This document shows, in pieces, positions 1 through 58,168 of a DNA stretch of 58,168 bases. The translations under genes were made by a program, and so were the position numbers. Below the pieces are notes generated by a model. That model had not been told where the DNA came from. It saw only the letters and a list, made by a program, of their open reading frames with translations, and made no database searches. Source of the stretch: Ferroacidibacillus organovorans (lineage in GTDB: Bacteria > Bacillota > Bacilli > Alicyclobacillales > SLC66); contig NZ_LSUQ01000012.1 of the NCBI RefSeq assembly GCF_001642725.1, positions 1-58,168 of the forward strand, read 5' to 3'. Positions within the stretch are counted from its first letter, which is position 1. Each line of letters starts with the position of its first letter.

Positions 1-1086
1 GTATAGCACCGTGCAATCCGAAAAACGTCCACCTTCCCCGACGTGCGCCTGAATCTTTGAGAGTGCGTAAATCGCCTCATCTTCTGCATCTTGCGCCGCG
101 TACACCGCGATTTTTTCACCCGTGCCCTTCGTTGACCACAGTGATTTTTCCACGCGGTTCTGATTGTTCTGAATGACCGCATTGGCCGCTTTCAAAATCG
201 TATCTGTCGAGCGGTAATTCTGCTCCAGTTTGATCATTTTGCGCGTTGGAAAATCGCGCTCAAAATAATCAAGATTCGCGCGATCCGCGCCGCGCCAGCG
301 ATAGATCGCCTGATCGGCGTCCCCGACGACACACACATTGTGATGCTCTTTTGAGAGCATGCGAATCAGCTGGTACTGCGCGCGATTCGTGTCTTGATAC
401 TCATCGACGTGAATGTAGAGAAATTTTTCTTGGTATGTTTTTAAAACATCCGGAAACGTCTCGAACAGTGAAACCGTTTTACCGATTAGATCGTCAAAAT
501 CAAGTGCGTTAGCGCGGCGTAACTGATGGTCATAGGCCGCAAATACGCCGCGCACGATTGTGTCGACAGGACGAGTTCCGGTCGCTACAAACGTCGCCGG
601 CGTCAGCAACTCATTTTTTGCGGCAGAAATGATCCACTGCACAGAGGCGGGGTCATACTTCTTGATGTCGTGGTTTAGATCGAGCATACACTGCTTGATC
701 ATGGACGCTTGATCGTCCGCGTCAAGAATGGTAAAGGTGGGTGTAAAATCGAGGTGGCGCGCCTCGCGTCGCAAAATTTTTACGCACATCGCGTGAAACG
801 TGCACATCCACATGTCATCCGCCGCGTCACCGATCCACTGCCGCACGCGTTCATTCATTTCACGCGCAGCCTTGTTTGTAAATGTGATGGCTAGAATATT
901 CCAGGGGTCTAGTTTTTTTACGTTTGTCAGATACGCGATGCGCCGTGTCATTACGCTCGTTTTGCCTGAACCCGCGCCTGCCAGCAAGAGTAGCGGCCCA
1001 TCGGTCGTCACGACCGCTTCGCGTTGCGGATCGTTTAGAGAAGCGAGAAGTTGATCTGCGTCGAGTTGCTTTGTCATCGTCGGCAT
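1..1086 (-). CDS. pcrA: ATP-dependent DNA helicase PcrA/UvrD, N-terminal part (runs off window)
   Basis: Superfamily 1 3'-5' DNA helicase acting in repair and rolling-circle replication. The gene reads inward from the left edge, and 362 codons are visible. The start ATG is preceded by GGAGG at seven bases. Seen: the Walker A motif AGAGSGKT near residues 36-43, ITFTNKAAREM (motif Ia), DEYQDTN (motif II), GDADQAIYRWRGAD (motif III) and LEQNYRS (motif IV). These are standard for PcrA of Gram-positives. The C-terminal half (motifs V and VI, 2B domain) lies outside the window. It follows the enolase-superfamily gene on the same strand after a 125-base gap in which I see no strong promoter. PcrA is the usual single essential UvrD-type helicase in this phylum; UvrD is the only close alternative. 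Confidence 0.95.
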   Translation of the reverse strand, partial: MPTMTKQLDADQLLASLNDPQREAVVTTDGPLLLLAGAGSGKTSVMTRRIAYLTNVKKLDPWNILAITFTNKAAREMNERVRQWIGDAADDMWMCTFHAMCVKILRREARHLDFTPTFTILDADDQASMIKQCMLDLNHDIKKYDPASVQWIISAAKNELLTPATFVATGTRPVDTIVRGVFAAYDHQLRRANALDFDDLIGKTVSLFETFPDVLKTYQEKFLYIHVDEYQDTNRAQYQLIRMLSKEHHNVCVVGDADQAIYRWRGADRANLDYFERDFPTRKMIKLEQNYRSTDTILKAANAVIQNNQNRVEKSLWSTKGTGEKIAVYAAQDAEDEAIYALSKIQAHVGEGGRFSDCTVLY

Positions 1087-1211
1087 GCCTGTTCCTCCGT
1101 ACATCAAGCGCTAGAAAACGTACATGAGCTTATCACGGATGGCAATGAATCGAAAAGCAGGAATGTGCGCGATGATCGCGTACAAAAGCGCGCAACCCAT
1201 GATCCACTTTT

Positions 1212-2333
1212 TTAAAACGGCACCACGCTCACGTCCGACTGAACACGCAGAACACGTGACGCGACTACGCGCGAATACACGCCGCAAAGGTCTTCTACAG
1301 CCATGTGTCCGGTGTGCGCGAATGCGACTGGAGGGTCGATCAAATCTTCACGAAAATAGCGCGCGCTTGGCGCCATATCTCCCGGATAACTGAATCCGGG
1401 CAGGCTTGAAAGCGCGAGATTATGCAGCCTCCCAATCCCCGTTTCAAGCATCCCGCCACACCACAGCGTGACACCGGACGCCACACAGCGGTCATGGATG
1501 CGCAGCGCTTCGGCAAACCCGCCTACACGCCCTGGTTTCAAGTTGATCACTCGGCACGCGCCAATCGCGATTGCCTTGCGCGCATCGTCGTCACTGCGGA
1601 TGCTCTCATCAAGACAGATTGGCGTGCGAATTTCTTTTGCGAGCGCCGCGTGATCAATCAAATCATCCCAACCGAGCGGCTGCTCAATCATCGCCAGTTC
1701 CAACGCGTCAAACTGTCGCAAAATCTCAACATCGTTAAGCGTATATGCACTGTTGGCGTCTGCCACCAAAGAGAGTGTCGGGAACGCGTTGCGCAGTGCG
1801 CGCAAGACCGCAATATCGTGACCATGGGCAATTTTGACCTTGACACGTTGAAAGCCCTGTTCGAGAGAATCGCTCACGCGCGCGATCCACTGCTCCCGGC
1901 TCGACTGCATGCCGATGCTGATCCCGACTGGAACATGACGCTTTGTGCCGCCGAGAAGTTTTCGAAGGGGGATTCCTTGTTCAGCAGAAAATGCATCCCA
2001 AAGCGCCATTTCGATCGCCGCCTTTGCCATCGCGTGCCCGCGTACCGACCGAAAGCGGTCGCTCACGCATGAGAGATCTGCGCGCGTGGCGACAGTCACA
2101 CCGCGCAGCATCGGCAAAAGAACATCACGCAGGACAAACCACGCGCCGTCTGTCGTCTCTTCTGTATAGAGTGGCAGATGTCCTGCGACACATTCTGCAA
2201 TCCCTATCGCTCCATCTGTCGTCTCTATCTCAACAAGAATGAGATCGCGTGCGTCTTCTCGTCCATACGATGTGACAAACGGTTCACGCAACGGCATCTG
2301 CAAGCGCCGCAGCGTCCCATGCTTAATACGCAC
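1212..2333 (-). CDS. menC: Enolase-superfamily enzyme, o-succinylbenzoate synthase / N-succinylamino acid racemase type
   Basis: 373 residues, GTG start behind a GAGAGGA ribosome site. The fold is that of the mandelate racemase/muconate lactonising group. The KxK pair K165/K167, metal ligands D192 (VADANSAY), E217 (MIEQPLGW) and D242 (CLDESI), and the second catalytic lysine K266 (INLKPGRVGG) are all present, so it should be active. The C-terminal WCGGMLETGIGR and the SYPGDM segment match the Bacillales MenC/NSAR branch. MenC dehydrates SHCHC to o-succinylbenzoate in menaquinone synthesis; relatives racemise N-succinylamino acids, and many do both. No other men gene is near, and its neighbours are pcrA and an MFS transporter, so the physiological substrate is uncertain. 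The family call is firm and the reaction is not. Confidence 0.8.
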   Translation of the reverse strand: MRIKHGTLRRLQMPLREPFVTSYGREDARDLILVEIETTDGAIGIAECVAGHLPLYTEETTDGAWFVLRDVLLPMLRGVTVATRADLSCVSDRFRSVRGHAMAKAAIEMALWDAFSAEQGIPLRKLLGGTKRHVPVGISIGMQSSREQWIARVSDSLEQGFQRVKVKIAHGHDIAVLRALRNAFPTLSLVADANSAYTLNDVEILRQFDALELAMIEQPLGWDDLIDHAALAKEIRTPICLDESIRSDDDARKAIAIGACRVINLKPGRVGGFAEALRIHDRCVASGVTLWCGGMLETGIGRLHNLALSSLPGFSYPGDMAPSARYFREDLIDPPVAFAHTGHMAVEDLCGVYSRVVASRVLRVQSDVSVVPF

Positions 2334-2456
2334 AAAAATTCCTCTCCACTCTCATCTGGCGTTCATCGAATTTGACGTTGTTACAGCAAACCGCCCAAGC
2401 AGACTGCTTTTTGAACACCCAGCTGTTCTGCGCCAACTGTAGCCCCGACTTACCAT

Positions 2457-3794
2457 TCACACGGCCTCTGTCGTGTATCGTCGCAGGAGGAGTGGAAAGA
2501 GCACAATATAGGCGAGTTGCAGGGCAAACGCTGCGACAAACGGTTCCGCAAGCGATCCTATACCGATGAGCATACCGCCAAGCGCTGGTCCAAACGCGGC
2601 TGGCACCGTCCAGGAAATCGCGTTTAAACTGCTTGCAAACCCCCTTCGCGAATCACGCACGAGACCTACCCCAAACGCTTGACGCGCACCGACCGAGCTT
2701 CGATTGACGATCGAGCGTAGAACGTATAAGACCGCGGCGACAGAAAAATTCATCGAAAATGGAATCGCAATCAAAAGCGCAAGACCTGCGATGCGCGGAA
2801 TGACGACTGCGCGCATCAACCCGTAGGTTCGCGAGAGCCTGCCAACAAGGAGCGATGATGCGGCAGTGAGGAAAAAGGTCACTGCATAGACGGGACCGAT
2901 CGCTTCCGGACCTACGCCAAATTTTACATTGAACCAATACGGAAAAAGTGGCGCGATCACACCTACTCCGAGCGAGTTGATCATATTGACAATACTGAGG
3001 CGCAAGAGTGCCCCATTCTCGCGACGGCGCGCGCTGCGCTCCTGTTCTGCTGCGTCAGGAAGTGTTTCAAATTTATTAAAAATCTGATCTTCAAGCGTAG
3101 AGCCGCGCGCGGCGAGTATTTTCTCATCCTGGTGAGACCGATTGACAGCACCGGTTGACGATTGGGTGTCTGCGCGTACCTCTTTCATCCGATAAATTTG
3201 CACCGCGTTGATCACCGCGACGAGCAACGTCAAGAAAAAGAGGGGAAGATAAGACATCACACCATTTTTAACCGGCAAAACATGGGGCAGTCCGGCCGCC
3301 AAGAGTGACCCTACGCCCATCCCGGCAAACTGTAGTCCTGCGTTTGCACTGAACACACTCCCCCGCCGCTTCGTGTCGATCACTTGAGCCAGCCACGCCT
3401 GTTCTGCGGGGGCAAACGGTCCTGAAGCGCCATTGGCGCCGCGCCCAAAGCCAAAGACCCCACCCACCAGCACGAGCAACGTGGCGCTCGGAACGAGGAT
3501 GACCAGAAGCGTTCCAAGGGCGAGTCCAGCTTCATAAACGAGAAGAAAACGACGGCGGCCGACGCGATCGCTTGAAATACCGATCCAAAGGCTGAGCAGA
3601 GATCCGATGAGACCACCCGCCATGAGCAAAAGACCAATCTCAGGCGCACTCCAGTGACGCGCGCGCAAATAGAGGGTAAAGTCCACCCCCATCGCGCCTT
3701 GTGCGATGCTGCGCATGAAGCGAGTCAGGATCAGGGTCTTCGCCACTGGATTCAGGCGACCGATCCCCCGCCATGTTTCGATGACGACACGCAC
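2457..3794 (-). CDS. Major facilitator superfamily transporter (12-helix type)
   Basis: About 445 residues with roughly twelve hydrophobic segments. The motif RVGRRRFLLVYE, after the second helix pair, matches the MFS loop 2-3 signature. A long charged loop (about residues 200-260) separates the two halves. Substrate is unknown; the family includes efflux and nutrient carriers. The frame can be extended to 3854, but the GTG at 3794 has AGGGG eleven bases upstream and leaves room for the divergent promoter at 3839-3867, so I prefer it. The divergent neighbour at 3917 encodes a small exported protein. The next gene downstream is the MenC-like enzyme, 123 bases away, which might be cotranscribed. 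Confidence 0.8.
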   Translation of the reverse strand: MRVVIETWRGIGRLNPVAKTLILTRFMRSIAQGAMGVDFTLYLRARHWSAPEIGLLLMAGGLIGSLLSLWIGISSDRVGRRRFLLVYEAGLALGTLLVILVPSATLLVLVGGVFGFGRGANGASGPFAPAEQAWLAQVIDTKRRGSVFSANAGLQFAGMGVGSLLAAGLPHVLPVKNGVMSYLPLFFLTLLVAVINAVQIYRMKEVRADTQSSTGAVNRSHQDEKILAARGSTLEDQIFNKFETLPDAAEQERSARRRENGALLRLSIVNMINSLGVGVIAPLFPYWFNVKFGVGPEAIGPVYAVTFFLTAASSLLVGRLSRTYGLMRAVVIPRIAGLALLIAIPFSMNFSVAAVLYVLRSIVNRSSVGARQAFGVGLVRDSRRGFASSLNAISWTVPAAFGPALGGMLIGIGSLAEPFVAAFALQLAYIVLFPLLLRRYTTEAV

Positions 3795-3838
3795 GCGTGA
3801 CACCGCCCCTTTGCATTTAACCAAACTGTGATTGGAAC

Positions 3839-3867
3839 TTGTCAAAACGTTCATTTCAAAGGATAAT
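3839..3867 (+). promoter_or_regulatory. Sigma-A type promoter for the 3917/4365 gene pair
   Basis: TTGTCA (3839-3844) and GATAAT (3862-3867) are separated by exactly 17 bases, each one mismatch from consensus. Transcription would start near 3874, ahead of the GTG at 3917. Its position inside the longer reading frame that begins at 3839 argues that the longer frame is not the real start. Confidence 0.6.
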
Positions 3868-3916
3868 TCTACTAGAAAGTCAACCCGAGGGAAATGTTCT
3901 TGTGGAGGTGTTGCCG

Positions 3917-4327
3917 GTGACTAAAAAATTTCGCACGGCCTTGGCCGCGCTCCCTGTCCTCTCTCTCCTTCTCGTCTCCGGCTCCGCGTTTGCAGAAGTG
4001 ATGCACCCCCTTTATGACAACCTTTTACTCCCGCAAGCGCGGGGCAACGTTCACGCGGAATTGCGCGCAATCCATCACAAACTTCGAATGAATGACGAAA
4101 AAGGCAGAATTGCCGTGCTCGACGTGTTTGTCACCCCGAACGGCAAGCATTACTTCATTGGAAAAATCGAACTTTCCCACGAGAAGACAACCTTGTATTT
4201 TATCAATCGAACCCTCTTTGCATCCCTCGCAGACATGCGCACGGCAATTGCCGACAAACCTGACTTTGAACTGATTGGGCATACGCTTGATGTCTATGCC
4301 GGAATCATACGCGTCTCGCTGCACTAG
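3917..4327 (+). CDS. Small exported protein of unknown function
   Basis: 136 residues, GTG start with GGAGG nine bases upstream. The first residues (TKKFR) are basic, followed by a hydrophobic stretch (ALAALPVLSLLLVSG) and a SAFA/EV cleavage site near residue 23, which is a clear Sec signal peptide. No lipobox cysteine is present. The mature part of about 110 residues is mixed alpha/beta and I do not recognise a family. It lies 37 bases ahead of a drug-efflux type transporter on the same strand, so the two are probably one unit under the promoter at 3839-3867. A role linked to the transporter is only a guess. The frame continues upstream to 3839 but without a ribosome site. Confidence 0.7.
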   Translation: MTKKFRTALAALPVLSLLLVSGSAFAEVMHPLYDNLLLPQARGNVHAELRAIHHKLRMNDEKGRIAVLDVFVTPNGKHYFIGKIELSHEKTTLYFINRTLFASLADMRTAIADKPDFELIGHTLDVYAGIIRVSLH

Positions 4328-4364
4328 GTAATCATCGCTCTGTGGATGAGAAAGGATGGTGAGT

Positions 4365-5870
4365 ATGCGCCCGACCAATCGTCGAAGTGTCACGATTGCC
4401 GTTATGGTAGCAACCTTTTTGACAGCAATGGACAACACGGTAGTCAGCACAGCCATGCCGACGATTGTGAGTGATTTAGGCGGGATTCAATTGATCAGTT
4501 GGGTGTTTGCCGTTTATGTGCTGACAACCGCTGCAACGACGCCCATTTTCGGGAAATTGTCTGATCTCTACGGTAGAAAACTTATTTTTACGATTGGAAC
4601 GATCCTGTTTTTGCTTGGTTCCGCCCTCTCTGGCGCTTCCCAAACGATGGTAGAGTTGATCCTGTTTCGCGCGTTTCAGGGAATTGGAGCGGGTGCCGTT
4701 TTTCCGATTACCCTCACCATTATTGGCGACCTCTATCAAGGGGAAGCGCGGGCGCGCATCCAAGGACTGTTTAGCGCCGTGTGGGGGATTTCCGGTGTCG
4801 TTGGACCTCTTGTCGGCGGTTTTTTCGTCGATGTCATCTCATGGCGCTGGATCTTTTATATCAATATTCCGATTGGCATCGTCTCCATTGCTCTATTGTG
4901 GTTTTTTCTGCACGAGAAATTCGAGCGAAAGAGTCACCGTATCGACATACTCGGCGCGCTCCTCTTTCTTTGCGGCATCTCATCTTTGCTGTACGCCATT
5001 TTGAGTGGAGGGCAAACCCTCGCCTGGAACTCGCCTTTGCTGATTGTGTTGCTGACGAGTTCCGCAGTTCTCCTCGCGCTTTTTCTCTTTGTCGAGTCGC
5101 GCGCGAAAGAACCGATGCTTCCGCTTTCTCTCTTTCACTTGCCAGGCATTGCGATCGCCAACCTCGCGAGTCTTTTTGGTGCGGCGATGCTCATTGCCAT
5201 GTCTGTTTACATACCGCTCTTCGTACAAGGGATCATGGGACAATCCGCAACCAGCGCAGGTCTCACCCTCACGCCAATGTCCATTGGGTGGCCCCTTGGC
5301 GCCGCTGTAGGCGGACGGATCATGTTTCGCATCGGGCCGCGCATCACGAGCGTCCTCGGCGCATTCCTTCTCGTTCTCGGCTGTGCGTGGCTCTCCTTGT
5401 TGCCCATGGGGACAAGCCAGTGGCCGTTTATTCTAATCATGGTCATCGTCGGTTTCGGTTTTGGTTTTGCCTTTACCGCGTTTACGATCTTAGTGCAGTC
5501 AGCGGTTGATTGGCAAATGAGGGGCACCTCAACTGGAACAAATCAGTTTATGCGAAACATCGGACAGACACTCGGGATTGCACTTTTTGGCCTGTGGCTG
5601 AATGACACAGTGGCAAAAAAATTGATGAATCCCGCACTCTTTCGCGTGACGCACGGCAACGCCGGAACGCTCGGGCGATTGCTCAACCCTGCGGTCGCAT
5701 CCCATTTTAATGCATCCTTCGTGCAGTCGATGCGCGCTGTGTTGTATGATGGATTACACGCGGTATTCATCATGGTCATCGCAGTGTCCATCATCGTATT
5801 TGTGCTCACATTCTTTTTGCCTACAAAGTTCCCAGAGCAGATGCATTCGCCATCTAAAACGTCTGCCTGA
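4365..5870 (+). CDS. DHA2-family MFS drug:H+ antiporter (EmrB/QacA type)
   Basis: About 501 residues with 14 predicted membrane helices. The N-terminus has the DHA2 signature (TFLTAMDNTVVSTAMPTI) and the MFS motif A GKLSDLYGRK after helix 2; motif C (GISGVVGPLVGG) lies in helix 5. The family exports lipophilic drugs, dyes and sometimes bile acids or peptides by proton exchange at the cytoplasmic membrane. The ATG at 4365 has AGAAAGG nine bases upstream; an ATG at 4356 in the same frame abuts that site and is less likely. It follows the small exported protein and probably shares its promoter. Substrate cannot be read from the sequence. Confidence 0.88.
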   Translation: MRPTNRRSVTIAVMVATFLTAMDNTVVSTAMPTIVSDLGGIQLISWVFAVYVLTTAATTPIFGKLSDLYGRKLIFTIGTILFLLGSALSGASQTMVELILFRAFQGIGAGAVFPITLTIIGDLYQGEARARIQGLFSAVWGISGVVGPLVGGFFVDVISWRWIFYINIPIGIVSIALLWFFLHEKFERKSHRIDILGALLFLCGISSLLYAILSGGQTLAWNSPLLIVLLTSSAVLLALFLFVESRAKEPMLPLSLFHLPGIAIANLASLFGAAMLIAMSVYIPLFVQGIMGQSATSAGLTLTPMSIGWPLGAAVGGRIMFRIGPRITSVLGAFLLVLGCAWLSLLPMGTSQWPFILIMVIVGFGFGFAFTAFTILVQSAVDWQMRGTSTGTNQFMRNIGQTLGIALFGLWLNDTVAKKLMNPALFRVTHGNAGTLGRLLNPAVASHFNASFVQSMRAVLYDGLHAVFIMVIAVSIIVFVLTFFLPTKFPEQMHSPSKTSA

Positions 5871-5936
5871 TCCGTTCCCCTGCGCTTTCGCGCAGAGTGA
5901 CACCCTCATTCTAGATGACCAGAAATCGAAAGGAAG

Positions 5937-6911
5937 ATGTTTGTGAAACTCGGCGTATTTGCAGTTTTGTTTGGAGATCGAAAATTTGAAGAGGCGCTCG
6001 ACCTGATTGTTGGCGCTGGACTGCAAACTGTAGAAATCGGTTGTGGACCATACCCTGGCAAAGCGCATTGCGATCCCGATCAACTCCTTGTGGACGAGCG
6101 CGCGCGCGATGCGTTCATGCACGCGATTACGTCCCGTGGACTCTCGATCAGCGCACTTAGTGTACACGGCAATCCGCTGCACCCAAACACTGAAGTTGCC
6201 AAGGAACACCATCGCCAGTTTGAACAAGCGGTGCTGCTCGCTGAAATGCTCGGTGTCGATACGGTTGTCACATTCTCTGGGTGTCCCGGTGAGTCAGACC
6301 ACTCTCTGAACCCTGCTTGGGTGACCTGCCCATGGCCTGAGGAATACGCGAAGGTTCTTGAGTGGCAGTGGGAAGAGAAGGTCATCCCCTACTGGAAAAA
6401 ACAACACGATTTTCTAGAGGCTCACAAGATGCGCGTCGCAATCGAAGCGCATCCAGGGTTTGTCGTCTATCACACCGAATCCATGCTGCGCTTGCGCAAC
6501 GCGTGTGGGCCGCGCATCGGGGTCAATTTTGATCCGAGCCATCTCTTCTGGCAGGGAATGGACCCCGTCGCCGCGATCAAAACACTGGGCAAAGCGAATG
6601 CAATCTTCCACGTCCACGCGAAGGATACGAGCTTTGACCGCGAAAATATGAGTCAAAACGGTGTGCTTGACACCAAGAGTTACCGAAACGAATTGGAGCG
6701 CTCTTGGATTTTTCGTACGGTGGGCTATGGGCACGGCGAAGAGACGTGGCGCAACATCATCAGTGCCTTGCAACTGGTCGGCTACACGGGTGCCGTTAGC
6801 ATTGAACACGAAGACAGTCTGATGGCGCTTGAAGAAGGATTTTTAAAGGCAGCGTCTTTCTTAAACGGATTATTGATACGCGAACGTCTGGAAACCATCT
6901 GGTGGACGTAG
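5937..6911 (+). CDS. Xylose-isomerase-like TIM barrel protein (sugar phosphate isomerase/epimerase family)
   Basis: 324 residues. Conserved metal-binding positions of the AP-endonuclease family 2/xylose isomerase-like barrel are visible: the glutamate in AIEAHPGF, aspartate and histidine in NFDPSH, the HVHAKD segment, and the last glutamate in SIEHED. Such proteins isomerise or epimerise sugars and keto-inositols with a divalent metal. Specificity cannot be assigned. The ATG at 5937 follows AAAGGA closely; a GTG at 5943 has better spacing and may be the true start. The gene ends before a strong terminator-like hairpin. A second, shorter protein of the same superfamily lies at 8307-9050 on the other strand next to an SDR, which suggests this region serves carbohydrate or polyol use. 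Confidence 0.85.
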   Translation: MFVKLGVFAVLFGDRKFEEALDLIVGAGLQTVEIGCGPYPGKAHCDPDQLLVDERARDAFMHAITSRGLSISALSVHGNPLHPNTEVAKEHHRQFEQAVLLAEMLGVDTVVTFSGCPGESDHSLNPAWVTCPWPEEYAKVLEWQWEEKVIPYWKKQHDFLEAHKMRVAIEAHPGFVVYHTESMLRLRNACGPRIGVNFDPSHLFWQGMDPVAAIKTLGKANAIFHVHAKDTSFDRENMSQNGVLDTKSYRNELERSWIFRTVGYGHGEETWRNIISALQLVGYTGAVSIEHEDSLMALEEGFLKAASFLNGLLIRERLETIWWT

Positions 6912-6929
6912 GCTGAATCACACAACAGG

Positions 6930-6980
6930 AATACGTCTCAGGCGAGATTTTCCATCCCGCGCGAGACGTATTTTCATTTT
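6930..6980 (+). terminator. Rho-independent terminator after the TIM-barrel gene
   Basis: Ten-base perfect stem AATACGTCTC (6930-6939) with GAGACGTATT (6963-6972), followed by TTTCATTTT. It lies 18 bases after the stop codon at 6911. Confidence 0.7.
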
Positions 6981-7080
6981 ACGACAAAAAAGGTCAACAA
7001 TGAGCGAAACCTAAAAATAGCCAGTGTTCTCGCAACGCTTCGCCATGCTACGATCACTTTATCAAAGGAGGATGTTTCAA

Positions 7081-7494
7081 ATGATGATTGCAACAGGGCG
7101 CATTCCTATTCTAATCGCGCTTGGCGTCACCGGAATGCTCTATGGAACACACTACATCTTGAAAGCGCCAGGGTACATCGCACCGCCTCGTCACACATCT
7201 TCAGTCACAGAATCCAGTGATCCATTGCAACTGCGTGAAGATATCGTCGCCACCTCAAAATCACTCACCGTCATCAATGCCGCCTCGCTGACGCTCAAAC
7301 GACTGCTCGATGAAAATCATACACTGCGAAACGAAGTAACAACACTTATTGCGAGCAACCATCATAATGTGTCTACCCTTGAGCAACTCTATGGCACAAG
7401 ACTCAGTCAGTACCAAGCGGCGCTATCTCGCGCCGACGCGCAGCTCGCCGCACGGCCTGCGACATCCTACGGCGGAGATGACAACGGCAATTGA
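7081..7494 (+). CDS. Small membrane-anchored protein with predicted coiled coil, unknown function
   Basis: 137 residues. The ATG at 7081 is preceded by a full AAAGGAGG at nine bases; the frame extends back to 7024 but lacks such a site. Residues 8-25 (IPILIALGVTGMLYGTHY) form one N-terminal membrane segment or uncleaved signal. The rest (residues 45-120) is hydrophilic and rich in heptad leucines (LTLKRLLDENHTLRNEVTTL), suggesting a coiled coil outside the membrane. I do not recognise a family. It sits alone between a terminator and the convergent SDR gene, so context gives no help. Confidence 0.6.
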   Translation: MMIATGRIPILIALGVTGMLYGTHYILKAPGYIAPPRHTSSVTESSDPLQLREDIVATSKSLTVINAASLTLKRLLDENHTLRNEVTTLIASNHHNVSTLEQLYGTRLSQYQAALSRADAQLAARPATSYGGDDNGN

Positions 7495-7527
7495 CCGCCA
7501 CACAAGCGTTACCGCGCACGCGATAGG

Positions 7528-8298
7528 CTAACTTTCATCGTCTGGCGCATACATCATCTTGATCGTCATGCCGCCATCGACGACGAGATTGGTTCCCGTG
7601 ATAAACGAATTTTCAGGGGCCGTCAAAAAAAGACACACGCGCGCGATATCGTGTGGTGTGCCTACGCGCCCTGCCGGGTGTTGCATGCGATCGATCTCCC
7701 GATGAACAGGGGTGGAGCGCCTGCTTTCTTTTTGCCATTCAGACACCTCGATCCACCCCGGACTGACGGCGTTTACTAAAACGCGCGGACCGAGTGACAC
7801 GGCAAGGGAGTGCGTAAGCGATACGATTGCACCCTTTGAAGCGGAATACGGTTCTGTGTTCGGTTCAGACATGAGCGCGCGCGTGGATGCCATGAGTATA
7901 ATGCGACCAGGATTGGCTAGCCCCAAGTAAGGCGCACAAAGCGAGCTCATCAGATAAGCCCCGCGAACATTGACTGCCATGACACGATCAAACGCCTCAA
8001 TCGGGCGCTCGAACAGCGATGCGTTGTGCCCAATGCCAGCATTGTGGATCAATATGTCCAAGCGCCCGAAACGATGAATGACTTCATCAATAAAACGCTG
8101 ATCCACCTGCTCCAAGGAGACGTCTCCACACTCAACATACAGATTTTCTTTTTTGGAAACCTGAGCAATCAGTTCAGCGCACGCCTCTTCATCTTGATCT
8201 AGAATCGCGACATCGTACCCCTCATCAAGGTAGGTCTCACACAAGCAGCGGCCGATGCCGTTTGCTCCCCCTGTAATCACGACCACAGGACGTTTCAT
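7528..8298 (-). CDS. Short-chain dehydrogenase/reductase (SDR)
   Basis: 256 residues. Start ATG at 8298 with AGGAGG four to five bases upstream; a longer frame to 8379 overlaps the preceding gene and has no ribosome site. Classical SDR features: nucleotide motif TGGANGIG near the N-terminus, the HNAGIGH segment (NNAG equivalent), the catalytic serine in LMASTR, YSASK active site and the C-terminal NLVVDGG. It should oxidise or reduce an alcohol/ketone with NAD(P). It starts eight bases after a TIM-barrel epimerase gene on the same strand, so the two are an operon, which points to sugar or polyol conversion. The exact substrate is unknown. Confidence 0.88.
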   Translation of the reverse strand: MKRPVVVITGGANGIGRCLCETYLDEGYDVAILDQDEEACAELIAQVSKKENLYVECGDVSLEQVDQRFIDEVIHRFGRLDILIHNAGIGHNASLFERPIEAFDRVMAVNVRGAYLMSSLCAPYLGLANPGRIILMASTRALMSEPNTEPYSASKGAIVSLTHSLAVSLGPRVLVNAVSPGWIEVSEWQKESRRSTPVHREIDRMQHPAGRVGTPHDIARVCLFLTAPENSFITGTNLVVDGGMTIKMMYAPDDES

Positions 8299-8306
8299 AA
8301 AACCTC

Positions 8307-9050
8307 CTAAAATGCGTGTAATGTGTCTTTTAAATAGGCAAAACTTTGCGCAATGCTGACAAACGGATCGCCGGGACACTGGTCCTGCTCCACAAAGTGC
8401 GCATCAATGTGCGGGGCTACAGAAAAGATTTCTGCAAAATCAAGTACACCAGCGCCCACTTCGCAGTATTCCCGATCTTCTGACGCGCTCATATCCTTTA
8501 CATGAAGCGCCACGCAGCGGTCACCGTATGTCTTAAGGAGTGAGATGGCTGAATACCCTGCGTACTCTGCCCAGTAAACATCCATTTCAAGTTTTAGTCG
8601 ATCTGCCGGGACGCGCGATAGCATCACGTCGAGCGCAGTCTGACCCGCATCATTCTTCATGGTCAGCTCGAAATCATGGTGATGGTAAAGCAGCGTCAGG
8701 CCGTACAACTTCACCTTTTCGCCAACCTCATTCAGACGATCTGCCACGCGTTCAAAGCTTTGTATCGATGTGCGCATCTCAGGGGATAACCAAGGACAGA
8801 CAAGATAGGATACCCCGAGTGTCTTCGCGTATGCCATCTCATCCTCGTTCAATTGGTCAAACGGGATATGCGTGGAGCGCGGCGTTAACCCCAATTCGTG
8901 GCAATGCTCGCGCAATTCGTTTGCCGAAAATCCGCCATAGCCTGCAAATTCAAGATCCCGATAACCAATCTCGGCGACGCGCGCGAGTGTTCCAAGGTAG
9001 TCCTTTTCCATTTGTTGGCGCAACGTATAGAGCTGGATGCCTGGTTTCAA
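8307..9050 (-). CDS. Xylose-isomerase-like TIM barrel protein (second copy of the superfamily)
   Basis: 247 residues, TTG start with GGGAGG seven bases upstream. Family features include IQLYTLR at the start, LEFAGYGGF, the YHHHDFE segment, LEMDVYWAEYAG, ALHVKDM and the late VEQDQ carrying the last metal ligand. It is a short member of the sugar phosphate isomerase/epimerase group (YcjR/IolE-like). It leads a two-gene operon with the SDR at 7528-8298. The promoter region is shared with the divergent quinone reductase gene and holds a 7+7 inverted repeat at 9089-9110. Substrate is not predictable. Confidence 0.82.
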   Translation of the reverse strand: MKPGIQLYTLRQQMEKDYLGTLARVAEIGYRDLEFAGYGGFSANELREHCHELGLTPRSTHIPFDQLNEDEMAYAKTLGVSYLVCPWLSPEMRTSIQSFERVADRLNEVGEKVKLYGLTLLYHHHDFELTMKNDAGQTALDVMLSRVPADRLKLEMDVYWAEYAGYSAISLLKTYGDRCVALHVKDMSASEDREYCEVGAGVLDFAEIFSVAPHIDAHFVEQDQCPGDPFVSIAQSFAYLKDTLHAF

Positions 9051-9088
9051 CGTAAATCCTCCCGTATACCATCATGGTTCATTCATTA

Positions 9089-9110
9089 GAATCTAGTATA
9101 CAATAGATTC
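9089..9110. promoter_or_regulatory. Inverted repeat in divergent promoter region, candidate operator
   Basis: GAATCTA (9089-9095) and TAGATTC (9104-9110) are perfect inverted repeats around an eight-base centre that contains GTATAC and overlaps possible -10 hexamers on both strands. It lies between the divergent starts at 9050 and 9140. A dimeric repressor binding here could control both genes; no regulator gene is adjacent. Confidence 0.45.
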
Positions 9111-9139
9111 ATGGCAATGTATGACAAAGGAGCGATTTC

Positions 9140-10144
9140 ATGCGCGCAATCGGTATTAAAGAACCTGGCGAGCCATCCGTATTGACGATGGTAACGTGTG
9201 ACCCTCCCCTTCTTCGCCCACACCACGTGCGCGTGGCAGTGCGCGCAACAGCGCTCAATCGCGCAGACCTTCTTCAGCGGCGCGGGTTATACCCACCTCC
9301 TCCCGGAGAATCCGAGATTCTCGGATTAGAAGTGTCCGGAGTCGTATGCGAGCTAGGCGAAGGGGTGACAGCTGTCACTGTGGGAGATGAAGTGTGCGCC
9401 CTCCTGCCTGGTGGAGGCTACGCAGAAGAGGTGGTTGTGCACGAGGATATGCTCGCACACATCCCGAGTGGGCTTACCTTTGAAGAAGCGGCGGCGCTAC
9501 CGGAAGTTTTTTTGACCGCTTATTCAAATCTCGTCTGGTTGGGACAGTTTCAGCCAGGTCAATCCATTTTGATTCACGCAGGTGCAAGCGGTGTAGGAAC
9601 GGCGGCGATCCAACTCGTGAAACAGATGAATGGGAACTGCATGATCACTGCTGGCTCTTCGCAAAAACGATCGTTTTGCAAAGAACTCGGAGCGGATAGG
9701 GTTTTCAATTACCACGATGGCTCTTTTGTGGAGGCTGTTCTAACATTTACGAATGGTCGCGGCGTAGATATCATTTTTGATTTCATCGGGGAGCCTTACT
9801 TTTCACAAAACCTTGCTTCGCTTTCATTTGACGGCAAACTTATTTTGATCGGAACCATGGGAGGTAGCATCGCGCAAAATGTCGATCTCGGATACCTCTT
9901 GCGCAAGCGCCTACAGATTTTGGGGACAGCGCTGCGCTCGCGTTCACAGGAACAAAAGATCGCGTTGACGCGCTCCTTTTTCTCTTATGCCACACCGCTG
10001 TTTGAAAGGGGCGTCCTAAGACCAATTGTCGACCGTGTGTTTGATTGGCGTGACGCCGCCGCTGCGCATGCGTACATGGAGACGAATCAAAACATCGGAA
10101 AGATTGTGCTAACTATAGGGAGAGGAGATGAGAATCGACCGTGA
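9140..10144 (+). CDS. NAD(P)H:quinone oxidoreductase, zeta-crystallin/PIG3-type MDR protein
   Basis: 334 residues, ATG with AAAGGAG upstream. It is a zinc-independent medium-chain dehydrogenase/reductase: the N-terminal GroES-like domain has ALNRADLLQRRGLYPPP, typical of the PIG3/TP53I3 quinone reductase branch, followed by the Rossmann motif HAGASGVGTAAIQ. No structural-zinc cysteine cluster is seen. It probably reduces quinones with NADPH and may protect against oxidative stress. Its stop overlaps the GTG start of the PhzF gene by four bases, so the two are translationally coupled. It diverges from the SDR/TIM-barrel operon. Confidence 0.88.
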   Translation: MRAIGIKEPGEPSVLTMVTCDPPLLRPHHVRVAVRATALNRADLLQRRGLYPPPPGESEILGLEVSGVVCELGEGVTAVTVGDEVCALLPGGGYAEEVVVHEDMLAHIPSGLTFEEAAALPEVFLTAYSNLVWLGQFQPGQSILIHAGASGVGTAAIQLVKQMNGNCMITAGSSQKRSFCKELGADRVFNYHDGSFVEAVLTFTNGRGVDIIFDFIGEPYFSQNLASLSFDGKLILIGTMGGSIAQNVDLGYLLRKRLQILGTALRSRSQEQKIALTRSFFSYATPLFERGVLRPIVDRVFDWRDAAAAHAYMETNQNIGKIVLTIGRGDENRP

Positions 10145-11037
10145 CAGATTTTATTTGTGTTGATGTGTTTGACATGGGGCTGTATACAGGCAACCCACTC
10201 GCCGTCTTTCTCAAGGGCGAGTCGTATGACGACAAAACGATGCAAATGCTTGCGCGTGAGATGAATTTATCAGAAGTCACTTTTATGATGTCCGATTCGA
10301 TCACCGCCATCGACGGTGTTCCGACTGTAGATGTGCGCATCTTTACACCCGCCGCAGAGATTCCATTCGCTGGTCACCCCACCCTTGGGACAGCCTATGT
10401 CTTTCAACAGGAGTTCCTTAAACAGGCATTTCCCTCGGTCAATCTGCGAATGAAAGTGGGGATCATCCCTGTTGATTTGAGGTATGATGGCGATCGTTTG
10501 CGCCAACTTGTGATGACACAGAACCAGCCGAGCTTTTTGCAAACGTATTCGCGCGCAGCGATCGCGCCCATTTTGTCACTGACAGAAGATGATATCGATG
10601 ATGCAATGCCGATTCAAATTGTGTCGACCGGATTGCCCTTTTTAATTGTCCCCTTAAAGCATCTTGCGGGGGCACAACGCGCGCGAATTTACGAAGCCGC
10701 TCTTGAAGATGCTTTTCGTGGAGAAGAACTCCCGAATTTTCTCATCTATACAGCAGAGACAGTCGATCATCACGACTATCACGTTCGCGTGTTCGTACCA
10801 GAATTGGGCGTTTCTGAGGACCCTGCCACAGGAAGCGCAAACGGCTGCCTGTGTGCCTATCTAAGCAAGTATGACGCAAAGAGGCAGGGGCACTTTCGGG
10901 CCACTGTCGAACAGGGATACGCCTTAAAACGTCCAAGTCTGCTCTACCTTGAAGGAGAGCGTAAAGCAGAAAACTACCTGATCCAGGTCGGTGGACAAGT
11001 CACACCTGTCTATCGCGGTACCCTCACACGACCCTAA
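10141..11037 (+). CDS. PhzF-family isomerase/epimerase
   Basis: 298 residues, GTG start overlapping the preceding stop by four bases. Hallmarks of the PhzF (diaminopimelate-epimerase-like) fold are present: NPLAVFL near the start, the catalytic glutamate in MNLSEVTFM, GHPTLGTAYV, and the C-terminal EDPATGSANGCL. PhzF itself isomerises a phenazine precursor; most relatives, such as YddE/YfhB, have no known substrate. No other phenazine gene is nearby, so only the family is assigned. Coupling to the quinone reductase suggests a shared function or stress response. Confidence 0.88.
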   Translation: MTDFICVDVFDMGLYTGNPLAVFLKGESYDDKTMQMLAREMNLSEVTFMMSDSITAIDGVPTVDVRIFTPAAEIPFAGHPTLGTAYVFQQEFLKQAFPSVNLRMKVGIIPVDLRYDGDRLRQLVMTQNQPSFLQTYSRAAIAPILSLTEDDIDDAMPIQIVSTGLPFLIVPLKHLAGAQRARIYEAALEDAFRGEELPNFLIYTAETVDHHDYHVRVFVPELGVSEDPATGSANGCLCAYLSKYDAKRQGHFRATVEQGYALKRPSLLYLEGERKAENYLIQVGGQVTPVYRGTLTRP

Positions 11038-11067
11038 GCATTTTTCTAACCATCCAAGGCATATCTC

Positions 11068-11098
11068 AAAAACGCCGCCCCCCTTATGGAGAGCGGCG
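11068..11098 (-). terminator. Terminator downstream of the 64-residue gene
   Basis: On the minus strand CGCCGC (11098 end) pairs with GCGGCG (ending at 11073) around a 14-base loop and is followed by GTTTTTG. On the plus strand it follows the PhzF gene but has no T tract there. Confidence 0.6.
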
Positions 11099-11109
11099 CA
11101 TTGCGTTCA

Positions 11110-11304
11110 CTAGCGATGATCCGGGTTTACAACAGCTGAGACGCGTTCGACTGCACTTTTTCCAAGCTCGACGGCAGCATTCGCCGTTCCGCTAATCGCT
11201 TCACCTGCCGCATTCAACATCTGCCCGTTTTGAGCTTTGTCTTGTGCGTTGTGCGCGCCTTTGGAAAACTCTCGTCCAGCTTTGCGCATATGGTACTCGT
11301 TCAA
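11110..11304 (-). CDS. Small alanine-rich protein of unknown function downstream of spo0A
   Basis: 64 residues from a TTG at 11304 with GAGAGGGG nine bases upstream; in-frame ATGs at 11313 and further back have poorer sites. The sequence is hydrophilic at the N-terminus (MRKAGREFSKGAHN), then forms one long amphipathic helix (AAGEAISGTANAAVELGKSAVERV) and ends in NPDHR. I do not recognise a family; it is loosely like LEA/YtxH-type helical stress proteins. It lies 141 bases after spo0A on the same strand and ends at a terminator, so it could be cotranscribed with spo0A or be its own unit. Confidence 0.55.
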   Translation of the reverse strand: MNEYHMRKAGREFSKGAHNAQDKAQNGQMLNAAGEAISGTANAAVELGKSAVERVSAVVNPDHR

Positions 11305-11445
11305 CGGAACCATCCCCTCTCTCATCCGTGGTACGCAAGACATAGCATGCGCGAATGGAGCACTCCCTATGCATCGCGCGAGAGGGAATCATTGTAGCGC
11401 GACGACACGCGCAACCTGTGCACTGCGAGGTAGGATACTTATGCG

Positions 11446-12255
11446 CTAAACTGCGGTGTACATCTCCATGCGCAATTTGTCGGCAACCATCGCGATAAAC
11501 TCCGAGTTTGTCGGTTTGGCCTTGCTTGTGCTGATCGTATGCCCAAACACTCGCGAGATGGACTCCGTATTCCCACGGCTCCACGCCACCTCAATCGCGT
11601 GGCGAATCGCTCGCTCCACACGCGAAGACGTCGTACTGTATTTGCCAGCAATCTTAGGATAAAGAATTTTTGTGACCGATCCGAGAATATCGACATCGTC
11701 GTATACAATCGTTATGGCCTCACGTAGGTATTGATAACCTTTGATATGTGCGGGTACGCCGATCTCGTGAATGATCGTCGTAATCAGTTGATCAAGCGTA
11801 CGAGGTCTTGTCGTTCCGTATGTAGGGCGACTCTCAAATTCTGACGCTGAAGTTTTGGACATTCTCCCCGATGGCGAATACGATGTGGCCACATCGCGAA
11901 TGCGGCTCACAAGGACATCAAGATCAAACGGTTTGATGACATAGTACAGTGCGCCAAGGTCGAGCGCTTTGCGCGTAACACGATCCTGCCCAAACGCGGT
12001 CAACATAATGATTTTTGGAAGTGGCACACTACGATTTGCGTTTAAACGCTCCAACACCCCGATTCCATCGAGGTTTGGCATGATGATGTCAAGAACGACG
12101 ACATCCGGACGAATGGTTTCAATGGCGGATAATACCTCGAGTCCATTGTTTGCGACGCCAACGACATCCATGTCGGTTTGTTCACCGATATAATCCACTA
12201 ACAGATCGGCAAACTCCCGATTGTCGTCTGCAATGAGTACACGTATGCTTTCCAC
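11446..12255 (-). CDS. spo0A: Stage 0 sporulation response regulator Spo0A
   Basis: 269 residues, the normal family length. The receiver domain (1-120) has acidic residues D10/D11, phospho-acceptor D56 (VVLDIIMP) and the conserved lysine in VIKPFDL. The C-terminal DNA-binding domain has [12 protein letters not shown], the helix-turn-helix region [12 protein letters not shown], and the [15 protein letters not shown] recognition segment, ending with [25 protein letters not shown]. This is unmistakable Spo0A, the master switch for sporulation, binding TGTCGAA boxes when phosphorylated. It follows spoIVB, the usual order in spore formers. Two perfect 0A boxes and a sigma-H-like promoter lie just upstream, pointing to autoregulation. 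Confidence 0.99.
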
Positions 12256-12289
12256 GATGACTGAGCCCCCTAAATGCCTGACTCTTCTC

Positions 12290-12318
12290 TAATTCGACAT
12301 TCAATTCTTCCTTCCTTG
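12290..12318 (-). promoter_or_regulatory. Sigma-H-like promoter of spo0A
   Basis: On the minus strand CAAGGAAGG (12318-12310) and GTCGAATTA (12298-12290) are separated by 11 bases and fit the sigma-H pattern RnAGGAwWW / RnnGAATWW with two or three mismatches in the first element. It is 35 bases upstream of the spo0A start. Confidence 0.4.
12293..12299 (-). promoter_or_regulatory. 0A box (TGTCGAA), proximal
   Basis: Perfect TGTCGAA on the minus strand, 38 bases before the spo0A start codon and overlapping the candidate -10 element. This is the consensus binding site of phosphorylated Spo0A. Confidence 0.55.
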
Positions 12319-12357
12319 CCATTTCGCGAAAAAATTTATCGGGGGATTCAGACAATA

Positions 12358-12364
12358 TTCGACA
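12358..12364 (-). promoter_or_regulatory. 0A box (TGTCGAA), distal
   Basis: Second perfect TGTCGAA (in TTTGTCGAAT) on the minus strand, 65 bases upstream of the first (about six helical turns) and therefore on roughly the same face of the DNA. Confidence 0.55.
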
Positions 12365-12386
12365 AACGTGTAGAAAATGATGGTTT

Positions 12387-12420
12387 AAAAAAAGAGAGGT
12401 GCCCGATCAGGCTGCCTCTC
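12387..12420 (-). terminator. Terminator overlapping the end of spoIVB
   Basis: GAGAGG (12420-12415, minus) pairs with CCTCTC (12399-12394) and is followed by seven T residues. The spoIVB stop codon lies inside the loop region, and the terminator separates spoIVB from spo0A transcription. Confidence 0.65.
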
Positions 12421-13522
12421 GCGGGTGTTGAAGATGTATGTGAACAGCTTTTTGCACCATCCACAAAGCATAGATGCCATACCCTTGGGTTGGGTCATTC
12501 ACGAAAACATGTGTCACAGCTCCAATCAATCGCCCATCTTGCAGCAAAGGACTTCCGGACATGCCTTGCACAATTCCACCCGTTTTGGCGAGAAGCACAG
12601 GATCGACCACTTTTATGACTAATCCTTTACTCTCCGGGTGGTCTTGACGAAGCGTGCGCACAACCATAACGCGAAATGATTCGACGCGCTGACCAGAGAT
12701 GACTGTTAGAAGTTGAGCAGGACCTGCATGGACTTGTTCGAGTCGTGCGACTTCGATCGGTTTATTTAAAACGGTGTCACCCGGAGGACTCATCAGTCTG
12801 CCAAAAACCCCGAATTCGTGATTGTCCTCGATGGTTCCAAGCACCCGATGATCATTGACAAACGATCCTCTCTTTTCACCCGGTTGCCCACTCTCCCCAC
12901 GTTCGATTGAAGTCACTGATGCGTGCACGATCTGTCCCCGACCAAGGATCGGTTCCCCTGTGTCAACGTCTGTGATCACATGCCCAAGCGCCCCAAACTG
13001 ATTCGTCTTTGGAAGATAAAACGAGAGCGTTCCAACGCCTGATGCCGTATCTCGGATGAACAGTCCGATGCGATATCCGCCTGAGTCATCGTCAAACTCT
13101 GGTTTTACATGGATGGCTAGCGGCGCTTTTTGGCGGATGACGTGAAACGTTGCGGTGCGATGCAACGCGGCCGCATTGTTTACACACTGCGTAACTTGTT
13201 CAATTGCATTGACAGGTTGTCCATCAATGGACGTGATCATGTCGCCGATGCGCACGTGCGCACGCTGTGCTGGACTTAACGAAACCTTACCCTGATGGAT
13301 GAAATGATACCCGACGACGAGTACACCCTGCGCGTGAAGTTTAATACCAATCGATTGACCTCCAGGCACGGCATAATAGGAAGAAGGCGCTGCACTCGCA
13401 TGCGACCAGAAGTGAGGTGCCCACGTCCATCCACTCGCGGCGTGTGTCGCCTGAGGCGCAGATCCCATCATGAAGAGGGTGGCGCAAAGAAGAATTGAGA
13501 GCATACGGATCATCTGCTTCAT
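12407..13522 (-). CDS. spoIVB: SpoIVB signalling serine peptidase
   Basis: 371 residues. An N-terminal hydrophobic segment (about 5-28) directs export into the intermembrane space from the forespore. A PDZ domain follows (about 60-140, with RIGDMITSIDGQPV), then the S55 peptidase domain with GALGHVITDVDTGE, and the serine box GMSGSPLLQDGRLIGAVTHVFVNDP near residues 320-345. In the known pathway SpoIVB, made in the forespore, cleaves SpoIVFA to release SpoIVFB and activate sigma-K. SpoIVFA and SpoIVFB are encoded at 55295-56083 and 54432-55298. ATG start with GGGGGA upstream; position between recN and spo0A is the classic one. Confidence 0.97.
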   Translation of the reverse strand: MKQMIRMLSILLCATLFMMGSAPQATHAASGWTWAPHFWSHASAAPSSYYAVPGGQSIGIKLHAQGVLVVGYHFIHQGKVSLSPAQRAHVRIGDMITSIDGQPVNAIEQVTQCVNNAAALHRTATFHVIRQKAPLAIHVKPEFDDDSGGYRIGLFIRDTASGVGTLSFYLPKTNQFGALGHVITDVDTGEPILGRGQIVHASVTSIERGESGQPGEKRGSFVNDHRVLGTIEDNHEFGVFGRLMSPPGDTVLNKPIEVARLEQVHAGPAQLLTVISGQRVESFRVMVVRTLRQDHPESKGLVIKVVDPVLLAKTGGIVQGMSGSPLLQDGRLIGAVTHVFVNDPTQGYGIYALWMVQKAVHIHLQHPREAA

Positions 13523-13678
13523 TTGGATCCCCCTTCAGCGTGTTGTTCATCGTGCGCTTAGTCTGCCCGACGCTGCGAGGGGAATGATGCACAAAACATG
13601 GTTCAATGAGGAGAAACCATCAGAACTTGACGGAACCTTGAAGTGTACGTATTCTTTCCCTGAAGCAATCTTTCCATT

Positions 13679-15364
13679 TCAATGAGAAGAGTGACCGAGC
13701 ATTTCCATGGCCTGTGCGCGCGTCGTATCAGAAGCGTTCAATCCTCCCATCATGCGCGCCAATTCTTCAACGCGGTCCTCTTCTTTGAGTTCGCGCACCG
13801 ATGTCTTGGTGCGTCCTTCATGCGTCGTCTTTTCAATATGAAAATGGTGATTCGCAATTGCTGCAGTCTGCGCGAGATGCGTGACACAAAACACCTGATG
13901 GCGCGTAGCGATTTGCTTCATAAACCTTGCCACTGCTTGCGCAGCTTGGCCAGAAATCCCTGTGTCAATCTCGTCAAATACCAGCGTCATCACGGGATTC
14001 TTCCCTGTCATGACCGCTGAAAGCGCGAGCATGAGACGCGCCAGTTCACCGCCAGACGCGATTTTTGTGAGTGGTTTGACCATCTCTCCACGGTTCGCAC
14101 TAAAAAGCAGTTCCAGATCATCCAGACCATCTGCGCGCGGTTCTACACGTCGAATAGAGAATGTCAACGCGACATTAGGCATCACGAGCGCGTGGAGAAC
14201 ATCGGTAATTTCACGCTCAAGTTCACGCGCCACCTTGATACGCTCCTCGTGAAGCGCTTCTCCGATCACTGCAACGCTCGCCTGTGCTTGCAGTAAATCA
14301 TCGCGAAGTGTCTTGATACGCTCCTCGTGATGAATAAGTTCGTCCAATTCTTCTTGCGCCTGTTTTGCAAACCTCGTGATCTCTTCCGTCGTGTCACCGT
14401 ATTTTTTCTGCATACGTTCGATCAGTGCAAGACGATCTTCAAGCCGAGACAACTTTTCCGGTTGAAAATCGATGGATGAGCGATATGCGCGAATAAACGA
14501 AGCTGCCTCCGATACATTCACCTGAGCGACTTCTAACAGCGATAACAGCTCGCGAAGGGATGGATCCAACTCGAGCACGCTACGGATCTCTTCAAGCAGC
14601 GTGAAAAGTGCAGCTTCGATTCCTTGTGCCGCATGGGTCCCTTCATAGATCGACTCGTACACGTCGTCTATCGTTGAGCGTAGTTTACCCACGTGACGCA
14701 TTTTTGTCCGAAGCTCCCGCAGCCGCACATCCTCACTTGGCTTGAGTCGCGCATCTTCAATCTCGCGGATCTGACTCTGCAAAAGATCGATCTTACGCAC
14801 GCGCTCCTTCTCACTTTGAATCGCTCTCTTCAAATCGCGTTCAAGACTGTGAAGATGTGAAAACGCTTCACGGTAAGATTCCAACAGATGTTCGAGCGAC
14901 TCCCGCCCGTATGTATCAAGCAAGACAAGATGCTCTTCCTTGCGCATGAGTGACGTGTGGTCGTGTTGTCCGAGTTGCTCTACAAGCATCTGACCCAATT
15001 GGCGTAGAACTTGCACACTCACGAGGCGGCCATTGACGCGAGCCACTGTTTTTCCGTTTACATTCACATCGCGTGAGATCAACAATTCCTTGTCATCCAG
15101 TTCTATACCTTGCTCAGTGAGTAGCGGTTCCATACGTTGTAAAACATCATCGCGAAGATCAAAAATGCCTTCGACATGCGCGCGCACTTCTCCCGTTCTC
15201 ACGAGTTCACTACTCGCTCGCGCGCCAAGAAGCAGGCCGACCGCGTCAAGGAGAATGGACTTCCCCGCCCCCGTTTCACCGGTTAAACAGGTAAACCCTT
15301 CTTCAAACGCCAATTCGAGTGATTCGATCAACGCCAGATTGGTAACACGAATATGACGCAGCAA
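13679..15364 (-). CDS. recN: DNA repair protein RecN
   Basis: 561 residues, TTG start behind AAAGGGGG. SMC-like ATPase for double-strand break repair: Walker A GETGAGKS at 29-36, long coiled-coil arms (about 150-390) and the C-terminal SGGELARLMLAL signature, Walker B LVFDEIDTGISG and the D-loop region CVTHLAQTAA. RecN gathers broken ends with RecA. It lies 15 bases after argR and upstream of spoIVB, as in Bacillus. I see no obvious LexA box in the short gap, so it is probably read from argR or nadK. Confidence 0.97.
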   Translation of the reverse strand: MLRHIRVTNLALIESLELAFEEGFTCLTGETGAGKSILLDAVGLLLGARASSELVRTGEVRAHVEGIFDLRDDVLQRMEPLLTEQGIELDDKELLISRDVNVNGKTVARVNGRLVSVQVLRQLGQMLVEQLGQHDHTSLMRKEEHLVLLDTYGRESLEHLLESYREAFSHLHSLERDLKRAIQSEKERVRKIDLLQSQIREIEDARLKPSEDVRLRELRTKMRHVGKLRSTIDDVYESIYEGTHAAQGIEAALFTLLEEIRSVLELDPSLRELLSLLEVAQVNVSEAASFIRAYRSSIDFQPEKLSRLEDRLALIERMQKKYGDTTEEITRFAKQAQEELDELIHHEERIKTLRDDLLQAQASVAVIGEALHEERIKVARELEREITDVLHALVMPNVALTFSIRRVEPRADGLDDLELLFSANRGEMVKPLTKIASGGELARLMLALSAVMTGKNPVMTLVFDEIDTGISGQAAQAVARFMKQIATRHQVFCVTHLAQTAAIANHHFHIEKTTHEGRTKTSVRELKEEDRVEELARMMGGLNASDTTRAQAMEMLGHSSH

Positions 15365-15379
15365 ACCCGATCCCCCTTT

Positions 15380-15829
15380 TTAAAGCAACCCCTTCACACG
15401 CTCAATGACCATTTCTGCCGCTTCATTCGAGCGACAGACGAAAAGGATGGTGTCATCCCCCGCCACTGTGCCTAATACCTCCGGCCAGTCCAACGTGTCA
15501 AATAAAAAGGCAACTGCGTGCGCATTACCGGGAATCGTGCGCATGATCACCTGATTCATCGCACTGTCAATCGCCACAAACGCGTCATTGAGCAGGCGGT
15601 GAAGTTTTACATCGGGTTGAATCGTGGACGGAGCCGTAGGAAGTGAATATTTATACCCTCCGTCCGCAGTTGGCGTCTTGATCAGATGCATCTCCTTGAT
15701 GTCCCTTGAAATGGTTGCTTGCGTTACTTGAAAACCCGCATCGCGCAAAGCATCCACCAGCTCATCTTGTGTTTCAATGACGCGCTCGGTTATAATTTCT
15801 CGAATTTTCAAAAGTCGTTGACCCTTCAC
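15380..15829 (-). CDS. argR: Arginine repressor ArgR/AhrC
   Basis: 149 residues, GTG start. The N-terminal winged helix (1-70) shows REIITERVIETQDELVDALRDAGFQVTQATISRDIKEMHLIK, the standard DNA-binding signature. The C-terminal arginine-binding and hexamerisation domain has the GTVAGDDTILFVCRS motif with the ligand-binding aspartate pair. It represses arginine synthesis and may activate catabolism. It follows nadK after 38 bases and precedes recN by 15 bases. Confidence 0.97.
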   Translation of the reverse strand: MKGQRLLKIREIITERVIETQDELVDALRDAGFQVTQATISRDIKEMHLIKTPTADGGYKYSLPTAPSTIQPDVKLHRLLNDAFVAIDSAMNQVIMRTIPGNAHAVAFLFDTLDWPEVLGTVAGDDTILFVCRSNEAAEMVIERVKGLL

Positions 15830-15867
15830 GTTATCGACCTACCCTCTATCTTTCCATTGTGGTTATT

Positions 15868-16722
15868 TCAATCTCCGCGCAGTTTGGATTGGAGAATGGA
15901 GAAAAAAGATTGATCATGCAAGCGTACCAATACTGTATCGCACGATGCGCGCGTAATATCAATTCGATCGCCTGACATAAGCGCGAATCCAACCTGCCCA
16001 TCTACCGTGAGTCCAAAATCATTGTGATTAGCAAACACGGTGACTGAAACGCGCTGATTCGCGTCAATCACACAGGGACGCGCCACGAGCTTGTGTGGAC
16101 AAATCGGTGTAATCAAGATCACCTGAAGGTGCGGCAAAACGATCGGACCACCGCATGAGAGAGAATACGCGGTCGATCCGGTTGGCGTCGAGACGATCAG
16201 ACCGTCCCCTGTGAATTCTTCATACACTTCTTGATCTACCGCGACGCGAACCCCAATCATTCTGCCGAGCGCACCCTTGCCAATCCCCGCATCGTTTAGT
16301 CCAACGCCTTTGTGGACATACTGCCCGTCACGCCACACTTTTGTCTCAATCATCATGCGTCGCTCAAGCGTATAGTCTCCCTTGAGGACGCGCGAGACCG
16401 CCTTCTCTAAATCGCCCGGATCTGCCTCTGATAAAAATCCCAGATGCCCAATGTTGATGCCAATCATCGGTATCTCATAGCACGAAAATTGGCGAGCTGC
16501 TCCGAGCAGCGTTCCATCTCCCCCTAAAACAAAGAGGACGTCCACGTGATCTGCGAATTGTTCAGGGTTCATGGCGAGTTCTTCACGACCAAGGGAAGTC
16601 GCACATCGTGGATCCGTATAGACGAGACCGCCGCACTGTTGAACTGCATGAACAATTCGAGAAGCGACTTCTATCGCGTTTTGCTTCGTATGATTGCACA
16701 GCACACCAATCTTTTGAGTCAC
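15868..16722 (-). CDS. nadK: NAD kinase
   Basis: 284 residues from a GTG at 16722 with GGAAGGGG at seven bases; a longer frame to 16779 has no ribosome site. ATP-dependent phosphorylation of NAD to NADP. Seen: VLGGDGTLLGAAR (GGDG phosphate-binding motif), GINIGHLGFLSE, the NDAGI region (NE/D motif), and GDGLIVSTPTGSTAYSLSCGGPIV. All catalytic motifs are intact. It lies between a small membrane protein gene and argR; Bacillus subtilis lacks nadK at this place, but many other spore formers have nadK-argR-recN. Confidence 0.96.
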   Translation of the reverse strand: MTQKIGVLCNHTKQNAIEVASRIVHAVQQCGGLVYTDPRCATSLGREELAMNPEQFADHVDVLFVLGGDGTLLGAARQFSCYEIPMIGINIGHLGFLSEADPGDLEKAVSRVLKGDYTLERRMMIETKVWRDGQYVHKGVGLNDAGIGKGALGRMIGVRVAVDQEVYEEFTGDGLIVSTPTGSTAYSLSCGGPIVLPHLQVILITPICPHKLVARPCVIDANQRVSVTVFANHNDFGLTVDGQVGFALMSGDRIDITRASCDTVLVRLHDQSFFSILQSKLRGD

Positions 16723-16835
16723 ACGTAAACCCCTTCCCACGCTCCGTCTCAAACTTGCCGCGAAACAACAAATCCACACGCCTTTGAATGGTCACAATAG
16801 ACGGATAAAAGTCAGGTCCGAAAGTAATCTCCCCA

Positions 16836-17345
16836 TCAATGAGACTGCGCAAGCGCAAAGCCGAGCACAGCACCGATACACAGCCAGAGTAAGCGCATTC
16901 TCCACTTTCGATAACGTAAACGACTCGAAACTTCAAGCGAAAAATCGACCCATGTCAATTCATGCGTTTCTGGTTGCAAGAGGCCAACAGGCGCGTCATA
17001 AATCACATAAAGCGGCATCACATGCGATCGCAGCCAAGCACCGCTTACGCGCTCCGGATCGCGCAGTCGTTTGACTCGCACAGGACAAGGCTGTCCATCT
17101 TTTTCCACAATAAAATCAGCGAGAAGATAACTCGAAAACTTACGGTGGCCAAAGTACGTGATCGCCTCGTGAGCGATGCGTTCGTCAAGTATTTTAAACC
17201 CTATCGTTTGCAAAACTTCAGATGCGTACACAAAGCGTTCGCGCTGTGACTCGGGCTGATCGCTTTCCCAAGACGCATTGCGAAAACGAGAACGTAAAAA
17301 AAGGTAGAGAACGGTTACGCTTGTCAAAATCGCGATCACAGCCAT
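16836..17345 (-). CDS. Membrane protein of unknown function between tlyA and nadK
   Basis: 169 residues, ATG with GGGGGA upstream. One hydrophobic helix at the N-terminus (AVIAILTSVTVLYLFL) and one at the C-terminus (LLWLCIGAVLGFALA) flank a soluble region of about 115 residues. That region contains LADFIVEKDGQPCPVRVKRLRDPERVSGAWLRSHVMPLYVIYDAPVGLLQP split by conserved-looking turns; its layout faintly resembles a nuclease-like fold, but I see no certain catalytic motif. It is in line with tlyA (66 bases before it) and nadK (113 bases after). No family is assigned. Confidence 0.7.
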   Translation of the reverse strand: MAVIAILTSVTVLYLFLRSRFRNASWESDQPESQRERFVYASEVLQTIGFKILDERIAHEAITYFGHRKFSSYLLADFIVEKDGQPCPVRVKRLRDPERVSGAWLRSHVMPLYVIYDAPVGLLQPETHELTWVDFSLEVSSRLRYRKWRMRLLWLCIGAVLGFALAQSH

Positions 17346-17411
17346 GATTCATCCCCCAGACCATTCCTGTTCGCGATTCATCTGGAAAAATCCTGCATGG
17401 GATCGCCACAC

Positions 17412-18224
17412 TCACGATCGAACAAATTGGTTATGCGCCATTTGGACAACGCTATCGATTTGCACAGGGTCTGCGCGGATTTCCTGTGGATCTGCACAGA
17501 CAAAATGTCCTAGAAATTCTAGATTACCGTCTCCCCCCGTGATTGGAGAATAATCGAGGGCGAGCAAGCGCATGCCCACGCGCGCTGCACCTTCAATGAT
17601 TTCGTGGAGCACAGCCGCATGCACACTCGCCTCTCGGACAATGCCACCCTTACCGACGCGAGACGGACCCGCCTCGAACTGCGGTTTAATAAGTGAAACC
17701 AGGGACTCCCCTTTTCGCAAAATCTCGCACAATTTTGGCATGAGCGTCACAATTGAAATAAAAGATACATCCATCACCGCAAAGGTGGGATGCGGTTCAA
17801 ACCGCGTCACATCTGCATAGCGAAAATTGGTTCGCTCCATGACAACCACACGTGGGTCCTGGCGAATTTTCCACGCTAATTGACCGTAGCCCACATCGAC
17901 GGCGTACACACAGTTTGCGCCGTGTTGCAAAGCACAATCAGTAAATCCGCCGGTTGATGCACCTACATCGAGAACCGTTTGATCTTTTACATCCACGTCA
18001 AAGACGTTGAGCGCCTTTTCAAGTTTTAGTCCACCTCGGCTAACGTAGCGAGGGACTTCACCTTTTATGGAGAGATCTTGATTAAGTGGTAGTTTAGTTC
18101 CGGGTTTGTCCACGCGCTCCGTCTTTTGATAGACGAGACCTGCCATGATCAATCTGCGCGCTTTTTCACGCGTCTCGGCCAATCCAGCGCGAACAAGTAA
18201 CACATCGGCACGTTCTTTTTCCAT
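17412..18224 (-). CDS. tlyA: TlyA family rRNA (cytidine-2'-O)-methyltransferase
   Basis: 270 residues. An S4 RNA-binding domain at the N-terminus (RADVLLVRAGLAETREKARRLIMAG) is followed by an FtsJ-like methyltransferase fold with the SAM motif LDVGASTGGFTDCAL, the YAVDVGYGQL segment and VMDVSFISI. TlyA methylates 16S and 23S rRNA; older annotations call it hemolysin A (YqxC). Its start overlaps the dxs stop by one base (TAATG), so translation is coupled. Confidence 0.95.
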   Translation of the reverse strand: MEKERADVLLVRAGLAETREKARRLIMAGLVYQKTERVDKPGTKLPLNQDLSIKGEVPRYVSRGGLKLEKALNVFDVDVKDQTVLDVGASTGGFTDCALQHGANCVYAVDVGYGQLAWKIRQDPRVVVMERTNFRYADVTRFEPHPTFAVMDVSFISIVTLMPKLCEILRKGESLVSLIKPQFEAGPSRVGKGGIVREASVHAAVLHEIIEGAARVGMRLLALDYSPITGGDGNLEFLGHFVCADPQEIRADPVQIDSVVQMAHNQFVRS

Positions 18225-20134
18225 TATTTTTTCACGAGACGCGGCGAAATGTTGCGCTTTTCGACACGCGTCTGCGCCTCACTCAGCGGTCGATGAAGCA
18301 AAGTCTCTGCCTCGCGGGCAACATGATCTGCCGTCAAGCCAACGTGGTGAAGGAGTTCTTCACGCGAGCCGTGTTCCACAAAATGATCCGCGATACCAAT
18401 CGGATGTACCCGCACCGACAGGTCGTGCGTCGCGTAGAATTCGAGAATGGCACCGCCCACACCGCCTGCCGCACTCGCCTCTTCGAGCGTCACGATCGGC
18501 ATGTCAGAGTGTGCCAGGCGCAAAAGCATCGCTTCATCGAGCGGCTTTACAAAACGCAAATTGATCACGAGCGCAGAGATTCCACGCTGATTGAGCATAA
18601 GCGCTGCGTTCTCGGCTACCGCAACCATCGGTCCGAGCGCCAGCAGGGCTACATCAGACCCTTCGCGTACAATTTCTGACACGCCGATTGGCAGTCGCAT
18701 AAACGGTTGGTCAAGCGCGACACCGCGACCGTCTTCGCGCGGGTAGCGAACCGCCACTGGCCCCTGAAGTGTCAGCGACGTAAACAGCATGTGTCGAAGC
18801 TCACCCTCATCTTTTGGCATCATAATCGTCATGTTAGGCACTGTGCGAAGAAACGCCACGTCAAAGACGCCCTGGTGCGTTTCACCGTCAGGACCTACCA
18901 ACCCTGCCCGATCAATCGCAAAGACGACAGGCAAATTTTGAATGCAGATGTCGTGAATGACCTGATCGTAGGCACGCTGTAAAAATGTGCTGTAGACGGC
19001 GAAAACAGGTCTCATACCCGCCGTGGAAAGCCCAGCGCAAAACGTTGCCGCGTGTTGCTCTGCGATGCCGACATCAAAGCAGCGCTCTGGAAATTCTGCC
19101 GCAAAGCGATTCAGCCCCGTTCCGCTCGGCATGGCAGCTGTGATCGCGACGATCCGTTCGTCCGTGCGTGCAAGTTCAGTCAGCGCATCCGCGAAGACTT
19201 GCGTGTAACTCGGCGTTGCTTTTTTCGGTTTTGTCACCGCACCGCCTACACTGTGAAGTTTGTCGGGCGCTGTTTCTGCAGAAGGATACCCTTTTCCCTT
19301 TTGCGTGACCACGTGAATCAGCACAGGACTTGTGAGTTCCTTCGCCTGTTCAAGAATAGAGAGCACGGATGACAGATCGTGACCGTTGATAGGGCCAAAG
19401 TATTTAAAGCCGAACTCTTCGAACAGCGCGCCTTGCACCATGAAATACTTAAGACTGTCTTTTGCGCGTTCTGCGGCGCCTGCCAGTTTATGGCCAATCG
19501 CGGGAATTTTTTTAAGTAGTGTCTCAATCTCACTCTTCATGCGACCATAGTGTGGGTCCGTGCGCAGTTTCGTCAAATACTGCGACACCGCACCGACATT
19601 TGGCGCGATCGACATCTCATTGTCGTTAAGAATGACAATGAGCCTCTTTTTGAGATCTCCTGCATGGTTCAACGCTTCAAACGCCATACCACCTGTCATC
19701 GCGCCATCGCCGATGACCGCTACGACGTGGTGATTCTCACCACGCAAATCGCGAGCCACCGCCATCCCAAGCGCGGCCGAGATCGACGTGCTCGCGTGAC
19801 CGACGCCAAAAAAATCGTGCGGACTCTCATTGCGCTTTGGAAACCCCGCCATGCCGCCGTATTGTCTCAGTGTGGGAAACTGCGCCTGTCTTCCAGTGAG
19901 TACTTTATGCGCATACGCTTGGTGCCCTACATCCCACAAGATGCGGTCACGCGGTGAATCAAATACATAGTGCAGCGCTACAGTAAGCTCCACGACACCG
20001 AGATTCGATCCAAAATGACCGCCGACTGCCATGATTTGTTCAATGAGAAATTGTCGGGTTTCAGCGACGAGTTGCTGGAGTTCGTCACGTGATAATGTTT
20101 TTACGTCCGAAGGATCCTTTATGATTTCAAGCAT
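18224..20134 (-). CDS. dxs: 1-deoxy-D-xylulose-5-phosphate synthase
   Basis: 636 residues from ATG at 20134, where the sequence MLEIIKDPSDVKTLSRDELQQL matches the family N-terminus when trimmed of the extra 21 codons of the longer frame. Thiamine-diphosphate enzyme of the MEP isoprenoid pathway, joining pyruvate and glyceraldehyde-3-phosphate. Motifs: GGHFGSNLGVVELTVALH, GVGHASTSISAALG, the ThDP motif GDGAMTGGMAFEALN ending in NDNEMSI, and the transketolase half with DRAGLVGPDGETHQG. ispA lies just upstream in the same direction, so a promoter (20242-20269) and hairpin separate linked isoprenoid genes. Ends coupled to tlyA. Confidence 0.97.
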   Translation of the reverse strand: MLEIIKDPSDVKTLSRDELQQLVAETRQFLIEQIMAVGGHFGSNLGVVELTVALHYVFDSPRDRILWDVGHQAYAHKVLTGRQAQFPTLRQYGGMAGFPKRNESPHDFFGVGHASTSISAALGMAVARDLRGENHHVVAVIGDGAMTGGMAFEALNHAGDLKKRLIVILNDNEMSIAPNVGAVSQYLTKLRTDPHYGRMKSEIETLLKKIPAIGHKLAGAAERAKDSLKYFMVQGALFEEFGFKYFGPINGHDLSSVLSILEQAKELTSPVLIHVVTQKGKGYPSAETAPDKLHSVGGAVTKPKKATPSYTQVFADALTELARTDERIVAITAAMPSGTGLNRFAAEFPERCFDVGIAEQHAATFCAGLSTAGMRPVFAVYSTFLQRAYDQVIHDICIQNLPVVFAIDRAGLVGPDGETHQGVFDVAFLRTVPNMTIMMPKDEGELRHMLFTSLTLQGPVAVRYPREDGRGVALDQPFMRLPIGVSEIVREGSDVALLALGPMVAVAENAALMLNQRGISALVINLRFVKPLDEAMLLRLAHSDMPIVTLEEASAAGGVGGAILEFYATHDLSVRVHPIGIADHFVEHGSREELLHHVGLTADHVAREAETLLHRPLSEAQTRVEKRNISPRLVKK

Positions 20135-20241
20135 CCGGCAGCGCCGTCCTTTCAGTTGTACAACAAAGTGCATATCATCGCAGTTAAAAGCATTCATCTT
20201 CGAGAAATTGTACGCGCTAAAAACATAAACTTACGAATAAA

Positions 20242-20269
20242 AGTATAGCACAGGCAAGGGTCGACGCAA
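20242..20269 (-). promoter_or_regulatory. Sigma-A type promoter of dxs
   Basis: Minus-strand TTGCGT (20269-20264) and TATACT (20247-20242) are spaced by 16 bases, with an extended TGC before the -10. Predicted start near 20236, about 100 bases ahead of the dxs ATG. Confidence 0.5.
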
Positions 20270-20276
20270 CCCTTGC
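20254..20276 (-). terminator. Hairpin after ispA, overlapping the dxs promoter
   Basis: GCAAGGGT (minus, 20276-20269) pairs perfectly with ACCCTTGC (20261-20254) around a seven-base loop, 20 bases after the ispA stop. No T tract follows directly, so it may be a weak terminator or an RNA-stabilising structure. Confidence 0.4.
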
Positions 20277-20295
20277 GCGCGTGATGAAACTCCAC

Positions 20296-21186
20296 TTAAA
20301 AAACGCGCTCTGTTAAAAGGTATGCGAGATCAATCAGCGTGCTCGCCTCCAAGTCAAGGTTTGGTTCCTGAATCGCATTGACCGCTCGCTGTGTGAGTTC
20401 CTTTACACGGTCTCGCGCACCAGCAAGGCCATAGCGCGCTGGGTATGTAGCCTTTTGCAGCGCGAGATCGGCACCAGTCTGTTTTCCTAGAAGCAAGACG
20501 TCCCCCGTGACATCCAAAATGTCATCCTGAATTTGAAACGCCAGCCCGATCGACTCCGCATAAATCGTAAGGGCGCATAACGTCTCCTGATTGACTTCGG
20601 CTGCGAGCGCGCCCATGCGCACAGACGCGCGCAAAAGGGCGCCTGTTTTTTTCGCGTGAATCTCCACAAGCTGTTCATCCGTAATACGCTTTCCCTCTGC
20701 CAAGAGGTCAAGCATTTGGCCCGCCACCATACCGCGCGCCCCGCTCGCCTGGGAAAGCTCACGTACGAGAAACAAACGCGTCTGCGCGTCAACCTCGGTG
20801 AGCAAGATGGTTTCAAATGCGAGCGTAAGTAGCGCGTCCCCCGCAAGAATGGCGGTCGCCTCATCAAATTGTTTATGGTTTGTCAGTTTACCGCGACGAT
20901 AGTCATCATTATCCATTGCCGGCAAATCATCGTGTATGAGTGAATAGGTGTGGATCATCTCAACTGCGCAGGCAGTTGGCAGTACACGATCGATAGGCAG
21001 CCCGCACGCGCGCGCCGTCATGAGAAGCAGTGTGGGTCGGAGTCGTTTTCCGCCGCCAAGCAAACTATACGTCATGGCATCAAGCAAACGCGCGGCGCTC
21101 AAACTCCGCTCAGGGAGAAACGAGAGAAGCGATTTCTCAATGACATCACGCATCTGGCTCCATTGCTGCTCCACCGTCTGAATCAA
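20296..21186 (-). CDS. ispA: Farnesyl/geranyl diphosphate synthase (polyprenyl synthetase)
   Basis: 296 residues, TTG start overlapping the xseB stop by four bases with GGAGGAG upstream. The first aspartate-rich motif DDLPAMD is at 86-92 and the second is in FQIQDDILDVTGD; LGGGKRLRP carries the conserved arginine. It condenses isopentenyl diphosphate with allylic diphosphates to make farnesyl diphosphate. Residues before the first motif (YSLIHDD) fit a C15 product, though chain length is only inferred. Order xseA-xseB-ispA-dxs is the classic one. Confidence 0.95.
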   Translation of the reverse strand: MIQTVEQQWSQMRDVIEKSLLSFLPERSLSAARLLDAMTYSLLGGGKRLRPTLLLMTARACGLPIDRVLPTACAVEMIHTYSLIHDDLPAMDNDDYRRGKLTNHKQFDEATAILAGDALLTLAFETILLTEVDAQTRLFLVRELSQASGARGMVAGQMLDLLAEGKRITDEQLVEIHAKKTGALLRASVRMGALAAEVNQETLCALTIYAESIGLAFQIQDDILDVTGDVLLLGKQTGADLALQKATYPARYGLAGARDRVKELTQRAVNAIQEPNLDLEASTLIDLAYLLTERVF

Positions 21187-21467
21187 CCCTTGATCTCCTC
21201 CACCAAAAACGCAGTGCGTAAAAGTTCCCCTTTTGAAGATGTGACCTGCTCAACGCGCTGTTCTGCATTCTGCAGACGCGCTCGGCAAATTCCGACCAAT
21301 TGCATTCCCTCCTGATAGGTTGAAAGAGCCGCATCCAGTGACAATTCGCCACTCTCAAGCATTCTCACAACCTCTTCAAGTCGCGCCAGCGCCGACTCAA
21401 AGGGCACCTGTTGTTCATCAAGAGACGAAGATGTCGCTTGATCAGCGTCGTTCTCCTGTTGCTTCAT
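21183..21467 (-). CDS. xseB: Exodeoxyribonuclease VII small subunit
   Basis: 94 residues from ATG at 21467 with GGGGGG upstream; the frame runs on to 21506 without a site. The family core PFESALARLEEVVRMLESGELSLDAALSTYQEGMQLV is clear. It forms the small subunit of exonuclease VII, several copies per XseA. It overlaps the end of xseA by 26 bases and is coupled to ispA by a four-base overlap. Confidence 0.95.
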   Translation of the reverse strand: MKQQENDADQATSSSLDEQQVPFESALARLEEVVRMLESGELSLDAALSTYQEGMQLVGICRARLQNAEQRVEQVTSSKGELLRTAFLVEEIKG

Positions 21468-22806
21468 CGTCAAAAACCCCCCATACCTGGCAGTCCAGCG
21501 TGCCATCCATCATACGCAGTGTCACAGCATCCCCTGGTTGCACTTGCGCGATGGACGTAATCACCTGTTCATCCTTTTTTCTACTCTGAACAACCGCGTA
21601 CCCGCGATCGAGTACCGCCAACGGATTGAGCAATTCGAGATACGCATTTGCCCGCGTGATCCTTTGGTGCGCAGCCTCAAGAAACCTTTGCAGCGCTCGC
21701 TCATGGCGCTCTGTCAAGTGGTCAAGCGTTCGTCTCATTTGTGCGACGCGGTCAAACGGGGCACTTTTCGAAAGGCGAAGCTCCAGACCATCCAAGCGGC
21801 GGACAGCTCCCGAAATTCGACCTTTCACACCGCCGTCGAGTTGTCGCTCCAGATGATCAACACGCTGATGAAACCCGTCAAACGCGCGCAGCGGTTCTGC
21901 GAGGACTTGGCGTGAAGCCACCCGCTCAAATCGGGCGTACGCCTGTTTGATATGCAGGGTCACGGTAGATGTCATGCGCGTCTGCGCCTGTTCAAGGTGA
22001 TGAAGTAGCGCACCGCCATCCGGCGTCGCGAGTTCCGCCGCGCCAGTCGGCGTAGGCGCGCGCCGGTCGGCGACAAAATCGGCAAGCGTCACATCAGTCT
22101 CGTGACCGACCGCAGAAATGACCGGGATGCGCGATGACGCGATAGCGCGCACAACCAATTCTGAACTAAACGCAAACAGTTCCTCAAAGGAACCGCCGCC
22201 TCGCCCTACGATCATCACATCCGCAAGGTTGTGATCGGATATGAGCCGAATACCCTCCGCGATCTGTACAGATGCCTCCGCGCCTTGAACCGCCACCGGC
22301 ACGATCACGACTTCCGTGAGCGGAAAGCGTCTGCCAAGCGTTGTCAGCATATCGCGAACCGCCGCACCAGTCGGCGACGTGACGAGTGCGATGCGGGTAG
22401 GAAACGTCGGCAATGCGTGCTTGCGCGACGCTTCGAACAGACCTTCTGCCTGCAATTTTTCTTTTAACTGCTCATACGCGATATAAAGTGCGCCAACGCC
22501 GTCTGGCACAATTTCATCCGCATACATTTGATATTCGCCTGAACGTTCAAACACGTCGATAGAGCCCTTCACGACCACACTCATGCCATCGCGCAATTCG
22601 ACGCGCAAGGCGCGCGTACGACTGACAAACATGACCACTTTAACGCGCGATAGTGCATCTTTTAATGTAAAATAGAGATGCCCACTCTGCGGCTTACTAA
22701 AATTCGAAATCTCACCGCGCACAGATACGTTTTGCAAATCAGGCGTGCGCGTGAGGACGGTCTTCACGGTTTGCGTCAATTCAAAAACACTGAGGACACG
22801 TTCCAT
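21442..22806 (-). CDS. xseA: Exodeoxyribonuclease VII large subunit
   Basis: 454 residues. N-terminal OB fold with NVSVRGEISNFSKPQSGHLYFTLKD, then the catalytic core with ALVTSPTGAAVRDML, the VGRGGGSFEELFAF motif and AVGHETDVTLADFVADRRAPTPTGAAEL split over the active site. A coiled-coil region (about 270-390) follows. It digests single-stranded DNA to oligonucleotides with XseB. Starts 13 bases after folD and overlaps xseB by 26 bases. Confidence 0.97.
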   Translation of the reverse strand: MERVLSVFELTQTVKTVLTRTPDLQNVSVRGEISNFSKPQSGHLYFTLKDALSRVKVVMFVSRTRALRVELRDGMSVVVKGSIDVFERSGEYQMYADEIVPDGVGALYIAYEQLKEKLQAEGLFEASRKHALPTFPTRIALVTSPTGAAVRDMLTTLGRRFPLTEVVIVPVAVQGAEASVQIAEGIRLISDHNLADVMIVGRGGGSFEELFAFSSELVVRAIASSRIPVISAVGHETDVTLADFVADRRAPTPTGAAELATPDGGALLHHLEQAQTRMTSTVTLHIKQAYARFERVASRQVLAEPLRAFDGFHQRVDHLERQLDGGVKGRISGAVRRLDGLELRLSKSAPFDRVAQMRRTLDHLTERHERALQRFLEAAHQRITRANAYLELLNPLAVLDRGYAVVQSRKKDEQVITSIAQVQPGDAVTLRMMDGTLDCQVWGVFDDEATGERR

Positions 22807-22819
22807 GGAAAAAAACCCC

Positions 22820-23668
22820 TTACCCCTGCTGTTGCATCTGTGCCGCGCGCACCGTGTTTGACAACAGCATCGCGATGGTCATTGGACCCACGCCTTTTGG
22901 AACGGGCGTGATTTTTGAAGCGACAGATTCAACCGATGAAAAATCGACATCTCCACAAATTTTACCATCGACGCGATTGATACCTACATCGATGACGACA
23001 GCGCCTTTTTTTACATCATCGGCTGTTACAAACCGCGGGATTCCAACCGCCGCGACGAGCAGATCCGCCTGTCTCGTCCAATCGCGCATGTTTTTTGTTC
23101 GAGAGTGACAAATGGTCACGGTGGCGTTTGCCTGTAAAAGAAGATTGGCCATCGGTTTACCTACGATGTTTGAGCGCCCGATGACTACCGCATGCATTCC
23201 TGCAAGATCAATCTGCTCATAGCGTAGAAGCTCCATAACGCCAAGCGGTGTACAAGGCACCATGCGGTTCGTTCCAATCGAAAGTGCGCCAACATTCCGC
23301 TCATGAAAACCGTCCACATCTTTTTCAAACGCGACGCGCGCTACTACGCGTTGTTCGTTCATGTGCGCCGGGAGCGGCAATTGCACCAGAATGCCGTGTA
23401 CGAGCGGATCTTGATTCAACCGATCAAGCGTGTCAAGAATGACTTGCTCCTCTGTTTCCGCCGGAAAACGCATGATGTCAGACGCGATGCCAACACTCTG
23501 TGCGGCCTTCTCTTTCCCGCGGACATAGCTCGCGGATGCGGGATGATCCCCGATCAGTAGAACAACGAGGTGCGGCGTGACTCCCTCTTTTTTTAAGGCA
23601 TGTACCTTTTGCGCTGTCTCTTGACGGCTGATATCCGCCCAGTGAGCACCATCAATGATCGTTCCGAT
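22820..23668 (-). CDS. folD: FolD bifunctional methylene-THF dehydrogenase/cyclohydrolase, apparent AUC start
   Basis: Interconverts 5,10-methylene-THF and 10-formyl-THF for purine and one-carbon metabolism. Motifs: YVRGKEKA with the catalytic lysine, VHGILVQLPLP and the VVIGRSNIVGKPMANLLL nucleotide-binding segment, and GGVGPMT replaced here by KGVGPMTIAMLL. The only ordinary in-frame start is the ATG at 23473, which would delete about 65 residues including the catalytic lysine. The family N-terminus (GTIIDG) instead reads from an ATC at 23668, eight bases after a strong GGAGG, giving 282 residues, the normal FolD length. An in-frame TGA directly precedes that ATC. I therefore propose initiation at AUC; a sequence error or disabled start is the alternative. 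Confidence 0.9.
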   Translation of the reverse strand: MGTIIDGAHWADISRQETAQKVHALKKEGVTPHLVVLLIGDHPASASYVRGKEKAAQSVGIASDIMRFPAETEEQVILDTLDRLNQDPLVHGILVQLPLPAHMNEQRVVARVAFEKDVDGFHERNVGALSIGTNRMVPCTPLGVMELLRYEQIDLAGMHAVVIGRSNIVGKPMANLLLQANATVTICHSRTKNMRDWTRQADLLVAAVGIPRFVTADDVKKGAVVIDVGINRVDGKICGDVDFSSVESVASKITPVPKGVGPMTIAMLLSNTVRAAQMQQQG

Positions 23669-23691
23669 TCAAATCCCCTCCATACGGCTCA

Positions 23692-23717
23692 GGGGCGATC
23701 ACAACTGCGATCGCCCC
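23692..23717 (-). terminator. Hairpin between the ferredoxin-NADP reductase gene and folD
   Basis: GGGGCGATC (23717-23709, minus) pairs perfectly with GATCGCCCC (23700-23692) around an eight-base loop, six bases after the reductase stop. No T tract follows, and the structure ends 24 bases before the folD start. It could be a terminator or a leader structure acting on folD. Confidence 0.45.
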
Positions 23718-23722
23718 ATCAC

Positions 23723-24739
23723 TCAACCTTTGCGACTGCTGCTGTGCCCCGGATGCAGCTTTGAAGCTGGGTCAAGATAGATTTTTGCGTGATTGACAGC
23801 CGTTGGCGCTTCGCCAAATCCTGTCGCTATCAACTTGATCTTACCTGGATACGTCACGATATCCCCCGCTGCAAAAACGCCAGGAATGTTTGTCCCCATT
23901 CGAGTGTCCACAACGATCGCATTATCCTCAATCGTAAGGCCCCAATTGAGAATCGGGCCAAGCGATGCGGAGAAGCCCAAACTGCTCACAATCGCGTCAG
24001 CTTCAACCCGAATCGTTTCCTTGCTGCGATTCTCGACGAGCGTCACGTGCGACAGCCAATTCTCACCCTCAAGCGCTTGAACTTCATAGAACGTTTTTAC
24101 GTCGACGCCCGAAGCGTGAAGCGTCTTTACATTTTCTTCGTGCGCCCTAAACTGATCGCGGCGATGCACAAGAATAACCTGCTTTGCTACATGCTCGAGC
24201 ATCAATGCGAAATCAACCGCGCTATCTCCGCCACCGACGACCACGACGCGCTTACCTGTAAACTTTTTCATGTCATCAACATAATAATAAATACCTTTGC
24301 CTTCAAACGCTTTGGCATTAGAAACCGGAAGCGGCTTCGGGGTGAATGCGCCAATCCCACCTGTAATGATCACTGTTTTTGAATAGTGAACACCGCGATC
24401 CGTGGTTAACTCAAACACTTGGTCGTCACGTTTGACAAGTCCGGTCACTTTCTCACTCAAACAAAGGGTCGGGTGGTACTGTTTCGTTTGTTCAACAAGT
24501 TGATCAACCAAATCCATTGCCTTGACTTTGGGAAATCCGGCCACATCGTAAATGTACTTTTCCGGGTACAATTCTGAGAGTTGCCCTCCGAGTTGCGGGA
24601 GGCTATCGATAATCTTTGTACTCGCATCGCGAATGCCTGCGTAAAACGCAGTAAAAAGTCCAGTTGGGCCGCCGCCAATCACTGTGATATCATAGACTTT
24701 CGTATCAGTGCGATCCTTAACTTCCATCGGTGTTGACAT
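23723..24739 (-). CDS. Ferredoxin/flavodoxin--NADP+ reductase, thioredoxin-reductase-like (YumC type)
   Basis: 338 residues from ATG at 24739 with GGAGG nine bases upstream. Two dinucleotide folds: FAD motif VIGGGPTGLFTAFYAG near the N-terminus and NADPH motif VVGGGDSAVDFAL about 165. The C-terminal GDIVTYPGKIKLIATGFGEAPTAVNHA is typical. The CxxC pair of true thioredoxin reductases is absent, which places it in the YumC-type FNR group that passes electrons between NADPH and ferredoxin or flavodoxin. It has its own candidate promoter (24787-24814). Confidence 0.93.
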   Translation of the reverse strand: MSTPMEVKDRTDTKVYDITVIGGGPTGLFTAFYAGIRDASTKIIDSLPQLGGQLSELYPEKYIYDVAGFPKVKAMDLVDQLVEQTKQYHPTLCLSEKVTGLVKRDDQVFELTTDRGVHYSKTVIITGGIGAFTPKPLPVSNAKAFEGKGIYYYVDDMKKFTGKRVVVVGGGDSAVDFALMLEHVAKQVILVHRRDQFRAHEENVKTLHASGVDVKTFYEVQALEGENWLSHVTLVENRSKETIRVEADAIVSSLGFSASLGPILNWGLTIEDNAIVVDTRMGTNIPGVFAAGDIVTYPGKIKLIATGFGEAPTAVNHAKIYLDPASKLHPGHSSSRKG

Positions 24740-24786
24740 CTTCCGTCCCCTCCAGATCACGTAAAAATACGATCATGCACGCGAGT

Positions 24787-24814
24787 AGTATACTACAGGA
24801 TTCTACTGTGACGA
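24787..24814 (-). promoter_or_regulatory. Promoter of the ferredoxin-NADP reductase gene
   Basis: Minus-strand TCGTCA (24814-24809) and TATACT (24792-24787), 16 bases apart. The -10 lies in a 12-base palindrome GTAGTATACTAC (24785-24796). A direct repeat GTGTCAC occurs upstream at 24844-24850 and 24855-24861, with an 11-base period. Confidence 0.4.
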
Positions 24815-24857
24815 TATCTCGCGTCTTTGAACAAAAATCGCGAGTGTCACGCAGGTG

Positions 24858-25844
24858 TCACAAAGGATTCTGCCACGCCGCGAGTAACGCCACCCCGTAC
24901 GCATTGTCAGAAGCATAGAATGGATCGCACAGTTGAAGGTCAATCGCGCCGTGTCCGCTGTTCTGAACAAAAAACCGTTTTTGCAAGCGGTTTTTGATGC
25001 GTTGATTTGAAGCGACCCCACCCACGAGCAAGACGCGGCGTGTTCCTGTTTTTTCAACGGCGAAACGAATCATCTTTTCAAAGGTATTGGCAATCACGCG
25101 GAAAACAGATGCCGCAAGTTGTGCATCCGTTACGTTAGCGTTGCGCGCACGCTCAAGCGCCGCGAGTGGACCTGAAAAGCTTGGAGAACCTTGCTTTACC
25201 ACACTCGGCAATTCGAGCAGTGGAAGATCGTCCGGGTGCGCCTGCGCCAATACCTCAAGCTTTGCGCCCGCCGGAAATGGCAATCCGAGACTGACACCTA
25301 TGCGATCAACAAATTGCCCGACATGCAGATCAAGGCTAGAACCGAGTGTTTCGACACAAAAATCGCTTCCGTCAAACGAGACGTGAAGCAAATCGGTCGT
25401 ACCACCCGATGCGTGGATCGCGAGAAAGGGCTGAACCCCCCCATCACGCATCCACCCCACCGTCTTTACGCCGGCTGCCAAATGACCGGATTGATGGGAT
25501 GTTTTTAAGCATTCCACGCCAGCCCCTAGCGCCAGCGCCTCCGCCCCCAAACGTCCCGCGAGAAACACAGGCATATAAGAACCCGCGATTCTGCGCGGCG
25601 CGTCGCTACACGCGATGCCTGCGATCCATTTCCCCTCTAGGTGTTCCGAACAAGCTAAAAAAAAGGACGGCAGTCTCTGAACATGCTGAAACAGCGCCTC
25701 AGACTGGCGAAGACCGCGCGCGCCGTTTGGCACATCAAGGAGAAGGCGTTTCTCAAAAACGATGTCCCCGCTTGCCGATACAGCACAAAAAGAGGTCGTG
25801 TAATTGCTAGTGTCAAGACCGATAAAAATCGCGGCGTCCCTCAT
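24858..25844 (-). CDS. TsaD/Kae1-like (glycoprotease M22) paralogue
   Basis: 328 residues of the ASKHA/Kae1 fold: FIGLDTSNYTTSFCAV (phosphate 1), the metal-binding HxxxH as TSHQSGHLAAG, the ASGGTTDLLHV loop, and the C-terminal LLVGGVASNQRIKNRL. True TsaD makes the t6A modification with TsaB and TsaE; it has an HMxGH motif and lies elsewhere. This one has a shorter, variant sequence and sits between nusB and a ferredoxin reductase, as a TsaD paralogue does in some spore formers. Its substrate is unknown. The start overlaps the nusB stop by four bases (ATGA), so it belongs to the nusB unit. Confidence 0.78.
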   Translation of the reverse strand: MRDAAIFIGLDTSNYTTSFCAVSASGDIVFEKRLLLDVPNGARGLRQSEALFQHVQRLPSFFLACSEHLEGKWIAGIACSDAPRRIAGSYMPVFLAGRLGAEALALGAGVECLKTSHQSGHLAAGVKTVGWMRDGGVQPFLAIHASGGTTDLLHVSFDGSDFCVETLGSSLDLHVGQFVDRIGVSLGLPFPAGAKLEVLAQAHPDDLPLLELPSVVKQGSPSFSGPLAALERARNANVTDAQLAASVFRVIANTFEKMIRFAVEKTGTRRVLLVGGVASNQRIKNRLQKRFFVQNSGHGAIDLQLCDPFYASDNAYGVALLAAWQNPL

Positions 25845-26281
25845 GGTGTTTGACCGTTTACCTGAGTCTCGCCGTGAAGATCTGACAGATCGCGCAGCAC
25901 TCCTGCGAGTACGCCGTTGACAAAGCGCGCAGAACGCTCCGTGCCGTAGGTCTTAGACAATTCAACAGCCTCGTTCATCGCGACAGCAGGTGGGATATCT
26001 TGTCCATAGAGCAATTCAAACGCACCGATGCGAAGAATGTTGCGATCAACGCCGGGCATCCGATCCACGTCCCAATCCTGACTATAGCGATCGAGAATTT
26101 TATCAATCATTTCTTGATGATCTGTAATGCCGTTCATCAACTGCGCCAGATACGTTTCATCGTAATCAATGCTCTCAATCATTGCGCGTGTCATTGCGAC
26201 AGCTTGCTCCCACTCGACACGGTTCAAATCTAAATGATAGAGCGCTTGCAACGCCAATTCCCTCGAGCCGTGACGACTCAT
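25841..26281 (-). CDS. nusB: Transcription antitermination factor NusB
   Basis: 146 residues. The all-helical NusB fold is recognised from SRHGSRELALQALYHLDL at the start, DWDVDRMPGVDRNILRIGAFELLY, and PPAVAMNEAVELSKTYGTERSARFVNGVLAGV. It binds boxA RNA with S10 (NusE) to prevent early termination in rRNA operons. It lies in the conserved accBC - Asp23 - nusB order, with two envelope-stress genes inserted. Overlaps the next gene by four bases. Confidence 0.97.
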   Translation of the reverse strand: MSRHGSRELALQALYHLDLNRVEWEQAVAMTRAMIESIDYDETYLAQLMNGITDHQEMIDKILDRYSQDWDVDRMPGVDRNILRIGAFELLYGQDIPPAVAMNEAVELSKTYGTERSARFVNGVLAGVLRDLSDLHGETQVNGQTP

Positions 26282-26318
26282 CTTCCTACCTCCACTTCAC
26301 CTGCAAAACCACAGCAAA

Positions 26319-26549
26319 TTATTCATACGGATCAGATTGAAGCAATCGCTTCACCCATTCTTCCCATTCGTGCGGCCGATCAAAGATGCGTCCAACAGCA
26401 AATCCTATGACCATCAGCGCAGCCAATAAAAGGGTTGAAAAAAAACCGAAGAATTCAATAAAAACCCACACCAAAACGCCAAGCGCCATACCCTTGTAGC
26501 GACCGGGCAGAACGCGCAGCCGTTTGATCCGTTCCCACAAACGCTCCAC
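26319..26549 (-). CDS. DUF2273-type small membrane protein
   Basis: 76 residues with two hydrophobic stretches (KGMALGVLVWVFIEFFGFFSTLLLAALMVIGFAVG) and an end rich in charged residues (IFDRPHEWEEWVKRLLQS). It matches the DUF2273 pattern, small proteins found beside AmaP and Asp23 in Gram-positives. It follows the AmaP gene after 17 bases. The likely role is part of the membrane-anchored Asp23 complex; function is unproven. Confidence 0.82.
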   Translation of the reverse strand: MERLWERIKRLRVLPGRYKGMALGVLVWVFIEFFGFFSTLLLAALMVIGFAVGRIFDRPHEWEEWVKRLLQSDPYE

Positions 26550-26566
26550 GGCATTGCACCTCCATT

Positions 26567-27109
26567 TTAAGCCTTAGTGGGCTCTGGAGAGAGTTCTGAC
26601 ACTTGTACGTGAACGGCGTAGACCGAAAGCGAAGTCGCATTCTTAACCGCATCCATCACGCGCGCCTGAATCGTTTCCGACATATCTGTGAGATTGACAC
26701 CCGCCGTTGCTCGAATACGCATCGAGATGACGAGTCCGCCTTCCGTGTCGGAGATCGTCGTCTTCAATCGATCAACCCCGGAGATTTGCCGCGCGGTGCG
26801 GCTTGCCACATCACGCACCGCGGCAAAGCCAATGCGCACTTCACCCGTCGGTGTCGCCTTGACAAAACTGTGAACCTTCGTCGAACGCGCCGGTGCAAAA
26901 AAGAGCAAAATCGTCATAATAAGCAAGACACCAAGCACAATCCACATGGGTCCCACCGCGACGAGCATATCGTGCGTTAAGCCAACTACCAAGGGGACCT
27001 TTACCAGTTCAAGCACATACCAGGCTAGGATCAGCAAAATGCATATGCCGTAGAGTCTCGTATACCACGCACCCAAATCTGCATCCCTCTTCTCGCGTTC
27101 ACGTCTCAT
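26567..27109 (-). CDS. amaP: Alkaline shock response membrane anchor protein AmaP
   Basis: 180 residues. Two helices at the N-terminus (YGICILLILAWYVLEL; MWIVLGVLLIMTILLFF) are followed by a cytoplasmic Asp23-like domain (about 80-180) with VRIGFAAVRDVASRTARQISGVDRLKTTI and a C-terminal repeat of beta strands. AmaP anchors Asp23 to the membrane. It lies 40 bases after the Asp23 gene and before the DUF2273 gene. Confidence 0.85.
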   Translation of the reverse strand: MRREREKRDADLGAWYTRLYGICILLILAWYVLELVKVPLVVGLTHDMLVAVGPMWIVLGVLLIMTILLFFAPARSTKVHSFVKATPTGEVRIGFAAVRDVASRTARQISGVDRLKTTISDTEGGLVISMRIRATAGVNLTDMSETIQARVMDAVKNATSLSVYAVHVQVSELSPEPTKA

Positions 27110-27149
27110 TTCGTATGAATGAGTTTTTTAAGCGCATTCCCCCACCGCG

Positions 27150-27569
27150 CTAGACGCGAACCTTCTCTTCATCTGTTCGTTCCTCGACACGAAAAGAAAT
27201 GCCGAGTACACTCACATTGACCCCCAATACCTCAAGCCCTGTCATTGATTCGATCGCGCGCTTTACACCTTCTTGAATCTCACGGGCGACATCCGGGATG
27301 CGATATCCATACTCCGCAATGATCGCAAGGTCAATCGTGCACTGTTGTTCGTCAGGAGTGACGTCAACTCGCACACCTTTGCTGAGATTTTTGCGTCCGA
27401 GACGCTCTGCGATACCACCGACAATGCCGCCGCTCATGTCGGATACGCCGCGCACTTCTGTCGCCGCGAGTCCCGCAATGACGGCGATCACCTCATTCGC
27501 GATCTGCGTCGTCCCCGTTCCTTGCAACCCTGTATCTTCCGCATGCACAATACCCGATTCAATCGCCAT
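27150..27569 (-). CDS. Asp23/Gls24 family envelope stress response protein
   Basis: 139 residues from ATG at 27569 with GGAGGGG upstream; the frame runs back into accC without a site. The Asp23 fold is seen in IANEVIAVIAGLAATEVRGVSDMSGG, the glycine-rich turn, VDVTPDEQQCTIDLAIIAEYGYRIPDVAREIQEGVKRAIE, and GLEVLGVNVSVLGISF. In Staphylococcus Asp23 forms fibres under the membrane and senses cell wall stress; the Bacillus counterpart after accC is YqhY. Here it heads a trio with AmaP and the DUF2273 protein, and sits 16 bases after accC. Confidence 0.92.
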   Translation of the reverse strand: MAIESGIVHAEDTGLQGTGTTQIANEVIAVIAGLAATEVRGVSDMSGGIVGGIAERLGRKNLSKGVRVDVTPDEQQCTIDLAIIAEYGYRIPDVAREIQEGVKRAIESMTGLEVLGVNVSVLGISFRVEERTDEEKVRV

Positions 27570-27585
27570 TTTTGTATCCCCTCCG

Positions 27586-28926
27586 TCACACCGTGTGGTT
27601 TTCCAAAAAGCGCGTGTTGACATCTCCTGCAACAAATGCGGGATGTTCGAGTAGACGCAGATGAAAGCCAATCGTCGTGCGCACGCCTTCAATTTGAAAC
27701 TCTTGCAAAGCGCGTTTCATTCGATCGAGCGCCTCCTGTCTCGTTGGAGCCCATACGATCAGCTTTGCAATCATCGAGTCGTAAAATGGCGTCACGGTAT
27801 ACCCGGTATACGCCGCACTATCCACCCGAACACCAAAGCCGCCTGGAGGAACATAGCCTATAATTTTCCCCGGAGAAGGCATGAAATTTTTATCAGGGTC
27901 TTCTGCGTTTATGCGACATTCCACCGCGTGCCCGCGCTGTACTACATCTTCTTGACGATAGCGCAGTGGGTGGCCATAGGCAATTCGAATCTGTTCCTGA
28001 ACGAGATCGATGCCTGTCACCCACTCTGTCACAGGGTGTTCAACCTGTATCCGCGTGTTCATTTCCATAAAATAAAACGATCCGTCTTCATCAAGCAAAA
28101 ACTCGATCGTTCCTGCACCTTCATACTGTACCGCCTTTGCGGCAGCGACCGCCGCCGCCCCCATTCGCTCGCGAATCTCTTGCGTAAGCGCAGGGGAAGG
28201 TGACTCCTCCACCAATTTTTGCAGCCTGCGTTGAACAGAGCAGTCCCGTTCACCCAGGTGTATCGCGTGCCCGTGTTGATCGCCGAGCACCTGAATCTCT
28301 ACGTGGCGCGGACGAACGAGGAACTTCTCGAGATAGACGCCAGCGTTTCCAAACGCCGATCCAGCCTCGGACTGGGCAAGCGACAAGGCAGAGCGCAACT
28401 CATCTCGCGAGTGTACCACGCGAATCCCTTTTCCGCCACCGCCTGCCGTCGCTTTGATGATCACCGGATACCCAATCTCATCGGCGACCGCCAAGGCATC
28501 TTCCACACTCTCGACGAGTCCTTCCGTTCCAGGAACGGTGGGCACGTTTGCGCGTTTCATCGTGGCTTTCGCAGTCGCTTTATCGCCCATCTGCTCAATG
28601 GCCTGTGGACTCGGTCCAATAAATTTAACCCCCACCGCGGCACACACTTCTGCAAAATCACTGTTCTCAGATAAAAATCCGTACCCGGGGTGAATCGCGT
28701 CCGCGCCGACGGACGTCGCAACGGCCATGATGTTCGCGATATTCAAGTAACTCTGTCGGCTCGAAGTTGGCCCTACACAATAGGCTTCATCCGCCATCGC
28801 CACATGCAACGCATCGCGATCCGCTTCTGAATAAATTGCAACAGTTGCAATGCCAAGTTCACGGCACGCGCGAAGAATGCGCACCGCGATCTCGCCGCGA
28901 TTTGCGATCAACACTTTTTTAAACAT
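27586..28926 (-). CDS. accC: Acetyl-CoA carboxylase, biotin carboxylase subunit
   Basis: 446 residues from ATG at 28926 ([18 protein letters not shown]) with GGGAGG upstream; the longer frame to 28962 overlaps the end of accB. ATP-grasp enzyme carboxylating biotin on AccB with bicarbonate. Seen: the glycine-rich ATP loop [32 protein letters not shown], the [13 protein letters not shown] segment and [16 protein letters not shown] with the metal and catalytic residues. It follows accB by 38 bases. Confidence 0.97.
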
Positions 28927-28964
28927 GGGAACCTCCCGTTCAAAGATAAGAAGCTTCGCCAAGT

Positions 28965-29462
28965 CTACGCGAGTTTAACGCGAAAAAGCGGCTGGCCAAA
29001 TTCGACAAGTTGTCCATTCTCGGCGAGTACTTCTACAATTTCACCGCGCACATCAGCCTCAATTTCATTCATCAACTTCATCGCTTCAACAATACACACC
29101 ACCGACTTTTCCGTGACCTTGCTCCCCTGATCAACATAGGGAGCGGTACTTGGCGAAGACGAGCGGTAGAAGGTGCCAACCATCGGCGATTTGACCAAAA
29201 CTGTCCCGATTTCCGGATCAACCGCCGCAGGCTCACGCTCTTTCGGCACTTCAAGCACAGGCTGTGGCGAAGCGGCTGGAAGCGAAACTTCTTGGATCGG
29301 CTGGGCAGCGTGCGTAACGTGAGACGTCGAAAGCACTACGGGTGCCGCCATGTCTGCCTTTTTGAGGATTAACTTCACTTCGCCTGCTTCAAGTTGCAAT
29401 TCATGCAAGCTCGTCTCATCGAGCAGTCGAATCAATTCACGAATATCGCCGACCTTAATCAA
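28965..29462 (-). CDS. accB: Acetyl-CoA carboxylase, biotin carboxyl carrier protein
   Basis: 165 residues from a TTG at 29462 with GGAGTG five bases upstream (reading [18 protein letters not shown]); a GTG at 29489 in frame gives nine more residues but has no good site. The C-terminal biotinyl domain has the biotin-lysine motif [12 protein letters not shown], and the central region is the usual proline/alanine linker. It carries biotin between AccC and the carboxyltransferase AccDA. A promoter with extended -10 lies upstream. Confidence 0.95.
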
Positions 29463-29539
29463 ACGGTTCACTCCAAATCGAATATGCACGAGATGTCGAC
29501 CATCACCACCAAATCCTGGTGACTGGTCCAGTTGATTTC

Positions 29540-29545
29540 AGTATA
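29540..29545 (-). promoter_or_regulatory. Extended -10 promoter element for accBC
   Basis: Minus-strand TGGTATACT gives an extended -10 with TATACT at 29545-29540, about 78 bases before the accB start. The -35 region is weak (TTGCCA lies at a 20-base spacing). An imperfect inverted repeat of CACCA and TGGTG follows in the leader, and could be a regulator site. Confidence 0.35.
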
Positions 29546-29570
29546 CCATATTTACGCATTTTCGGTGGCA

Positions 29571-29603
29571 AGAAAAGAGGACGCCCATGTGACGTCCTCT
29601 TCT
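29571..29603 (-). terminator. Terminator at the end of the spoIIIA operon
   Basis: Perfect nine-base stem AAGAGGACG / CGTCCTCTT around a nine-base loop, followed on the minus strand by TTTCTTG. It starts 12 bases after the spoIIIAH stop and insulates accBC. Confidence 0.75.
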
Positions 29604-29614
29604 CTGCGCACTTC

Positions 29615-30211
29615 TCACGCGTGCGCAGAAACGGTAATCAAGTTCGACTGAACACCGGTCGTTTGGGAAACGGTGTTGATGATCGACACCGCCTGCAGCG
29701 CGGTCAGTTTAGACGCCTGCACATAGACATGGATGCGGCCGTGCGGGTTATAGATCACAACGGAATCCGGATACCCGGCACCAACGAGTTGCTCATGTAC
29801 CTTCCCTTCAGCCGCTTGCTGCGACTGAAGCGCGTTTAGTTCACTGTACGCCTGCGATACGACCGTGTTGCTGGCGCGCGGATCGCCAATGGTCGATTGC
29901 AGTGTCTGAATCAGTTTGGACTGTGAGTTCTCAAGGTTCATCTGCATCGAGACGAACCAGTCAGACGCGCTGTTCGACGAAACAGGAACCGTTTGCGATT
30001 TTACAGGTGTCGATGCCGCAGGCGACGTCGTCACTTTTGTTCCACTCGAACCTGCACTGACGGACGTTTGCGGCGTGCCACTGCTGCCGCCGTTTATCGA
30101 AACTGAATTTCCACCAGGCGTCGCAGGCGCCGTGCCAAGCGTATAATACCCGATGAGCATCAGTGAAAAAACCATCATTGCAGACAGCCATACCGTTTGA
30201 CGTTTAACCAA
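29615..30211 (-). CDS. spoIIIAH: Stage III sporulation protein AH
   Basis: 198 residues from a TTG at 30211 with GGAGA at eight bases; the start MVKRQTVWLSAMMVFSLMLIGYY matches the family N-terminus. One membrane helix anchors it in the mother-cell membrane; a serine/threonine/glycine-rich linker (35-85) leads to the ring-forming EscJ/PrgK-like domain (about 95-198). It binds SpoIIQ from the forespore side to make the feeding-tube channel. Last gene of the operon, 34 bases after spoIIIAG. Confidence 0.95.
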   Translation of the reverse strand: MVKRQTVWLSAMMVFSLMLIGYYTLGTAPATPGGNSVSINGGSSGTPQTSVSAGSSGTKVTTSPAASTPVKSQTVPVSSNSASDWFVSMQMNLENSQSKLIQTLQSTIGDPRASNTVVSQAYSELNALQSQQAAEGKVHEQLVGAGYPDSVVIYNPHGRIHVYVQASKLTALQAVSIINTVSQTTGVQSNLITVSAHA

Positions 30212-30245
30212 TGTAGATCTCTCCTTTAGTGTCATGGATTCGCGC

Positions 30246-30854
30246 CTAGCGGCGCGGCAATACGGTAATCTCGTAACTCGGAATGCCAAGCGCGTCCTGC
30301 ACCGCATTCGTGATTTCTGCTTGCATTTGAATCGTATCTGCCGCTTTTGCGATCACAAACACACCTGAAATGTGCGGCATCTGTTCATCAATGATCACTG
30401 GCGTATTTCCGCCCGACGCGGTGGATGACATGACCAGTTGATTGGAATTTGTGATCGTGGTCGTCGAAGTCTGCGCGCCTGTTCCCTGCTGGGACGAGGT
30501 TTGCCGGCTTGTCGTGCTGTTCTGCCCATACTGCGCAATTGGCGTAGAGTCAACGGTCACCATCACAAGCGCGTTACTGATCCCTGAAATCTGGTCAATC
30601 ATGTGTGTGAGCTTCCCGTTTAAATAATTCTCGTACGAAACGATCGACCGCATGCCCGCATTGCCACCAAATGAGGTTCCGCTTGTCGCCGTCGTTTGCC
30701 CCACTGTCACCGCAGACACAGGTGTTGCACCGTTTCCCGGCGAGCCCCCGCTGCCTGTACCACCCGACGCGCCGAACGCCAGAAGGAGGAGTCCGATGGC
30801 CAAAAGTGCAACAAGCCATTTGTTGGCGAGCACGCGTCGCACGAGATCCTGCAC
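30246..30854 (-). CDS. spoIIIAG: Stage III sporulation protein AG
   Basis: 202 residues, GTG start. A single membrane helix (WLVALLAIGLLLLAFGASG, about 13-31), a glycine-rich linker, then the SpoIIIAG domain with SYENYLNGKLTHMIDQISGISNALVMVTVDST and the closing AVQDALGIPSYEITVLPR. In Bacillus this domain forms a 30-subunit ring in the channel. It lies between spoIIIAF and spoIIIAH. Confidence 0.95.
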   Translation of the reverse strand: MQDLVRRVLANKWLVALLAIGLLLLAFGASGGTGSGGSPGNGATPVSAVTVGQTTATSGTSFGGNAGMRSIVSYENYLNGKLTHMIDQISGISNALVMVTVDSTPIAQYGQNSTTSRQTSSQQGTGAQTSTTTITNSNQLVMSSTASGGNTPVIIDEQMPHISGVFVIAKAADTIQMQAEITNAVQDALGIPSYEITVLPRR

Positions 30855-30874
30855 AACCTCACCCCCACCTATCG

Positions 30875-31366
30875 TTATCCCTGAATGACTTGAACCGCGC
30901 TCGGGTTCAACCCTAATTGTGTTGCGATCTGTTGCGTCACCATGGCAGCCGTCTGTTTAGGCGAGGAGGATGGCCCCAAAAGTACGCGCACGCCTGTGAT
31001 TTGTGACGAATTGTCAACCTGATTGCCCGTCACCACGACGACGTCCTGTACATTCACAGAAAGACCAAGGGACAAGTCTTCTTTCAGCGTATGCGCGAGT
31101 TCGTTTGCGTAGGACGACGAAGTGGAATTTCCCATGGCCTGTGCGGTGAGTGTCGGACCAAACCACGTCGCGAGAAATTGGTTGTAGTTGCCGTGCGCGA
31201 GCATAAACGCGCGCAGTGGACTGAGAAGCATCAACGTGACGACGAGACCGAGCACCATTCTGGTAACGCGTTGCATCGCCCCGCTTGGGAGTACCCACTC
31301 AAGCACCGTGGCTAAAAGAATGGTCACAATCAGGTGCCTTATCCAATCAGATGCGGCAGGTAGCAT
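30875..31366 (-). CDS. spoIIIAF: Stage III sporulation protein AF
   Basis: 163 residues, ATG behind TGAGGTGAT. Two N-terminal hydrophobic helices (HLIVTILLATVLEWVLPSG; MVLGLVVTLMLLSPLRAFM) followed by an extracytoplasmic domain with VQDVVVVTGNQVD. The NPSAVQVIQG end is typical of the family. It is an EscJ-like ring component of the mother-cell channel. Confidence 0.93.
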   Translation of the reverse strand: MLPAASDWIRHLIVTILLATVLEWVLPSGAMQRVTRMVLGLVVTLMLLSPLRAFMLAHGNYNQFLATWFGPTLTAQAMGNSTSSSYANELAHTLKEDLSLGLSVNVQDVVVVTGNQVDNSSQITGVRVLLGPSSSPKQTAAMVTQQIATQLGLNPSAVQVIQG

Positions 31367-31372
31367 GCGCCA

Positions 31373-32635
31373 TCACCTCACAAACGCAGCGGTGTTCGTC
31401 GTCGAGATTGCGATGACAAGTGAGAAGAAAAACATCAGGCCAACGGCTGCCAACGCTGCGAATACGAGGGTCAAGCTTTTCCCCATTGTCGAGAGCAGCG
31501 AGATGATCGGCGTGTCGCCAAGCGGCTGCAAAAGGGCCGCAGACACGTTGTAAACGACCGATAACGCAAGAATCTTTAGGGCTGGAAACGCGCAAATGAG
31601 AAGCAGTACAACAGCACTTGCAATGCCCGTAGCATTCTTGACGAGGATGGACGCACCGGCAATCGATTCGCTCGCGTCAGAGAGCGCCTTCCCGACGATC
31701 GGGATCAGATTGCTCGCGACATACTTTGCGCCGCGCAGCGAAATGCCATCGGCGACGCCTGCCAGTTGTCCCTGTACAGCCATAATGCCAAGAAATGCGC
31801 TGAGCCCCACACCAAGGATGGTGAGTGCGGTCGTCCGCAAAAAGCCGGCGAGTTCGGACACCCTGTATTGCTTTGACAAGACACTGATGATCGAGAGCAC
31901 CGTCGTGAACAAAATGAGCGGCATCACAAGGTGTTGAACGATGACACTCATCGTATTGACAATGAAGAGGATGAGCGGATGAAACGCGGCGGCCGATGTG
32001 AGTCCTCCCGATGCCACGATCAGCGAAAGGAGGACGGGGAGAGACCCGTACATCACTGATGTCATCGTTCCAATCGCCTGATTGGCGTCAGCGGTCGCGA
32101 TGTGAAACGAAGAGAGCGCGATCACAAAGAGCACGAGATAAACTGCGTAAAATGCGATTTTGCTCACCGATTCATTCGCGAATGCAGACTGCATCGTCTC
32201 AAGGATCGTTGCGAGAACTGTCAATATGACGATCGAGCCGATCAGGCGTGCATCCGAGAATAGCGCGTTAAAAAAGTAACGAAAGAGCCCTTGAAGCTGG
32301 CTGATCACTGGAAAGGATGTCGATCCGGGTGAAAACGATGAGACCAACTGTCCCTGTGAAATGCCTGGAATATACCCGTTGTAATCGACGCCAAGCTTAT
32401 TCCACGCGGACGTGAGCGCAGTGGTCTGCGTATTTGTCTCAAGCAGCTTCGCGTCAAGACTTGCAGATGGAATCGCCTGTGAGGATGAACTCACAAGCGC
32501 GGCGGGCGGCGGCGGACCGGAGACGCCATACGCCTGCCCTGCCGCGTGCGCTGGCAATGCGACAAGAAACCAGCCGAAAAAAATGACGGTCAACAAACTC
32601 CTGACAACCATACGCCGCAAGCGTTTGGCTCTCAT
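31373..32635 (-). CDS. spoIIIAE: Stage III sporulation protein AE
   Basis: 420 residues with a signal-like N-terminus (VRSLLTVIFFGWFLVALPAHAAG) and about seven to eight membrane helices from residue 120 on. The region FFNALFSDARLIGSIVILTVLATILETMQSAF is characteristic. It is a multispanning channel component of the SpoIIIA complex. The start has AAGGAGG upstream. Confidence 0.95.
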   Translation of the reverse strand: MRAKRLRRMVVRSLLTVIFFGWFLVALPAHAAGQAYGVSGPPPPAALVSSSSQAIPSASLDAKLLETNTQTTALTSAWNKLGVDYNGYIPGISQGQLVSSFSPGSTSFPVISQLQGLFRYFFNALFSDARLIGSIVILTVLATILETMQSAFANESVSKIAFYAVYLVLFVIALSSFHIATADANQAIGTMTSVMYGSLPVLLSLIVASGGLTSAAAFHPLILFIVNTMSVIVQHLVMPLILFTTVLSIISVLSKQYRVSELAGFLRTTALTILGVGLSAFLGIMAVQGQLAGVADGISLRGAKYVASNLIPIVGKALSDASESIAGASILVKNATGIASAVVLLLICAFPALKILALSVVYNVSAALLQPLGDTPIISLLSTMGKSLTLVFAALAAVGLMFFFSLVIAISTTNTAAFVR

Positions 32636-32677
32636 CGCTTCACCTCCTTGCGTGGCGTATTGATTTCCATCTGACCA

Positions 32678-33064
32678 TTACGGCAACAAATGGGTGACAG
32701 CGTCGATCACAGCGTTCACAATCGGAAGCGCCAGCAGGATGATCAACAGCTTTCCAACCAGTTCAACCTTTGACGCGATGCTGCCGACGCCCGCGTCACG
32801 TGCGATCTGCGCGCCAAACTCGACAACATAGGCGATGCCGATGATCTTTAAAACTGTCGAAAAAAATACGAGATTGACATTGGCGCTTGCGGCTAATTTC
32901 TCAAGCGGTGCAAGTACACCCGTCACCTGGTGAAGCGCCACAATGAAAAGCAAAACGGCGATCACAAGTGACAAGAGGAAGGCGACCTGCGGCGCGATTT
33001 CTCGCAACACCATGATGAGAAACGCACCCACTACGGCGAAGAGAACAATAGGTAAAATGGTCAT
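32678..33064 (-). CDS. spoIIIAD: Stage III sporulation protein AD
   Basis: 128 residues with four hydrophobic segments (LPIVLFAVVGAFLIMVL, AFLLSLVIAVLLFIVAL and later stretches) and the conserved YVVEFGAQIARDAG motif of the SpoIIIAC/AD family. It is a membrane component of the channel. It sits six bases after spoIIIAC. Confidence 0.95.
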   Translation of the reverse strand: MTILPIVLFAVVGAFLIMVLREIAPQVAFLLSLVIAVLLFIVALHQVTGVLAPLEKLAASANVNLVFFSTVLKIIGIAYVVEFGAQIARDAGVGSIASKVELVGKLLIILLALPIVNAVIDAVTHLLP

Positions 33065-33070
33065 CGCAAC

Positions 33071-33274
33071 TTATTGGGTAAAAAACACAGCGCGAATTTG
33101 TGAGAACAGCGAGCTGATATGTGTAACGACGACGGCTGTCACAAGAAGGAGCGATGTGATGGTGACCATCGTCGCAATCTCATCACGCCCGGACTGTTTG
33201 AGGAGCGTTCCAAGAATCGCCGCTGCGATCCCGATGACCGCGATCTGAAACAGCAATTGTAGATCAAGACCCAT
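33071..33274 (-). CDS. spoIIIAC: Stage III sporulation protein AC
   Basis: 67 residues from ATG at 33274 with AAGGAGG upstream; the extra eight codons of the longer frame lack a site. Two membrane helices and the conserved segment GTLLKQSGRDEIATMVTI. Small component of the SpoIIIA complex, same fold as SpoIIIAD. Confidence 0.95.
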   Translation of the reverse strand: MGLDLQLLFQIAVIGIAAAILGTLLKQSGRDEIATMVTITSLLLVTAVVVTHISSLFSQIRAVFFTQ

Positions 33275-33303
33275 GTGTGTGGTCCTCCTTATGTGCAAAA
33301 CGC

Positions 33304-33834
33304 TCAGATCAGCAAGATGACCACGACGACGCCCGCCAAAATACCGAGTGTTCGATAGACGCGCGCAAACCGATCGCGCACCGCAAGTGCTTCCCGCTCA
33401 CGCGCCTCAAGCATGGCGATCGAAGCCTGTAAAGATGCCACTTGGTCACTCGCACCAGTCGCGCCCAGTGACTGCGCGAGATCGAGGATCACCTGCGCAT
33501 CTTCCATTTCCATAGAACACGCGTGGCGATGCTTGTGAACTGCGGCGACCAGACTATCGACAGCCGTGCTCCCTGGCTTTGTGAGCGTTTCGGCCGCATC
33601 CTGAAACAGTTGCCCGACAGGTGTGCCGCGCGCAGCCGTTGCCGCCCGTGTGAGTGCGTCGCGAAGTGGAGCGCGCCGAAACCCGATCTCTGTTTGGAGT
33701 ACGCGCAAACTTGAGCAAAGCCTGCGCAGATTGGTAGGACGATCGCGGATGCGATTGGCGAGCGCCTGTCCGATCAGGGTTGTCGCAGCAAGTACTGCTG
33801 CGCTTCCCACCCACTGCTCGATGGAGATGCCCAT
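33304..33834 (-). CDS. spoIIIAB: Stage III sporulation protein AB
   Basis: 176 residues. N-terminal helix (WVGSAAVLAATTLIGQALA), the family motif RPTNLRRLCSSLRVLQTEIGF, a central helical bundle and a C-terminal hydrophobic end (LGILAGVVVVILLI). It resembles type II secretion GspF-like platform proteins. Its first 61 bases overlap the end of spoIIIAA in another frame; GAGGTG precedes the start. Confidence 0.95.
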   Translation of the reverse strand: MGISIEQWVGSAAVLAATTLIGQALANRIRDRPTNLRRLCSSLRVLQTEIGFRRAPLRDALTRAATAARGTPVGQLFQDAAETLTKPGSTAVDSLVAAVHKHRHACSMEMEDAQVILDLAQSLGATGASDQVASLQASIAMLEAREREALAVRDRFARVYRTLGILAGVVVVILLI

Positions 33835-34781
33835 CCTGTCACCTCGCGAAGGGTTTCATCATAGACGTTTTGTATCGCAAATTCGCTGCCCGATCTACCG
33901 ATCAAGATGAATCGTTCCACGGCGCCAGACGCCCTCAGATCCGCGAGCAGATGGCGGATGCGCACGTCTGCTAGTGATCCTCCGTGAATCGAGCCGATAA
34001 ACGACACGCCTGCGCGCGTTACGTCGGCAACCGCTCCCGCGTCACCCGCATCGCCAATCTCATCCGTGATGATCACATCAGGTGACATCGCGCGCAGCAT
34101 CATCGACATGCCAGCGATCTTTGGAGCGGCGTCAAGCACATCTGTGGATATCCCCACATCAAACTGTGGTACGCCCTCGTGACACGCGGCGATTTCAGAC
34201 CGTTCATCAACGATTGCCACGCGTAAGCGCGGTAGTCGGCGGTCAAACGAACCGCTGCCAATCGTTCTTGCCAAATCCCGCAAAAGCGTTGTCTTACCAG
34301 TGCGTGGAGGTCCCACAATCAGCGCTGAGCGAATTCCACTGCCTTGTGGTTTTACAAGAATAGGCGCGAGTCGGCGCGAAAAATTCAGCACAGCGCGCGC
34401 AAGGCGGATGTTGCACGATCCGATTTGTGTCATCGTTTCAATTTGCGCCTGTGCACTCTGAGAGACGTGTCCCGCGAGTCCTACGCGGTGCCCCCCCGGA
34501 AGGGTGATATACCCTCGTCGCAACTCCGCCTCAACGGCATAGAGTGAAGAACCTGTGATCGCCTGAACCACATGTGAAATCTGTGCGCGTGTCACCTTTT
34601 TGAGAAGCATTTGCTCGATGCCACTCACTTCAAGGGGGCGTTCCGCGCGCAGGCGAATCTCTTCCATTCCTTCACGAATCGCCGATGGAAGGCGCATAAG
34701 TTCGTCAGCAATGTCCTGCGGAAGCCACGGTAAGACGCTGCGCAGCGCGTGATCACGGCATTCTATCGATGGGTGAGGCAA
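33774..34781 (-). CDS. spoIIIAA: Stage III sporulation protein AA (ATPase)
   Basis: 335 residues from a TTG at 34781 with GGGGGG seven bases upstream. The frame can be read back to 34874, but that would start inside the sigma-E promoter. VirB11/PilT-like ATPase with Walker A GPPRTGKTTLL, VAIVDERSEIA (Walker B), and SPDVIITDEIGDAGD with the acidic box. It energises the SpoIIIA channel and is required for late forespore gene expression. First gene of the eight-gene operon. Confidence 0.96.
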   Translation of the reverse strand: MPHPSIECRDHALRSVLPWLPQDIADELMRLPSAIREGMEEIRLRAERPLEVSGIEQMLLKKVTRAQISHVVQAITGSSLYAVEAELRRGYITLPGGHRVGLAGHVSQSAQAQIETMTQIGSCNIRLARAVLNFSRRLAPILVKPQGSGIRSALIVGPPRTGKTTLLRDLARTIGSGSFDRRLPRLRVAIVDERSEIAACHEGVPQFDVGISTDVLDAAPKIAGMSMMLRAMSPDVIITDEIGDAGDAGAVADVTRAGVSFIGSIHGGSLADVRIRHLLADLRASGAVERFILIGRSGSEFAIQNVYDETLREVTGWASPSSSGWEAQQYLLRQP

Positions 34782-34813
34782 GGTTTTTCCCCCCATCTCT
34801 CGAAGGTTAGTCC

Positions 34814-34843
34814 ATGTATATGGGACAGGTTGAAGGTTTATAC
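34814..34843 (-). promoter_or_regulatory. Sigma-E-like promoter of the spoIIIA operon
   Basis: On the minus strand GTATAAA (34843-34837) and CATATACAT (34822-34814) are spaced by 14 bases, matching the sigma-E pattern (KHATAWW and CATAcAnT). The predicted transcript starts near 34805, just before the spoIIIAA TTG. Confidence 0.5.
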
Positions 34844-34953
34844 CAATCGAATCTTTCACTGCTAGACTCGCCAAGCGCTGGTCTTTTGCCTGAGACGCTT
34901 GTAGCGCACATGCATATCATGAGGGGAACGCGTGGTGTGAAGGAGAGTTATCA

Positions 34954-35082
34954 ATGGGCTCTGGGGTGGCAACAATTACGAAATGGATTGTCGTATTTCT
35001 GGTTATTTTTCTACTCTGCATGATTCTCGTACTCAGTTTTTTTAAACCTGCGGCAAAATCACAAGGTGTGATCACGGCGTAA
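34954..35082 (+). CDS. 42-residue membrane peptide divergent from spoIIIA
   Basis: Reads MGSGVATITKWIVVFLVIF at the start, then LLCMILVLSFF, and ends KPAAKSQGVITA. ATG at 34954 with GGAGAG seven bases upstream. One transmembrane helix of about 20 residues is flanked by short polar ends, a normal small membrane protein layout. A strong terminator follows immediately (35083-35108), which supports a real gene. It lies between efp and spoIIIAA where Bacillus has yqhV, but on the opposite strand and shorter. No family recognised; probably one of the unannotated small membrane proteins of sporulation or stress. Confidence 0.6.
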   Translation: MGSGVATITKWIVVFLVIFLLCMILVLSFFKPAAKSQGVITA

Positions 35083-35108
35083 AAAAGGCGCCCCACAGGA
35101 CGCCTTTT
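35083..35108. terminator. Bidirectional terminator between the small membrane gene and efp
   Basis: AAAAGGCG and CGCCTTTT form an inverted repeat around a ten-base middle; the plus strand ends in TTTT and the minus strand has a run of six T residues. It serves both the 42-residue gene and efp, whose stop is 36 bases away. Confidence 0.75.
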
Positions 35109-35143
35109 CACGTTTCAACCACACTAGACTGCACGCAATACGT

Positions 35144-35701
35144 TTACGCGCGAGAGATATACTGACCCGATCGCGTGTCGATCAAGAGACGATCCCCTTG
35201 ATTGATAAAGAAAGGCACGTTAACCGTATATCCTGTTTCAAGTTTTGCCGGCTTGCTTCCACCTGTCGCCGTATCGCCGCGAATTCCCGGTTCAGTTTCG
35301 ACGACTTCTAATTCTACCGTGTTTGGCAAATCGCATCCGATCGCTTGTCCATCGTATAGAACGACAACGCAAACCATGTTTTCTTTAAGGAAGTTAATCT
35401 CGTATTCAAGCATCTCCCGCGAAAGGTTCAACTGTTCAAACGTCTCATTATCCATGAACGTATAGTTGTCCCCATCAGAGTAGAGGTATTGCATCTGGCG
35501 ATTCTCAATCCGCGCGCGCGCAACTTTTTCACCCGCGCGAAACGTGGTTTCTTTTACGCCGCCTGTGCGGATGTTTTTTAGTTTCGTGCGGACAAATGCC
35601 GCGCCTTTACCTGGCTTTACGTGCATAAATTCAATGACGCGCCAAATCTGGCCGTCGTATTCAATGGTTGTTCCGGTGCGAAAGTCATTGCTTGAAATCA
35701 T
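35144..35701 (-). CDS. efp: Translation elongation factor P
   Basis: 185 residues from ATG at 35701, exactly the normal length. KOW-like N-terminal domain with [17 protein letters not shown], where K32 is the site for modification, followed by two OB domains ending in [20 protein letters not shown] relieves ribosome stalling at polyproline stretches. Start preceded by GGAATGGG. Confidence 0.97.
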
Positions 35702-35749
35702 CGCAAAACCCATTCCTTCCTGTATAAATCAAGTGGAGACACTTCACGT

Positions 35750-36187
35750 TCAAACGCCGAGACGAGTTGCCAGTGCGCGCAAAGCGAGTTCATAGCCGAT
35801 CATTCCGAGTCCCGCGATTTGCCCCACGCAGACCGGTGCAATCAAGGACGTACTGCGAAACGCTTCACGCGCATGAATGTTTGACAGATGCACCTCAATC
35901 GTCGGTAGGTTGATCGCGGCGATTGCATCGCGAATCGCATAACTGGAGTGTGTATACGCGCCTGGATTGATGATCACGCCAGAGCATGTCAATCGCGCAT
36001 TGTGGAGCGCGTCGATCAGTGCCCCTTCGCTGTTTGACTGGAAGGATGACACACGCACAGCGAGAGATTCTGCCAGCGCATACAACTTGACGTCAAGATC
36101 AGCGAGCGTTTCACGACCATAAACTTCAGGCTCTCGCATTCCGAGCAAATTCAGGTTAGGCCCGTGCAAGACAAGAATGTGTTGCAT
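35750..36187 (-). CDS. aroQ: 3-dehydroquinate dehydratase, type II
   Basis: 145 residues. Type II enzyme of the shikimate pathway. Seen: [19 protein letters not shown] with the catalytic tyrosine region, the [14 protein letters not shown] loop, [17 protein letters not shown] and [15 protein letters not shown] as [12 protein letters not shown]. It precedes efp by 48 bases, as in Bacillus (yqhS). The shikimate kinase gene is at 46128. Confidence 0.96.
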
Positions 36188-36220
36188 GCTAGACCTCCCC
36201 GTAAGTCTCGAATGATTGTA

Positions 36221-37696
36221 TCACAGAACCGTCGGTTTCCGATACCGAAGCACAGGCGCACGCGCTGCCTGGGTCTCGTCCAATCGATTGATCACGGTTT
36301 GGTGCGGTGCGTTCTTTACAATTTCCGGTGTCTCTTCTGCCTCTTTTGCAATTTGCAGCATCACTTCAACGAATGCATCAAGCGTCTCTTTGCTTTCCGT
36401 TTCAGTCGGTTCGATCATCATCGCTTCCTCAACGTTAAGCGGAAAATAGATCGTCGGCGGATGGTATCCGAAATCGAGAATCCGTTTGGCGACATCAAGC
36501 GTTTTGACACCGTTTTTCTTTAAGGTGCGTCCGGAGAGCACAAATTCGTGTTTGCAGATGCGTTCAAACGCCACATCATACGCTTCGGAAAGTCGTTTCA
36601 TCAGATAGTTCGCATTTAACACCGCATCTTCAGAAACGCGTTTGAGTCCAACGGGTCCCATCGTGAGAATGTACGCATAGGCGCGTACGAGAATGCCAAA
36701 ATTTCCATAGAAGCCTTTGACCTTGCCAATTGACGCTTTGGCGTCAAACGAAAGATCGTAAAGGTTATCTTCACGAAGTACAATGCGCGGCACAGGAAGA
36801 TAAGGAATCAAGTCGCGCTTGACACCGACAGGCCCCGCGCCTGGTCCACCGCCGCCGTGTGGCGTCGTAAACGTTTTGTGAAGATTGAGATGAACGACAT
36901 CAAACCCCATATCGCCAGGTCTGGTCTGCCCGAGAATCGCATTCGCGTTCGCACCGTCGTAATAAAGCAGGCCACCTGCGCGATGAACGAGATCTGCGAT
37001 CTCCACAATGTCTTCCTCAAATAATCCAAGCGTGCTCGGATTTGTCAACATCAGCGCCGCCGTATCGTTCCCAAGGGCATCGCGCAGCGCCTCGAGGTCG
37101 ACGCCTCCGCGCTCATTGGACGGGATCGTAATGGTCGTAAATCCGGCCACTGCCGCGCTTGCCGGATTTGTCCCGTGCGCCGAATCGGGCACAATGACAC
37201 GCGTGCGTTTTTCACCCCGCGCCTCGTGATACGCGCGGATCATCATGAGACCGGTCCACTCACCCGCCGCACCGGCTGCCGGTTGAAGGCTGACTGCGTC
37301 CATCCCTGTTATTTCAGAGAGGTGATTTTGAAGTCGGTAAAGAAGGGTAAGCGCCCCTTGCACCGTCTCTGTCGGTTGGAGCGGATGGATCTGCGAAAAT
37401 CCTGTCAGTCGCGCCGCCAGTTCGTTTCGCTTCGGATTGTATTTCATCGTGCAGGACCCGAGCGGGTAGAATCCAGAGTCTACGCCGTGATTGCGTGTCG
37501 AGAGCCCTGTATAGTGTCGAACCAGATCAACCTCACTGATCTCAGGGAGTGCCGCCATTTCCTTTCGTTGGTAGCCGTCCGGAACCACGGTAGACAATTC
37601 AACATCTGGCACATCAAGCACGGGTAGGCTGTACGCTTTGCGGCCTGGTTTGCTTCGCTCAAAAATAAGCGGAAAGTTTTCTGCCTGTCGACTCAC
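36221..37696 (-). CDS. gcvPB: Glycine dehydrogenase (P protein), subunit 2
   Basis: 491 residues, GTG start overlapping the gcvPA stop by four bases. The PLP lysine is K274 in [29 protein letters not shown] and [12 protein letters not shown] are typical. With GcvPA it forms the split P protein that decarboxylates glycine and loads the aminomethyl group on the lipoyl H protein. gcvH is not in the window. Confidence 0.97.
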
Positions 37697-39039
37697 AACA
37701 ATCCCTCCAATCGGTTCGCCACTTCGTCAATCGCGCTTTTGGCGTGAACTTCTGTCACAGCCAGAAGTACTGCATTTTCATAGCGCGACCCTAAACTGCG
37801 AAGAGGAACGCCGAAAAAGATGTTGTCTTTTTTGAGCGTGTCGAGTATTTGCTCTGAGCGAGGTCCAAGATCAAGCACAAATTCGTGGAAAAAAGCTGCC
37901 TGATGAACCGCTTTCGCACCAGCTTTTATAAAGCAGTCTCGCGCATAGTGTGCCTTCGCCAGACACTGCTTCGCGACATCATACAGTCCATCTGGTCCCA
38001 TATAGCTTAAATACACCGATGCGGCCAATGCATTGAGCGCTTGATTGGAGCAGATGTTTGAGGAGGCCTTCTCGCGCCGGATATGCTGTTCGCGCGCCTG
38101 AAGTGTGAGTACAAAGCCGCGCCGGCCTTCACGATCGACCGTCTGTCCGGCAATTCTCCCCGGCAGTTTGCGCAAGAGTGCTTCTTTGACGGTGATGATG
38201 CCGAGATAGGGACCGCCAAAAGACAGCGAATTCCCGAGTGGCTGCCCTTCTGCAACGACAATATCCGCGCCAAGCGCCCCAGGTGACTCCAGAAGTCCAA
38301 GCGCGATTGGGTTTGTCGATACGATCACGAGCACCTTTTTTTCGTGAGCCAATTCACAAACAGCGCGCACGTCTTCGATCGTGCCAAAAAAGTTAGGATA
38401 TTGAAGGACGACCGCCGCGACATCGTCTTGCAGTTTTGCCACAAGCTCAGTGTGATCTGTAACGCCATCAATCTCTGCGATGGTATCCGTTTCCACATGC
38501 TGCCCGCGCGCATACGTATCAAGCACTGCGCGATAATCCGGGTTGACCGTAGCACTCACGAGTACGCGATTGCGTCTTGTGTGTGAGCAAGCCATCATCG
38601 CCGCTTCGCCGATCGCAGTCGCACCGTCATAGAGTGAGGCGTTTGACACGTCAAGACCGGTCAATTCTGCCATAAGCGTCTGATATTCAAAGATGGCCTG
38701 TAGAATTCCCTGACTGATTTCCGGTTGATAGGGCGTATAGGCTGTATAAAATTCTGAGCGGCTGATCATTGCATCGACGACGCTTGGAATCACATGCTGG
38801 TAAGCGCCTGCACCGAGAAACGATATTGCATCCTCCAGTGAAACATTTTGGCGGGCAAGCCGTTTGAGTTCGTTCATCATTTCATACTCGCTCATGGCGT
38901 CTGGAAGATTGAGTAACCCCTTAAAGCGAACCGCATCTGGAATATCTGAAAAGAGCGCGTCAAGCGAATCGACGCCGATCGTCGCTAGCATCTCGCGGCG
39001 ATCCTGTTCCGTGTTTGGAATATAGCTAAATGATTGCAT
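37693..39039 (-). CDS. gcvPA: Glycine dehydrogenase (P protein), subunit 1
   Basis: 448 residues from ATG at 39039 with GGAG at the right distance, the same length as the Bacillus protein. Motifs include [18 protein letters not shown] at the start, [23 protein letters not shown] and [10 protein letters not shown]. It is the catalytically silent partner of the split P protein. Starts 33 bases after gcvT. Confidence 0.97.
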
Positions 39040-39072
39040 ATCCATCTCCATCCTGCTTTACAATTTTCTGCA

Positions 39073-40173
39073 CTACGAAATGGTTTTTGGTCGGCGATAA
39101 AAAGGTGTCTTCACAAAAACGGCCTGCAAACGCTTCCCGCGAACATCGATTTCACATGTTCGTCCCACTTCGGCAAAGCGCGCATCGATGAGCGCGAGAC
39201 CGATGCTTTTTTGAAGCGTAGGCGAGAATGTGCCTGAGGTGACGAAACCAATTCGCTCCCCTTCAAAAAATACGTCACAATCGGCGCGGGCAATCCCCCG
39301 CTCCGTCAGTTCAAAGCCGACCAGTTTACGCGCGACACCCTTTTCGCGCTCAGCGAGAAGTGCATCACGTCCCACAAACGTTTCCTTATCCAGTTTGACA
39401 AATGGGGACAGCCCAGCCTCCAGCGGCGAAATGTCGTCTCCCAGTTCATGTCCATAGAGTGGCAAACGTGCTTCTAAGCGAAGTGTATCGCGCGCGCCGA
39501 GTCCGACAGGGATAACGGGATATTCCTTCTGTTCCAAAATGGCGCTCATCAACGCCTGCGCGTCACGATGATGAACGTAAAGTTCAAACCCGTCTTCCCC
39601 AGTGTACCCCGTCCGCGATACCAGGCACGAAATTCCGAAAACCGAGACGTTCTGTAAAAAGTGGTAATAGGGAATGGACCTGACCGATTGATCTGCAACT
39701 GTCTCAAGGAAGTCGACCGCCTGAGGTCCCTGAAGTGCGAGAAGAGCCAACTCTTTTGAGCGATCCTTGATTACAGCATTTGGTTCGCACGCTCGAAAAT
39801 GGTTAAAATCCTTTTCAATGTTTGCCGCATTGACGACAACCATGAAGTGATCCTCGGCGAGTCGATAGACGAGGACATCGTCCACCGTTCCGCCGTTTTC
39901 ATGGCACACAGGTGAATAGAGCGCCTGCCCAATTTGAAGGCGCGTCACGTCATTCGTAATGAGCCGATTGATCGCTGACTCCGCATTTTCACCTGAAAAC
40001 TCAAACTCACCCATATGGGAAACATCAAACAGTCCGACCCGCGTGCGCACAGCGATGTGTTCTTGAAGGATGCCATCGCGATACTGAACAGGCATATCCC
40101 ACCCGCCGAATGGCACTGTTTTTCCGCCATAGCGATCATACAAAGGAAAGAGTGGTGTGCGTTTTAATGTCAA
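39073..40173 (-). CDS. gcvT: Glycine cleavage T protein (aminomethyltransferase)
   Basis: 366 residues from a TTG at 40173 with AGAGGGG at about nine bases; the frame extends six codons further without a site. Folate-binding motifs FDVSHMGEF, ALLALQGPQA and SRTGYTGEDGFELY are clear. It releases ammonia and makes 5,10-methylene-THF from the aminomethyl group. First gene of gcvT-gcvPA-gcvPB behind the glycine riboswitch. Confidence 0.97.
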   Translation of the reverse strand: MTLKRTPLFPLYDRYGGKTVPFGGWDMPVQYRDGILQEHIAVRTRVGLFDVSHMGEFEFSGENAESAINRLITNDVTRLQIGQALYSPVCHENGGTVDDVLVYRLAEDHFMVVVNAANIEKDFNHFRACEPNAVIKDRSKELALLALQGPQAVDFLETVADQSVRSIPYYHFLQNVSVFGISCLVSRTGYTGEDGFELYVHHRDAQALMSAILEQKEYPVIPVGLGARDTLRLEARLPLYGHELGDDISPLEAGLSPFVKLDKETFVGRDALLAEREKGVARKLVGFELTERGIARADCDVFFEGERIGFVTSGTFSPTLQKSIGLALIDARFAEVGRTCEIDVRGKRLQAVFVKTPFYRRPKTIS

Positions 40174-40235
40174 GAAGCATTCCCCTCTCAAGGATCATCG
40201 TACTGTAGAGCGTGCTGCGTATGGCACTAAAATGC

Positions 40236-40268
40236 AAAAAGAAGACACCGAATAAGCTCGGGTCTTCT
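40236..40268 (-). terminator. Expression-platform terminator of the glycine riboswitch
   Basis: GAAGAC (40267-40262, minus) pairs with GTCTTC (40246-40241), with CGA/TCG inside the stem, then five T residues. It begins just after the second aptamer and 63 bases before gcvT. Confidence 0.7.
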
Positions 40269-40450
40269 CTGTCCTCTAACCTGAGAGTTCGGCTGCTTTC
40301 GCAGTGTTCCCCGTGGGTGGTCGACAAAGCGTCGACACTCTCCAGAGTGGCGTCCCACCGCGGTACTTTATACCTGAGAGATTCCGGTTAGGGACCGCTC
40401 CCCTTCCCTTGCTCCTTCGGCGGCGCAGTGTTTGCGCACTCTCCCACGAT
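40269..40450 (-). promoter_or_regulatory. Tandem glycine riboswitch
   Basis: Two aptamers in series on the minus strand. The first has GGGAGAGTGCGC, GCCGAAGGAGCAAGG and ATCTCTCAGGTAT; the second has GGAGAGTGTCG, GCAGCCGAACTCTCAGG and GAGGACAGAG. These are the conserved glycine aptamer blocks in order. A terminator follows, so glycine binding by both aptamers probably permits readthrough into the gcv genes. The stretch 40174-40631 without coding sequence is explained by this element plus the divergent promoter area. Confidence 0.93.
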
Positions 40451-40631
40451 GTTCATTCGCTCATGACACTATGACAATGTACTTGTAGTATACGCGGATG
40501 CGTAAATGATTTCTAGTCTTGCTGGGTAATCTATGCGGTGTTGCAGCAAAACAGCCATGACGCATCTCTCTTTCCATCACAGCTAAAATGCAGATGCAGG
40601 CACAATCATCATCAAATTGTGGAGGTGCCGT

Positions 40632-42296
40632 GTGACACACTACATTGAACATGACGACCTCTTGAGCGCGCTAAAAGAGCGGGGTGGTCTACCTGTTGGC
40701 AGTTTTGAGCTTTTTCAGCTTGCCTATGAAGCTGAATTGCGGTCGACCCAACACTCCCTGGATGATCTGAGCTGTTTATCCGTTTTGCCGAATCTCATTC
40801 CATTTCCTCATCAGATCGAAACAGCGAAGCGAGTCATTCATGAACTGCACGGCCGCGCACTTTTGGCCGATGAGGTGGGGCTTGGAAAAACCATTGAAGC
40901 GGGACTCATTCTAAAAGAATACATTGTGCGCGGACTTGTGCAAAAAGCGCTTATCCTCGTCCCAGCCTCTCTTGTCCTTCAATGGACGCGGGAGTTAAAC
41001 GAAAAATTTGGGGTGCGCGCGTTTGCCCAACGAAACGAGTGGTCGTGGACGACCTATGACGTGCTTGTCGCGTCTCTTGACACGACCAAGCGAGATCCGC
41101 ACCGAGCTGCGGTGCTCTCCCAACCGTACGATTTGCTGATCGTCGATGAAGCGCACAAACTAAAAAACAGTCGCACGCGAAATTGGCAATTGATTAATGA
41201 GATCCAAAAAAAGTATCTGTTATTGGTGACTGCGACACCTGTACAAAACGATATGAAAGAACTCTATAATCTCATCAATCTCTTGCGACCGGGGCAATTA
41301 GGCAATCCCAAACATTTCACGAAAGAGCATGTAAGTACAAAGCGATCTCCCAAAAATCCGGTAGCCCTCCGTCACGCGCTATCTGATGTGATGGTGAGAA
41401 ATCGACGGGTCGAAAGTGCTGTCGATTTCACAGAGCGCCATGTAAAGATCGTTCCCCTAGAACTCTCCACAGAAGAGCGCGAACTCTACGATGCTGTCAC
41501 ATCGTTTGTGCGCGAGGAGTTTATGCGAAGAAAAGAAAGCAAGCGGAGTGTTCTCGCGTTGATAACACTCCAACGCGAAATTTGCAGTAGTTCCTACGCT
41601 GCGTTGGGTACACTTGAAGGCATGCTGAAACGAGGCCGTCTCACACCGAGTGAAGCGATGCGCGTTCAGGAGCTTTACCATCTCGCTGAAGCGGTGCCTG
41701 GATACACGAAAATTTCCAAAGTCATTGAATTGATTAAGTCCATCAATGACAAAGTCATCGTGTTTACAGAGTACCGTGCGACACAGGACTTTTTACTCTA
41801 TATGCTGCAACAATCCAATATCAAGGCCGTACTTTTTCGCGGTGGTTACAAGCGCGGAAAAAAGGATTGGATGAAAGATTTATTTGAGCGGCGAGCTCAG
41901 GTTCTCATCGCGACAGAGGCTGGCGGCGAGGGAATTAACTTGCAATTTTGCAATCAGGTGATCAATTACGATCTCCCTTGGAATCCTATGCGTGTCGAGC
42001 AGCGAATTGGCAGGGTTCACCGTGTTGGACAAACGCGTCCTGTATATATTCAAAATTTCAGCACAAAAGGAACCATTGAAGAGCACATCGTGCGCATGCT
42101 TCAAGACAAAATACAGATGTTTGAGCAAGTCATTGGCGAACTGGATGTCATCCTCGGACCGCGCGCTTTTGAGGAAGATGTTCTTGAGGCGCTCCTTGAG
42201 AGTCGAGATGAATCAGAGATCAAAGCGCGTTTGAACGTCCTGTCAAAACGGGTGAAACGTTCAGATACATCCAATCATCAGGGAACTGCAACGTAA
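40632..42296 (+). CDS. yqhH: SNF2-family DEAD/DEAH-box helicase-like ATPase (YqhH type)
   Basis: 554 residues from a GTG at 40632 with GGAGG six bases upstream. Swi2/Snf2 helicase: LLADEVGLGKTIEAGL (Walker A), VDEAHKLKN (motif II), VTATPVQND (motif III), then the second RecA fold with IVFTEYRATQDFL, TEAGGEGINLQFC and QRIGRVHRVGQTRPV (motif VI). No accessory domain at the ends. It matches the YqhH protein found beside the gcv genes in Bacillus; role unknown. It diverges from gcvT and precedes yqhG by 14 bases. Confidence 0.92.
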   Translation: MTHYIEHDDLLSALKERGGLPVGSFELFQLAYEAELRSTQHSLDDLSCLSVLPNLIPFPHQIETAKRVIHELHGRALLADEVGLGKTIEAGLILKEYIVRGLVQKALILVPASLVLQWTRELNEKFGVRAFAQRNEWSWTTYDVLVASLDTTKRDPHRAAVLSQPYDLLIVDEAHKLKNSRTRNWQLINEIQKKYLLLVTATPVQNDMKELYNLINLLRPGQLGNPKHFTKEHVSTKRSPKNPVALRHALSDVMVRNRRVESAVDFTERHVKIVPLELSTEERELYDAVTSFVREEFMRRKESKRSVLALITLQREICSSSYAALGTLEGMLKRGRLTPSEAMRVQELYHLAEAVPGYTKISKVIELIKSINDKVIVFTEYRATQDFLLYMLQQSNIKAVLFRGGYKRGKKDWMKDLFERRAQVLIATEAGGEGINLQFCNQVINYDLPWNPMRVEQRIGRVHRVGQTRPVYIQNFSTKGTIEEHIVRMLQDKIQMFEQVIGELDVILGPRAFEEDVLEALLESRDESEIKARLNVLSKRVKRSDTSNHQGTAT

Positions 42297-42310
42297 AGGA
42301 GGGGTTTCGA

Positions 42311-43141
42311 TTGCCATCCGAATCACAAGCGCTCATGGACTGGGCGATACGTTTTTTCGACAGTGTGAATGCGGTGCGTCACCCGTCTTCCCCCAATTCA
42401 CTACGTGTACAATTGCCAAGGGAGATCGATAAAGAACTCACCGATCGGCCCTTCTTTTGGATGTGGGCAGAAGCCATGAATGAAAATCCACCTGAAACGA
42501 TCCTTCATTTGCAGTTTGACGATGCTCCGCTTCCAGAAGATCTGCCGCAAGACGTTCAGAAAGAACGCATCGCGCTCGGCTGTTATCGCATGCTGCGTAT
42601 GGAGGCAAGCGCAAAAAAGCGCGGGGCGTTTGCGGTCGCTTATGAACAAGGGGCCGTTTTGCATCCGTACGTCGTGTTTGTAGTCAAAATTTCTTTCGTG
42701 TCTGATCGGCGAATCGATTTTTTAGAAAGCTATGCAATCAGTCTTCGAGATCAACGCGTGTATCCAGACGCGATGACTCGCTTGGCGAGAAAAAAGCTTA
42801 TGAGTTCACGTTCGCCACAGAGCCAGATCATGTCCTTGCCGCTTGACGTCGATGCTCTCTTTCAAATTATGTTCCAATGTACAAAAATGGATATCTCAAG
42901 AAAAGACGGGATGTGGGCTGTCGAAGCACGCAAACGGCTCACGGACGAACTCTCCCGGCTAGAAAATTACTACAAGAGTATGGAAAACGAAACGTTGGAG
43001 ACCAATGAGGTACAACAAAAAAGTATGGCAGGAGAGTATGAACTCCGCAAAGCAGAAACCATTTGGCGGTTTGAGCCAAAAATTGAAGTGCGTCCACTTC
43101 AATTTGCGCTCGTTTATCTCGCCACCGCCCCAGGTCCTTAA
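42311..43141 (+). CDS. yqhG: YqhG family protein
   Basis: 276 residues, TTG start with AAAGGAGGGG upstream. Soluble protein with no membrane segment. The order LMDWAIRFFDSVNA, LPREIDKELTDRPFFWMWAEAMN and the late YYLxxL-free glutamate-rich end resemble YqhG of Bacillus, the usual partner of YqhH. Function unknown. The coiled, charged stretch near 215-245 (ELSRLENYYKSMENETLE) may mediate binding. Transcribed with yqhH. Confidence 0.85.
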   Translation: MPSESQALMDWAIRFFDSVNAVRHPSSPNSLRVQLPREIDKELTDRPFFWMWAEAMNENPPETILHLQFDDAPLPEDLPQDVQKERIALGCYRMLRMEASAKKRGAFAVAYEQGAVLHPYVVFVVKISFVSDRRIDFLESYAISLRDQRVYPDAMTRLARKKLMSSRSPQSQIMSLPLDVDALFQIMFQCTKMDISRKDGMWAVEARKRLTDELSRLENYYKSMENETLETNEVQQKSMAGEYELRKAETIWRFEPKIEVRPLQFALVYLATAPGP

Positions 43142-43244
43142 ACGCAGTGCGGCATACAAAGATCATCAACCGATTTGCGAACCCTTTTACCAGATGTTCT
43201 AACTCGGGAAGCAGCCAATCTCCTGAATCAGAGTTATGACGACA

Positions 43245-44171
43245 TCACATGTCCAAAACGTCCATTGTCGCAATGCGGTGATCTTCACCATCGAGATACG
43301 CTAGTTTCGTCATACCGATAATTCGACTGCGCAGTGGATCAACCAACGGCAGAAGATCACTCGATAAGCGATGGTACAACGCCGGAGGTTCAAAATTGCT
43401 AGTAAAAAACGTTGGAAGGTTTCGAACAAAACGTTGGTTTATGATCCGAAACATTTTCTCGAGTGTGAATTCATTGGCGCGTTCATGTCCCAGTTCGTCT
43501 ATCGCAAGCACAGGAACGGAAGAAAACGCCTCGAGGATCGGTTCCAACTCTTCATCCCGACCAATCGCTGAGCGCAGTCGATCAAAAAGAGACTCTGCCT
43601 GAACAAAAATGCTTGGAATGCGACGTTCTTCAAGTTGATTGAGAATGGCGTGTAACAAATGCGTCTTGCCAACGCCCGCAGGGCCAAAAATGTAAATTCC
43701 TTTTTCCTCATCACCTGCGCGATAGGAAAGCGCAAACGTTTTAGCCGCCTCAAATAGTTGTGGCTTTCTCTTTTGCTGTTCTAGTGGGAAATTTGAAAAA
43801 CTAAGCTTTCGCTCACGCTCTCCGCGAATCGAGTACGTGCTATACCGAGCGGCACGCCGAATGGCTTGATGCTCAAGATATGGCGCGCAATAGCCCGTTT
43901 TAAGTTGTACGTTCCCATCGTGATAATCCAGTTGGTCGCGCATCCCTTTGGCATCCCCCAGCTTTCCACATAAAGGATACCCGCGGCACGCGCCACAAAT
44001 GCGTTCCTGCTCGAGCAAACTCATCAATTGAGGTTCCGCCGCGCGGATCGCCTCATCTGAAACACCCAGTTGATCAAGCTGTCCCCAATGCTTTCTCCAC
44101 TCGTTGACAGATCTCTTCTGCGGTTTCGGAATACGATTGGAAAGCAATGAATTCATGCTTGAAAATGACAT
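43245..44171 (-). CDS. dnaI: Primosomal helicase loader DnaI
   Basis: 308 residues. The N-terminal domain has a zinc site made by C59, C62, C68, H84 and C95, as in Bacillus DnaI. The C-terminal AAA+ domain has Walker A GPAGVGKTHLLH, Walker B VLAIDELGHE and sensor FFTSNF. DnaI loads the replicative helicase DnaC at forks. In Bacillus dnaI sits beside dnaB; here it is alone between the yqhG end and asnB, with no dnaB nearby. An IstB-type transposon helper is ruled out by the zinc domain and by the absence of a transposase. ATG with AGGAGTGAGG upstream. Confidence 0.9.
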   Translation of the reverse strand: MSFSSMNSLLSNRIPKPQKRSVNEWRKHWGQLDQLGVSDEAIRAAEPQLMSLLEQERICGACRGYPLCGKLGDAKGMRDQLDYHDGNVQLKTGYCAPYLEHQAIRRAARYSTYSIRGERERKLSFSNFPLEQQKRKPQLFEAAKTFALSYRAGDEEKGIYIFGPAGVGKTHLLHAILNQLEERRIPSIFVQAESLFDRLRSAIGRDEELEPILEAFSSVPVLAIDELGHERANEFTLEKMFRIINQRFVRNLPTFFTSNFEPPALYHRLSSDLLPLVDPLRSRIIGMTKLAYLDGEDHRIATMDVLDM

Positions 44172-44185
44172 GACCTCACTCCTGT

Positions 44186-46099
44186 CTATACAGTCACTTT
44201 CATACTTTCACTTGTTCGACGCATATGAACGGAGACCGGAATTTCCGAAACAAACGGTCGCCGTCTCGTAATGTAAACATCGTGCCAGAGTAAAAAAATT
44301 ACGATTGACCAAATCTTTCTGGCGTGATCTTTTCTTCCCGCCCTGTGATCTTCAAGCATCCGCAAGACTTCATCCTTGTCAAAAAGCTCGGGTACATCAC
44401 TCTGTAAAATAACATCGCGCGCAAACGCATAGTGCTCATTTCTAAGCCACGTGCGCGTCGGAACAGGAAATCCGAGTTTTTTTCGCGTGTAGACAGGTTC
44501 TGGAAGCAATGACTTTACTGCTTGTCGCAGCACATACTTCGTTGTCCCATTCATCATCCGATACGCCGCAGGAATCTGACGAGCCACGCGAAACACCTCA
44601 CTGTCCAAAAAAGGAACACGCAATTCAAGACTGTTCGCCATCGTCATCTTGTCAGCCTTCATCAGGATATCTCCGGGCAGCCACGTGTGCAGATCGACAT
44701 ACTGCATCTTTGTCACATCATCCAGCCCAGACGCGCGTTCATAGTGAGGCGCTGTAATTTCAGTAGAACGTATCTTTGGTCTTGGTTCAAAGGCAAACGC
44801 CCGCTTCTCATCTTCTGTGAAAAGATTAGCATTTCCAAAGAAGCGTTCAGATACTTTTTTGGAACCCCGAATCAGATAACTGCGCCCTTTTGTGCCTTCA
44901 GGAATAAGCTGCGCAAATTGTCCAAGGTTCCTGCGCATGCTCATCGGAAGGTAATCAAACATCCTGAGCGAAAGAGGTTCGCGATAGATGGTATAACCGC
45001 CAAACAGCTCGTCCGCCCCTTCTCCAGAAAGCACTACGGTAACATACTGACTCGCAAGTTGTGAAACAAAATAAAGGGCGATCGCAGAAGGATCTGCAAC
45101 TGGTTCATCCTGTTGATAAATCAGCCGCGGCAACATTTCGAGGTACTCAGACGCAGATATGATGGTATCTCGATGCGTCGTACCCAATAGCGAAGCCGTT
45201 TCACGCGCGTATTCGATCTCTGATTGCCCGCCTGCTCCCTCAAACCCTACCGTAAAGGTCTGAACGTCCTCCAATTCTTTGAGTAATGCAACAATCGCAC
45301 TTGAATCAACACCCGAAGATAAAAAGGCGCCTCTTGGAACATCGCTGTTCATGTGAACCTTGACAGAGTCTCTCAATACATCGAGCGTCTCTTCAATATA
45401 GGATTCGATCGGTCGCAAAACGGGCTCAAACGTCACATGCTGGTACCTTTTTTCAGTAATATCCCTTCCGCGGATAATCAACATGTGCGCAGGTCGCAGT
45501 TTTTTGATGGACGAAATCATCGTATTAGGGTCGGGGACGTATTGGAAAGTTAAGTAATGCCAAAACGATTCGCGATCCACATCGCGAGAGATTCCCGGTA
45601 TCTCTAGAAGACTTTTAATCTCTGAGCCAAACCCAACCACATCATCAAGCACTGTATAATAAAGCGGTTTAATGCCAAACGGGTCGCGTACCAAGAGCAA
45701 TTGATCACGCCTCTGGTCGTAAAGTCCAATCGCAAACATTCCGCGCAAATGGTTGACAAAATCAAAACCATACTCCTCATAGAGGTGAACGATCACTTCC
45801 GTGTCGCTGTCTGTCGCAAACGAATGCCCACGCTCTACGAGATCTTCACGAAGTGTTTTAAAATTATAGATCTCACCATTAAAGACGACCCACACCGTCT
45901 GATCTTCATTAGAGAGCGGTTGATGTCCACCCTCCAAATCAATGATGGATAATCTCCGAAAAGCAAGCCCAACAGGACCATCAAAATAAAACCCGTCATC
46001 ATCTGGACCCCGATGGATGATCGCGGCGTTCATGCGAGCGAGTGTTTCGCGCTCGATCGGCGCTCCGACACGATGATACAATCCAGCTATTCCACACAC
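44186..46099 (-). CDS. asnB: Asparagine synthetase B, glutamine-hydrolysing
   Basis: 637 residues, GTG start with AAAGGGG upstream. The N-terminal glutaminase domain begins MCGIAGLYHR with the nucleophile C2, and has NGEIYNFKTLRE. The synthetase domain shows the PP-loop SSGVDSSAIVALL, and the LSGEGADELFGGY motif. It makes asparagine from aspartate, glutamine and ATP. It precedes dnaI on the same strand after 14 bases. The family includes AsnO and AsnH-type paralogues with sporulation or surface roles. Confidence 0.94.
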   Translation of the reverse strand: MCGIAGLYHRVGAPIERETLARMNAAIIHRGPDDDGFYFDGPVGLAFRRLSIIDLEGGHQPLSNEDQTVWVVFNGEIYNFKTLREDLVERGHSFATDSDTEVIVHLYEEYGFDFVNHLRGMFAIGLYDQRRDQLLLVRDPFGIKPLYYTVLDDVVGFGSEIKSLLEIPGISRDVDRESFWHYLTFQYVPDPNTMISSIKKLRPAHMLIIRGRDITEKRYQHVTFEPVLRPIESYIEETLDVLRDSVKVHMNSDVPRGAFLSSGVDSSAIVALLKELEDVQTFTVGFEGAGGQSEIEYARETASLLGTTHRDTIISASEYLEMLPRLIYQQDEPVADPSAIALYFVSQLASQYVTVVLSGEGADELFGGYTIYREPLSLRMFDYLPMSMRRNLGQFAQLIPEGTKGRSYLIRGSKKVSERFFGNANLFTEDEKRAFAFEPRPKIRSTEITAPHYERASGLDDVTKMQYVDLHTWLPGDILMKADKMTMANSLELRVPFLDSEVFRVARQIPAAYRMMNGTTKYVLRQAVKSLLPEPVYTRKKLGFPVPTRTWLRNEHYAFARDVILQSDVPELFDKDEVLRMLEDHRAGRKDHARKIWSIVIFLLWHDVYITRRRPFVSEIPVSVHMRRTSESMKVTV

Positions 46100-46127
46100 A
46101 ATAAATGCCCCTTTTAGAATGGCTCAA

Positions 46128-46646
46128 TCAGCGAATTTGTACGACGTGATCTAAAAAACTGCCGTAGATTTTGTGAATATCATGTTCAATGTCGATTCGA
46201 TTCAGCAAAAAATGTGAGAATTGATATTGTTTTTCTCGTTCATAAAAAAGTGAATTCAATCGTTCATCAAAATTGTCACCTTGCAAAAGTGGCCTCTGGC
46301 GGTCATTTCGCAACCGCTCCCTGACAATCGCGAGTGGGACGTGTAAAGAAACAACAAATGATTTTTCGCGCATTTGTAGACGACTCGCTTCCATTAAAAT
46401 TGCTCCACCGCCTGTCACGAGTACACCAGGTGGATAGTGATTCAGCAAATCAGTCAATGTTTCGTGTTCCAATTTGCGAAAATGCGTTTCACCGTATCTC
46501 GCAAAGAGTGTTGAGATACGCTCCCCCTCTTTTCGCTCAATCCATGCATCAAGATCATAGCAAAGGAGTCCATAGGTGTACGCTAGTGCGCGACCTACCG
46601 TTGACTTGCCCGACCCGGTAAAGCCGATCAAAGAAATCCACATCAC
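46128..46646 (-). CDS. aroK: Shikimate kinase
   Basis: About 172 residues from a GTG at 46646 (or the next codon, ATG at 46643) with GAGGGG upstream. P-loop GFTGSGKSTVGR near the start, YDLDAWIERKEG (DxD metal motif), FRKLEHETL with the shikimate-binding arginine, TGGGAIL and RPLL lid region with the conserved arginine. It phosphorylates shikimate to shikimate-3-phosphate. Together with aroQ it covers two shikimate steps in the window. Lies 28 bases before asnB. Confidence 0.93.
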   Translation of the reverse strand: MMWISLIGFTGSGKSTVGRALAYTYGLLCYDLDAWIERKEGERISTLFARYGETHFRKLEHETLTDLLNHYPPGVLVTGGGAILMEASRLQMREKSFVVSLHVPLAIVRERLRNDRQRPLLQGDNFDERLNSLFYEREKQYQFSHFLLNRIDIEHDIHKIYGSFLDHVVQIR

Positions 46647-46677
46647 GTCTACACCCCTCAATTTATCGTAACACACC

Positions 46678-46710
46678 CTTCCTCATCTTGCATCTCGCAA
46701 GATGAGGAAG
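46678..46710. terminator. Strong hairpin between comG genes and aroK
   Basis: Perfect 14-base inverted repeat CTTCCTCATCTTGC (46678-46691) and GCAAGATGAGGAAG (46697-46710) around a five-base loop, 21 bases after the last comG-type gene. No T run follows on the minus strand. It may end comG transcripts or stabilise them. Confidence 0.55.
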
Positions 46711-46731
46711 TCCTGAATGACCTGTTTTCAA

Positions 46732-47118
46732 TTACGGCGTTTCTTGAACAAAAACGATTCGCTGAGCGGTTTGGTTATACGTTGTAAAAACTGTCGCGCT
46801 TGCGCCATACACTGTTTGTGCAACAGACAATAGATTATAGATCGTAGAAACTGCATTGGAAGTCTCTACAACATCTGCATACCCGCTCTGAAATCGAATT
46901 CTTTGTTGGCGAATGATCTTCCCTCCCCTCAACTGAGATAGCGCAACTGCGATTCCTGAGCGAGCCGTATCTTTTGCCTGTATCATTTGCCATTCAAGTG
47001 CTGTTTGCTTGGCGTCAGCAGTCGCCAGATAGACGCTTGTCGCTGTGACAACGGCAACGATGAAGAGGATACCTAAGCTTACAGGTAGAGCAAATCCGTA
47101 TTCATTTTGTCGTTCCAA
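46732..47118 (-). CDS. ComGG-like minor pseudopilin
   Basis: About 128 residues from a TTG at 47118 with GGGAGGGG ten bases upstream; the frame runs to 47169 without a site. Leader MERQNEYG then cleavage before FALPVSLGILFIVAVVTATSVYLA, a prepilin-type hydrophobic helix. The usual glutamate at +5 is replaced (FALPV), a trait of GspK-like tip pilins. The soluble part is short, with a DTARSGIAVAL stretch shared with GspK/PulK. Last of the comG-like genes, overlapping the previous by 17 bases. Confidence 0.7.
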   Translation of the reverse strand: MERQNEYGFALPVSLGILFIVAVVTATSVYLATADAKQTALEWQMIQAKDTARSGIAVALSQLRGGKIIRQQRIRFQSGYADVVETSNAVSTIYNLLSVAQTVYGASATVFTTYNQTAQRIVFVQETP

Positions 47119-47563
47119 TCCCGAAGGACCCCTCCCAGATTGCAGAGTGATAGGGCGGACGCGATCCATAAAAGAGTGTCGCGCGAACGCCTCCCCCCTG
47201 CATTAATGAATAAGAGATGCCTTTTAGTGTCGAAGCCACGACGAGTGTCCCCGCGCCATTTTTAGCTTCGATCAAAAGAGAAGAATATGGAGAGATGCGG
47301 TATTCATCCACGACAAGGTTTGGCATGGTGAAGTAAATTTGTCCATTGTTGTAATAGGTCAACTGATCTGCAGCGCGAAGATCATGCTCAAAAGCGATGC
47401 TCACATTCCACAAATCGTGTTGAACAGCGGATAGGGATTGAATCTTTTCTAATTCTTGACTTGAAAAAAACAAGAGCGGAAGCAGTGCACTGATCAAAAC
47501 GACGGTGAGTGACAGGCTCATTATCGCCTCAACCAATGTGAGTCCACATGGATCACGGAGCAT
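47102..47563 (-). CDS. ComGF-like pseudopilin
   Basis: About 153 residues from ATG at 47563; the frame runs far upstream through the previous gene, where it is a shadow. Leader MLRDPCG then LTLVEAIMSLSLTVVLISALLPLLFF, a prepilin helix with glutamate at +5. The soluble part resembles ComGF in length and in the motif for a GspJ-type minor pilin (AAVQHDLWNVSIAFEHDL region with ISYSLMQGGG later). The ribosome site is weak (CAAGG), so translation is probably coupled to the preceding gene 16 bases away. Confidence 0.72.
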   Translation of the reverse strand: MLRDPCGLTLVEAIMSLSLTVVLISALLPLLFFSSQELEKIQSLSAVQHDLWNVSIAFEHDLRAADQLTYYNNGQIYFTMPNLVVDEYRISPYSSLLIEAKNGAGTLVVASTLKGISYSLMQGGGVRATLFYGSRPPYHSAIWEGSFGIGTTK

Positions 47564-47579
47564 CCTTGCAACGGAAGTC

Positions 47580-47924
47580 CTATGGGCCTTCCTGCCACAC
47601 GAAAAGGCTGTGTGGAGGGCTTGTGTCACTCTGAGGAGATTGCACTGTGCAGACAATTTCGTATAAATGGGCGCCAGCGTGAATGGCGTTCCGATAAATT
47701 GTAAATGATGTTCCATCCAGCGTGAGAAATGAAACCTGCGCAATCGGCAATCCCTCCTGACAGGCTCGTGCGGCTTGCTCAAGCTCACCTTGCGTCATAA
47801 ACATGATTTGTTGATCAGCCATGGTTCTCCTTAGCGCCTGCATACTCTGCTCTCCTCCCGCCACAGTGAGCATACTGACAAGTGACATCACAACCATTGC
47901 GAGAAGAATCTCCATGAATGTCAT
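47580..47924 (-). CDS. ComGE-like pseudopilin lacking a leader
   Basis: 114 residues starting MTFMEILLAMVVMSLVSMLTVAG. This is a prepilin helix with glutamate at position 5, but the start codon stands where the first mature residue should be: there is no leader peptide and no preceding glycine. An in-frame stop (TAA) lies two codons upstream, and GGAGGG is seven bases before the ATG, so the start is firm. The rest is a short minor-pilin domain ending in PPHSLFVWQEGP. Position fits comGE. Confidence 0.68.
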   Translation of the reverse strand: MTFMEILLAMVVMSLVSMLTVAGGEQSMQALRRTMADQQIMFMTQGELEQAARACQEGLPIAQVSFLTLDGTSFTIYRNAIHAGAHLYEIVCTVQSPQSDTSPPHSLFVWQEGP

Positions 47925-47969
47925 GCATTAACCCTCCCTTCTAACCCGGGTAACGCAATGCCCATTCTT

Positions 47970-48437
47970 TCAACGATTGCGTATTTCGCCTCGCCCGAGA
48001 TAAATGGTGAACCCACTGAGGTCACCAAATGCATCTTGAAAATAGACCGTACCCGACTCACTCACATCTCCTGACGCATAATACCGTATGGTGGAGTTTT
48101 GCAAGTGAAGATACCCTTGTTCAAACACGACAAACGGCGCAAACTTGGCTGCTCCGAATGCACCAATTAGTGCATCGTATCGATAATACTGTGTTCCTTG
48201 TGGATCGAATCTCAAATCTTGAAATCGCCCAGACCATTCAGCACGCACCTGTGTATCGCGCAGATCACTCGCAACGATCGCAGATGTACTCTTCACATTT
48301 GCCCGTTGAAGTGAGTGAAGCATATCAGGCAACGCAATCCCGAGCGCAAAGGTGATTACCGCAATTGCGACCATCAACTCCAAGAGCGAGTACCCTTTCG
48401 CACTCGATCCTAACGTCATTTTCTTCATGACCACCAT
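47970..48437 (-). CDS. ComGD-like pseudopilin (GspH type)
   Basis: 155 residues. Leader MVVMKKMTLGSSAKG and cleavage before YSLLELMVAIAVITFALGIALPD, with glutamate at +5. The remaining 110 residues contain the GspH-like beta domain (SDLRDTQVRAEWSGRFQDLRFD). The start lies one base after the comGC-type stop, so the two are coupled; the longer frame upstream is a shadow of that gene. Confidence 0.75.
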   Translation of the reverse strand: MVVMKKMTLGSSAKGYSLLELMVAIAVITFALGIALPDMLHSLQRANVKSTSAIVASDLRDTQVRAEWSGRFQDLRFDPQGTQYYRYDALIGAFGAAKFAPFVVFEQGYLHLQNSTIRYYASGDVSESGTVYFQDAFGDLSGFTIYLGRGEIRNR

Positions 48438-48438
48438 G

Positions 48439-48822
48439 TCATTGATTGCCAAGTTGCCCATGAACAGAACAGCTAACCGTCGCAGTTGTACCATTAGGAG
48501 CAATCGTGATAATATAGTTCCCCCCACTCGGACAATCGGGGGTGGAATCCAAAAACCCTGCATTTTTTAAATCTGTAATAACGAGTGCAGACGTTGCTTC
48601 TACGGGAAATGTATGAAAGGTCAAATCGTATTCGGTGAGGGCTGCTCGTATCACGCGTTGATTTCCTTCGCACGCTGTTTCAGCCGCCTTCTGACCTGCC
48701 ACCTGCAAATTGGGTAAGGTTATGGCCATGATAACGGCTGCGATAAACAGCGCTACGACCATTTCAATTAATGTGAATCCGCGCTCTCGTTCACGATGGC
48801 GCCACCGAAAATTTGTACGCAC
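48439..48822 (-). CDS. comGC: ComGC-like major pseudopilin
   Basis: 127 residues from a GTG at 48822 with GGGGAG seven bases upstream. Basic leader MRTNFRWRHRERERG, then FTLIEMVVALFIAAVIMAITLPNL, a textbook type IV prepilin N-terminus. The cysteine pair in the C-terminal half (TPDCPSGG and VSCSVHG) may form the disulfide known in ComGC. It is the main filament subunit of the DNA-uptake pseudopilus. Lies 20 bases after comGB. Confidence 0.85.
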   Translation of the reverse strand: MRTNFRWRHRERERGFTLIEMVVALFIAAVIMAITLPNLQVAGQKAAETACEGNQRVIRAALTEYDLTFHTFPVEATSALVITDLKNAGFLDSTPDCPSGGNYIITIAPNGTTATVSCSVHGQLGNQ

Positions 48823-48842
48823 GATTCCGCTCCCCTTTTCAT

Positions 48843-49886
48843 TTAGGACATCTGTCTCACAAGCGAAAGCATGGGGAGTAAAAGCATCATAGTACTCGCC
48901 ATGACCATTCCCCCCAAGAAAAAAATCAATATCGGCTCTGCCCATTTCGCCATGCGCTCCACATGGCGTTCAAGCATGCGCGTGACGCTCTCAGAAGCGC
49001 GTTGAAAACTTTCCGCAAACAAGCCTGTTGACTCTGCGTGTGCCATAATCATCGCTACATGCGTTGGCATGCGATCAATTTTTTTAAGACTCTCCGAGAA
49101 AGGAATTCCTTGTTCAATATCGCGGGAAACCAGCTTGCACCACTCCCCCGTATTCAATGCATCAAGCTCGCTAACAATATTCAAAGCGCGCAGCACATCC
49201 GTACCCCCGCGTAATAAAAATGTCAACATATCGAGCCCAGGACTCGAGAGCATCAACTGCGTAAATGTACGTGTCACTTTTTTTTGCAGTAAAAAGTGAA
49301 TCATCCGTGGGAAAAACCATTTCCGCTTCCAGACGATAAAAACACTAAGAATACCAATTCCGCCCACACTAATCGGCAGATAAATCGCGAAGAGTCCAAA
49401 AAAGTCGTACCAAAAATTTGACGAAACAGTCTCTAGGTTGAGCGCATTCGACATTCTTTTAAGGTTTGGAATCACCGTTAACGACATCGTTTCCATCACG
49501 GTTAATGTGAGCAAAAACAAGAAGGTCGGATAGAGAGTTAACTTTTGGAATCGCTCCCTCATGATTCTTCGGCGGATCATATAACCACTGCACAAATCCA
49601 ACGCTTCAACGAGATCACCAATCGCTTCACCAGACTGAATGATCGCGATATAAATCAACGGAAACTGTAACGCGTCGCATTGTGAAGAGATTGTTAATCC
49701 TTCAAGCAACCCATCATGAATGACTTCGATCCACGTTTTTAATTGCAGATCGACCACCGATTCGCGCATGATCTGCAGCGATAGTTGGATGTCAATCCCC
49801 GCATCTAGCAAATCATGGAGATCCGTAAAAAGTATCTCCATACTCATTGCCCGTGTTCGATTCTGCGATTTTCTCTGCAACCACAT
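48843..49886 (-). CDS. comGB: ComGB-like pilus assembly platform protein (GspF family)
   Basis: 347 residues from ATG at 49886 with GGGAGGAG seven bases upstream. Two GspF domains, each with helical cytoplasmic bundles and membrane helices (LYPTFLFLLTLTVMETMSL; FAIYLPISVGGIGILSVFI; and a C-terminal LIFFLGGMVMASTMMLLLPML). It is the inner membrane platform for pseudopilus assembly. The gene overlaps the end of comGA by 74 bases in another frame, an unusually long overlap. Confidence 0.88.
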   Translation of the reverse strand: MWLQRKSQNRTRAMSMEILFTDLHDLLDAGIDIQLSLQIMRESVVDLQLKTWIEVIHDGLLEGLTISSQCDALQFPLIYIAIIQSGEAIGDLVEALDLCSGYMIRRRIMRERFQKLTLYPTFLFLLTLTVMETMSLTVIPNLKRMSNALNLETVSSNFWYDFFGLFAIYLPISVGGIGILSVFIVWKRKWFFPRMIHFLLQKKVTRTFTQLMLSSPGLDMLTFLLRGGTDVLRALNIVSELDALNTGEWCKLVSRDIEQGIPFSESLKKIDRMPTHVAMIMAHAESTGLFAESFQRASESVTRMLERHVERMAKWAEPILIFFLGGMVMASTMMLLLPMLSLVRQMS

Positions 49887-50895
49887 CCTCATACTCCTCC
49901 CGCTTGTGAAACGCTTGAGCATCTTTAGCTCCTTGTGACCCACCCTGATTCAATAGTGACAAAAGGTCATTGCCGAACAGGAGACGGAACAGAGCTTTGC
50001 GACCAATCACGCCTGTCTGTGAGCAGGTCTGACACCCATTTCCGCGACAGCTGCTACATGAGATTGGAACAAGTTCCTGATGAACGATCAGGCGAATCAC
50101 TTCGCGTATGGAGAGCAGCGGCAGACGAAGGTCAAGCAAGCGCGTCACCACACTTCTCGGATGTTCAACGTGCAGTGAAGTTCCAATCAAATGGCCGGTC
50201 AAGCCCGCCCGCAACGCAATCTCAGCGGTCAGTTCATCCCTAATTTCCCCGATCATAACCACTTCCGGATCTTGCCGCAGAGTTGCTCGCAGCGCTTCTG
50301 AAAAAGAGACTCCGTTTCGTTCATCCACTTCGATCTGACTGTATCCATCAATCAGGCGCTCAACCGGGTCCTCAATGCTGATCACCGTGCGGCCTTTCAC
50401 ACGTTGGTCTTGAAGAATGGCGTGCAGTGTCGTGCTCTTTCCACTCCCTGCGCGTCCACAAACAACGATCAATCCCCCTTTGCACGATGCCATTCGGCGA
50501 ATGACAGCCAAATCAATTCGCATCAAGCCAAGATCATCAAGCGTCAGAAACGGGTTGTCCACTGGAATCAAGCGGATCGCCATTCGCTCTCCGCGTATGG
50601 TCGGTATCGTTGAAATTCTGAGATCACATTGACCGTGACGCGTAGAGGATCGCCAATGTCCGTCTTGCGCTTTGCGCTGTTCACCAAGCGAAAGTTTTGC
50701 TAACACTTTTAGACGCTGTGGTACGACACGTGATACATCGTCCTCCAAGTCACTGACCTCTGATGCGCGAAACACGCGCCCGTGAACGCGATACGACAGC
50801 CTCCACTGGTCATCCATCGGGTCGAGATGAATGTCTGAGGCATTTAAAAATAAACCTGTCGCAATGATTTCATCCGTCAAATCGGAAACAAGCAT
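49813..50895 (-). CDS. comGA: ComGA-like pilus assembly ATPase (GspE family)
   Basis: 360 residues. N-terminal ASDIHLDP motif, Walker A GRAGSGKS at 147-154, the Asp box ISIEDPVE, Walker B MIGEIRDELTAEIALRAGLTGH, then a zinc-like motif CSSCRGNGCQTC near residues 275-290. It is the traffic ATPase that drives pseudopilus assembly for DNA uptake. I see no clear ComK box upstream. The last 74 bases overlap comGB. Confidence 0.92.
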   Translation of the reverse strand: MLVSDLTDEIIATGLFLNASDIHLDPMDDQWRLSYRVHGRVFRASEVSDLEDDVSRVVPQRLKVLAKLSLGEQRKAQDGHWRSSTRHGQCDLRISTIPTIRGERMAIRLIPVDNPFLTLDDLGLMRIDLAVIRRMASCKGGLIVVCGRAGSGKSTTLHAILQDQRVKGRTVISIEDPVERLIDGYSQIEVDERNGVSFSEALRATLRQDPEVVMIGEIRDELTAEIALRAGLTGHLIGTSLHVEHPRSVVTRLLDLRLPLLSIREVIRLIVHQELVPISCSSCRGNGCQTCSQTGVIGRKALFRLLFGNDLLSLLNQGGSQGAKDAQAFHKREEYEDVVAEKIAESNTGNEYGDTFYGSP

Positions 50896-50998
50896 CCCAC
50901 CACTTCACCCCCAGCTGTTCATGCTGAGTCTGTTCGCGGTGGCGATGCTTAAACCTTTTTACTGTTGGATAGGAAAGTATTTGTTTTGTATGAGTGGA

Positions 50999-51493
50999 CT
51001 ACAGGGGAGTGTCAAACATGAAATCGTCAAAAGAGGGGTGTCCTTCAAGATAAGAAAATCCGTTCTCACTTGTTTGATAGGAAAAAAAACGAAGTTGTGC
51101 CTTCCCCTGCGCAAAATGAATGATGATGTGAAGAAGATCTGTGTATCCAAACGCCTCACGGATATCCCGTTCAGAAGGTAAGCCATCCCCTTGCGGATGG
51201 CTGTGAACCGTCGCGATCATGCATTCTCCGCGCTGCTCCGTCGCAAAAACGGCGCGCACTGCGAGGGACGCTCGCGCAGTATACCGCGTTTCTGAAAGAA
51301 ACGCACTCTCTAACGCAATAAAGCGTGATGCGCACTGCGTTCCATCCCCTGCGCGATGACCGGCAATCAGCCCACCCGCTTCGTACGGAAGCCGCTCTAC
51401 AGCGTATTGAAGCATCTCCTCGGCCATGTCACGCTCGAGAAGAAGTGACGGCTTCCCAGCGAACGCGATGCGAAGTAAAAAACGATCGCTCAC
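50999..51493 (-). CDS. JAMM/MPN+ domain metalloprotease-like protein
   Basis: 164 residues, GTG start overlapping the NUDIX stop by four bases. The JAMM zinc signature is complete: E38 (YEAGGLIAGH), H97-x-H99 (VHSHPQ) and D110 ten residues on, with S107. The family includes deubiquitinase-like and JAB proteases that act on ubiquitin-like sulfur carriers or unknown peptides in bacteria. No ubiquitin-like or ThiS/MoaD gene is seen next to it. Together with the NUDIX gene it forms a coupled pair of unknown purpose upstream of comGA. Confidence 0.82.
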   Translation of the reverse strand: MSDRFLLRIAFAGKPSLLLERDMAEEMLQYAVERLPYEAGGLIAGHRAGDGTQCASRFIALESAFLSETRYTARASLAVRAVFATEQRGECMIATVHSHPQGDGLPSERDIREAFGYTDLLHIIIHFAQGKAQLRFFSYQTSENGFSYLEGHPSFDDFMFDTPL

Positions 51494-51963
51494 GCCTGTT
51501 CCCCCCCGCGCAACATTCGCTCCGCATCGATCGCCTTTTTACACCATGCCCGCACCTCATCAGAAACACCCATGGTCGCCATTTCTTCGAGTGTAAACCA
51601 ACCAAGCGCAGTCGACTCATCATTTGACACAAGCGTCGTCCCATCGATCGGATAAGCAAGATAGATTAGGTCAATGTGTTGATGACCTGGCGAAATGTTT
51701 TCCAATTGAATGCCCGCTGGGCGAGGAAGCGCGTGGTCAAACCCTGCGGGTTCATAATCACAAATGAGCGCGATTCGCAAGCCCGTCTCCTCACGCGCTT
51801 CGCGAACGGCTGCCTGGTCCGGCAGTTCTGGATGATCAATATGCCCACCCGGAGGAAGCCAGCGCTTCAGTTTTTTGTGAAAAAGCAGTACAGCTCGTCC
51901 ACCATTTGCAATAATCGCAGTCGCCACAAAATCACGCGTGAGCTTCGGATGACCTTGCTCCAT
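51490..51963 (-). CDS. NUDIX hydrolase
   Basis: 157 residues. The NUDIX box reads GGHIDHPELPDQAAVREA then REETGLRI, with all catalytic glutamates and the two glycines. Such enzymes cleave nucleoside diphosphates linked to another group; no specificity is readable. It follows obg on the same strand after 27 bases and is coupled to the JAMM gene. Confidence 0.9.
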   Translation of the reverse strand: MEQGHPKLTRDFVATAIIANGGRAVLLFHKKLKRWLPPGGHIDHPELPDQAAVREAREETGLRIALICDYEPAGFDHALPRPAGIQLENISPGHQHIDLIYLAYPIDGTTLVSNDESTALGWFTLEEMATMGVSDEVRAWCKKAIDAERMLRGGEQA

Positions 51964-51990
51964 CGATGCACACTCTCCTATCGCGCTCCA

Positions 51991-53268
51991 TCAATCGACA
52001 AAGTCAAACTCCATGTCGCTGATCCGAATCTGGTCGCCGTTTTGTGCGCCATACGCGCGCAACGCGTCATCCACTCCAGAGCGCCGCAAAATTCGCTGGA
52101 ATCGTTTCACAGCGTCATACTGTGTGAAATTTGTAGCGTGCACCAGTCGATCGAGTTCCTCACTCATCACGACATACGTTTCGTCATCGCGAACGATTTC
52201 AAAGTGAATCTCGCGATCTTCAATTTTCACCTGAACGACAGCATCGACATCATCGACAGGAACTTCCTTGATTGCTTTTTCAACCATGTCATACATTTGA
52301 TAGACCGTTTCATTTAGTCCTGTGCGCGTCAGTGCCGAAATCGGCAGTACACGCATGTCAGGATACGCTACGCAAAACCGTTCCAAGTGAAGATTCGCCT
52401 CTGGATCATCCATTTTATTTGCGAGAATGATCGAAGGTTTACGGAGCAATTCCTCATCGTACGCGCGCAGCTCTTCTAAAATAATCTCATAGTCACGTAA
52501 TGGATCGCGGCCTTCAACGGCAGCCATATCGATGACGTGAGCAATCACTTTCGTTCGCGATGCATGCCGCAAAAAGGCGAGTCCAAGCCCGAGCCCTTCA
52601 TGCGCCCCCTCAATCAACCCTGGTAAATCGGCGAGTACAAACGTCTTGCCAGGGTCATCATCGACCATCACGACGCCTAGATTGGGCGTCAGGGTCGTAA
52701 AGGGATATGCGGCAACTTTTGGTTTCGCCTCACTCAGGACAGACAACAGTGTGGATTTCCCAACGCTCGGAAAGCCTACCAGTCCGACGTCTGCAATCAA
52801 TTTGAGCTCCAGTTGAACGGTTTTATATTCGCCTGGCTCGCCGCGTTCTGCCATGTCAGGCGCCTTATTTTTGGCTGTTGCAAAACGCACATTGCCGCGT
52901 CCCCCGCGTCCCCCGCGCGCAATGACTGCCGATTGTCCTGAACGTGTCAAATCTGCAATCGGTTTCCCCGTGGCTGCATCGCGCACGAGCGTACCTGGTG
53001 GTACTTTTACCATCAAATCAGACGCATTCGCTCCGTGTTGATTTTTGGGGCGCCCCTTTTCACCGTGCTTTGCTCGCAAGTGGCGTTGATAGCGAAAATC
53101 CATGAGTGTGCGCAATCCTTCATCGACAAAAAAGATAACGCTGCCGCCTTTGCCACCATCTCCACCGGCAGGACCACCGAGCGGAACGTACTTTTCTCGT
53201 CGATACGCAACCATCCCATCTCCGCCATTCCCTGCTTGAACTTCGACTGTTGCAATGTCAATAAACAT
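51991..53268 (-). CDS. obgE: Obg/CgtA GTPase
   Basis: 425 residues, ATG with AAAGGAGG upstream. The glycine-rich Obg fold (1-158, with EVQAGNGGDGMVAYRREK) is followed by the G domain with GFPSVGKSTLL (G1), DLPGLIEGAHEG (G3) and NKMDDPEANL (G4), then the C-terminal OCT domain (about 340-425). Essential GTPase for 50S assembly, also linked to the stress and sporulation pathway in Bacillus. It lies after rpmA, though spo0B, normally between, is absent. Confidence 0.97.
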   Translation of the reverse strand: MFIDIATVEVQAGNGGDGMVAYRREKYVPLGGPAGGDGGKGGSVIFFVDEGLRTLMDFRYQRHLRAKHGEKGRPKNQHGANASDLMVKVPPGTLVRDAATGKPIADLTRSGQSAVIARGGRGGRGNVRFATAKNKAPDMAERGEPGEYKTVQLELKLIADVGLVGFPSVGKSTLLSVLSEAKPKVAAYPFTTLTPNLGVVMVDDDPGKTFVLADLPGLIEGAHEGLGLGLAFLRHASRTKVIAHVIDMAAVEGRDPLRDYEIILEELRAYDEELLRKPSIILANKMDDPEANLHLERFCVAYPDMRVLPISALTRTGLNETVYQMYDMVEKAIKEVPVDDVDAVVQVKIEDREIHFEIVRDDETYVVMSEELDRLVHATNFTQYDAVKRFQRILRRSGVDDALRAYGAQNGDQIRISDMEFDFVD

Positions 53269-53301
53269 TTTGATCGCCTCCTTTTATCGCTTCATAATGA
53301 A

Positions 53302-53331
53302 GTGACCCAGCCGCAGCTGCGACTGGGTCAC
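53302..53331 (-). terminator. Hairpin between rpmA and obg
   Basis: GTGACCCAG and CTGGGTCAC form a perfect nine-base stem with a 12-base loop that can pair further (GCAGCTGC). No T tract follows. It may lower readthrough from the ribosomal protein genes into obg. Confidence 0.45.
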
Positions 53332-53347
53332 GCGTAATTCGACTCAC

Positions 53348-53650
53348 TTATTGTTGCGCAGCAGTTTCTACAACCACAGGATAAACACTTACGCGCTTAC
53401 GGTCGCGTCCCCAGCGCTCAAACTTGACGCGTCCTTCGACTTTTGCAAAAAGCGTATCGTCACTGCCAAGCCCCACATTCAGACCAGGATAGATCCGCGT
53501 GCCGCGCTGGCGAACCAATATACTGCCTCCGCTGACAACCTGACCGTCTGCGCGTTTCACGCCAAGGCGCTTGGAATGACTGTCTCGACCGTTTCGTGTC
53601 GAGGAAACCCCTTTTTTATGAGCAAACCGTTGAAGATCTAACCGCAACAT
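53348..53650 (-). CDS. rpmA: 50S ribosomal protein L27 with N-terminal extension
   Basis: 100 residues from ATG at 53650. The N-terminus [21 protein letters not shown] carries the Firmicutes extension; cleavage between F9 and A10 exposes the mature AHKKG end that reaches the peptidyl transferase centre. Core motifs [16 protein letters not shown] and [12 protein letters not shown] are standard. The processing protease Prp is the next gene upstream. Confidence 0.97.
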
Positions 53651-53670
53651 GAATATCACTCCCTAAATCG

Positions 53671-53991
53671 TTATTTATTCTTTCCCATTGTGCGGAGTGT
53701 AATGTGCGCTCCGTACTCCCGCTCCATGTCTTGCACACCAATCAGCATACCTTCTGCCAAGAGTTGCGCGTCACGGCTTTGGGGCACATCAAACCGAACA
53801 TAGCCGTCTCGTTCAACTTCATTCAAGTGCAGACCTGTGAGTCGCTCAATGCTGTTTACACACGTTACGACGAGTGTTGAGACACCTGCGCATACGAGAT
53901 CAAAACCGAGCGGCCCTGCGCCAGCATGTCCAGAAACCACCACGCGCTCAATGGTTTGGTTTTCGTTGCGTGTCACAGTAACGCGAATCAT
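53671..53991 (-). CDS. prp: Ribosomal-processing cysteine protease Prp
   Basis: 106 residues. Catalytic H22 (VSGHAG) and C34 (LVCAGVS) match the known pair in Prp/YsxB. It cleaves the N-terminal extension of L27, which is essential in these bacteria. Located between rplU and rpmA as always; its start is five bases after the L21 stop. Confidence 0.95.
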   Translation of the reverse strand: MIRVTVTRNENQTIERVVVSGHAGAGPLGFDLVCAGVSTLVVTCVNSIERLTGLHLNEVERDGYVRFDVPQSRDAQLLAEGMLIGVQDMEREYGAHITLRTMGKNK

Positions 53992-53996
53992 TGCTC

Positions 53997-54308
53997 TTAA
54001 AGCGTAATAGCGTCAACGCGAACTTTTGTAAACGGTTGACGGTGTCCTTGTTTACGGCGATAGTTCTTCTTCGATTTATATTTAAAAACAATGATTTTTT
54101 TGGCTTTACCGTGATCAAGCACAGTGACTTGCACTTTTGCTCCGGGTACGTGAGGAGTTCCCACCGTAATCGATTGATCCTTTTCAACCAGAAACACGCG
54201 ATCCAAGACCACTTGATCGCCAATTGCCGCCTCAAGTTTTTCTACGTAAAGGGTAGAACCTTCCGTTACTTTAAACTGCTTGCCACCTGTTTCAACAATT
54301 GCGTACAT
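53997..54308 (-). CDS. rplU: 50S ribosomal protein L21
   Basis: 103 residues from ATG at 54308 with GGAGG upstream; the frame runs back without a site. [14 protein letters not shown] at the start and [20 protein letters not shown] at the end are diagnostic. Leads the rplU-prp-rpmA unit, with its own promoter and a leader hairpin. Confidence 0.98.
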
Positions 54309-54344
54309 CCTATACGCACCTCCTGGAGTAGACTCGCTGTTTGT

Positions 54345-54375
54345 AAGGCACGGCGAAGCGCCGATTTGAAGCCTT
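54345..54375 (-). promoter_or_regulatory. rplU leader hairpin (L21 leader type)
   Basis: In the 5' leader, AAGGC and GCCTT close a stem that encloses CGGCG-CTT-CGCCG. The position, 37 bases before the L21 start, and the shape fit the L21 leader RNA class of Firmicutes, where L21 may bind its own mRNA. Assignment rests on structure only. Confidence 0.45.
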
Positions 54376-54414
54376 ATCCATGCGGTTGACACATTGAAAA
54401 TGCGCCACTGAAGT

Positions 54415-54443
54415 AGAATACCACACGTTGCTTAGGAGAGCAA
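54415..54443 (-). promoter_or_regulatory. Promoter of the rplU-prp-rpmA unit
   Basis: Minus-strand TTGCTC (54443-54438) and TATTCT (54420-54415) with a 17-base spacer. The -35 lies in an inverted repeat GTTGCT/AGCAAC that spans the spoIVFB stop. Confidence 0.45.
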
Positions 54444-55298
54444 CGCGCGAAGCGGCAAACTCCACCCTGATGACTCAAAAATGGCATCGAGAATTTCATC
54501 CTGTGTGATGGGACGTGACCCCTTATAAAAAGAAGACTGTACATAGATGATATGGTAAGCGCCGGGAGAGAATTGACTCGCAACATCACCGAGTTTCATA
54601 TCTTCTTGCACAAGCATGGAGCGAATGGGTCGTAAAGATGTCCCTTGGTGATGACGAAGTGCGTCAAGAAAGCGAAGTGTATCGTACCGAGATTGACGGC
54701 TCAAGGAAAACGCAGAGTACAGTAAAAATAGACCGAGCGCAAAGATGCCAAGATCCGCATAACCGAGGATGAGGGAGATGCCGCCAATTCCCATAAGAAC
54801 CACGGAGATCAAGAAGGACACGCGCGTCACTACCTTTGTCGCAGAGTGATACCCTCGGGATATCGCAAGCCCCGCGCGCGCGATTCTCCCGCCATCAAGC
54901 GGGAGCGCCGGGAGCAGATTGAACAGCGCAATCGACAGATTGATCGATACAAAGGAATTCGTCCACGCATCATTTAATACACCGCTCGCGCGCAGCGGAA
55001 GTGCCACGATGACAAATAACAAATTGACGAGTGGCCCTGCCGCCGCAATCAACGTTTCTTGACGAACGTCATATCCGAGTCGTCCGCGCATCACAGCAAC
55101 TCCGCCAAACGGCAAGAGTTCAATGGATTCGGTTTTGATGCCAAAGCGGTGCGCCGCAAGGACATGCCCGATTTCGTGTGAAATAACGACGGCAAAAAGA
55201 ACCGCCACTTGATCGAGGACATGCCCTAAATAGGCGGCAAGAATGACAATAAGAAACAGGGGACTCAAACGAACGCGCACGCCAAAAAATCGAATCAC
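54432..55298 (-). CDS. spoIVFB: SpoIVFB, sigma-K processing intramembrane protease
   Basis: 288 residues, GTG start overlapping the spoIVFA stop by four bases. Site-2 protease with the zinc motif HEIGH at 41-45 and the second motif LPLDGGRI. About six membrane helices, followed by a CBS-like C-terminal domain (from about 205). It cleaves pro-sigma-K in the mother cell after release from SpoIVFA and BofA. No bofA gene is in the window. Confidence 0.94.
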   Translation of the reverse strand: MIRFFGVRVRLSPLFLIVILAAYLGHVLDQVAVLFAVVISHEIGHVLAAHRFGIKTESIELLPFGGVAVMRGRLGYDVRQETLIAAAGPLVNLLFVIVALPLRASGVLNDAWTNSFVSINLSIALFNLLPALPLDGGRIARAGLAISRGYHSATKVVTRVSFLISVVLMGIGGISLILGYADLGIFALGLFLLYSAFSLSRQSRYDTLRFLDALRHHQGTSLRPIRSMLVQEDMKLGDVASQFSPGAYHIIYVQSSFYKGSRPITQDEILDAIFESSGWSLPLRALLS

Positions 55299-56083
55299 GC
55301 GTGAAGACCGATCAGTGTCGCAGGATTTTCATACCGACCATTATGAATGTAGCCAAAGGTCAACTCTGGACTCTGCTCAGGTAGATAACCGATTGTTTCG
55401 CCAACCGTGACGTACTCGCGCGGTTTGACGACGACGCGCGCCATTTTCGCGTAGAATGTCTGCCCCATCGCGCCGTGATCGATCGTCACATACCATCCAT
55501 TGGCGGCCGATTCTCCTACTTGGGTAACCAATCCTTCTGCCGCGGCGATGATCGGAGATCCGCGATGTCCGCGAATGATGATGTCTGGGTTCAACATGGA
55601 AAAAGGTCGCACGAGCGTCCCGCGCAGTGGTGGAACCACGTCGACCGTTTGCGAGACCACGCCGACACTCGGCGATGCAGTCGGTGGCACGCCAAGCCAT
55701 TGTGCGATGCGCGATGGAAGATGCTGCGCAAGGTCTTGATACGTCAAAGACTGTCGCAGAAAGGCTGTAGAAGAAACTGCAAAGTTGCGATTGCTGTGAC
55801 TGAGAATCGCAATGGATACAATCAAGAAAACGGCGCCAATCGACTGCAGTACAAAGAGCGACATTCCATGCTGTTTTTGCGTAGAGCGACGATCGTTCAA
55901 TCCGCGGGAATAGGAACGCTCGCGAACATTTTCGCGCCGTCGATTCTCCTGTTCACGCGATTCGCGCCGGACCGGGAGTTGCGCCCCTGTCCACGAACGC
56001 GGTGAACCGTACACATCGTCATCAGGAGAAATACTGTATTCTGGTCGAACGTGAAGCATCTCTTCCGGTCGCTTGTCCTCCAT
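55295..56083 (-). CDS. spoIVFA: SpoIVFA, regulator of SpoIVFB, with degenerate LytM domain
   Basis: 262 residues from ATG at 56083 with GGGGTGG upstream. A charged cytoplasmic N-terminus (1-75), one membrane helix (LFVLQSIGAVFLIVSIAIL) and an extracellular M23/LytM-like domain (about 140-262). The H-x-H zinc motif of active LytM enzymes is missing (the end reads ELTFGYIHNGRY), as expected of SpoIVFA, which is a scaffold cut by SpoIVB. A sigma-E-like promoter is 45-75 bases upstream. Confidence 0.9.
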   Translation of the reverse strand: MEDKRPEEMLHVRPEYSISPDDDVYGSPRSWTGAQLPVRRESREQENRRRENVRERSYSRGLNDRRSTQKQHGMSLFVLQSIGAVFLIVSIAILSHSNRNFAVSSTAFLRQSLTYQDLAQHLPSRIAQWLGVPPTASPSVGVVSQTVDVVPPLRGTLVRPFSMLNPDIIIRGHRGSPIIAAAEGLVTQVGESAANGWYVTIDHGAMGQTFYAKMARVVVKPREYVTVGETIGYLPEQSPELTFGYIHNGRYENPATLIGLHA

Positions 56084-56127
56084 AAAAAACCACCCCGTCC
56101 GCATCATCCGTGTTTACTTCTCGTCCC

Positions 56128-56157
56128 ACGTTTATGACACAACAGAGTGATTTATAA
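56128..56157 (-). promoter_or_regulatory. Sigma-E-like promoter of spoIVFA-spoIVFB
   Basis: Minus-strand TTATAAA (56157-56151) and CATAAACGT (56136-56128) are 14 bases apart, the same spacing as the spoIIIA candidate. Sigma-E controls spoIVF in Bacillus, which supports the call. Confidence 0.5.
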
Positions 56158-56196
56158 CTTTGACCTTCAAGAGATCAAGCAAACGCAATCGTCACA

Positions 56197-56994
56197 TTAA
56201 CGCATTCCCATCATTTTTTTAAACTTTGAAAAGAATCCTTCTTGTTCCGTGAGCGACATGAGTGGAACCGATTCGCCAACGATGCGTCGGGCAATATTGC
56301 GATAGGCGATCGAAGCGCGTGAATTCGGCTGAACCACCGTCGGTTCACCGGAGTTTGCCGCCTTGATAACTTGCTCGTCATCCGGAACGACGCCCAGTAG
56401 ATCGAGTGACAAAATCTGAACGATATCATCGATATCTAGCATATCGCCGTTTTTAACCATGTGAGCACGAATTCGATTGATGATCAATTTCGGCTGCGGT
56501 ATGTCTTCCTTTTCGAGCAACCCAATCACGCGATCCGCATCGCGAACGGCCGCTTGCTCCGGTGTTGTCACGACAATTGCCTGATCTGCCGCCGTTGTGG
56601 CAACGCGAAACCCGTGTTCAATCCCTGCAGGGCAATCAATTATAATATAATCGAATAGTTCTTTTAACTTTTTTACAATCGCTCTCATGGAATCTTCACT
56701 CAATGCGAGCTTATCTTTCGTCTGTGCTGCAGGCAACAGACTGAGATTCTCAAACCGTTTGTCGCGAATCAACGCCTGTTCCAATCTGGCCGACCCATTT
56801 GCAACATCGAGAATATCATAGACGATACGATTCTCAAGACCCATGACAACGTCGAGGTTGCGCAGTCCAATATCGGTGTCTACCATACACACCTTATTCC
56901 CAAGAAGTGCGAGTGCCGTCCCGATATTGGCAGAAGACGTCGTTTTTCCGACGCCACCCTTACCTGACGTCACTACGATCGCTTCACCCATCAT
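56197..56994 (-). CDS. minD: Septum site-determining ATPase MinD
   Basis: 265 residues. Deviant Walker A TSGKGGVGKTT at the start, VDTDIGLRNLDVVMGL, DYIIIDCPAGIE (Walker B), and the C-terminal amphipathic helix GFFSKFKKMMGM for membrane binding. With MinC it blocks division at the poles. Overlaps the minC stop by four bases. Confidence 0.98.
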   Translation of the reverse strand: MMGEAIVVTSGKGGVGKTTSSANIGTALALLGNKVCMVDTDIGLRNLDVVMGLENRIVYDILDVANGSARLEQALIRDKRFENLSLLPAAQTKDKLALSEDSMRAIVKKLKELFDYIIIDCPAGIEHGFRVATTAADQAIVVTTPEQAAVRDADRVIGLLEKEDIPQPKLIINRIRAHMVKNGDMLDIDDIVQILSLDLLGVVPDDEQVIKAANSGEPTVVQPNSRASIAYRNIARRIVGESVPLMSLTEQEGFFSKFKKMMGMR

Positions 56995-57692
56995 GACACC
57001 CCTTGTCCCGAAACTCGACGATTTCGCCGATGCGCCTTGGTTGCAATCAGCGCGTTCATCCGTTCAACTGCCATCTGTTCACCTTCACGCAAATAAGCAA
57101 ATTCCATCTCAGCCGCCTGAACATTTCCCTCAGGCGCTCGCCGAACGACATCGGCGATGCGAATCTGAAGTGGTTGAAAATAAGCGGCGGCAACCACCGC
57201 ATCGCGATCTCCTGCGGCTCCCGCATGCGCCGCACCGCGTAAAACGCCCATCACGTACACATCACCCGTACTAATCAAGCGCGCACCTGGATTGACATCA
57301 CCAATGATGACGATATCTCCATCGTGTTCAATCACTTGGCCTGAACGCACCGTTCCCTTAAACACGAATGGCTCCTTTTTCATCCAGTCACTCGGTTTAG
57401 GAGCCCCTTCAAGGCCGCCTACCATCATAGTTCCAACGGCTGCAATCACATGGCGCAATTCTCGTTCTTCTTCATCCGTTAGTATGCGATTACCTAATTG
57501 TACATAGGCCGTAAGAAGTGAGGTTTCCTCGCCTTGCGAAGCATCCTTTCGCAGCGTTTCCTCCAATGCACTGAGCACATCGCGAAATGGCACATCATCC
57601 CTTAGTGTGAAAAGCAATCCATTGCGGATGCCTTTTATCGAGACCGTTTCTTTGATGGTCGTTGCGGATGGACGCATAGCAAAACGTGACAT
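56991..57692 (-). CDS. minC: Septum site-determining protein MinC
   Basis: 233 residues, ATG with GGAGGG upstream. N-terminal domain (1-105) with KGIRNGLLFTLRDDVPFRDVLSALEETL, and a C-terminal right-handed beta-helix with GTVRSGQVIEHDGDIVIIGDVNPGARLISTGDVYVMGVLRGAAHAG, the MinD-binding part. Inhibits FtsZ assembly. Lies 34 bases after the PBP2 gene. Confidence 0.97.
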   Translation of the reverse strand: MSRFAMRPSATTIKETVSIKGIRNGLLFTLRDDVPFRDVLSALEETLRKDASQGEETSLLTAYVQLGNRILTDEEERELRHVIAAVGTMMVGGLEGAPKPSDWMKKEPFVFKGTVRSGQVIEHDGDIVIIGDVNPGARLISTGDVYVMGVLRGAAHAGAAGDRDAVVAAAYFQPLQIRIADVVRRAPEGNVQAAEMEFAYLREGEQMAVERMNALIATKAHRRNRRVSGQGVS

Positions 57693-57726
57693 GCTAGCCC
57701 TCCTCCTATCGATATCTCATGGTAAT

Positions 57727-58168
57727 TCAACGTTTACCAGTGATATTCCTGCTAATCGCTGGAGCTTTATGCGGAAAGAATCGATCAAGCATCCCGCGAG
57801 CTATCGGTCCCGTCGAATCTGCGCCGTGACCACCGCCTGGAACAACGATGGCGATGGCGATGCGCGGATGATGATACGGTGCGTACCCGATAAAAACCGC
57901 GTTATCGAAACCTTTCACACCCGTTTCTGCAGTTCCTGTTTTACCTGCGGGCGCGTATGCTACATCGCGATGCGCTCCGTGAAAGGTCGAGTACGCTGTC
58001 CCCAAGGGATCATTGCACGCCATCCACATTCCACGCTGAACCTCGCGCAACGCCACTTGATCAATGCCCGCGATCGGATAACGCTTGAAACGGAGATTAA
58101 CTCCCCCCACCTGTTTGACGACGTGCGGTGTGACGCGATAACCGCCGTTTGCGAGCGCCGCCGTATAC
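57727..58168 (-). CDS. mrdA: Penicillin-binding protein 2-type transpeptidase, C-terminal end (runs off window)
   Basis: 146 residues are visible. The end of the transpeptidase domain contains YTAALANGGYRVTPHVV and the KTGTAE box (GKTGTAETG); the SxxK and SxN boxes lie outside the window. It is a class B PBP, of the elongasome PBP2/MrdA group judging from position before minC in many Firmicutes (mreBCD-mrdA-minC). The C-terminal PRIAIAIVVPGGGHGADSTGPIARGML fits. SpoVD-type or another PBP cannot be fully excluded. Confidence 0.85.
   Translation of the reverse strand, partial: YTAALANGGYRVTPHVVKQVGGVNLRFKRYPIAGIDQVALREVQRGMWMACNDPLGTAYSTFHGAHRDVAYAPAGKTGTAETGVKGFDNAVFIGYAPYHHPRIAIAIVVPGGGHGADSTGPIARGMLDRFFPHKAPAISRNITGKR

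Follow-up and report, generated by a model that had tools for sequence, protein, structure and literature searches.

Where does translation of folD begin when its reading frame offers no ATG, GTG or TTG at the place where the protein should start? The question is raised by Ferroacidibacillus organovorans, in a stretch of 58,168 nucleotides (the window) that is one whole contig of a 3.03-Mb draft genome in 98 contigs, here called G000. A preliminary description of this DNA had proposed an AUC start, and the proposal gains support from a second genome of the genus (G001) that has the same codon, from alignment to the canonical starts of relatives and from a GGAGG at the same spacing. It is very probable that this genus begins translation of FolD at AUC, with a CAU initiator tRNA that mispairs and a GGAGG that compensates, initiation being in place but weak.

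The folD frame and its start

The features discussed below are collected in Table 1. From the ATC at 23668-23666 the frame reads ATC GGA ACG ATC ATT GAT GGT and remains open for 282 codons, up to a stop codon at 22822-22820. The particulars of the preliminary description hold on the minus strand: the ATC stands eight bases from GGAGG, a TGA lies in frame just before it, the protein counts 282 residues, and the next canonical codon is 23473, beyond the YVRGK region. There is no in-frame ATG, GTG or TTG ahead of this ATG, which falls downstream of ASYVRGKEKAA and would leave a protein of 217 residues. The locus thus has no ATG, GTG or TTG at the true start and an AUH codon at Shine-Dalgarno distance, and the predicted duplex with a typed anti-Shine-Dalgarno sequence amounts to -9.8 kcal/mol (-10.8 kcal/mol in G001). 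A mini-frame, ATG GAG GGG ATT TGA (window 23683-23669), abuts the folD ATC and is missing from G001.

Table 1. Features at and around folD, in window coordinates.
Feature	Position	Strand	Remarks
folD CDS	22820..23668	-	bifunctional methylene-THF dehydrogenase/cyclohydrolase; 282 codons from ATC, plus stop
ATC (AUC) start codon	23666..23668	-	predicted; same codon in G001; aligned to the canonical starts of relatives
Shine-Dalgarno GGAGG	23677..23681	-	eight bases (23676-23669) from ATC
In-frame TGA	23669..23671	-	directly upstream of ATC; CAC in G001
First in-frame canonical codon, ATG	23471..23473	-	65 codons in; past the YVRGK region
Leader hairpin, GGGGCGATC-8 nt-GATCGCCCC	23692..23717	-	no T run after it
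Upstream gene	23723..24760	-	pyridine nucleotide-disulphide oxidoreductase; ORF from its first GTG
Downstream ORF	21442..22806	-	ordinary ATG start, common to G001

Both FolD domains score above their curated cut-offs, namely PF00763 (residues 5-119, 129.5 bits against 32.8) and PF02882 (residues 122-279, 235.4 bits against 27); among the best 25 of 30 NCBIfam matches, no FolD model was found at its own cut-off. Relatives of solved structure are matched as well (e.g. 3l07, E 1e-84), and since many of them align from residue 3 or 4 onward and both domains are present, the ATC is where the start should be. The Tyr...Lys region (YVRGK), which we take to be catalytic, is present, ASYVRGKEKAA aligning with SKTYVASKEKA of 3l07. 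This is the single FolD of G000, the only second match being weak and 46 residues long.

Conservation within the genus

A search of 60 further genomes contributed one more genome of the same genus, G001, and conservation within the genus is therefore one comparison. The two folD genes share 82% of their nucleotides and about 89% of their protein residues, and are alike at 69 of 139 comparable fourfold-degenerate sites. The preliminary description had suggested comparing the codon in close relatives, and in the one other genome of the genus (1/1) ATC is kept: it occupies the same codon, GGAGG precedes it at the same eight-base spacing, the leaders align without gaps and ATC GGA ACG ATC is identical. 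Because 17 of the 19 shared Ile codons are identical between the two genes, identity of the ATC is by itself weak evidence; the weight of the argument lies with position, spacing and the TGA. That a sequencing or assembly error created the ATC is extremely unlikely, since, even if the window belongs to a draft in 98 contigs, both codon and spacing recur in a separate genome whose folD is only 82% identical.

The two genomes also speak to translation of the first 64 codons, those upstream of the first canonical codon. Between G000 and G001 the changed codons among them are 22 synonymous against 11 nonsynonymous, with differences by codon position of 8/4/25, the behaviour of coding sequence. This bears on the possibility that FolD is a short protein of 217 residues made from the ATG at 23473, which, as the first canonical codon, is what a gene finder confined to ATG, GTG and TTG would be expected to call. 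We give it virtually no chance: such a protein would be left with half a catalytic domain and no YVRGK region, G000 would have no other FolD, and codons 1-64 evolve as coding sequence.

Starting upstream of the ATC is a different matter, because in G001 a TTG stands in frame eight codons ahead of the ATC, within the bases beside the leader hairpin, so that another start is possible there, although G000 lacks this TTG and has the TGA in between. To serve both genomes, upstream initiation would have to use this TTG in G001; in G000 it would need either the ATG at 23683 with readthrough of the TGA (e.g. by selenocysteine) or an overlapping TTG at 23672 with a +1 shift. Machinery for the former may be at hand, as both genomes have a tRNA-Sec match above the cut-off and a DsbA-like frame with UGA in the place of a Cys (see the last section). 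Against this, GGAGG would fall inside the reading frame in both genomes, G001 has CAC for the TGA and neither the ATG nor the overlapping TTG, relatives have no Cys at the TGA position, and the RNA fold shows no strong hairpin after the TGA, which together make an upstream start highly unlikely. The start common to both genomes would be the ATC, since the TGA of the window excludes an upstream start for the pair.

When 57 frames of the window were compared with G001 for a shared early start, the only one besides folD to have none was 24861-25712 (some rows that were small or shifted by indels had none either and were discounted by eye). The gene concerned (24858-25844), which we take to be TsaD-like, has its N-terminus in another frame in G001, which points to a frameshift or an assembly error there.

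Start codons of folD in wider relatives

How far does the AUC start extend? The test was whether the frame offers a canonical codon at or close to the N-terminus of the family (at most eight codons away in the phylum sets), and one was available in all the other folD genes that were read (153/153). This holds for the other genomes of the same family (16/16), for the next family (f2; 30 of 41 genomes read, second FolD copies excluded), for two further genomes of the class and for a further set of contigs (15/15 loci). At the level of the phylum, PF00763 is present in 287 of 299 genomes, and among the matches listed a canonical codon lies no more than eight codons from the family N-terminus in 90/90, a set of 30 loci and 60 short regions taken from the top of the listed matches. 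A search for related loci with folD retrieved only distant folD genes. Conservation of AUC is thus limited to the genus (1/1 other genome of the genus against 0/16 of the same family), and with 153/153 other genes canonical it looks like a change that arose in this genus.

The alignment behind these counts also locates the start to the codon, as the position of the ATC is occupied by ATG, GTG or TTG in 15/15 same-family loci shown. Initiation at a near-cognate codon just inside the gene, for which ACG at codon 3, ATC at codon 4 and ATT or ATC at codon 5 are candidates present in both species, is very highly improbable, because these stand 14 to 20 bases from GGAGG rather than eight and it is the ATC at eight bases that falls exactly where relatives have their start codons. 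Comparison thus places the predicted folD start at this ATC and finds it conserved in two species.

The AUC start may also be real and yet serve no regulation, a weak codon that drift fixed in the ancestor of the genus and that the strong Shine-Dalgarno makes tolerable; the lack of recurrent AUC use in the 153 other genes is in favour of this reading. On the other side, the codon has been kept in two species in which half of the comparable fourfold sites have changed, while AUG is a single base away. We rate drift without regulation at even chances.

AUH starts elsewhere and the initiator tRNA

A scan of G000 for AUH starts, which covered 28% of the genome (858,168 bases with 750 coding frames), flagged seven frames, only two of which are convincing, namely infC (AUU) and folD (AUC). 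The others are a UGA-containing DsbA-like frame, three frames with an ATG behind a purine-rich stretch (in one case at the second ATG) and one frame of ambiguous start (contig C17, 12890-14020). Since the scan requires a coding score and a Shine-Dalgarno-like word, weaker AUH cases would escape it.

For infC the pattern extends well beyond the genus. The infC locus was read in G000 and 19 further genomes from across the order, 20 of the 21 in which infC was matched. In all 20 loci the conserved ISK/ISR N-terminus begins with ATT (13), ATA (6) or ATC (1), each time behind a G-rich Shine-Dalgarno. An in-frame canonical codon is also found further upstream in 7/20 loci; G000 and G001 both have ATT and no canonical codon upstream. 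As infC of G000 starts at AUU, this genome makes use of AUH initiation, as does the order at large, where by analogy IF3 autoregulation would operate too. That infC keeps AUH starts across the order also weighs against drift as the whole explanation of folD, since such starts are evidently not simply lost there. The parallel with infC drawn in the preliminary description is therefore apt, infC being an AUU gene here, but its statement that such starts are otherwise known for infC was too narrow, in view of sigR, cvfC1, ccpN and citZ.

Altered decoding, in which an initiator tRNA would read AUC through a changed anticodon, was considered and rejected: a typed anticodon-arm pattern, which would miss genes outside it, matched two initiator tRNA genes in G000 and two in G001, and the anticodon is CAT in 4/4.

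The leader and neighbouring genes

Upstream of the Shine-Dalgarno lies a GC-rich hairpin with arms at 23717-23709 (GGGGCGATC) and 23700-23692 (GATCGCCCC), which RNAfold lengthens to 11 pairs. It had been described as a perfect hairpin 24 bases upstream; the hairpin is real, the distance is 23 bases before the ATC. The pattern GGGCGATC-N(4-14)-GATCGCCC has one match each in G000 and G001, both in the folD leader, and its reversed control has zero matches in these genomes. The eight-base arms are identical in the two genomes and the loop is different, the next outer pair being G-C in one and A-U in the other. An intrinsic terminator was rejected, as no T run comes after the hairpin and neither a terminator-like nor a promoter-like site occurs in 23600-24000. 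The hairpin may act as an RNA element, as a DNA operator or as a structure that insulates the ribosome-binding site. Of the neighbours, the upstream gene has thioredoxin reductase as its best NCBIfam match, below the cut-off of that model, and is presumably of the ferredoxin-NADP reductase type; the downstream ORF we take to be xseA-like.

Formyl supply

No match to formate-THF ligase (Fhs) was found in G000 or G001, two draft genomes estimated to be nearly complete, and Fhs is matched in 5/21 genomes. G000, which has one FolD and no Fhs match, should thus depend on a working FolD, and the 10-formyl-THF of the genus probably comes mainly from this enzyme. Linking the AUC start to the loss of Fhs fails, since folD has a canonical start in six genomes of the same family in which Fhs likewise has no match, a point that fits a start fixed by drift. 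The formyl-using genes do not share the unusual start either: there are three genes with a formyltransferase domain in each of G000 and G001 (of PurN, PurU and Fmt type by sequence), the fmt-like gene fits TTG in both genomes and the PurN-like and PurU-like genes have ATG available.

Comparison with known systems and possible mechanism

The folD start belongs to a known kind, that of AUH-started genes outside infC, and a metabolic gene lengthens the short list of these; a literature search among open-licence papers found no report of folD with an AUC-type start. The closest parallel is infC itself (IF3; AUU, AUC or AUA, autoregulated), which like folD has its AUH codon behind a strong GGAGG; FolD is a metabolic enzyme and not IF3, so direct self-repression is not expected. 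In Streptomyces, IF3 represses non-canonical starts, as shown for sigR, which has a GTC start and is likewise a gene other than infC whose non-canonical start was missed by ordinary annotation; it differs from folD in its codon, in encoding a stress sigma factor and in having been shown experimentally, whereas the folD start comes from comparison (PMC5472188). Within the Bacillota, ribosome profiling of S. aureus has mapped AUH starts in other genes, namely cvfC1 (AUU), ccpN and citZ (AUA), with an extended Shine-Dalgarno noted at infC, cvfC1 and ccpN, and the output of AUU or AUA reporters was about 10% of that of AUG in poor medium, reaching up to 30% for ccpN in rich medium; the folD site, in contrast, is placed by comparison only (PMC13009471). 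The second chromosomal AUU start of E. coli, that of pcnB, reportedly limits expression too; the gene encodes a poly(A) polymerase and the codon is AUU (cited in PMC13009471).

How would a ribosome start at this codon? Ordinary fMet-tRNA would read the AUC with a mismatch at its third base, and the strong Shine-Dalgarno would hold the ribosome in place, so that imperfect pairing offset by GGAGG would give initiation that is correctly placed but weak. We infer insertion of fMet at the AUC, an output below that of AUG, and discrimination by IF3 against the codon like that at the AUU of infC. The AUC would then limit FolD expression, and by analogy with infC, sigR and ccpN the gene should be sensitive to IF3 and to initiation fidelity.

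FolD is a telling case because its product helps to set the strictness of start-codon choice in E. coli, where 10-formyl-THF supplies formylation of the initiator tRNA and the FolD variant G122D loses initiation fidelity through less initiator tRNA formylation and less rRNA methylation, in tests that concern initiator tRNA selection (PMC7949028, PMC10197868). The retrieved portions of these two papers describe neither an unusual folD start nor use of AUC. This dependence makes a feedback loop possible, hypothetically, in which the start codon is itself the sensor, much as AUU is for IF3: (i) a drop in 10-formyl-THF would reduce initiator tRNA formylation and rRNA methylation and make initiation laxer, (ii) laxer initiation would increase use of the folD AUC start and hence FolD, and (iii) once formyl supply had recovered, fidelity would rise and folD would be throttled. 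That the AUC start places FolD in such a homeostatic loop is, in our estimation, rather unlikely, and one base change in a reporter could show whether the start codon acts as a metabolic sensor. Independently of any loop, gene finders restricted to ATG, GTG and TTG misplace starts of this kind, shortening an important enzyme by 65 residues here.

A selenoprotein candidate

The DsbA-like frame of the AUH scan (thioredoxin domain; G000 contig C3, locus L108, 17712-18341) has a TGA at the first Cys of the CPFC motif of its relatives (UPFC). Four genomes share this TGA (G000, G001, G005 and G011; loci L108, L237, L238 and L239), and the more distant G020 and G008 have TGT or TGC in its place. With tRNA-Sec matches in G000 and G001 as well, the frame likely encodes a selenoprotein.
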